A stretch of 27,222 bases of DNA. Origin: a virus. The number at the start of each line of letters is the position of its first letter. Positions within the stretch are counted from its first letter, which is position 1. The stretch lies in IMG/VR virus record IMGVR_UViG_3300030329_001721, positions 1-27,222 of that record. The stretch is one strand, 5' to 3'. Shown here piece by piece: positions 1 through 27,222 of this stretch. A model generated the notes under the pieces. It saw only the letters and a program-made list of their open reading frames with translations. It did no database searches and was not told the origin of the DNA. The position numbers and the translations under genes are program-made.

Positions 1-786
1 GCGTATATTCTCTATCGCTTTCATTCCAAACATAGCCGAGAACACAACCAAAACTGGAATATTGGTCGCTTCATTAATAGAACTACCTGTAGCAACGCCT
101 TCACAAATAACTACAGTTTCTAAATCGGCCAATCGGTCTAAAGAAAAACCAATCGGAAATACATTTCCAGATACTTCTGAGGCAGAAACGAATCTTTTTT
201 CACCCTTTTTACTAATGTACTGTAGAGAACGCAATTCGTTTCTTGTAGAATAAATGGGAACTATTAAATTGCCGTTTAATTCCTTCAACCCTAAATTTTT
301 ATTAACTTTTTTAACATCCAAATACTGATGCTGAGTAACATATTGCAACGAGCCAAACCTTTCTTTAACTTCATCAGCAACCTCTTGTTGTCTGGTCTTT
401 TTATCTTCTTCCCTTTTTTGTACAGCCTTATCCAATTCGGTTTTTAGCCGTTGTTTGTCAGCAGACGATAAAGTATTTACATCAACAGAAGACCATTTCC
501 CCTGTATGCCTGTTCTCCAATTACCCCATGTCGCCCAGCCCAATTTATTGTTTTCATTAAAGACATACCAACCAGATTTTTCATTAAATTTGTCTGGCCT
601 GGTATTTAAAGAAGCGCCAACAGATACCCTAACCAGTTCACCAGAGTTGTTAATAAAATCAACTCGTAATCCATCGGCTTGCATTTGTGCAATGCAATCA
701 TCAACAGATTTACCTTTGCCCTTAAATGCAAAGTTTTGATCTAAGACTAAGCCTTCGCTTCCTAATATTTCAGTGAGATCAGTCAT
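1..786 (-). CDS. Toprim-domain DNA primase (primase-helicase type), 3' part cut by window edge
   Basis: The frame is open from an ATG at 784-786 to the window edge, giving 262 residues with no stop. Residues 1-100 form an N-terminal domain I do not recognise. Residues about 107-145 are a charged, coiled-coil-like linker. Residues about 150-262 match the start of a Toprim fold: VVICEGVATGSS at 225-236 holds the catalytic glutamate (Glu229), followed by a hydrophobic strand (PVLVVFSAMF). This is typical of phage and plasmid primases that make RNA primers at the fork. The DxD half of Toprim and any helicase domain would lie beyond the edge. Its start overlaps the stop of the preceding gene by 8 bases, so translation is probably coupled. 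It is the last visible gene of the early operon, consistent with a replication role. Primase is well supported; the presence of a helicase domain is unknown. Confidence 0.8.
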   Translation of the reverse strand, partial: MTDLTEILGSEGLVLDQNFAFKGKGKSVDDCIAQMQADGLRVDFINNSGELVRVSVGASLNTRPDKFNEKSGWYVFNENNKLGWATWGNWRTGIQGKWSSVDVNTLSSADKQRLKTELDKAVQKREEDKKTRQQEVADEVKERFGSLQYVTQHQYLDVKKVNKNLGLKELNGNLIVPIYSTRNELRSLQYISKKGEKRFVSASEVSGNVFPIGFSLDRLADLETVVICEGVATGSSINEATNIPVLVVFSAMFGMKAIENIR

Positions 787-1174
787 CCGAACTTCTCGTA
801 TCGAGAAGTCCTTCACTTGCTAGTGCCGATTGGTGATTCATATATTCCCTTATCGCCCTACCAAACAATGCCAGACGACTTGTTCTATCCCACTTAAGCA
901 TGTTTGGTGTGTTTTCTTTCTTTGCTAATTGCATAAAAGTATCACCTGTATTAGTAACAGCGTAATCTACTCCCTGTTCGCTTGTGATAGATGTGTTTGG
1001 CAATTTGTCTCCTCGTTGTATTTTTTCTTTAAGTTTATCTTGGTGTTCCATGCTGCAACATCCGTACCAACGACCCCCTAAGTGTAACAAGTACCCTTTA
1101 GATGGAGCTAAACAATAGCTACACAAAGAAGGTCTATTAATTCTAATGTTGTAATCAGAAAGGTACTGTTTCAT
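779..1174 (-). CDS. small Cys-rich (zinc-finger-like) early protein
   Basis: This encodes 131 residues from an ATG at 1172-1174. A longer frame reaching 1249 begins with TTG and lies inside the upstream gene, so I prefer the internal ATG (MKQYLSDYNI). The N-terminal half has CSYC, then GCC and SMEH about 20 residues later, a spacing that could bind zinc. The rest is polar, with no other motif I recognise. It sits between the SSB-like gene (20-base overlap) and the primase gene (8-base overlap), so it is probably co-translated with replication proteins. A nucleic-acid-binding role is an inference from the cysteines and the context only. No named family can be assigned. Confidence 0.6.
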   Translation of the reverse strand: MKQYLSDYNIRINRPSLCSYCLAPSKGYLLHLGGRWYGCCSMEHQDKLKEKIQRGDKLPNTSITSEQGVDYAVTNTGDTFMQLAKKENTPNMLKWDRTSRLALFGRAIREYMNHQSALASEGLLDTRSSDD

Positions 1175-1616
1175 TAACAGCACTATCTTTTTCTTCACTA
1201 TTTGGTTTTGATGTAGTAGCTGGTTGCCAAGCATTACCAAAATTATCAACTATCTCAAGATAACCTCTATCGTTTCTTTTTAATTCACAAGAAACTGATT
1301 TACCTATTAGTTGATTGGTGTGCTTAAGGCCCCCAGATAAACCACAAGCTCTAGCAAATTTTTTTATACACTCTCTTCCTATTTCTACATTTTTTGGGTC
1401 GTTGTGTTCCAAGCAAAATAGCGCTGAAACAATAATGGTGGTTCCTTGTATTTCAAAGAGAATTTTCATACCCACATAGCCATTTTTACCTTCAACCCTG
1501 TCGTCTTCGGGGTCGCCAGCATAATCTAAATTATATCTGCCTTCTTCTAATTTGCTTCCACCACTAGACGAACCTTCTTCGTCTAAATCTATATTGTAAT
1601 CGGTTAAATCTGTCAT
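1155..1616 (-). CDS. DUF669-like phage single-stranded DNA-binding protein
   Basis: This encodes 153 residues from an ATG preceded by AGGAG with a six-base gap, so the start is firm. The pattern fits the DUF669 / phage SSB-like group: a short acidic N-terminus, EGRYNLDYAGDPEDD near residue 25, the strand GMKILFEIQGTTIIVS, a helical stretch with RECIKKFARACG, then LIGKSVSCELKRNDRGYLEIVDNF. The C-terminus is acidic and ends in NETVPF, like the acidic tips through which SSB proteins contact partners. Proteins of this group often sit beside Sak4/AAA ATPases, as here, and would coat single-stranded DNA during replication and annealing. The family call rests on overall pattern rather than a diagnostic residue set. 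Confidence 0.6.
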   Translation of the reverse strand: MTDLTDYNIDLDEEGSSSGGSKLEEGRYNLDYAGDPEDDRVEGKNGYVGMKILFEIQGTTIIVSALFCLEHNDPKNVEIGRECIKKFARACGLSGGLKHTNQLIGKSVSCELKRNDRGYLEIVDNFGNAWQPATTSKPNSEEKDSAVNETVPF

Positions 1617-1633
1617 TTTTTTCTCCTGTATTA

Positions 1634-1831
1634 TTAACCTAAATCGTAAACGTGATAATCTTGTAAATAATCTTGTAACCAGACTACCAACTCCTGTATT
1701 TCTTCTAACGTTGTTATCGTACCAGAAGGATAAGCGAATTCTTCGTATGGATCGATTTCGATACGAAGATCGATTGTTCTCTCTATACGCTCTAGGGATT
1801 TAACTAGCTTATCAACTTCTGGATTTATCAT
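1634..1831 (-). CDS. small acidic protein of unknown function
   Basis: This encodes 65 residues. Its ATG overlaps the stop of the upstream ATPase gene as ATGA, so translation is coupled. It is acidic and helical, with a first helix rich in Leu and charged residues (VDKLVKSLERIERTIDLR) and a second amphipathic helix (EEIQELVVWLQDYLQDY). No motif or family is recognised. Its position between the recombination ATPase and the SSB-like protein suggests an accessory factor for that pair, which is context only. Confidence 0.55.
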   Translation of the reverse strand: MINPEVDKLVKSLERIERTIDLRIEIDPYEEFAYPSGTITTLEEIQELVVWLQDYLQDYHVYDLG

Positions 1832-2562
1832 TTTGAAATCATTGCCTCTCTAATCACATTCCAATCAAATGGCATTTCAAAATCAAGACCATACCTATTC
1901 TTTGCAAGAAAAGCTGGTCGTTCTTCCGTATAAATAACTCTATCTCCTGAAACTGCTTTAGTTTTAGTTTGTCCGTTCTTGCCCTGAACTTTTACTGTTC
2001 CAAGTTTGTAATTAGTAAAGAATACGGCATCCGAAAACTCTGAAATTAAAGCTGCACTTTTAGCATGGAGTTTAAGTTGGTTTTGGTCGAAATCTTCAAT
2101 CTCTGGATTTACCACACGCTTAACTACGTTGTGGCATATCTGCAAGATTGTCATCTTCTTTTCATTTCTGAGAACATTCAACATATCTAAATATTCTCTC
2201 CAGTATTTGAGAACCTCTACATAACCACGCCCATAACCGGGCTGTTCGACTGAAGCCCAATTATTGTCTTCACAAATCTGCGTCCACAACAAAGGTTCTA
2301 ACCAATCTAAAGAGTCAACTACTAAAGTCTTATATTCGTGATCCTCGTTAATTAATGATTGTAAATTTTTTTTCACAGCGGAATAATCTTCTGCTAAAGG
2401 AAAATGATCTACTTGTATTTTTCCTAACCCGTCTTCTGTTAGTAAAAATATAGGGGCATTCATTGAAGCTCCAAAAGAAGACTTACCTACTCCAGCGCCA
2501 CCGAATAGAATTATTCTAGGCGGTTTTAATTCATTTGTTTGTCTTATCGCTGCTAGACTCAT
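1828..2562 (-). CDS. RecA-like AAA ATPase, AAA_24 / Sak4-type phage recombination protein
   Basis: This encodes 244 residues. The Walker A motif is FGGAGVGKSS (Lys27) and the Walker B strand is KTLVVDSLDW (Asp83). The small size, a Walker A near the N-terminus and a conserved LTEDGLGKI stretch after the first strand fit the AAA_24/Sak4 group of phage ATPases. These assist single-strand annealing recombination with a partner SSB. The SSB-like gene lies two genes downstream, matching that pairing. The start overlaps the previous stop (ATGA). No helicase C-terminal domain is present, so it is a RecA-core protein rather than a DnaB-type helicase. The ATPase call is strong; the Sak4 role is inferred from family and neighbours. 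Confidence 0.8.
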   Translation of the reverse strand: MSLAAIRQTNELKPPRIILFGGAGVGKSSFGASMNAPIFLLTEDGLGKIQVDHFPLAEDYSAVKKNLQSLINEDHEYKTLVVDSLDWLEPLLWTQICEDNNWASVEQPGYGRGYVEVLKYWREYLDMLNVLRNEKKMTILQICHNVVKRVVNPEIEDFDQNQLKLHAKSAALISEFSDAVFFTNYKLGTVKVQGKNGQTKTKAVSGDRVIYTEERPAFLAKNRYGLDFEMPFDWNVIREAMISK

Positions 2563-2870
2563 CTTTTACCCCCTTCGTCTTCTTCTATTACCTCAACATT
2601 ATCTTCTTCAGGTTTGTTGATTTCGTTTTCCATTATCCAATTACGTCTGCGTTCAGCATTAGCTAGGTTATCTTGTATATCTAACTGCAAATTAACTAAT
2701 GCTTCATTCATTTTTGCTAATTGCACCTGATAATCCAATAGTCTTTTGAATTGAATTTTTCCATCATCAGAAAAACCTTCATTTACATCTATATCTATTG
2801 TTTCACCATCTTCTTCATAACGGAAAGTTGGTTTAGGGTTTTCATTTGAATCGTCTTTGGTATCTACCAT
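2559..2870 (-). CDS. small acidic coiled-coil early protein
   Basis: This encodes 103 residues. The ATG at 2868-2870 is chosen because GGAG lies seven bases upstream; a longer frame to 2900 begins with GTG inside the preceding gene. Residues about 35-75 (from IQFKRLLDYQVQLAKMNEA) form a long amphipathic helix suited to a coiled coil. Both ends are strongly acidic, the C-terminus carrying a run of Glu and Asp. It overlaps the nuclease gene upstream by 29 bases and the ATPase gene by 4. I recognise no domain; a structural adaptor in the recombination set is possible but unproven. Confidence 0.6.
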   Translation of the reverse strand: MVDTKDDSNENPKPTFRYEEDGETIDIDVNEGFSDDGKIQFKRLLDYQVQLAKMNEALVNLQLDIQDNLANAERRRNWIMENEINKPEEDNVEVIEEDEGGKR

Positions 2871-3672
2871 GTTTTTTCTCCATAAGTTTGTATGTCTCAC
2901 ATTTATTATTTATTTTTGCGGGACAAAATTTACAATGATCGCCTACATTGTATATAGGCTCCTCTTCAAAAGTAGCGTCTATCGCTGGCTTTAAAATATC
3001 GTAACCCCAGTCAACCAAATCGGTTGCTGAAATATCCCAGCTTCTAATCGGTCCGTCTTTGTGAAAACCGAGTGGCTGTACTATTGTTAATTCTATTGTG
3101 GTATTTTCATTGGCATATCTTGATGCAGCACCAAGGCCATAAATCATAAGCTGAGTATTGTCTTGCACATCTACTGGAAACTTTCCAGATTTTAAATCTA
3201 TAACCGCTATGCGATTAGTTTTCTTTCCTATAATAACTGCGTCCCCTGTACCCCAGCAGTCTTCGCTTATTTCATCTATGCGTAATTTTTCTTCTATTAA
3301 TAATTTGCCGTCTAATTCTTGTGTTCTTGTTTCAACATAATGCACATACGTTTCTGCACACTTAATCATGTCTTTGGTTACTGTTACTTCAAAGTCATCA
3401 TAAACTTCTGTTTTATCTAACCAATAATCACTTAATGACGCATTTTCTAAATGCCCTTTGAGAAGCATTTCAACCATATTGTGTACTATGGTTCCTGACG
3501 CTGCTGCATAACTAGACGAATATGGAATGTCTTCTGATAGTTTTATAGAACCTGGACAGGACGTCCACCTCTTTGATGCGGATGGACTCCTTGATGCGTG
3601 TGCTGCCACAATTTGATCCTTAAATTGATGGTTTATGTCATAAGTTGTTACCAACACGATGCTTCTCCTCAT
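2842..3672 (-). CDS. PD-(D/E)XK nuclease-fold protein, DUF2800 type
   Basis: This encodes 276 residues if read from the ATG at 3672. A GTG at 3657, preceded by AGGAG with a seven-base gap, is an equally good start. The N-terminal signature SPSASKRWTSCPGSIKLSE matches DUF2800 and related RecB/Cas4-like phage exonucleases. The central part carries the nuclease core: GTGDAVIIG (Asp), then IAVIDLKSGKF with the D-L-K of the (D/E)XK motif, then QLMIYGLGA for the following helix. The C-terminal HCKFCPAKINNKC gives cysteines suited to an iron-sulfur or zinc site, as in RecB/Cas4 families. It would trim DNA ends to make single strands for the annealing pair downstream. The fold is well supported; the in vivo substrate is inferred. 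Confidence 0.8.
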   Translation of the reverse strand: MRRSIVLVTTYDINHQFKDQIVAAHASRSPSASKRWTSCPGSIKLSEDIPYSSSYAAASGTIVHNMVEMLLKGHLENASLSDYWLDKTEVYDDFEVTVTKDMIKCAETYVHYVETRTQELDGKLLIEEKLRIDEISEDCWGTGDAVIIGKKTNRIAVIDLKSGKFPVDVQDNTQLMIYGLGAASRYANENTTIELTIVQPLGFHKDGPIRSWDISATDLVDWGYDILKPAIDATFEEEPIYNVGDHCKFCPAKINNKCETYKLMEKKHGRYQRRFK

Positions 3673-3844
3673 AATCCTCTATGTCATCTAAAGAGTATAA
3701 AATCTTTGGTAATTTATAATATTTTGGACCCTTTCCCTGACTTCTTTTATTTGCTAATGTTGAAAGAGTTTCTCCCTTCCAACGTGCTGACAATTCTTCT
3801 GGAGTCAAAAATTTCTTGTTGTTATCTTTTTGAATATTTCCCAT
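3638..3844 (-). CDS. small HTH protein, excisionase (Xis/AlpA)-like
   Basis: This encodes 68 residues from the ATG at 3842-3844. A frame reaching 3886 is rejected because that ATG lies within the predicted promoter. The sequence FLTPEELSARWKGETLSTL, then a basic GKGPKYYKLPK and SLDDIEDYEEKH, is the winged-helix pattern of MerR-type excisionases: helix-turn-helix, wing rich in Lys and Pro, then a final helix. It is the first gene of the leftward early operon and lies near the integrase and att core. It could direct excision, regulate the early promoter, or both. No separate CI-like repressor is visible here. A 35-base overlap with the nuclease gene (using its ATG) suggests coupling. The Shine-Dalgarno is poorly spaced. 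Confidence 0.6.
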   Translation of the reverse strand: MGNIQKDNNKKFLTPEELSARWKGETLSTLANKRSQGKGPKYYKLPKILYSLDDIEDYEEKHRVGNNL

Positions 3845-3871
3845 ACCTTCCCATTTCTTCCTCTTTGCAGT

Positions 3872-3902
3872 ATTATACCCACACAAGTTACTATTAAGTC
3901 AA
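3872..3902 (-). promoter_or_regulatory. sigma70-like promoter of the early leftward operon
   Basis: On the minus strand, TTGACT (3897-3902) and a perfect TATAAT (3872-3877) are separated by 19 bases. The predicted transcript would start near 3865, about 20 bases before the ATG of the HTH gene. It lies in the divergent gap between the leftward early operon and the two plus-strand genes, where a switch promoter is expected. The spacer is two bases longer than ideal. Confidence 0.55.
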
Positions 3903-3994
3903 GCGACTGTGATAAAAAAGTTTAATTAAACAACATAAAATTTATTGAGAAAATTTATAAAAGAAAAAAGTTTTTAAAAATTATAAAAAGATTT

Positions 3995-4279
3995 ATGAAA
4001 AAAAAATTGGCAAGCGATGAACAAGTTAGAGGCGACCATTATAAAAACAAAGGCATACAACCTTTGGAATATATTTATGCAAATAATTTAAGCTACTGTG
4101 AAGGAAATATTTTGAAATACATTACAAGAAAAAAAGAAAACAAAGTTGCAGACTTATTAAAAGCAAAACATTTTATTGATTTAGCATTAGAGATAGAACA
4201 TGGACGAGACTCTGATGGAAATTGGCTGGAAGCCGATACAGAAGAAAGATTTCCTAAAACCAATGTGGAAAAACCATGA
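3995..4279 (+). CDS. DUF3310 family phage protein
   Basis: This encodes 94 residues. The core GDHYKNKGIQPLEYI, then EGNILKYITRKKENK and DLLKAKHFIDLAL, matches the DUF3310 family (phage proteins sometimes labelled SaV-like nucleotide kinase). The conserved DHY...IQP, GN..KY..R and KA.H/Y positions are all present. The biochemical role is not settled; a nucleotide-metabolism link is often suggested. It is the first of two plus-strand genes, opposite in direction to everything else in the window. Upstream is about 90 bases of extremely AT-rich DNA with no clear promoter match. Its stop overlaps the next start as ATGA. Confidence 0.85.
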   Translation: MKKKLASDEQVRGDHYKNKGIQPLEYIYANNLSYCEGNILKYITRKKENKVADLLKAKHFIDLALEIEHGRDSDGNWLEADTEERFPKTNVEKP

Positions 4280-4584
4280 GTGAATATACATCAAAAACAA
4301 AACTAAACGGCATGTCTTCATCTTTAGAAGATTCTCCTTGCATTTCTGTTTGTAACTTGTCTTACGGAACTAGTGATAAATGTGTTTGTGGCAGAAACTT
4401 CAAGCAAGTATGTGAGTGGCAAAAGTACGACACAGTACAAAAAAAGATAATCGTTATGAATGCAATAGAAGATGCTGAGTCTTTTCCAAGACAAAAGCTA
4501 ACCTTCTTAGCAGATGAATACGGAATATCTATTGATGCAGCAAAGAAAATCTTTGTGATAGATCGTTTAGAACAAGAGCATTAG
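4276..4584 (+). CDS. DUF1289-like small Cys protein with C-terminal extension
   Basis: This encodes 102 residues starting in an ATGA overlap with the previous gene. SPCISVCNLS (Cys22, Cys26), then CVCGRNFKQVCEWQKYD, follows the DUF1289 pattern, a small cysteine-containing bacterial domain usually reading SPC..VC...C.GC.RT..EI..W. Here the second pair is spaced C-x-C rather than C-x-x-C, an unusual variant. The C-terminal 35 residues (from QKLTFLADEYGISIDAAKKI) look like a helix-turn-helix, suggesting a DNA-binding extension beyond the ordinary domain. Function is unknown. Together with DUF3310 it forms a two-gene plus-strand unit beside the integrase, where lysogeny-related genes are common; a regulatory role is inference. 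Confidence 0.7.
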   Translation: MSEYTSKTKLNGMSSSLEDSPCISVCNLSYGTSDKCVCGRNFKQVCEWQKYDTVQKKIIVMNAIEDAESFPRQKLTFLADEYGISIDAAKKIFVIDRLEQEH

Positions 4585-4600
4585 ATAATAAAATATTATC
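4584..4600. terminator. short AT-only hairpin between convergent genes (weak)
   Basis: GATAATA and TATTATC form a perfect 7-bp inverted repeat with a 3-base loop. It overlaps the stop codons of both converging genes (DUF1289 and integrase). The stem is nearly all A/T and has no following U run on either strand, so it is at best a weak bidirectional terminator. Confidence 0.25.
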
Positions 4601-5699
4601 CTTCCATCCAGAGCTTTTGAATATAGTCACCGACCACCTGACTACTTTCTTGAGCCGTTTCTGGTAAAACTTTTTGGTATCGGTCAAAAGATTTTCTATC
4701 TGCGTGTCCCATTAAATTTCCACCCAATTTATCATTACGCAACGCATCAAAAGCAAACGTCCCAAAAGCGTGTCTTAAGTCGTGATAATGTAAATCGGGA
4801 CAACCAGCACGCTCACGCACTCCTCTCCATAACTTTTTAGGGTCCTTTACTCCGATAATATATTCACTATCTCTTTTTAATTTATTAACAATGTTAAGAG
4901 CTTGTGTAGATAGGTAAATTGTTCTTGGTTGTCCACTCTTATCAGTTTTGTGTTTTTTAAGAGTAATTTTATTGTCTTTTAAGTCCGTCCACTTTGCAGA
5001 TGCCAGTTCTCCCTTTCTTGCACCAGTTAAAATAGATAACCAAATAAAGGAAATAGATTTAGACCATTTGCCGTCTTGTTCCTTGGCCTTTAGATTTAAT
5101 TCTTCAACAATTTTTCCCAACTCTTTTTTTGTTAAATACCTGTCTCTTTCTTCCTCCTGGTTCTTTCTGATGTGTGTAGCTGGATTGGTATCTACTAAGT
5201 CTGATGAGATAGCGTTGTTATAAATAGCACACAATAATTCCACAACCCGATTAGCTTGATACTTGTAATCTTTTGAAATATTTCGATGTAATATTTTAAT
5301 ATCTCCTCTCTGGATATTTTTAGCATTTTTTCGACCAATAGTGGGTTTGATGTGCCTATTGTATATATTTTCTATATCAGAGGGTTTATCTTTGTTTATG
5401 CCATTATTCATAGCGCCCTTAACTTTTCTGCTTCTACAATCCTCTAAATAATCGTGGAAAAGGTCATTTACTGTTAAACCAGTAGAAGTCTCAAACGGAT
5501 CAATTCCACTTGCTACCTCTCCTAGTAGTTGTTTGGCTTTATTTCTTACAACATTAATTGGTGTATCTAGGCTTGCAATTCTTTTGTCTCTATAAGAACT
5601 ATTGGTGACGTTTAAAACATCTTCATAATGTAAATAATAACCCCTGTTATCATATTTACGCAGTCCATTTACTTGTTTGTCTGGTTCATACTTAGCCAT
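4596..5699 (-). CDS. int: tyrosine recombinase, phage integrase
   Basis: This encodes 367 residues with AGGAGG five bases before the ATG, one of the best ribosome sites in the window. The N-terminal 60 residues resemble an arm-binding domain with DUF4102-like features (KYDNRGYYLHYED, then VVRNKAKQLLGEVASGIDPFE). Residues 75-175 are a core-binding helical domain. The catalytic domain keeps the full set: Arg228 (LTGARKGEL), a Lys near 248-251, His306 and Arg309 (HYHDLRH), His332 (LMGHAD) and the nucleophile Tyr341 (FDRYQKV). It therefore looks active. It reads away from the tRNA-Pro-like att core 130 bases upstream, the usual arrangement for tRNA-targeting integrases. The only candidate directionality factor nearby is the HTH gene at 3638-3844. 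Confidence 0.95.
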   Translation of the reverse strand: MAKYEPDKQVNGLRKYDNRGYYLHYEDVLNVTNSSYRDKRIASLDTPINVVRNKAKQLLGEVASGIDPFETSTGLTVNDLFHDYLEDCRSRKVKGAMNNGINKDKPSDIENIYNRHIKPTIGRKNAKNIQRGDIKILHRNISKDYKYQANRVVELLCAIYNNAISSDLVDTNPATHIRKNQEEERDRYLTKKELGKIVEELNLKAKEQDGKWSKSISFIWLSILTGARKGELASAKWTDLKDNKITLKKHKTDKSGQPRTIYLSTQALNIVNKLKRDSEYIIGVKDPKKLWRGVRERAGCPDLHYHDLRHAFGTFAFDALRNDKLGGNLMGHADRKSFDRYQKVLPETAQESSQVVGDYIQKLWMEG

Positions 5700-5712
5700 T
5701 TAATCCTCCTCT

Positions 5713-5729
5713 GTCCCTGATCTGTCCCT
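5713..5729. repeat. pair of GTCCCT repeats 11 bp apart (candidate integrase arm sites, int side)
   Basis: TGTCCCT occurs at 5712-5718 and again at 5723-5729, one helical turn apart, between the integrase start and the att core. A similar pair with the same 11-bp period lies on the other side of the core. Such paired sites are typical of arm-type integrase binding, but no footprint or consensus supports this directly. Confidence 0.4.
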
Positions 5730-5760
5730 TCCAAAACATACATTTAGTGGTAAAACACAG

Positions 5761-5781
5761 TAATAGTCAGTAACTAATAGT
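5761..5781. repeat. TAATAGT direct repeat near att core
   Basis: TAATAGT occurs at 5761-5767 and 5775-5781, a 14-base period, inside the 216-base gene-free stretch between integrase and the att core. It could be a binding site for Xis, IHF or a repressor. Chance is possible in AT-rich DNA. Confidence 0.25.
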
Positions 5782-5825
5782 AAAGTATATTTGGCTGATT
5801 TACAAGCTATTTTCTGCGAAAAACA

Positions 5826-5873
5826 TGGTCGGGGAGAAAGGATTCGAACCTTCGACCCCCTGGTCCCAAACCA
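5826..5873 (-). other. attP core: 3' half of tRNA-Pro(UGG)
   Basis: Read on the minus strand, these 48 bases match the 3' half of a bacterial tRNA-Pro: anticodon loop TTTGGGA (anticodon UGG), 3' anticodon strand CCAGG, variable region, T-arm GAAGG-TTCGAAT-CCTTT, acceptor strand CTCCCCG and ACCA with encoded CCA. The first base pair expected for proline tRNA (C1-G72) fits. Upstream of the anticodon loop the pairing decays (ATTGG against CCAGG) and no D-arm or 5' acceptor strand follows, so this is not a complete tRNA. A tRNA 3' half next to an integrase is the standard form of a phage att core; recombination would restore the host tRNA. With phage genes on both sides it should be attP. Confidence 0.85.
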
Positions 5874-5916
5874 ATGGCTCTGTCTATTTTATGGCGGATT
5901 TTAAGGATTTATTTAT

Positions 5917-6339
5917 TTAATTTATTGCCGTCCCTTTCTGGTCCCCTTGTAATTTTAATGCTTCATACAAAGATTCTTTACTGCATTTGTTTCGCATATC
6001 ATCATCGTTTATACGAATAGAGTTTTGTTTCATGGAAGGAATAAAAACTACATTCATGTACTCCAAACTAAAAAGGGCAAATATATCTACTTGCCCTTTC
6101 TTGTATTCTCGGTCTTTTGTATGGGACCCTCGCCTCATATCAAACCTCCAATTAAGATGTCCCTTTTCTCTTTTGGATTTTGTCTTAACTTGACACTTAT
6201 ATATATGGTCTTCGTGTTCAAACAGGATGTCTGCGTGAGAGCCATGAGGAAGAACAACTACTGAGTCAGACTCAAGAGAAAGAACCGAAGCTGTGAAATA
6301 TTCTCCGCATCTACCGAGCCTTTCCGTTGCTCTTGTCAT
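5917..6339 (-). CDS. small PD-(D/E)XK endonuclease (PDDEXK_5-like)
   Basis: This encodes 140 residues. RLGRCGEYFTASVLS, then SHADILFEHEDHIYKCQVKTKSK, follows the archaeal-resolvase-like PD-(D/E)XK fold: an N-terminal helix with Glu13, catalytic Asp37 in ADILF, and Gln50-x-Lys52 in CQVKTK. Proteins of this size with Q-x-K belong to small endonuclease groups found in phages and near introns. It is the last gene of the late operon, starting five bases after the ejection-protein stop with no clear Shine-Dalgarno, so re-initiation is likely. Its 3' end contains the second candidate arm-repeat pair. It could resolve DNA junctions, cut host or rival DNA, or act in packaging. The fold is likely; the role is not known. 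Confidence 0.65.
   Translation of the reverse strand: MTRATERLGRCGEYFTASVLSLESDSVVVLPHGSHADILFEHEDHIYKCQVKTKSKREKGHLNWRFDMRRGSHTKDREYKKGQVDIFALFSLEYMNVVFIPSMKQNSIRINDDDMRNKCSKESLYEALKLQGDQKGTAIN
5930..5946. repeat. pair of GTCCCY repeats 11 bp apart (candidate integrase arm sites, distal side)
   Basis: GTCCCT at 5930-5935 and GTCCCC at 5941-5946 repeat the 11-bp period of the pair at 5713-5729, on the opposite flank of the att core and within the 3' end of the nuclease gene. The symmetry of two pairs around the core supports arm-type sites; the assignment is an inference. Confidence 0.35.
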
Positions 6340-6344
6340 AATGA

Positions 6345-8567
6345 CTATTGTTGTTCATTTAACAACTGATTGAGTTGATTAGTTCCCGTCCTAATAGTTG
6401 ATCCGCCTAAAATATCTTGATAGGTGTTTCTTAGCTTTCCTGTTCTTTCTAACTCTTGCATCAACCTTAATATTTCTAATTGCTTATTTGGATTTTGTTC
6501 TAGTAAAACATTACCAACATCTCTTGATGTTCTTTCTAATGGGTTAGAAACAATATCTCTAGCCTTTGATAATAAACCAAATTGTGACCTAATACCTGCT
6601 GCTCCAGTTGGTTCGTTAGCTGCAACTACTGCATCTGAAATGATTTGAGAAACCTGGTCTGCATCAAAAAGTTTTTCTGCTGTGTTAGAGCCACCTGTTA
6701 CTTTTTGAGTATTTTTAAGTATATTTGCTTCTCTTACTAATTTGTTAATAAACTGATCTCTAGCTTCTTCATTACCAGAAAATAGAATAGAAATTTTTTG
6801 CTGTGTATCTGGACTGTTAAATATTTTTTTTACGACATCTTGGCTATCAGACATTCTATTAATGTCTTTTAATATTTCTTCAAACACACCAATCCTAAAA
6901 GCATCTTGCTCGGCATTTGTTTTAAATTTTGTAAACTGTTTATCAAAAGATATAGCTGTTGCAGATGGTTTTTTAAATTTAACGCCTAAATCATAAGCAT
7001 CTTTAAGAGCAAAGCTATCAGCGGCTTGGTTTAAAGCGCTAACATATTCATCACCATCAACGGACTCTTTTAATAAATTTCTAAAATTATTAGCTATAGT
7101 TTTTCTTGGCCCAGCCATTTGTTTATTAATACTTCCCTTCATAACTTGCTGAAAAGTTTTTTGATCTGCTACTCTTTTAATTAAATCTAAAAACTCTAAG
7201 GGTAATGTTTGACTTACATCTATAACTTTTCCCTTTTCTTTTATTAAAAGTTTGCTGAGTTTTGGTATTGCTACAGGACTTCCACCTTTTGCAACAATTT
7301 TTTGATTATAAAGTTTTATTGCTTCGCTATAAGCATTTCTTAAAATGGGATCAGCCTCTAAATACTTATAAACCTCTAAATTATTTATGCTTTGATTTTT
7401 TGCAAAGGCTTCTTTGTATAAGGGAGCAAGTTTTTTATCTATTGTATTTACAATATCGCTAATTCCAGATTGTAAATCTATTCCTTTAGTTTGAATTGTT
7501 TGATTTGCAGTATCATCCAATGTGCTTAATACTCTAGTTGACTGTATATTAGGCGTACTTCCTGAACCCATTGCTGATGCTTTTTGCTCCATTGTTCCAG
7601 TTGTTCTTTCTGTCAATGTCTGCCCAATATTCATTCCCGGCACTCTAGTATTAATGCCTCTTAGTTTTCTATTAACAGCATCTCCACCATAATCAGCTAA
7701 TATTTCTACAGGAGTAATTCCCTCCAACGCATCTGCTGATACGTTGTCTTGTATTTTTTGTATAACTTGCTCTACTGGTATTTCATCTTCTGCAAATTGA
7801 TTTGCAATTATTTTAATGGCTTTTTGTTCTTCTTTTGTAAAATTAGTTTTTTTAGTAACTGCATTTTTTATAGCATTGTAACCAGAGCCTAATACTTTTT
7901 GACCGCCAGTTAAAACGCTGGGTGTTGCGCCCCCAATAACTGCACCACCAGTAGCTCCAACACCAGCACCTAAAGCTCTATCAGATAAATCTCCTTCACT
8001 ATAACCAGCACCAGCAACCCCACCTTGTAAAGTTCCTATCTTTCCAGCTTCAAAACTTTTTGATAAAAGACCACTTCCCGGTTTTGCAATTTTTCCAGCT
8101 AACAATGGATTGCTTAATATTCTAGCACCCGTGGCAGCAACTCCTGTTGAGCTTGTTCCACCTGTAAATGGAGTTAATAGTAATGATGCTACAACAGGTA
8201 AAACAGAACCAGTAATATCTGCTGCCAAAGCTGTCTTAGGGTTTGCTTGTTGGAATGATTTTAATTTACTTCTTGAGTCTTCAACTCTTTTATCAAAAGC
8301 GTCATTAAATGATTGGTCTGTGAAAACACTATCAAAAGCCGCTCCTACGCCAGCACCTATTTCATCAGAAGTACCAAGGGTTAGTCCTTGTAAAACATTT
8401 CTAGTTATACCACTGGCCATGCCAACGTCTGTAGTAGGGGCTTTAATTTGACCTTTTGCTATTGATTGTTTTAATAATTTTTGTTTTTCTTCTTCTGGTA
8501 AATCATAAAAGTTTTCTACATCAACAATAACAGTTCCGTATTTTTTTGTTTTAACTTCTGTTGCCAT
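6345..8567 (-). CDS. large internal virion / DNA ejection protein
   Basis: This encodes 740 residues starting in a TAATG overlap with the previous gene. The N-terminal 100 residues are charged. Residues about 110-220 are hydrophobic and Gly/Ala-rich (for example LPVVASLLLTPFTGGTSS and GAGVGATGGAVIGGATP), suited to inserting in a membrane. The remaining 500 residues are mainly helical and polar, with long Lys/Gln/Asn stretches. A hydrophobic glycine-rich segment plus a long helical body is typical of podovirus ejection proteins, which leave the capsid with the genome and help it cross the cell envelope. The gene follows two other proteins of the same kind. No enzymatic domain (for example lytic transglycosylase) is recognised. 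Role inferred from composition and order. Confidence 0.65.
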   Translation of the reverse strand: MATEVKTKKYGTVIVDVENFYDLPEEEKQKLLKQSIAKGQIKAPTTDVGMASGITRNVLQGLTLGTSDEIGAGVGAAFDSVFTDQSFNDAFDKRVEDSRSKLKSFQQANPKTALAADITGSVLPVVASLLLTPFTGGTSSTGVAATGARILSNPLLAGKIAKPGSGLLSKSFEAGKIGTLQGGVAGAGYSEGDLSDRALGAGVGATGGAVIGGATPSVLTGGQKVLGSGYNAIKNAVTKKTNFTKEEQKAIKIIANQFAEDEIPVEQVIQKIQDNVSADALEGITPVEILADYGGDAVNRKLRGINTRVPGMNIGQTLTERTTGTMEQKASAMGSGSTPNIQSTRVLSTLDDTANQTIQTKGIDLQSGISDIVNTIDKKLAPLYKEAFAKNQSINNLEVYKYLEADPILRNAYSEAIKLYNQKIVAKGGSPVAIPKLSKLLIKEKGKVIDVSQTLPLEFLDLIKRVADQKTFQQVMKGSINKQMAGPRKTIANNFRNLLKESVDGDEYVSALNQAADSFALKDAYDLGVKFKKPSATAISFDKQFTKFKTNAEQDAFRIGVFEEILKDINRMSDSQDVVKKIFNSPDTQQKISILFSGNEEARDQFINKLVREANILKNTQKVTGGSNTAEKLFDADQVSQIISDAVVAANEPTGAAGIRSQFGLLSKARDIVSNPLERTSRDVGNVLLEQNPNKQLEILRLMQELERTGKLRNTYQDILGGSTIRTGTNQLNQLLNEQQ

Positions 8568-9601
8568 TATTCGTACTCAATAATCTCAAAATCATTTGGT
8601 GTATATTCTCTAGTTAAGTCTAAATCTCCTAAGTTAAAATCTAACCCAGCAAAAACCATATTTGGATCAAAACCGATTACACTATAACTAACCTCTTTAC
8701 CTGATCTATAATTATTATAATCTTCAACAAGTCTATTGGCAGTTTGTGATGCTAGATTAATCATGTTTGCTTTAACCCGTGGTGTAAAACCTTTTCCCTT
8801 GCTTTTATTTACATACATCTTAAAATTTTCTAAAGCTCCTTGGAAATTTCCAAATGTTGAAACCTCTCCTTCCCTTACAACCGAATCATCTAGTTGTTTT
8901 ATAAACTTAATCATTAAAGCGTAAGAAGCAGCGCCATCAGCACTCTGAGCAGCATCTAATAATTGTTGGAAATTTTTAACACCCCTATTGGCTGCTTCAA
9001 AAGTTTTTCTTTCGTCTTTTTGAGTGCCCAAAATATCCTTAGTGGTTATTTCGAAACCTTGTTCTGGTACTTCAACACCGCCAAATACTTTTGTTCCATC
9101 ATCAACATAACGATAAAAACCATCAGCAGCTTTTTCATACCTTCTATCAGATTGATTTTTTTCTTGCACAACATTTGGTAAAACTCTTTCGCCTGAATCT
9201 ACAAAATAATTATATCCATCAGCTCCTTTTATGGTTGTTCTTTTATTGTTACCCCTTCCCAACATAGCTATAACGCCTTTAGAACCAGCCAAAGTGTACA
9301 TATCTTTATATGGCGCACCTTCTGGTGTTTGTATAAAAGCCTCTATTGCTTTTTTTTGTCTTTCGTTTTCTTCATCAACCTGTCTCTGTCTAATCTGATT
9401 TTGTATTAAAGCCATTCTTTGAGTATCACCAGACTGTTGTGCGCCAATAAGATTCATTGCTTCACTAAACTTTTGTAAACCTTCGACTTGCATTTGTCTT
9501 CTATCACCTTTTGGTAAATTTAAAAATTGATCTGCTGGCATACGATTATCCATGCCGTATTGACCAAAAGCACTTCCTATTTTTTGAAATATATTTGCCA
9601 T
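8567..9601 (-). CDS. internal virion-like structural protein
   Basis: This encodes 344 residues with AAGGAG eight bases before the ATG. Residues 1-100 are Gln- and Met-rich and helical (QKFSEAMNLIGAQQSGDTQR, then a charged helix). The middle has beta-like segments around GYNYFVDSGERV and FYRYVDDGTKVFG. The C-terminal third is helical (from KTFEAANRGVKNFQQLLDA). I recognise no enzyme. Position between two other presumed ejection proteins, and absence of a signal peptide or membrane segment, suggest an internal virion or ejection component. It shares a 1-base overlap with the next gene. Confidence 0.6.
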   Translation of the reverse strand: MANIFQKIGSAFGQYGMDNRMPADQFLNLPKGDRRQMQVEGLQKFSEAMNLIGAQQSGDTQRMALIQNQIRQRQVDEENERQKKAIEAFIQTPEGAPYKDMYTLAGSKGVIAMLGRGNNKRTTIKGADGYNYFVDSGERVLPNVVQEKNQSDRRYEKAADGFYRYVDDGTKVFGGVEVPEQGFEITTKDILGTQKDERKTFEAANRGVKNFQQLLDAAQSADGAASYALMIKFIKQLDDSVVREGEVSTFGNFQGALENFKMYVNKSKGKGFTPRVKANMINLASQTANRLVEDYNNYRSGKEVSYSVIGFDPNMVFAGLDFNLGDLDLTREYTPNDFEIIEYE

Positions 9602-9617
9602 TTATAAAGCTCCTTAA

Positions 9618-10412
9618 TTAAACTGGAAATAAACCCATAAATGAACTTATGCCTTTAGCAGCACTTCCTAACTGATCGAAAAAACCAGGTTTGTTAGTGG
9701 CAGTCGTTTGTGTTTGCGTAGGCAATGCACTAACTCCTTGAGCTAATAACCCAAGTTGTTGTGGTCCATAGCCAATAGCTCGCATAAATTCGCCGTAACC
9801 AGCATCCATACCGGCTTGTTGCATTCCTTGTTGTTGACGACCAATATTAGATAGTAAACCTAAGTTTCTGTATTGATCTCCTAGTAATCCAGATTGTATG
9901 CCAGACCTAAATCCTCTGTCTCGCATTGCCAGATTAGAGGCTGTATCAAAACCAGATCGCCTTAGATTACCAGCTGTTCTCGCAGCTTGATCAGCAAAGT
10001 TCCTATTCGTTTCTGCCTCTAGTATTCCAGACCTTGATCCACCAAACGCATTAGCACCAATAGCTCTGTCTTGATCACTTTGTAATCGTATCTGTCTTGC
10101 TCTGTCTAAATCTGAAAGAGTTTGATCTATTACTTGGTCTGTATAAGGGTTTTGGAATGATTCAATATCCAAAGGCTGTGATCCCATGTCTGATAATAAA
10201 CCTCTTGGGTCATACGACATTGAATCCGTAAACATTCCTCTGGTCGCATCAAAGCCTTGTAATTGGTCTGGATTAAAACCAGCTACCCTGGGTCCTGTGT
10301 ATGGCACAAAGGGTTGTGATGCTATTGATTGTGCTTTCCCATACAAATCTTTATAGATCGCCATTTGTGTTGGGTCTGTTGTTGTGGTTGTTGTCTTTTT
10401 TCCTTTACTCAT
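9618..10412 (-). CDS. internal virion / tail-associated protein, Gln/Gly-rich
   Basis: This encodes 264 residues whose start overlaps the previous stop as ATGA. A run of threonines after MSKGKK is followed by DPTQMAIYKDLYGKAQSIA, PYTGPRVAGFNPDQLQGF and a long Arg/Gln-rich helical region including GANAFGGSRSGILEAE. The end is hydrophobic (FFDQLGSAAKGISSFMGLF). Similar proteins occur in many marine podovirus-like genomes just before the ejection proteins. I know of no defined biochemical role. It is probably a virion component ejected with DNA or located at the tail tip. Confidence 0.6.
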   Translation of the reverse strand: MSKGKKTTTTTTDPTQMAIYKDLYGKAQSIASQPFVPYTGPRVAGFNPDQLQGFDATRGMFTDSMSYDPRGLLSDMGSQPLDIESFQNPYTDQVIDQTLSDLDRARQIRLQSDQDRAIGANAFGGSRSGILEAETNRNFADQAARTAGNLRRSGFDTASNLAMRDRGFRSGIQSGLLGDQYRNLGLLSNIGRQQQGMQQAGMDAGYGEFMRAIGYGPQQLGLLAQGVSALPTQTQTTATNKPGFFDQLGSAAKGISSFMGLFPV

Positions 10413-10834
10413 AGTTCTTTCCGAATCATATATTCTTGTTCAAAGCCAAGATGTTTAATTTTCTTATGCCATCCTTTACGACCTCCGCCATAAAGTCTTA
10501 CGCATCCAAAATATTTTGCAAACTGTTCCAAGCTAGGAAGCATGGATTGTAGTTCCTCGTAATCACCTCCGCAGAACAATAAGTTCAATGCTCGAAGGCG
10601 AGGATATTGAATTATTTCCGTTATCATAGCTGATTTTTCACCATTCCATAAGTGAAAAGTTCCACTTCTGATGCCGTCTTCAACATCCTTTATATTATAA
10701 CAGTCAGTATGTTTTAATGCCCTTATTATATAAGGCTTTGCGTGTTCCCATCTATACTCAAACTCGTCTTTATACTGTAGAGGAGGTTGATAGGTTTCCG
10801 CTATTATCGACACTGACTTTATATTTTGTTCCAT
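10409..10834 (-). CDS. GNAT-fold-like phage protein
   Basis: This encodes 141 residues. The pattern YIIRALKHTDCYNIKDVEDG, then WNGEKSAMITEIIQYPRLRALNLLFCGG, LPSLEQFAKYFGCVRLYGGG and KHLGFEQEYMIRKEL, follows the acetyltransferase (GNAT) strand-helix order. In virions such proteins are internal components near ejection genes rather than proven enzymes. The usual acetyl-CoA P-loop (Q/RxxGxG/A) is not clear, so catalytic activity is doubtful. The ATG overlaps the preceding gene by 65 bases, long for this genome; a GTG seven codons in is an alternative start. It is followed immediately by a Gln/Gly-rich virion protein. Confidence 0.55.
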   Translation of the reverse strand: MEQNIKSVSIIAETYQPPLQYKDEFEYRWEHAKPYIIRALKHTDCYNIKDVEDGIRSGTFHLWNGEKSAMITEIIQYPRLRALNLLFCGGDYEELQSMLPSLEQFAKYFGCVRLYGGGRKGWHKKIKHLGFEQEYMIRKEL

Positions 10835-10997
10835 TTGGACTCACCAAGACCAATTCTGTACTGTCTTGTCCGTTTACTTCTATTCTTTCACCTTTATTAA
10901 AGGTAATCCCTGTTTGATACTCAATCTCTGAGATTAAGTATGTTTGATAATCTTTATTGTATTGCTCCGAAGGCTTAATAAATGTACGTCTTGCCAT
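10770..10997 (-). CDS. small conserved structural-region protein
   Basis: This encodes 75 residues, beginning MARRTFIKPSEQYNKDY and continuing with strands around ITFNKGERIEVNG, ELVLVSPNGTKYKVSVDN. It is mostly beta with a Ser/Thr-rich tail. Its start overlaps the stop of the propeller protein by one base (TAATG). I recognise no named domain. The position between the tail propeller and the internal virion genes implies a minor virion part or assembly factor. Confidence 0.5.
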   Translation of the reverse strand: MARRTFIKPSEQYNKDYQTYLISEIEYQTGITFNKGERIEVNGQDSTELVLVSPNGTKYKVSVDNSGNLSTSSTV

Positions 10998-12511
10998 TAT
11001 CTACGCCCTCTCTGTTTAACATTCAAACGAATATCGCCTACTTGAAAAGATTGATCAGTTGATCCTGTTACTTTCATTTGTACTTCTCTTGCTGTAAATC
11101 GTGCATCCGTATAACCATCTGTTGAATCAAAGGAGAATGATCCAAAATCACTTTGAGGACCAAGAGGTGTATAACGACCTGTAAAACTTAGCGTAACACC
11201 AGGTAATGTATTGGCCTCTGAGTCAGGAATAATTTGATTTACTTGTACGCATTTATCTCCATTACCTATTTCAATGGGTCCTGTTTTGGCAAAAGGTACA
11301 GCCGAACCTAGGTTGGGAGAATTAAATAATTCTATACTTTCGTGCTGATAAACAAACCCATCATTGTCACAAGCAATAGGATAATCAAATACACCTTGGT
11401 CGATGTAACATCCTCTATCCATTGATCCTACGCTCCATGAATTCTCTAAATAATTCCAAATAACATACTTGTTTGGTTTTAAACTATCAGCCGAAGGGAA
11501 GAACCACATAATTTCATTAAAGTTTGAGTTATGTCCCCCAGCTATTGTTTTACGTCTTCCATAATTAAGATCGTCAAATATATAATCATGTACTTCACAG
11601 GGTAATTCTTTAACTGCGCCATCAAAAACAAATAAACTATTCTCACCCATCCATGCCAAGAAATTACCAGCACTAACAATAGACCTAGAGCTTACCACTT
11701 TGCAATTCGTTCCAGCATCTTGAATGCCGTATAAAAAAGGGCTTCCTGTGTAATACATGCGCCCGATCCCGGTGTCAGTAAAGAGAATAATATCTGTCTG
11801 CCATTTCTCGGCAGCTATTACCCTACCGCTTGAGGGGACGTTTAAATCACCAGCTGTATTTGTTGCTGCTGCTGTCCATGTTGTATTATCTTCTCGGTCC
11901 GACCATGCTACTTTTCTTGGATCACTTCCTGAACCAAGGGCAACCATGTGACGTTCATTAGTAATAATGACACCAGAGTTTCCTGTCGGCGCATTCGTAA
12001 CAACTGTTGCTATGGTGTCAGGTACATTAACCCCTTGTCCATGCGGTCTCCATTTATAAATCTTGCCATCCGAAGAACAACAAAAGATTAAATGTTCACC
12101 CCAATTATCAAATGAAAAACTGTCGGTATCAAATAATAAACCAGACGTTGATCTAGCATCACCATAATCTTCCTTTCCATATTGATATGCACCAAATCCC
12201 AAAGGGTCGTTTGCAGTATCACCAACAAAACCGCTTGGCGTTATATCTGTCCATGCGTCTTGATTTAGAACATATACCTTGGAGCGAGTACCAACTGCTA
12301 AAATTTTATTTCCGTAGTTGTCGTTCCATGCGTGCATTCCTGTTGGAGTGCCAGTTAAAGCTGTACTTTTTAATTTCTCCCACCCACCAATAGGGCGTAA
12401 ATGTCCGTTTTGGAAACGAATTAAATCCCCATCGGTCCAACGTCCTTTATTAGAGTACGTTGTACCATTGGTTACGATTCCAGCTGGCGGAGTAATTGGG
12501 AGTAATGCCAT
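10997..12511 (-). CDS. beta-propeller tail / DNA-stabilisation protein (P22 gp10-like)
   Basis: This encodes 504 residues. The N-terminus (PPAGIVTNGTTYSNKGRWTD, then DLIRFQNGHLRPIGGW) is characteristic of podovirus tail proteins that cap the portal and keep packaged DNA in. The body repeats short strand blocks with W and GD/GN turns (ILAVGTRSKVYVL, LIFCCSSDGKIYKW, HMVALGSGSDPRKVAWSD, FLAWMGENSLFVFDG), as expected of a beta-propeller. The C-terminal 100 residues form a beta domain (VTLSFTGRYTPLG). P22 gp10 and SU10-type proteins have the same placement after the adaptor and fibre genes. Structural assignment is good; the exact equivalence to P22 gp10 is inferred. Confidence 0.7.
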   Translation of the reverse strand: MALLPITPPAGIVTNGTTYSNKGRWTDGDLIRFQNGHLRPIGGWEKLKSTALTGTPTGMHAWNDNYGNKILAVGTRSKVYVLNQDAWTDITPSGFVGDTANDPLGFGAYQYGKEDYGDARSTSGLLFDTDSFSFDNWGEHLIFCCSSDGKIYKWRPHGQGVNVPDTIATVVTNAPTGNSGVIITNERHMVALGSGSDPRKVAWSDREDNTTWTAAATNTAGDLNVPSSGRVIAAEKWQTDIILFTDTGIGRMYYTGSPFLYGIQDAGTNCKVVSSRSIVSAGNFLAWMGENSLFVFDGAVKELPCEVHDYIFDDLNYGRRKTIAGGHNSNFNEIMWFFPSADSLKPNKYVIWNYLENSWSVGSMDRGCYIDQGVFDYPIACDNDGFVYQHESIELFNSPNLGSAVPFAKTGPIEIGNGDKCVQVNQIIPDSEANTLPGVTLSFTGRYTPLGPQSDFGSFSFDSTDGYTDARFTAREVQMKVTGSTDQSFQVGDIRLNVKQRGRR

Positions 12512-12512
12512 A

Positions 12513-12860
12513 TTACCCAGCTAATTCTTTAGTAACAGATGTAGGTGTTATTTGTTCTGCGATGTTAGCATCTAATCCCGATTTAATACTTGCAACTTCA
12601 TCAGCGCCCATAGCACTTTCTACCCAACCCTGTACATCGGATGATGTAACACTAGCAAACGCTTTAAAGTTTGAAAGGTCTGAGGTGTCTATTACTTGGG
12701 TTCCATAAGAAGAAGATGAGTAATACTCACCATCTGAGTCTTTATTAGTATCATCGGTTGCTTTTAATCTCCAATGAACATCGTAGATTACATCACTTTT
12801 ACTATCTTTAGTTGGGTATGTATCAACTGTTTTAACATCCCAAACATATCCTATTGCCAT
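12513..12860 (-). CDS. small conserved phage protein near the tail fibre
   Basis: This encodes 115 residues with AAAGGAG six bases before the ATG. The first half is beta-rich (IGYVWDVKTVDTYPTKD, SDVIYDVHWRLKATDD). The second half is Ser/Asp-rich and ends in a helix (IKSGLDANIAEQI). Similar short proteins sit beside fibre genes in marine phage genomes; none has a function I can name. It may be a fibre accessory or neck component. Confidence 0.5.
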   Translation of the reverse strand: MAIGYVWDVKTVDTYPTKDSKSDVIYDVHWRLKATDDTNKDSDGEYYSSSSYGTQVIDTSDLSNFKAFASVTSSDVQGWVESAMGADEVASIKSGLDANIAEQITPTSVTKELAG

Positions 12861-12877
12861 TTTTTTTCTCCTTTAAG

Positions 12878-15841
12878 TTATGCACTTTCCAGTGCGGTTA
12901 TACGATCTTGTAAAGATTTTATAAGATCATTTTGTTCTTGAACGGCCTTTATTAATGGGGTTACTAATTTAGAGTAATCCATTTGATAATAGCCTTCTTC
13001 ATCTTGTGTAACTGCATTAGGTACAAAATCTTTTACTTCTTGTGCAATCAAACCTTCGTCTGATTCACCATTAGATTTCCAGTTATATGCAACTGGATTT
13101 AGTTCATTTACTACTTCTAATCCTCTTGCCTCACCAGTAATGTCTTTTAATCTTGAGTCGGAGGAAGTGTTATATGTTGTTCCAGATGATGTTACTGCAA
13201 CGCTTCCCACTGTAGGTGGGGTTGCGTCTTCGTGCATAAACACTAATGCACTAAGAGTTCCGCTGTTGCTCTTTTTAATTGTAAGAGCCTCTGATCCAGC
13301 AGTAGTCATGTAGTAAGCGCCAGAATTAAAAATAACGTGACCAACATCACCTATAGTTGTTGCTGTTTTACCTATTAATAAGTTATCAGAGCTATCAATC
13401 CTCATGGCTTCGCCAGTAGTATTGTCAACACAGAAATTCATAAAGCCAGAGTTTCGGCTATAGCTTATATAACCTTTATCATCATCTGTAGCGTCACCAA
13501 ACCTAAGTCTAGCTTCTTGATCGGCAGCAGATTCTATTCTAATTTCTGCCTCACCACTCGATGCTTTTGCGTGTAAAATTGTATCTGGCGAAGTCGTTCC
13601 GATACCAACTTTATTATCACTGAAAACCATATGAGGACCACCTCCGTCCCCATCTGCATAAATACTTGTTATAGTTCCATTATCGTGAAAAGCACCTCTA
13701 AATGTGCCACTAGCGTTATGTAAATAATACCCACCAGATGATGTATCTAATCTAACTTGAGAACCTACAATGTGTGCTGCTTGTGCTGGTGAACTCGTTC
13801 CTATACCAACTTTTCCTGATGAGTCAATACGCATCCTTTCTGTAGCACCACCTGCATCAAATGCTAATGCTCCACTTGCAGTTCTTATTGTTGCTTTTGT
13901 AGTGCCACTTTCTCTAAATCTTAATAGAGGAGTATCATTTGTATCGCTTATAACAATTTCAGCATCAGCACCTTGTACAGTTAAAAGTTTATCGGGTGAT
14001 GTAATTCCTATCCCAACGTTTCCTGATGAGTCAATACGGAGTTGTTCTGTACCATTATTCTGTACTATTAATGAGTTATAACCTGACGTAACATTTGATG
14101 TCAACCCAGCACCACTCATAGTTAATTTGCCGTATGCGGCAACTCCATCCCTTTTTATTGATACTGTATCTTCTACTTCTAGCTTTTCTGTAGGCGAACT
14201 CGTCCCGATCCCAACGTTTCCTGAAGAATCAATACGCACCCTTTCGTTTGAACCAGTTGTAGTGTTATTAGCAGCAGTATGGAATATTATTTTATTAACC
14301 ATGTTTGCAGCACTAATTCCACCACCTATATCTATTGCTTGAGCAGTAGCATTACTAGTTGAAGTTAATAATAATCCAGCTACGGGTTCTTCTGAATTAT
14401 CATAATGCCTACCTACAATAGCACCATATTTAGTTGTAGAATCTGATTCTGTATTAGATAACCTTAGTTGGGTTGCTACACCACTTCCTATTATATCAAC
14501 TGCTGCTGCTGGCGAACTATCTCCTATCCCAACGTTTCCTGTGTTGTAATAAATATCATTTCCTGTAGTCGTCCATTGAGAAGAACCACCGCCACTTGCA
14601 TCTTCCCAAGCTACACCACTTCCTGTAGAAGTTAATACTTGTCCGTCAGAACCTTGTGCGCCGCCTATTGTTAGATTGGTTGCGTCTAAAGCGCCTGTAA
14701 CTGTTACACCACCACTAGCTGTTGCTAGTTTAACACTATTATCATAGTATAAACTAACTGCACCGTCTTCATTTAGTGCCATGTAATTTTCACCTGCTAA
14801 TGACTTGAATCTTAAATTAGTAGCTTGTATGTAAAGATGACCACTTCCATTCTCGTTTATAAAACTATTATCACCATCGCTATAAATTGATAAATCATTT
14901 CCTGCACCAAATTTTGCCACACCATTATCTGGTAATATAATGTCGTGATTAAACGTAGCTGTACCTGCATCGGACATATCAAGTGTAAGTGCTGTAACAA
15001 CTGAACCACCATCACTTCCTCTAAATATAATATCTCCATCTGAAATTTTACTTTCCAATCTTAAAGAATCACCTGTTTTTTCTAAAGAAGCAAAATGTGT
15101 TCCACCATCTTTATAATTAATTGCACCACCATCTACATCAATATTTAGTTCACCACCTATATCAAACTCAAGATTACCTGCATCAGAAATAGTAGAACCA
15201 TTAATTGTTATATCGTCTACTGTCAATGTTGTTAATGTTCCAAGACTTGTTATGTTTGGCTGTGCTGCCGTTCCAAGTGTGCCTGTTATAGAACCGCTTG
15301 CATTTAAAGTTCCAGATACATCTAAGTTTCCGTTTAAATCTACAGTCGTAGCTGCTATTTGTACTTCTGTATCTGCAACAATATCAAGCTGACCATCAGC
15401 ACTAGAGTTTATGTATAAACCACTGTCTCTGAATTGTATTTTCTGGTTTGTGGTTGTGGTATTGCCATTTGTTAATACTTCGGCAAGTGTATCGGCTGTT
15501 GCCACTTGTGCATCAACATAGGCCTTAATAGATTGTTGTGATGCAACCTTGGTTGCACTATTACTAGACATATCATCTTCGTCTAAGAAAGCAGTACCAC
15601 TAATTCCTGTGTTAAGGACAGGGGATGTGATTGTTGTAGTACCTGTTGCTGTTAAAGTACCTCCAACGATTAAGCTCTTTCCAGAACCCACTTGTAAACC
15701 AACGCTTGTGCCTGAACCAGCAGCTACAAAAATACCATCTAGTATTTCAAGGTCAGCATTAAGTTTTGTTCCCCAAGTATCAGTAGATGCACCAATCTCA
15801 GGTTTTGTTAAGTTTAAATTACTTGTATATGTATCAGCCAT
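12878..15841 (-). CDS. tail fibre with C-terminal S74 intramolecular chaperone
   Basis: This encodes 987 residues. The N-terminus ([20 protein letters not shown], then [12 protein letters not shown]) is the virion-attachment part common to marine phage fibres. Residues about 100-420 are beta-rich with Asp/Gly repeats. Residues about 430-800 hold repeated units ending in [15 protein letters not shown], seen about six times with variation. The last 110 residues are the peptidase S74 chaperone: SDSRLKDI carries the serine at the self-cleavage position, followed by [16 protein letters not shown] and a final leucine-rich helix. The chaperone trimerises the fibre and is then released. The fibre would recognise host surface polysaccharide or protein; the receptor cannot be read from sequence. 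A hairpin-free 16-base gap separates it from the adaptor gene. Confidence 0.85.
13590..14550 (-). repeat. tandem repeat block inside the fibre gene
   Basis: A unit whose plus-strand form includes CCAACGTTTCCTG and GAGTCAATACG recurs near 13800, 14010, 14210 and, in part, 14525 and 13600. It encodes the repeated [11 protein letters not shown] segments. Near-identical copies 200 bases apart could recombine and alter fibre length. Confidence 0.6.
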
Positions 15842-15857
15842 TGTTCTTTCCTACTGT

Positions 15858-16508
15858 TTAGTTATTGCTCCAATAATAAATATGTTTTTTTGGTTTGCCG
15901 TATGTGCGTCTTCTTGGAATCAAAGAGCCTTTTCCAAACTCTGCCTTTTCTTGTTCTTGTCTCATTTCTTCTAAAGATTTTTCAAAATATTCATGGAACA
16001 AAGGAACTCGTTCATCTTCCATCAAATAAATACTAGCGTGCTTTAAGCATCCATATAAATAGACATCAGAATAATTATTCGAGACAAAGTTAGTTGTGTT
16101 TGAATCACTTAATCCTGTAATTCTGGCGTAATACGTTATCTGCGCTGTATAAGAAGCATCGGGTTTGGGAGCAAATTCTATCTGTTTATCCGATAAAGAA
16201 AAATAAACTGGTTGACCAGTTATATCATTATTAGCTCGCCTATATACATCCAGTGATTCTAATGATTGTTGAAATAGTGGTTTAGGATTACTTGTTTGTA
16301 AATCCAAATTAATTAATTCTAAAAAGTCTGTTGGTAAATCTTCGTATTGTGCGTCAACTGTAATGTTACTTCTTGTAACCATGTCTTTGACTCGTAAACG
16401 TCTATTCAGTTCGGCTTCGGTATTATCAATAAAAGTATCTAACTGACTGGTTAAATCCGATCTGTTTAAATAATTTGCTATTGCTGTTTTTAATTCTGCG
16501 TATGTCAT
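15858..16508 (-). CDS. head-tail adaptor protein (SU10 / P22 gp4-like)
   Basis: This encodes 216 residues with its ATG overlapping the previous stop (ATGA). MTYAELKTAIANYLNRSDL, then FIDNTEAELNRRLRVKDM, is the helical opening typical of podovirus adaptor proteins. DLPTDFLELINLDL and a beta hairpin follow (IEFAPKPDASYTAQITYYAR), then a helical SDVYLYGCLKHASIYL segment and a charged C-terminal helix. Twelve copies would attach below the portal and receive the tail propeller. It follows the capsid genes as expected. The family call rests on characteristic opening and order and is fairly secure. Confidence 0.75.
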   Translation of the reverse strand: MTYAELKTAIANYLNRSDLTSQLDTFIDNTEAELNRRLRVKDMVTRSNITVDAQYEDLPTDFLELINLDLQTSNPKPLFQQSLESLDVYRRANNDITGQPVYFSLSDKQIEFAPKPDASYTAQITYYARITGLSDSNTTNFVSNNYSDVYLYGCLKHASIYLMEDERVPLFHEYFEKSLEEMRQEQEKAEFGKGSLIPRRRTYGKPKKHIYYWSNN

Positions 16509-16804
16509 ACCTTACCTTGCCATGTTCTAAATACTTTGTTATCTGGATTGTTTAACCACTTTTTCCATTCTTTAGGATCGTTGTGCCATCCTTCTCTCAT
16601 TGCCTTTTGATAAACGACCATTGGAACTTCTGCTACATGGCGTAAATCTTTACCAGGCTTATCTATATTATCGTTTAATTTTTTAACGTGGTCTATGACT
16701 GGTTGAACATTTTGTTCAGTGTGATAAACGCTCTTGTCATCTTCGGTAACAAATTCTGATTTGATACCAGAACGATGATCAATAATTGTCCTTTTAGTTG
16801 GCAT
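16505..16804 (-). CDS. small capsid-region protein
   Basis: This encodes 99 residues, basic and polar: IIDHRSGIKSEFVTEDDKS, then a helix (VQPVIDHVKKLNDNI), VAEVPMVVYQKAMREGW and a Trp-rich tail. Similar short proteins follow the capsid gene in other SU10-capsid phages. There is no clear Shine-Dalgarno; a hairpin lies just upstream between it and the capsid gene. Function is unknown; a minor head or neck protein is plausible. Confidence 0.6.
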   Translation of the reverse strand: MPTKRTIIDHRSGIKSEFVTEDDKSVYHTEQNVQPVIDHVKKLNDNIDKPGKDLRHVAEVPMVVYQKAMREGWHNDPKEWKKWLNNPDNKVFRTWQGKV

Positions 16805-16815
16805 TGTTTAGAGCA

Positions 16816-16847
16816 AATGTGAGGCCAACTAAGGCTGACCTCACATT
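16816..16847 (-). terminator. strong hairpin after the capsid gene
   Basis: AATGTGAGGCCA (16816-16827) and TGACCTCACATT (16836-16847) pair over 12 positions with one mismatch and an 8-base loop. The hairpin lies 8 bases after the capsid stop codon. It lacks a clear run of U, so it may be a leaky terminator or an RNA-stabilising element that keeps capsid mRNA more abundant than downstream messages. Confidence 0.6.
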
Positions 16848-16854
16848 AATCAAC

Positions 16855-17790
16855 TTATGAAGTTGTTAAGTCTGCTACAACACCATGAGCAGCTTCGTTG
16901 CTCATTTCTAAGCCGTACTCTGCTAAGACCATCTTAGTTTGAGCATCGCCTATTGTTGCAATATCAACTGTATCAAAACTACGCAAGAAAGATACTTTTG
17001 CGAAATCTGGATCAACTAAAAGTAGTGATCTTTCTCTACTGAAATTTGAAGGAACGATTTTAAGATCGCCAAAATCAGATGAGTAAATAGATACACTAGC
17101 CTCAACAGTTGTTGCATCAATCATTTGTCTAGCTGAACTTCTGCCTGTGAAACCAGAAATTACTTGCTTGTTTACAGGACCACAGATTGCCATTGAAGGC
17201 TCTCCGCCGTTTGTGAAACAAGATTGCAATACAGTTTTCAATAATGCCTCAGTTAAAGCTCTCTGAGTGCCATCAGTAGGAGCAGCACCCCCACCATTAC
17301 CAGCACCATTAGTTCCCCTAGATACGTTTGAAGTTATCCATGATTCAAAACCACCAGTTACCCTAGCTGTAGTAGCGTTACCAGTTGTTTTAGCACCCTT
17401 TTGACAAAGAGCAGTTTCCATGTCTCTCTTCAACGCTTTAGCCATAAGGGCAAGCTGATGAGCCATTTCTGATTTTTTACCAGCAGCGTCAGAAGCTTGT
17501 TGAGAACCAGTAACAGTCGCATCTCTTGAAGAGATTTGAGCTACGTTACTAACTCTTGTAGTAGCTGTTGATGCTGCTCTTGAAAGTTCAAAACCTTCTA
17601 ATTGTCCAGCACCAGTAGCCGTTGGTAATGTTTCTGTTTGCCAATCAAAAACTACGTTCTTGATTGAATTTTTTCCGATTGATGACATAAATGGCGTGCT
17701 GCCAGGTGATATGTTATATATCACGTTGCTTAATTGCTCTCTGTCAGCCGTTGCAGTATATGTATCAAAAGCGTTTGTGACTTTTGCCAT
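16855..17790 (-). CDS. major capsid protein, DUF5309 / SU10 type (HK97 fold)
   Basis: This encodes 311 residues with AAGGAG seven bases before the ATG. The N-terminus NAFDTYTATADREQLSNVIY, then ISPGSTPFMSSIGK and VFDWQTETLP, is typical of DUF5309 capsid proteins. FELSRAASTATTRVSNVAQI and the long helix with AMALKRDMETAL-like composition (ALMAKALKRDMETALCQKGA) follow as in this family. FGDLKIVPSNFSRERSLLLVD near residue 240 and the LAEYGLEMSNEAAHGV ending also match. It forms the head shell. The scaffold gene directly upstream and adaptor downstream agree. No delta-domain or protease is visible, so the separate scaffold probably guides assembly. Confidence 0.88.
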   Translation of the reverse strand: MAKVTNAFDTYTATADREQLSNVIYNISPGSTPFMSSIGKNSIKNVVFDWQTETLPTATGAGQLEGFELSRAASTATTRVSNVAQISSRDATVTGSQQASDAAGKKSEMAHQLALMAKALKRDMETALCQKGAKTTGNATTARVTGGFESWITSNVSRGTNGAGNGGGAAPTDGTQRALTEALLKTVLQSCFTNGGEPSMAICGPVNKQVISGFTGRSSARQMIDATTVEASVSIYSSDFGDLKIVPSNFSRERSLLLVDPDFAKVSFLRSFDTVDIATIGDAQTKMVLAEYGLEMSNEAAHGVVADLTTS

Positions 17791-17812
17791 TGTTATACTC
17801 CTTAAAAGTAAG

Positions 17813-18832
17813 TTAAATTAATTGTTCAAAGACCTTGGCTGCATCTTGGACTTTTCCAGTTTTAGCCAATTTCTGTCTTGCTTTCTTCGCTGGTGCTGTT
17901 GTCTTTGGAGTATTGGATGTACCTGGTCTTGCTACTCTTGCTACCGCTTTTTGTGTTGGTTTCTTTTTGGACGCTTCAAGTTGTTTTCTATAAAGCATTC
18001 CATCACGCAAACCTAACAATATACGATAATCATAAACCTGACCTATTTCTTGGGGAGTAAATCCCAATTCATTCATCGCATAACTTGAGATTGCAGACTT
18101 TTCTTTTTGAGAAACTTCTGCATCTGTCCATTCGGGAATCTTTTCAACTAACTGTTGGTTGCCATATTCAACGAACTTTGCCAGTTCTTCTTGTTGCTTT
18201 TGAGCATTTTCATCTTGAAGACGTTTATGCTCTGCTCTGGCAGCTTCCAGTTTCTTTTTCTTGTCTTCCCAAATGTCCTTTTCTCGAACATATGCGATTG
18301 GATCAGACTCATAAAGAGCGTTCCAATCTGGTTCATTTGCCAATTCTCCGTTCAGACTAGCCTCTAATTGAGGCAACAACTGAGCGTAGATTGCATCTTT
18401 TTTCGCTAACTCTGCTTGCTGTGTCTCAAAGTTTTTTCTTTGCTGCGACAGTTCTTGAGTTTTGCGAGTGTAGTCTTGCTGACGAGAATAGCCGTTTTGG
18501 AGTTCTTCCAACGTGACCTCTTGTTCTATGCCATCAACTTTTACGTTGAATGATAAAGGTTGTGGTTCTTCCTCAACTTCTGTTTGTTCTCTTTCTGACT
18601 CTTGTGTATCTTCTTCGTAATCTTCATCCGATTCAGCTTCCATTTCGACATCAGCTTCCGCTTCCGTTTCAATTTCCACTTCTTCGTTTACAACTTCTTC
18701 TGATACTTCTTCTGCTGCTTCTACTTCTATATTTTCTGGTGCTTCCTCTTCGGGAGTCAGAAAACTCTCAAAAGAAGATGCAGCTTTATCTATATCTGAT
18801 TGTAAAGCAGTCGGCTTTGCGTTATTGCTCAT
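17813..18832 (-). CDS. capsid scaffolding protein
   Basis: This encodes 339 residues with TAGGAG before the ATG. Residues about 25-90 are almost all acidic (Glu/Asp-rich). Residues about 95-125 carry VKVDGIEQEVTLEELQNGYS and RQQDYTRKTQELSQQRK, the signature of many phage scaffolds. A long coiled coil follows to about residue 220. The C-terminus is basic (Lys/Arg/Pro/Thr), as scaffolds use to bind capsid protein. It sits directly before the capsid gene. It would fill the prohead and leave before packaging. The call is strong from composition and location. Confidence 0.8.
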   Translation of the reverse strand: MSNNAKPTALQSDIDKAASSFESFLTPEEEAPENIEVEAAEEVSEEVVNEEVEIETEAEADVEMEAESDEDYEEDTQESEREQTEVEEEPQPLSFNVKVDGIEQEVTLEELQNGYSRQQDYTRKTQELSQQRKNFETQQAELAKKDAIYAQLLPQLEASLNGELANEPDWNALYESDPIAYVREKDIWEDKKKKLEAARAEHKRLQDENAQKQQEELAKFVEYGNQQLVEKIPEWTDAEVSQKEKSAISSYAMNELGFTPQEIGQVYDYRILLGLRDGMLYRKQLEASKKKPTQKAVARVARPGTSNTPKTTAPAKKARQKLAKTGKVQDAAKVFEQLI

Positions 18833-18857
18833 AATAAACTCCTAATAGTTTAAAGAA

Positions 18858-18887
18858 ATTTTACCTTAAAACTGCCAAAAACAACAA
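18858..18887 (-). promoter_or_regulatory. possible promoter before scaffold and capsid genes (weak)
   Basis: On the minus strand TTGTTG (18882-18887) and TAAAAT (18858-18863) are 18 bases apart in a 58-base gap between genes, the longest gap in the structural operon upstream of the capsid. The -35 matches only TTG. It could boost capsid gene expression, but AT-rich chance is not excluded. Confidence 0.25.
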
Positions 18888-18890
18888 TTT

Positions 18891-19154
18891 TTAGACAACC
18901 TTTCTTAGCTTCTCTATTTGAGTCTTTGTTATCTTCCCTTTTTCGATGATGATGCGTAGATGTCTTTCAACCTCTGGAAGAATATTGATTGCGCTATGCA
19001 AATTCTCTCTCCAATCAATATCATCTTTTCCTTTGCTGTCCAACCATAATTTAACGTATTCTTCTTTTAAATTTTCTATAGAATTTTTAAAGGTTTCACT
19101 GTTTAAAATTAATTCCGCCTCGTTTGAGTGCAGAACATCTTTTTGATCTGTCAT
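18891..19154 (-). CDS. small conserved phage head-region protein
   Basis: This encodes 87 residues with AAGGAGG five bases before the ATG. EAELILNSETFKNSIENLKE, then EEYVKLWLDSKGKDDIDWRE and LHSAINILPEVERHLRIIIEKGK, is a pattern I know from many phages beside portal or scaffold genes; its function is not established. It is entirely helical. It begins in a TAATG overlap with the next upstream gene. Confidence 0.6.
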   Translation of the reverse strand: MTDQKDVLHSNEAELILNSETFKNSIENLKEEYVKLWLDSKGKDDIDWRENLHSAINILPEVERHLRIIIEKGKITKTQIEKLRKVV

Positions 19155-19261
19155 TATTCCTCCTTATTGTTTAATTCATTATCAAATAATTTTTTCCAAA
19201 AAACATTATTGGCTTTAATTTTTTCTTCCTGAGTGGGAGCTTTCTTTTTTCGTCTTCTCAT
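19154..19261 (-). CDS. 35-residue basic protein
   Basis: This small frame starts with ATG overlapping the upstream stop by one base (TAATG) and ends overlapping the next start by one base, so it fills exactly the gap between two genes. The product starts MRRRKKKAPTQEEK and continues as a charged helix ending NELNNKEE. The perfect fit between neighbours, at both ends, is the main support. Function is unknown. Confidence 0.55.
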   Translation of the reverse strand: MRRRKKKAPTQEEKIKANNVFWKKLFDNELNNKEE

Positions 19262-20079
19262 TAACGCAAAATATAATCTGGCAGATCGTCTATAAATAAT
19301 TGTTGATTAGGAATTGAATTTAATAAGTTTTGTAACGCATTGTAATTAAATGGCGTATATCCAGAGTTAGGTGGCGTGGAAGGAGGTGTCCCTATGCCGA
19401 TACCAGGAGGAGGTAGCATTGGAGGATTGATTACATTATTACCGCCTGTTGTATTTTGTTGGACGGGTCCTTCTGTTGTGTAACCTTGAGGTGTGTCCAT
19501 TGAATAGCTTATGCCTGGTGCAATCATGTTTTGTACATTTTCTCCTCCAGCGATTGATCTTGCATAATTTAAACCAGAAGAAAAGGTGGGGTCAGAAGAT
19601 ACACTAAAAGGATTGTAATTAGATGAGCCTGGTACATTACTAGGTTGGGGTGAATTCATTTCTTGTGTAATGTTACTAGGTACGTTAGCTATATTGTCTA
19701 ATAAGCCAGCGTATAATTGATCGGGGTATCTCCCCTCGAACTCTCCAATCGGCCCATACTGATTGGGAACGTACCCCATTCCAACGGGACCTATTGTAGT
19801 GCCAGACTCTTCCCTAATATCAACGGGACCTTCTATTGAAAAATTAGAACCATCAGGACCCGATCCAATATCAACTGGTGTTGAGGGTAATCCTGGAATA
19901 AATTCAACTCCCGTATTCATATCAACAGGACCTTCTATTAAAGCAACTGGTGCAAAAGCTGACGTTATATCTGGTTGGGGAAAGGAAGGAGCGAACCCCA
20001 TGCCTACGGGTCCAAATGTTTGACCTGGTTCATCGGCATAATTTATGCCTCCAATATTAAAATTTCCTTTTATTGCCAT
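19261..20079 (-). CDS. low-complexity GPV-repeat protein, probably a virion component
   Basis: This encodes 272 residues with GGGAG before the ATG. It is rich in Gly, Pro, Asn and Ser, and has almost no charged helix. Short repeats recur: FGPVGMGFAPSF and IGPVGMGYVPNQ, and EGPVDMNTG, EGPVDIREE and TEGPVQQNT. The C-terminal 30 residues are more ordinary (LQNLLNSIPNQQLFIDDLPD). Neither signal peptide nor membrane segment is visible. It lies between lysis and scaffold genes. Such disordered Pro/Gly proteins in phages are often minor virion parts, but no family is recognised here. Confidence 0.5.
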   Translation of the reverse strand: MAIKGNFNIGGINYADEPGQTFGPVGMGFAPSFPQPDITSAFAPVALIEGPVDMNTGVEFIPGLPSTPVDIGSGPDGSNFSIEGPVDIREESGTTIGPVGMGYVPNQYGPIGEFEGRYPDQLYAGLLDNIANVPSNITQEMNSPQPSNVPGSSNYNPFSVSSDPTFSSGLNYARSIAGGENVQNMIAPGISYSMDTPQGYTTEGPVQQNTTGGNNVINPPMLPPPGIGIGTPPSTPPNSGYTPFNYNALQNLLNSIPNQQLFIDDLPDYILR

Positions 20080-20081
20080 AA

Positions 20082-20318
20082 TTAACTCCCTATTAGTTTA
20101 TCAATTTTTTCGTCTAATTTGTCTAAACTATCGAAAATTCTTTGCATGTTATTTTGTAAGTCTTGTTTAGTTACATAACGAGAAGGTATTTCTTCTCTTG
20201 TCTTATTAATTAATATTTCTAACCTTTGTATGTTAGAGGTATTTGTTTTAATACTATAAATTATAGGAACATAAACAAGTGTAATAAAAGCATTCCACAA
20301 AATAATAGGATTGTCCAT
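20082..20318 (-). CDS. small membrane/coiled-coil lysis-region protein
   Basis: This encodes 78 residues from an ATG at 20316-20318, chosen because it overlaps the endolysin stop by one base and has GGAG six bases upstream. Residues about 3-22 form one membrane helix (IILWNAFITLVYVPIIYSI), followed by a long coiled coil with two heptad stretches (NIQRLEILINKTREEI and a LDKLDEKIDKLI end). The shape fits small phage holin accessories. Together with the 3TM holin and M15 peptidase it forms the lysis set. Antiholin or spanin-like roles are possible; no lipobox is seen. Confidence 0.55.
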   Translation of the reverse strand: MDNPIILWNAFITLVYVPIIYSIKTNTSNIQRLEILINKTREEIPSRYVTKQDLQNNMQRIFDSLDKLDEKIDKLIGS

Positions 20319-20689
20319 TAATAACTCCATATGTGGGGCCTTGGTCTATTAGAATCTGATTCAGCAATATCTAAATGAATAAATCTAGCACCGCCTTTTT
20401 GGTTAACGCCAACACCAGTAAAGCCATACGCTGTTGCTTTTGATACAACTTCAAGCGCTTTATCTCCCCTTACACCTATGTCAGCAGCTAAACCTAGTGC
20501 ATGAGCGCCAGGTGTTGATTTCTTTTTTTCTATAGGATGATCTGGACACCTATAACCACTTGTAATAACAAAAGAGAAACCCAAGTCTGATCTTAGTTCT
20601 TGAAGTTTATCTATAAGAAGATGGTCAATATTATTTTTACCACAATGTTGGCAAGCAAATTCTTCTTCTTTAAAATTCTCCCAACTCAT
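20318..20689 (-). CDS. M15 family peptidase, phage endolysin-like
   Basis: This encodes 123 residues. The N-terminus FACQHCGKNNIDHLLIDKLQ, then SFVITSGYRCPDHP, matches the peptidase M15_3 (PF08291) family. Zinc ligands are His63 and Asp70 in GAHALGLAADI and His105 in FIHLDI. These enzymes cut cell-wall peptide cross-links, either during lysis or in the tail tip. Lack of a signal peptide and the holin gene directly upstream (touching stop and start) favour lysis. All catalytic positions are present. Confidence 0.85.
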   Translation of the reverse strand: MSWENFKEEEFACQHCGKNNIDHLLIDKLQELRSDLGFSFVITSGYRCPDHPIEKKKSTPGAHALGLAADIGVRGDKALEVVSKATAYGFTGVGVNQKGGARFIHLDIAESDSNRPRPHIWSY

Positions 20690-21168
20690 TAATCACCCTC
20701 TTTAGAATGTGATGCACCAAAATAAAAACTTATGACGGCACTAGCTAGACCACCCAAATAACCAAGAACAAGATTAATTAAAGCCTCAGAGTTTTGTTCG
20801 GGGGGTTGTAATGTAACAAGAAATATATATCCCATAAAACCAGACAGTGTAATCATTCCCATAAACCTAGTAGTCCAATCTTTACTAAACTTTGATCTTG
20901 CATCTTGTTTATCTTTTGTTTCTAAAGCAAAAACATCTACTTCTAATTCTTTCATTTGAAGTTCAAATTCTTGTTCAGCTTTTTTTAATTCAAGTAATTG
21001 TTCTGGGGTTGCAGCAGATACGGCTGCATTGATAGCTTTTGGTTCTGGCTTACATCCCAAGACTTGTGCTACTACTGATGCTGCTTGACCCCCCAAAGGT
21101 CCTCCAAGAGCAGAACCTAATGTTGGTGCTAATGAACCAACTACATTTTTTATTAAATCAAATTTCAC
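20689..21168 (-). CDS. three-TM holin family protein
   Basis: This encodes 159 residues from a GTG at 21166-21168, preceded by AGGAA at normal spacing. The overlap with the cyclase stop is 11 bases. The N-terminus VVGSLAPTLGSALGGPLGGQ is a hydrophobic glycine-rich segment. A long charged helix follows (EFELQMKELEVDVFALETKD), then WTTRFMGMITLSGFMGYIFL and a third segment around LVLGYLGGLASAVISFYFGA. This layout, including KDWTTR-like motif before the second segment, matches the 3TM holin group (PF11351, GTA holin-type). It would open the inner membrane for the M15 peptidase encoded next. Confidence 0.8.
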   Translation of the reverse strand: MKFDLIKNVVGSLAPTLGSALGGPLGGQAASVVAQVLGCKPEPKAINAAVSAATPEQLLELKKAEQEFELQMKELEVDVFALETKDKQDARSKFSKDWTTRFMGMITLSGFMGYIFLVTLQPPEQNSEALINLVLGYLGGLASAVISFYFGASHSKEGD

Positions 21169-22957
21169 TTTGCTGTTCCTGTAATGTGTATATTTTTAAA
21201 GGGTCTTTTTTTCCTTTAACTTTTATTGGTGATAATAATTTTAACTTAATTTTAGTTTTATTTGCAGTCTTGTGTCCAATTAATATATCAACGCCAACTT
21301 CCTTTGTTGCGCTTTCGAGTCTTGCTGCTGTGTTTACAGCATCGCCAATAGCAGAATAATCAAACCGAGTATCGCTACCCATATTGCCAATTACTGCAAA
21401 TCCAGACTGACAACCTACGCCTACTTGAACTGGAGTAGCGAGTGTTTTGTTTAGTTCAGCTATACCCTTTTGTATATCTATTGCAGCTTGCACTGCTTTG
21501 GTTTCATGGTCTTCTAAATCTAAAGGAGCGCCAAATATGAACATTCCTGCATCCCCGATAAATTTATCTACCATTCCCCCTAATTTTTGCACAGCGTTTA
21601 CTTGGACAGTTAATGTTTTGTTCATTATGTCGGTCACTTCTTCTGGCGATAATTTTTCACTTAAAGCAGTAAAGCCGCGTAAATCTGTAAAGAGGTAACT
21701 GCAATATTTTTTCTCACCACCGAGCTTTAATAAAGAAGGATCAGATTGCAAACGCTTGATCTGTCTAGGGTCTAAATAATGTTCAAACTGTTTCTTTATC
21801 TGTTGTCTTAACTTAAATTGTTCTCTAAATCTATAATAAAAAGCTATAGCTGCCGTAATAAATTGAGATATTAATGTCCATGTAACGTCTATTAATAATC
21901 CTTTTTGTATGGTCCAAATACCAAAATATGCTGTGGCAATAAAGATGCCACCAGACAGAGTAATTCCCCAAGTTATTCCTAGTGTGTGCAATAAAATCCA
22001 AATAGAAATAATAGAAATAACAAATATACCCACCTCAAGTGCAAGGCTATAATCGGGAATATATGGACTGTTTTGAATAAGCATAGACTCTGCTAAAGCT
22101 GCTTGTATTTTGTGAGGTTCTAATAACCCCTTTGGAGTGGCTATTTGAGGCATGATACCTTTAGCACTAAAACCAATAAAAACAAATTTACCTTCTACAT
22201 CTAATTCTTGCAAAGATGTCGAGGGGGTATCAACCCAACTTACCCATTTTCTTCCAAAGCTATCTACTGTTACTGGAGGGAGTCCCTTTACCCTTATTTG
22301 TTCTATTCCATTCTTATTTGTTTTAATAATGTAAGTGTCTGCATTAGCCAAAACCTGAATAACCTTAGTTCCATAAGAAGGAACCCATCCATCTGGTGTA
22401 CGCATCAATAATGGTAATCGTCTAACTAAGTTATCTACGTCTGTTCGTGCAACCGCTATACCTTCGTGTACGCTGTTTGCTAAAACGGGAGTATTCTTTA
22501 CAACACCTGTAACCTTAATACCTTTATCAGTATCATCGCCCATAATAACTGTTCCAGTTGTTTCTGGATAAATACCATTGTCATTTTCAAACATGGCAAG
22601 AATACTAGGGGCATAATTTAAAGTTTGTGCAAATGCTCGATCTCCCCCAAAACGATCTGGCTGTGGAAATGAATACCATCCAACTCCTATTGCTCCCTCA
22701 TTTATAAGTTCAATTTGTATTTGAGATAACAAATCTCTAGGCAATGGATATCCACCAAATCTATCTAAGTCCTCTTCTGATATGTCTAAAGTTACAAAGT
22801 GATTGCTGGGTTGTTGTTCTGCAATAAAATTATCAAATGTTTTTAATTTTAATATTTCTAAGAATGTCCATCCTTGTAATAAAGGTATAGATAATAGAAT
22901 TAATAAACTTAAAAGTTGAAATGACTTTAAGAGCTTTGAGTTATTTTTATTACTGAT
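21158..22957 (-). CDS. CHASE2-domain class III adenylate cyclase (non-canonical start)
   Basis: The frame is open from 22993 but has no ATG, GTG or TTG until TTG at 22742-22744, which would remove the first membrane helix. I place the start at ATC 22955-22957, five bases after GGAGGT, giving 599 residues. Residues about 8-28 form a membrane helix. CHASE2, a periplasmic sensor, follows to about 300 (LKLKTFDNFI, VTLDISEEDLDRFGGYPLPR). Three membrane helices lie at about 306-373. The cyclase domain starts near 417: metal-binding Asp425 (FTDLRGFT) and Asp469 (KFIGDAG), adenine-selecting Lys465 and Asp539, and transition-state Asn542 and Arg546 (GDAVNTAARLE). All are intact, so cAMP production is expected. 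The upstream neighbour is a FecR protein, a pairing seen in bacterial genomes. The start is uncertain. Confidence 0.85.
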   Translation of the reverse strand: MSNKNNSKLLKSFQLLSLLILLSIPLLQGWTFLEILKLKTFDNFIAEQQPSNHFVTLDISEEDLDRFGGYPLPRDLLSQIQIELINEGAIGVGWYSFPQPDRFGGDRAFAQTLNYAPSILAMFENDNGIYPETTGTVIMGDDTDKGIKVTGVVKNTPVLANSVHEGIAVARTDVDNLVRRLPLLMRTPDGWVPSYGTKVIQVLANADTYIIKTNKNGIEQIRVKGLPPVTVDSFGRKWVSWVDTPSTSLQELDVEGKFVFIGFSAKGIMPQIATPKGLLEPHKIQAALAESMLIQNSPYIPDYSLALEVGIFVISIISIWILLHTLGITWGITLSGGIFIATAYFGIWTIQKGLLIDVTWTLISQFITAAIAFYYRFREQFKLRQQIKKQFEHYLDPRQIKRLQSDPSLLKLGGEKKYCSYLFTDLRGFTALSEKLSPEEVTDIMNKTLTVQVNAVQKLGGMVDKFIGDAGMFIFGAPLDLEDHETKAVQAAIDIQKGIAELNKTLATPVQVGVGCQSGFAVIGNMGSDTRFDYSAIGDAVNTAARLESATKEVGVDILIGHKTANKTKIKLKLLSPIKVKGKKDPLKIYTLQEQQSEI

Positions 22958-24042
22958 GACCCACCTCCGTTGATGGTTATTGTCTTAGAGACACCCTCTT
23001 GAATAAAGATAACTGTATATTCTCCAGCACCATCTATATTTACTTCTGCATAGTGTCCTACATTTCGTATTAATTTTACCCCTTGTCCCTGAATAATTGT
23101 TGTTATTTGTGTTTCTAAATCTTGTCCAACTTTTGTACCTGAAATTGCAACTTGGGTAGCATCAACAGACAAAGCATCTTCTTGTTTTATTATGTCTAAT
23201 TCTTCCATAATATCTAATAAGTCTTCTAAAAAGTTTACATCTAAATAATTAATATCTAATTCTGTAAATTCTAAATCAGCCTCATTATCCAAAGCGTCTT
23301 CTTCTAAATAATCTATATCTAAATCATTGAAGTCTAAAAGATTGGCTTGTTGGGTTTGTTGTTCTTCTATGATTTCTAATGTCTTTTCTGGAGGAGTAAC
23401 AATTAACATATTATCAATAACGTCTAATGTTAAATCCAAAATAACGGGTTTGGATGCTGTGCTTTCATAAACAGAAACAGTTGTGGCCTCAAAAGGTTTG
23501 TTTAATACAACCGAACCCATGGCTGTTGTAACTAATATTTCACCACTTGATAAGCCATATTTATCGGGGAGTAATATTATTAAAGAGCGCCCCAACTCAT
23601 CAACAGTAGCGCTAAAGTCTGTTCCTCTAATAGATATTTGTGCTGTTGGTGTACTCAGAAAAATATTTTCTTTATTTATTTTTCCTAAACCGCCTGTAAT
23701 AAATCTTGCTGTACCGCTTGCAAATTTGAGAGCCATTTTTGATTTACTAGGATCGGGGTCATAAATATATTCATCTATAACTAATTTAGAATGTTCAGTA
23801 AGACGAACAATAGAGTTATCTAGGAATGTAATTCCTAAACGCCCAGCAGACGTTCTTACATCGTCATAGGAATTTATACCGAGCTTAATCTTAGCTCCGT
23901 ATTCTTTATCTCTTAGAACTTTGGCGTAGCCTGTTAATTCAGATATATTTCCAATACTAGCAACCGACTGCTGTTCCGCCATCATTTTGAATGACGCAAA
24001 GAGTCCCGTTAGAACCAGTAGATAGAATTTTAAGCCAGTCAT
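22927..24042 (-). CDS. exported FecR-domain protein
   Basis: This encodes 371 residues. Residues 1-22 form a signal peptide (LKFYLLVLTGLFASF, cleavage likely after MMA). Residues about 30-200 are a FecR domain: TGYAKVLRDKEYGAKIKLG, DDVRTSAGRLGITFLDNSIV, LTEHSKLVIDEYIYD and STPTAQISIRGTDFSATVDE, the last being the family's most recognisable segment. Residues about 240-290 carry an acidic repeat with LDIDYL, LDINYL and DVNFL. A beta C-terminal domain ends the protein. Unlike classical FecR, no N-terminal cytoplasmic anti-sigma part is present, so it probably acts in the periplasm. Overlap with the curlin-like gene is 86 bases; the last 31 bases lie within the cyclase frame. It may sense or bind something for CHASE2, which is inference. 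Confidence 0.8.
   Translation of the reverse strand: MTGLKFYLLVLTGLFASFKMMAEQQSVASIGNISELTGYAKVLRDKEYGAKIKLGINSYDDVRTSAGRLGITFLDNSIVRLTEHSKLVIDEYIYDPDPSKSKMALKFASGTARFITGGLGKINKENIFLSTPTAQISIRGTDFSATVDELGRSLIILLPDKYGLSSGEILVTTAMGSVVLNKPFEATTVSVYESTASKPVILDLTLDVIDNMLIVTPPEKTLEIIEEQQTQQANLLDFNDLDIDYLEEDALDNEADLEFTELDINYLDVNFLEDLLDIMEELDIIKQEDALSVDATQVAISGTKVGQDLETQITTIIQGQGVKLIRNVGHYAEVNIDGAGEYTVIFIQEGVSKTITINGGGSSVIKITQSS
22963..22968 (-). promoter_or_regulatory. Shine-Dalgarno GGAGGT inside fecR end, pointing at a non-canonical start
   Basis: GGAGGT on the minus strand is a perfect ribosome site within the FecR coding sequence. No ATG, GTG or TTG in the cyclase frame follows it; ATC at 22955-22957 is five bases downstream. 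This decides the proposed cyclase start, but GGAGGT also encodes Gly-Gly in FecR, so it could be coincidental. Confidence 0.5.
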
Positions 24043-24664
24043 TATCTAGTGTAGATGCTTGTGTAATATTAAAAGTACGGCTTCCACCTGTATGATCTAG
24101 GTAGAAATAACCACCCTGATAACCGCTGGCAGTAAAATTAACAACATTATCAGACCCATCAATATCCATATAGTTGGTAGCTAAATCATAATTTATAGTA
24201 GAAGTAATTTCGTTATTACTACCATTAATAATCCAATCTAAATCTAATGTACTCGCTAACGCTGATGTGGCTTGACTTAATGTAAATTCGTTTGAATCTC
24301 CAGTAACTTGAATGTTCAAATTACTATCGTCTGCGCCATATGTATTATCTTTATCTACATTGATATTGAAAATGTTGCTGTCTCCTGTGAATTCAAAAAA
24401 TCCTGTAAAGGTGTCAGCAAGAATGTCACCAAGGAATTGGTTACTAGAACCAATTTGGTTAATATCCAATGTCATAGTAATACCATCTAAGTCTAAGGCA
24501 GTCATATCTCCAGCCGTTGCGTCTGCTCCGCCTATAATATTTCCAGAACCAAGTTGTTCTAGGTCTAGGTTAGCAGTTGCACCGCTTTGATCTACTGATA
24601 CTTCGTTGTCTGCACCAAATACAAACAGGGGCAGTAACAGTAAACTAATTATTATTTTCTTCAT
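23957..24664 (-). CDS. curlin-repeat-like exported protein (CsgA/CsgB-like)
   Basis: This encodes 235 residues from an ATG at 24662-24664; a longer frame to 24691 begins with TTG. Residues 1-18 are a signal peptide (MKKIIISLLLLPLFVFG, cleavage before ADNE). The mature part consists of imperfect 18-25-residue units: SVDQSGATANLDLEQLGSGN, LDINQIGSSNQFLG, FTGDSNIFNINVD, IQVTGDSNEFTLSQ, INGSNNEITST and IDGSDNVVNFTAS. The Gln...Gly-Ser/Asp-Asn spacing resembles curlin repeats, which stack as amyloid beta-strands. Two cysteines lie near the C-terminus. It follows CsgG directly (20-base overlap), so it is the likely secretion substrate. Curlin similarity is clear in the first units and weaker later; true amyloid formation is not shown. 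Confidence 0.65.
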   Translation of the reverse strand: MKKIIISLLLLPLFVFGADNEVSVDQSGATANLDLEQLGSGNIIGGADATAGDMTALDLDGITMTLDINQIGSSNQFLGDILADTFTGFFEFTGDSNIFNINVDKDNTYGADDSNLNIQVTGDSNEFTLSQATSALASTLDLDWIINGSNNEITSTINYDLATNYMDIDGSDNVVNFTASGYQGGYFYLDHTGGSRTFNITQASTLDNDWLKILSTGSNGTLCVIQNDGGTAVGC

Positions 24665-25478
24665 AACTCCAATAGCCCCTCTCGTAGCCAATATTTATTA
24701 ATTGTAATAGCGCACCCTCTATAGCTTTTTGTAAAGCTAGGGTCGCACTCTCATTTTCCGACATTCCAATCTCTAATTCAACTAATTCTGTAGATTGTTC
24801 ATAAAAACGAAATAAATCTTGAGACTGTCCGTAACTAAATATGGTTTTTTGAGAAGTAACTTCTATTAATATTTCTCCCGTTGCAACAGACACCATTCGC
24901 AAAGAAACAGTTAGTATGTCTTCTCTATATTGAGTAGAACTTCCCACCCCCAGGTATCTTGCCCCTATACCACCAGTCCTGATATTGGTGTCATACGATA
25001 TAACTGCTCCTTCCATTAATACTCCAGCAAATAACAGGGGCATTAAAGGTTTTTTGCCGTCTTCTTTTTCAAATTGCTCTCTAGTGGATCGGATTAATTG
25101 CCTTTCTTTTGTAAGATTATCTAAACCAACCCTTTCAACAACTCTAAAAAAATTACCACCTGATGCATGTTTTAAAGCTCTTATTAATAAAGTGTCTGGT
25201 GCTTGCGTTATTGCGCTACTAAATAATGCGAATTGAGAATTGCTTTTTCTTTGCCCTGTTTGGTCAGAAAAACTATTGCCATACACAGCAACCACTGGTT
25301 GTATTGTTGGTGCTTGTACTTCTTGTAATTCTTTGGATTGAAGTTCTAATATACTGGCAACCCTAAGAAAGTCTTTTGCCATATGGTCGTCATAGGCATC
25401 TTGCACTCTAGCTAGTGAACAACTAGAAAGTAAAATCACCAACAGGAAGGCTAATGGTCGTGACGTTTCCATCTTCAT
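24645..25478 (-). CDS. csgG: CsgG-like curli secretion pore lipoprotein
   Basis: This encodes 277 residues. The signal ends in the lipobox LSSC (Cys20), so an outer-membrane lipoprotein is expected. The body matches CsgG: VVAVYGNSFSDQTGQRKSNS, LIRALKHASGGNFFRVVERV, GLDNLTKERQLIRSTR, LFAGVLMEGAVISYDTNI, RTGGIGARYLGVGSSTQYRE, then VSVATGEILIEVTSQKTIFS and the ending ALLQLINIGYERGYW. In curli systems nine CsgG subunits form a 36-stranded outer-membrane barrel that exports curlin. Length equals the bacterial protein. It overlaps csgF by 56 bases and the curlin-like gene by 20, so expression is coupled. CsgE, CsgC and CsgD are not present. The family call is very strong; that it exports the adjacent product is inferred. 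Confidence 0.95.
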   Translation of the reverse strand: MKMETSRPLAFLLVILLSSCSLARVQDAYDDHMAKDFLRVASILELQSKELQEVQAPTIQPVVAVYGNSFSDQTGQRKSNSQFALFSSAITQAPDTLLIRALKHASGGNFFRVVERVGLDNLTKERQLIRSTREQFEKEDGKKPLMPLLFAGVLMEGAVISYDTNIRTGGIGARYLGVGSSTQYREDILTVSLRMVSVATGEILIEVTSQKTIFSYGQSQDLFRFYEQSTELVELEIGMSENESATLALQKAIEGALLQLINIGYERGYWSYEENNN

Positions 25479-25974
25479 CGGTTATTTTTAGAGTAATAAT
25501 TCCGTCCTCAATCCAATACTCTATGATGTTACCCAACAACTTTAATATTCCTTCTGTTTGTGGATTTTCACCAAACAAGTTATCAATTAACTGTCTGCTT
25601 AGTTGTGCAAACAGCCTACTTTCTAAATTTCTATAAAACCTAGCTAAAGTTGTATTATTTTCTTCTCTTTCTGCTGCTTCTTTTAGCGCTTCTATTTCAG
25701 CCTCCAAAGCTTCCTTGCGATTGAATTCTTGATTTTCTATAGTCAGATAGTGTGAGCTTGTATTAACACCGCTAAATGAAGGGTTCTTAAATTTGTGAAC
25801 TATCTCGTCAGCAGTAACATTATGTGTAAATGCTATTAAGGTGATAGCAATAATCGCCATAAAGACAGCTATGGCCCAAGCAGTAAAAGTATCTCGGCGT
25901 TGTTGTTTTTCTCTAGCCTCTTTGTCTGCCTTGCTTGGCCTACCTCTTTTTCTTTTAATCTTTTCTTTGGTCAT
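25423..25974 (-). CDS. csgF: CsgF-like protein with basic N-terminal extension and membrane segment
   Basis: This encodes 183 residues from the ATG at 25972-25974. A frame to 25992 starts with TTG. Residues about 57-70 (DEIVHKFKNPSFSGV) match the CsgF opening, normally reading FQFRNPNFGG after the signal peptide. QLSRQLIDNLFG and the ending ITLKITDEDGNVTTISLP-VGDFTF also match CsgF, which seats on the CsgG pore and nucleates curlin. The first 30 residues are unusual: IKRKRGRPSKADKEAREK is basic with an AT-hook-like RGRP, then residues 32-50 form a membrane helix. This could be a long signal peptide (cleavage near VTA-DE) or an inner-membrane anchor. Residues 85-120 add a coiled coil absent from the usual protein. 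It overlaps the upstream gene by 20 bases. Confidence 0.85.
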   Translation of the reverse strand: MTKEKIKRKRGRPSKADKEAREKQQRRDTFTAWAIAVFMAIIAITLIAFTHNVTADEIVHKFKNPSFSGVNTSSHYLTIENQEFNRKEALEAEIEALKEAAEREENNTTLARFYRNLESRLFAQLSRQLIDNLFGENPQTEGILKLLGNIIEYWIEDGIITLKITDEDGNVTTISLPVGDFTF

Positions 25975-26305
25975 CACGTTCTGCTTTTGCAATTTTTTCT
26001 ATATCTATTAAGTTTGGTACACCCAATAAAGTTTTTAATAAAACGTCTTGGCGAATGCTTTGATTGTCCATAGCTCTTACTCTATCAATTAAGGAAACTA
26101 TGATTCCGTACTGTCCATCAAGTTTAGTGGTAACTCTTTCTTCCATGTTGTCTAAACTCGTTTGTACTTTATCATCTAAAGTATCAAGTTTAGTTTCCAT
26201 GCCATCAATTATTCTATTGATTAGCTTCCAAACAAAAATACCTAGTCCTAGTGCTGCTGCTATAGGAAAGCCAAGTTCTGTTATTACTGATACTAAATCA
26301 TTCAT
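25955..26305 (-). CDS. holin-like membrane / coiled-coil protein
   Basis: This encodes 116 residues. The N-terminus has one membrane helix (ELGFPIAAALGLGIFVWKLI), followed by a long coiled coil (IIDGMETKLDTLDDKVQTSL, then NMEERVTTKLD). One membrane helix plus a coiled coil resembles BhlA-type small holins or bacteriocin-associated membrane proteins. The C-terminus is charged. It starts eight bases after a TATAAT, so the message could be leaderless. It overlaps csgF by 20 bases and lies just after the cationic peptide gene. Holin activity is suggested by shape and place only. Confidence 0.55.
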   Translation of the reverse strand: MNDLVSVITELGFPIAAALGLGIFVWKLINRIIDGMETKLDTLDDKVQTSLDNMEERVTTKLDGQYGIIVSLIDRVRAMDNQSIRQDVLLKTLLGVPNLIDIEKIAKAERDDQRKD

Positions 26306-26313
26306 TACAAATG

Positions 26314-26343
26314 ATTATAGCAACTATTTTTTCTTATTTTGAA
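26314..26343 (-). promoter_or_regulatory. possible promoter of the csg/cyclase cassette
   Basis: On the minus strand a perfect TATAAT (26314-26319) lies 18 bases after TTCAAA (26338-26343), a four-of-six -35. The predicted start would be within two bases of the holin-like ATG at 26305, giving a leaderless transcript that then covers the csgF-csgG-curlin-fecR-cyclase genes. AT-rich chance is possible. Confidence 0.35.
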
Positions 26344-26446
26344 TAAACCAAGCTGATATTTTTTTATAGGCATCTTTTAACCAAGACCATACTTTCTTTG
26401 AAGTTTCTTTGATCCAGTTCCATGCTTTTTGTAAATATATTTTCAT
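26324..26446 (-). CDS. 40-residue cationic, tryptophan-rich amphipathic peptide
   Basis: ATG at 26444-26446 has GGAAG seven bases upstream, a good ribosome site. The product reads MKIYLQKAWNWIKETSKK, then VWSWLKDAYKKISAWF and a basic end (IQNKKK). It has five tryptophans and eleven lysines in 40 residues with only two acidic residues. Hydrophobic residues recur every 3-4 positions, so it should form an amphipathic helix that binds membranes. It fills the gap between the lipoprotein and the holin-like gene. Such peptides can be lysis or antimicrobial factors; no family is recognised and no signal peptide exists. Confidence 0.6.
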   Translation of the reverse strand: MKIYLQKAWNWIKETSKKVWSWLKDAYKKISAWFIQNKKK

Positions 26447-26458
26447 AATTTATCTTCC

Positions 26459-26734
26459 TTATTTGGCACTCCACTCTTTTCCAACTTTAATTTTACCATA
26501 CGGGTTTGTTCCCTCTAAATCATTTGAGGTTTCGTACCCAACACCAACATCTATATAGACTCCATTAATATTTCTATATCTGTAACCAGTAAACAATATG
26601 TCGGCTGAAGTTTCGGGGTTGTCGTTAAATGGTTTTCCTTCTTGAAGGCTAGAAATGTGTTCAAGCTCTACAAAATAATAACTATTAGCACATCCAATAA
26701 AAAGGAATAAGGGCAATAGAGCAACTTTCTTCAT
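26459..26734 (-). CDS. small lipoprotein with outer-membrane-like beta segment
   Basis: This encodes 91 residues. The signal ends at LFIGC (Cys15), a lipobox. The mature part includes YYFVELEHISSLQEGKPFND, then GYRYRNINGVYIDVGVGYET and YGKIKVGKEW, alternating hydrophobic and polar residues like beta strands of small barrel proteins. Its ATG overlaps the stop of the gene before it as ATGA. It could alter the host envelope or block superinfection, as phage lipoproteins sometimes do. No named family is recognised. Confidence 0.6.
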   Translation of the reverse strand: MKKVALLPLFLFIGCANSYYFVELEHISSLQEGKPFNDNPETSADILFTGYRYRNINGVYIDVGVGYETSNDLEGTNPYGKIKVGKEWSAK

Positions 26735-26856
26735 TTCTTTTTCTTATAGCCAGAAGCGTAAATAGCTCTACCTTGTTTTTTAGCTTTTGCTTTTGATTTG
26801 TAAGTCTTTCCTGACTTACCCCACTTATATCCACCTTTTGTTTTTTTGACTGGCAT
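26731..26856 (-). CDS. 41-residue basic conserved phage protein
   Basis: ATG at 26854-26856 leads to a 41-residue product with MPVKKTKGGYKWGKSGKTY, then AKAKKQGRAIYASGYKKKK. About 40 percent of its residues are Lys or Arg. I know close variants with the QGRAIYASGY ending from many phages and prophages; their function is unknown, nucleic-acid binding being likely. Its stop overlaps the lipoprotein start (ATGA), supporting the reading. Confidence 0.7.
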   Translation of the reverse strand: MPVKKTKGGYKWGKSGKTYKSKAKAKKQGRAIYASGYKKKK

Positions 26857-26858
26857 AA

Positions 26859-27044
26859 TTAATGTATTGTGTGTTCTTCAATTAATAACAATTCATAGTT
26901 ATCGGTGAGGTGATCGCTAAACATAACCAACATTAAACTTTCGGCGTGTTTGGCATCCCTAGCACAAATATCTTCTCCAATATAAATATGACCACCATCC
27001 AATATTTCGACATGAAAAAACTTATTGTGAATTACCGCTTCCAT
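26859..27044 (-). CDS. small protein of unknown function
   Basis: This encodes 61 residues from the ATG at 27042-27044, preceded by AAGGA with an eight-base gap; the longer frame to 27074 starts with TTG. The sequence has EAVIHNKFFHVEILDGGHIY and ends LLLIEEHTIH, with one cysteine and several His. It overlaps the upstream coiled-coil gene by 23 bases. No family is recognised. Confidence 0.5.
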   Translation of the reverse strand: MEAVIHNKFFHVEILDGGHIYIGEDICARDAKHAESLMLVMFSDHLTDNYELLLIEEHTIH

Positions 27045-27216
27045 TGAACAGTCCTTGTGCTTGAGTTTTAGCAATTTGCCTTACTGTTTCTCTGTCCCTT
27101 TCCATTAGTGCATTAATCTCAGCAACATTTACTTGTGCGCCATACTTGGCTTGTATTTCTGCTGCTTTAATGCGGATGTCTGCTTCTGCCTCGTCCCTGT
27201 GTCTATCATCTTCCAT
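27022..27216 (-). CDS. small coiled-coil phage protein, possibly 5'-truncated by the window
   Basis: This encodes 64 residues from an ATG at 27214-27216, but the frame stays open to the window edge, so the true start may be further upstream. MEDDRHRDEAEADIRIKAAE, then IQAKYGAQVNVAEINALMER, is a charged helix. Proteins with AAEIQAKYG near portal genes are common in marine podovirus-like genomes. That hints that portal and terminase are just beyond the right edge. Function is unknown. Confidence 0.55.
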   Translation of the reverse strand: MEDDRHRDEAEADIRIKAAEIQAKYGAQVNVAEINALMERDRETVRQIAKTQAQGLFNGSGNSQ

Positions 27217-27222
27217 AATAAT

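Follow-up and report, generated by a model that had tools for sequence, protein, structure and literature searches.

A conserved tryptophan- and lysine-rich small gene beside the portal gene in uncultured phages related to marine podoviruses

The 40-codon frame described here is a genuine gene, conserved at the protein level. It lies in a stretch of 27,222 nucleotides (hereafter the window) that belongs to a virus record of 34,546 bases, IMG/VR IMGVR_UViG_3300030329_001721, and its source is an uncultured tailed phage related to marine podoviruses. We consider it about evenly balanced whether this accessory gene of the portal block encodes a peptide that binds a membrane as an interfacial helix.

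Results

The peptide gene and its neighbours

A reading of the letters made earlier (the sequence-only reading) had pointed to a 40-residue frame with five Trp and eleven Lys and a good ribosome site, and both were found on the minus strand (Table 1). The translation, MKIYLQKAWNWIKETSKKVWSWLKDAYKKISAWFIQNKKK, begins with ATG and has a net charge of +9; no signal peptide is visible in it by eye. The Shine-Dalgarno-like AAGGAAG lies 7 nt before the ATG and overlaps the stop codon of the 91-aa lipoprotein-like gene, 12 nt past which the peptide ATG stands; a match of 6 or more bases is reached by only 18 of the 867 ATGs in the window. When synonymous choice was compared with that of twelve long window genes, the peptide gene had a codon index of 0.80, where the composition-weighted null gives 0.59 ± 0.07 (P = 0.003). 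An attenuator was considered for this region and rejected, no terminator-like site overlapping the frame.

Along the minus strand, in the 5' to 3' direction, the gene order is terminase, portal, a 71-aa ORF, a 41-aa Lys-rich ORF, a 91-aa lipoprotein-like ORF, the peptide and a 116-aa gene, followed by CsgF, CsgG, a curlin-like protein, FecR and a cyclase-like protein. The terminase was named by eye and by analogy, the cyclase-like protein by eye, and the portal through a relative 75% identical to it that matches annotated portals. FecR has a Pfam match at E = 3e-10; the curlin-like protein was recognised by eye, the Pfam curlin repeat giving only E = 0.58. Across 82 portal loci, the 91-aa ORF is labelled elsewhere only in the near-identical contig of L326, and it is possibly a recent insertion into the portal slot.

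Table 1. Features of the window, with positions counted from its first base
Feature	Position	Strand	Evidence or remark
Peptide gene (40 aa, Trp/Lys, 11-residue units)	26324..26446	-	ORF, homologs, synteny, selection, helix model
Three 11-residue units (residues 8-18, 19-29, 30-40)	26327..26425	-	lag-11 autocorrelation 0.63
Shine-Dalgarno-like AAGGAAG	26454..26460	-	6-base match to anti-Shine-Dalgarno complement
91-aa lipoprotein-like ORF	26459..26734	-	lipobox by eye
41-aa Lys-rich ORF	26731..26856	-	PHROG 31267, E 7e-10
71-aa ORF, TTG start, overlaps portal 3' end	26859..27074	-	conserved marker upstream of peptide slot
116-aa gene (earlier called holin-like)	25955..26305	-	membrane segment and coiled coil by eye
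CsgF	25423..25968	-	PF10614, E 7e-19
CsgG	24645..25478	-	PF03783, E 5e-46
M15 endolysin	20318-20689		more than 5 kb from the peptide gene

Relatives of the peptide

Relatives were reached via the neighbouring gene, DNA patterns and alignments, and matches with E above 0.002 in the profile and ORF comparison were counted as chance and excluded. The family is present in 29 viral contigs besides the window, some of them possibly the same virus assembled twice, and its members there are 28-53 residues long. A filter for ORFs rich in Trp and Lys, applied to as much as 700 nt upstream of the 116-aa gene, retrieved the peptide in 1 of the 80 loci carrying that gene, some of which hold less than 700 nt of upstream DNA. 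This single case, the L001 contig, has 98% DNA identity to the window and encodes an identical protein, the sole in-frame difference being the stop codon. When 11,313 ORFs (up to 200 aa, from loci of the 116-aa gene, CsgG loci and the window) were searched with phmmer, L057 emerged as the one additional candidate (E = 0.0016).

The DNA pattern of an ATG plus two Trp units matched 43 stretches. Among them are L274 and L315, whose 32-aa forms share 63% and 56% identity with the window peptide, and L301, L304 and L314 (the contig of L057), which like L057 encode a 35-aa form. Another pattern had the near-identical contig as its sole match. A further one matched at least 120 stretches, and the 80 of them that were read appear mainly as long proteins, which resemble tape measure proteins by eye, as an unrelated family of 40-43 aa, and as chance frames. 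The alignment search gave at least 600 stretches, with four confirmed among the matches listed, namely the contigs of L274 and L315 and two matches (L208 and L324) that sit inside long proteins of 431 and 532 aa. Bacterial and archaeal genomes, searched with alignment A3, yielded 38 pattern matches and no confirmed relative. The L401 row of this alignment lacks its Met and starts one codon late, and L401 was not in the selection test; the starts of L379 and L401 are uncertain because the ORF finder sets them 24 nt further upstream.

A second group of small Trp-unit proteins was observed in viral contigs. They start with MYFG or MYSYDD, and complete members are 55-68 aa long (L206:1363-1569, L269, L256, L282, L178, L188, L215 and L279); L206 stands among small basic genes and shares a contig with L065, where the 116-aa gene is present. 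The 40-43 aa family, MN[KQ]W[IL]WLK...NPMYS, occurs at 32 loci (L169:2264-2386, L182, L214 and others), has a likely membrane segment by eye and shares the DNA pattern, and is apparently unrelated to the peptide.

Purifying selection on the frame

Conservation of the frame among related phages with a bias towards synonymous substitution, which the sequence-only reading had named as a check, was indeed found, and the substitution pattern indicates that the frame is under purifying selection among the relatives. Between L274 and L315 there are 9 synonymous changes over 15 sites and 3 nonsynonymous ones over 81 (pN/pS 0.06), and as few residue changes arose in 1 of 2000 random placements (P = 0.0005), it being kept in mind that all the pairs compared have small numbers of sites. 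The pair L341/L349 has 6 synonymous and 3 nonsynonymous changes (P = 0.0025) and L057/L304 has 3 and 2, the latter as a pN/pS count only. Distant pairs are less constrained than close ones. The pN/pS is 0.43 for window/L274 and 0.54 for window/L315 (each with 0 of 2000 shuffles), 0.52 for L057/L274 (P = 0.025), 0.64 for window/L057 (P = 0.016) and, as a ratio only, 0.51 for L357/L375.

A fixed slot beside the portal gene

The portal scan comprised 80 loci, of which 69 were kept because 300 nt or more follow the portal stop, the other 11 being too short. With a profile made from five sequences (E < 0.01), the peptide was detected in 15 of the 69 portal loci, so the gene is accessory; it must be taken into account that a displaced copy, as in the window (+576), could escape detection where little DNA follows the portal, and that three of the 15 contigs (L326, L315 and L322) hold one of the five sequences or an identical copy. 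Outside this count, L057 and L304, found through the peptide itself, also carry it at the portal. In 14 of the 15 cases the 71-aa marker is followed directly by the peptide gene, the exception being L326, a window-type contig where the 41-aa and 91-aa ORFs come in between.

The start pattern MKKYLIxxWxW matched 20 stretches in the viral collection. The 71-aa marker lies at most 400 nt upstream in all 20, and an 82-aa basic gene (PHROG 7595) at most 900 nt downstream in 18, those without it being L406 and L411. Moreover, the peptide ATG overlaps the stop codon of the marker in six of seven aligned loci, which suggests coupled translation. In the cultured phages HTVC106P and Venkman, no annotated gene separates the small post-portal gene from the one that follows it, as is expected since the peptide is accessory.

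A helix of 11-residue units

The lag-11 autocorrelation of the window peptide has P = 0.0001, or 0.0044 after the choice among lags 2-19. The product had been called amphipathic, and this is borne out by the hydrophobic moment of residues 1-35, which peaks at 98 degrees, the 11/3 angle, with a value of 0.50 against 0.19 ± 0.10 for shuffled sequences (P = 0.003); seven segments of six family peptides have their peaks at 98-101 degrees. On an 11/3 helical wheel that combines seven family members, including two near-identical ones, Trp holds 13 of 15 places at 0 degrees and 11 of 17 at 164, and Lys holds 15 of 21 at 196, 9 of 20 at 295 and 12 of 17 at 327, while Ile, Leu, Val and Tyr are mostly found between the two Trp edges. 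Trp edges the hydrophobic face and Lys stands just outside it. The wheel is not clean, for the 229-degree position, on the polar side, is off-pattern (Ile 7 of 17, Lys 5 of 17). AlphaFold2, supplied with five sequences, gave a single helix over residues 2-39 with a mean pLDDT of 84, which is weak evidence for a short peptide.

Family members vary by whole units. A 66-bp alignment gap, equal to two units, separates the long from the short forms: the 53-aa relatives have three units and end in KKRGRPRKKK, and the one-unit relatives, some of which keep this tail, are 28-32 aa long and helical over some 16 residues only (shuffle P = 0.033). All ten aligned members have the first-unit Trp in common, but not the tail. 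The helix of L357 has a net charge of -1. The polar face of the window peptide holds two acidic residues, and L274 and L315 have none.

The 116-aa gene and the curli cassette

The sequence-only reading had placed the peptide before a holin-like gene and a CsgG cassette. The neighbours are where it put them; neither the holin identity nor a functional link to the peptide is supported. The match of the 116-aa gene to PHROG 18771, of unknown function, has E = 7e-15; that to the holin PHROG 4898 reaches no better than E = 0.019, and no Pfam kinase domain was obtained at E up to 1. The gene accompanies CsgF and CsgG, preceding CsgF in pelagiphage-like contigs, and has relatives upstream of CsgG in four Melnitz records, annotated there only as hypothetical protein; it behaves as a companion of the curli cassette. 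A CsgG match was also noted in OR851715.1, a 1499-base phage record labelled Salmonella phage that carries no annotation and is possibly not phage sequence.

The HTVC023P-type pelagiphages, which are podoviruses, have a curli (T8SS) cassette in the same order, as described in PMC9599517. Close downstream of the window peptide, CsgF, CsgG and FecR follow this published order too, but the peptide is not a constant member of the cassette. Membership was considered and dropped, given that the relatives stand beside the portal with or without the cassette following. CsgF is present in 5 of the 15 peptide loci, the DNA considered extending at most 4.5 kb past the portal; it is absent from L367 and L375, which have the full 4.5 kb, and four portal loci have CsgF or the cassette with the peptide not detected.

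The sequence between the peptide stop and the 116-aa gene (26314-26343, minus strand) contains TGCTATAAT, a perfect match to an extended -10 box, and a partial -35; among the matches listed, this box is present only in the window's own record and a near twin. It could be an own promoter for the curli cassette. Promoter-like sites in the region are not in excess (9 found vs 11.6 expected).

Searches of families, phage records and literature

The window peptide has no Pfam or PHROG match at E < 0.001 or over the cut-off, and a 53-aa relative has none at E < 0.001. In tblastn against 50,697 phage records, no match of the window peptide was better than E of about 0.6, and the 53-aa relative had none at E up to 5. 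The only Rfam match was sub-threshold (17 bits vs a cut-off of 97). No such peptide is described in the titles and abstract openings covered by the literature search, nor is one mentioned in the portions considered of PMC9004378, PMC9599517, PMC7029224, PMC12819732 and PMC3271669.

Discussion

Trp at the lipid-water edges with Lys outside makes membrane binding the likeliest reading of the peptide, at roughly even chances. The gene is probably expressed with the portal and head genes, and the product would form in the cell one helix of 11-residue units, with Trp predicted at both edges of a broad hydrophobic face, Ile, Leu, Val and Tyr between them and Lys just outside. Such a helix would lie parallel to the membrane at the lipid interface, and the basic tail (KKK in the window, KKRGRPRKKK in several relatives) may hold an anionic partner, which could be lipid head groups, DNA or a phage protein. 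Alpha-synuclein and the apolipoproteins are lipid-binding helices with 11-residue repeats. The peptide shares with them the 11-residue amphipathic periodicity and the Lys flanking the hydrophobic face; however, the window peptide is Trp-rich and comes from a bacterial virus, and this is a resemblance only. Against membrane binding stand the off-pattern 229-degree position, the few helical residues of the one-unit forms and the displacement of the window gene from its usual place by two other ORFs. Moreover, tape measure proteins have the same 11-residue Trp spacing, and their Trp and Phe are described as anchoring other proteins (PMC3271669).

This last point leads to the strongest rival of membrane binding, an assembly peptide whose docking partner, through the Trp units, would be a head, portal or scaffold protein of the phage, which is possible although we hold it rather unlikely. 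The peptide is placed directly after the portal. Tape measure proteins have Trp or Phe, described as anchors for auxiliary proteins, at 11-residue spacing in a variable number of units (PMC3271669), and the peptide family has the same spacing and varies by whole units; they are long many-unit rulers of tail length, whereas the peptide is a single helix of 28-53 aa (40 aa in the window). Tape measure families account for four of the seven weak PHROG matches (E 0.049-0.53) and for 10 of the 20 weak ones in phage records (E 0.6 or worse), but none of these is significant. Furthermore, no tape measure gene was recognised by inspection among the window ORFs, and the peptide was not detected in 54 of the 69 portal loci.

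The sequence-only reading had likened the product to membrane-active peptides that could disrupt membranes at lysis. Its membrane part stands, in that the peptide is genuine, cationic, amphipathic and plausibly membrane-binding, but the lysis role is weakly supported, the gene being accessory and far from the endolysin. In its disruptin form, where a cationic amphipathic helix breaks the outer membrane after holin and endolysin have acted, we judge this role unlikely. It would suit the predicted short cationic amphipathic helix, and the Rz family PF03245 was not found in either of the two records searched, both possibly incomplete, so that an outer-membrane disruptor is not otherwise accounted for. 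Yet the peptide gene lies outside the lysis cassette, more than 5 kb away not only from the M15 endolysin but also from a 159-aa ORF beside it. Directly after the M15 endolysin gene, an 82-aa ORF (20082-20330) with an N-terminal membrane segment by eye was noted as a holin candidate by position.

Gp28 of phiKT, which we take to be the disruptin, sits between endolysin and holin, unlike the window peptide, which is beside the portal. No alignment of the peptide to gp28 was obtained at E up to 100, although disruptins are said to be diverse and a sequence relation is not strictly defining. Acidic residues in the polar face fit lipid-binding class A helices better than lytic ones, which speaks against lysis for the window peptide; this argument is weak because L274 and L315 have none. 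Occurrence in 15 of 69 portal loci and the short forms that keep one unit count against lysis too, and the one-unit relatives, with just 28-32 aa and a weakly cationic helix, seem ill suited to disrupting membranes. What the peptide would share with the phiKT disruptin, described in PMC12819732 as a short phage-encoded peptide with an amphipathic helix and antimicrobial effects, is the short phage-encoded amphipathic helix, predicted in the case of the window.

A wider proposal, which we hold to be quite unlikely, would make the family modular microproteins in which a membrane-lying Trp/Lys helix, made longer or shorter by exact 11-residue steps, is joined to a basic, AT-hook-like tail. At packaging or entry they would serve to hold the phage DNA, or the portal/terminase machinery, at the inner membrane. 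It is very doubtful that the peptide is instead a basic nucleic-acid-binding peptide whose AT-hook-like RGRP tail does the work while the Trp helix only oligomerizes: relatives do carry KKRGRPRKKK, and several neighbours are small, strongly basic proteins, but the window peptide, L274, L315 and L057 are without RGRP, and what the ten aligned members share is the first-unit Trp and not the tail. A chance open frame, which the length of just 40 codons might suggest and which the identical protein of the L001 contig does little to oppose at such DNA identity, can be dismissed with near certainty, being contradicted by selection, synteny and codon use.

Thus, a 40-codon frame spotted by eye proves to be a selected gene with one fixed place in related marine phages. 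As the peptide is separable from the adjoining curli cassette, the two are not to be explained together. Its variation by whole 11-residue units provides a natural length series for membrane-binding tests and, if membrane or portal binding is true, the peptide would offer a simple handle on what the accessory genes of the portal slot do.
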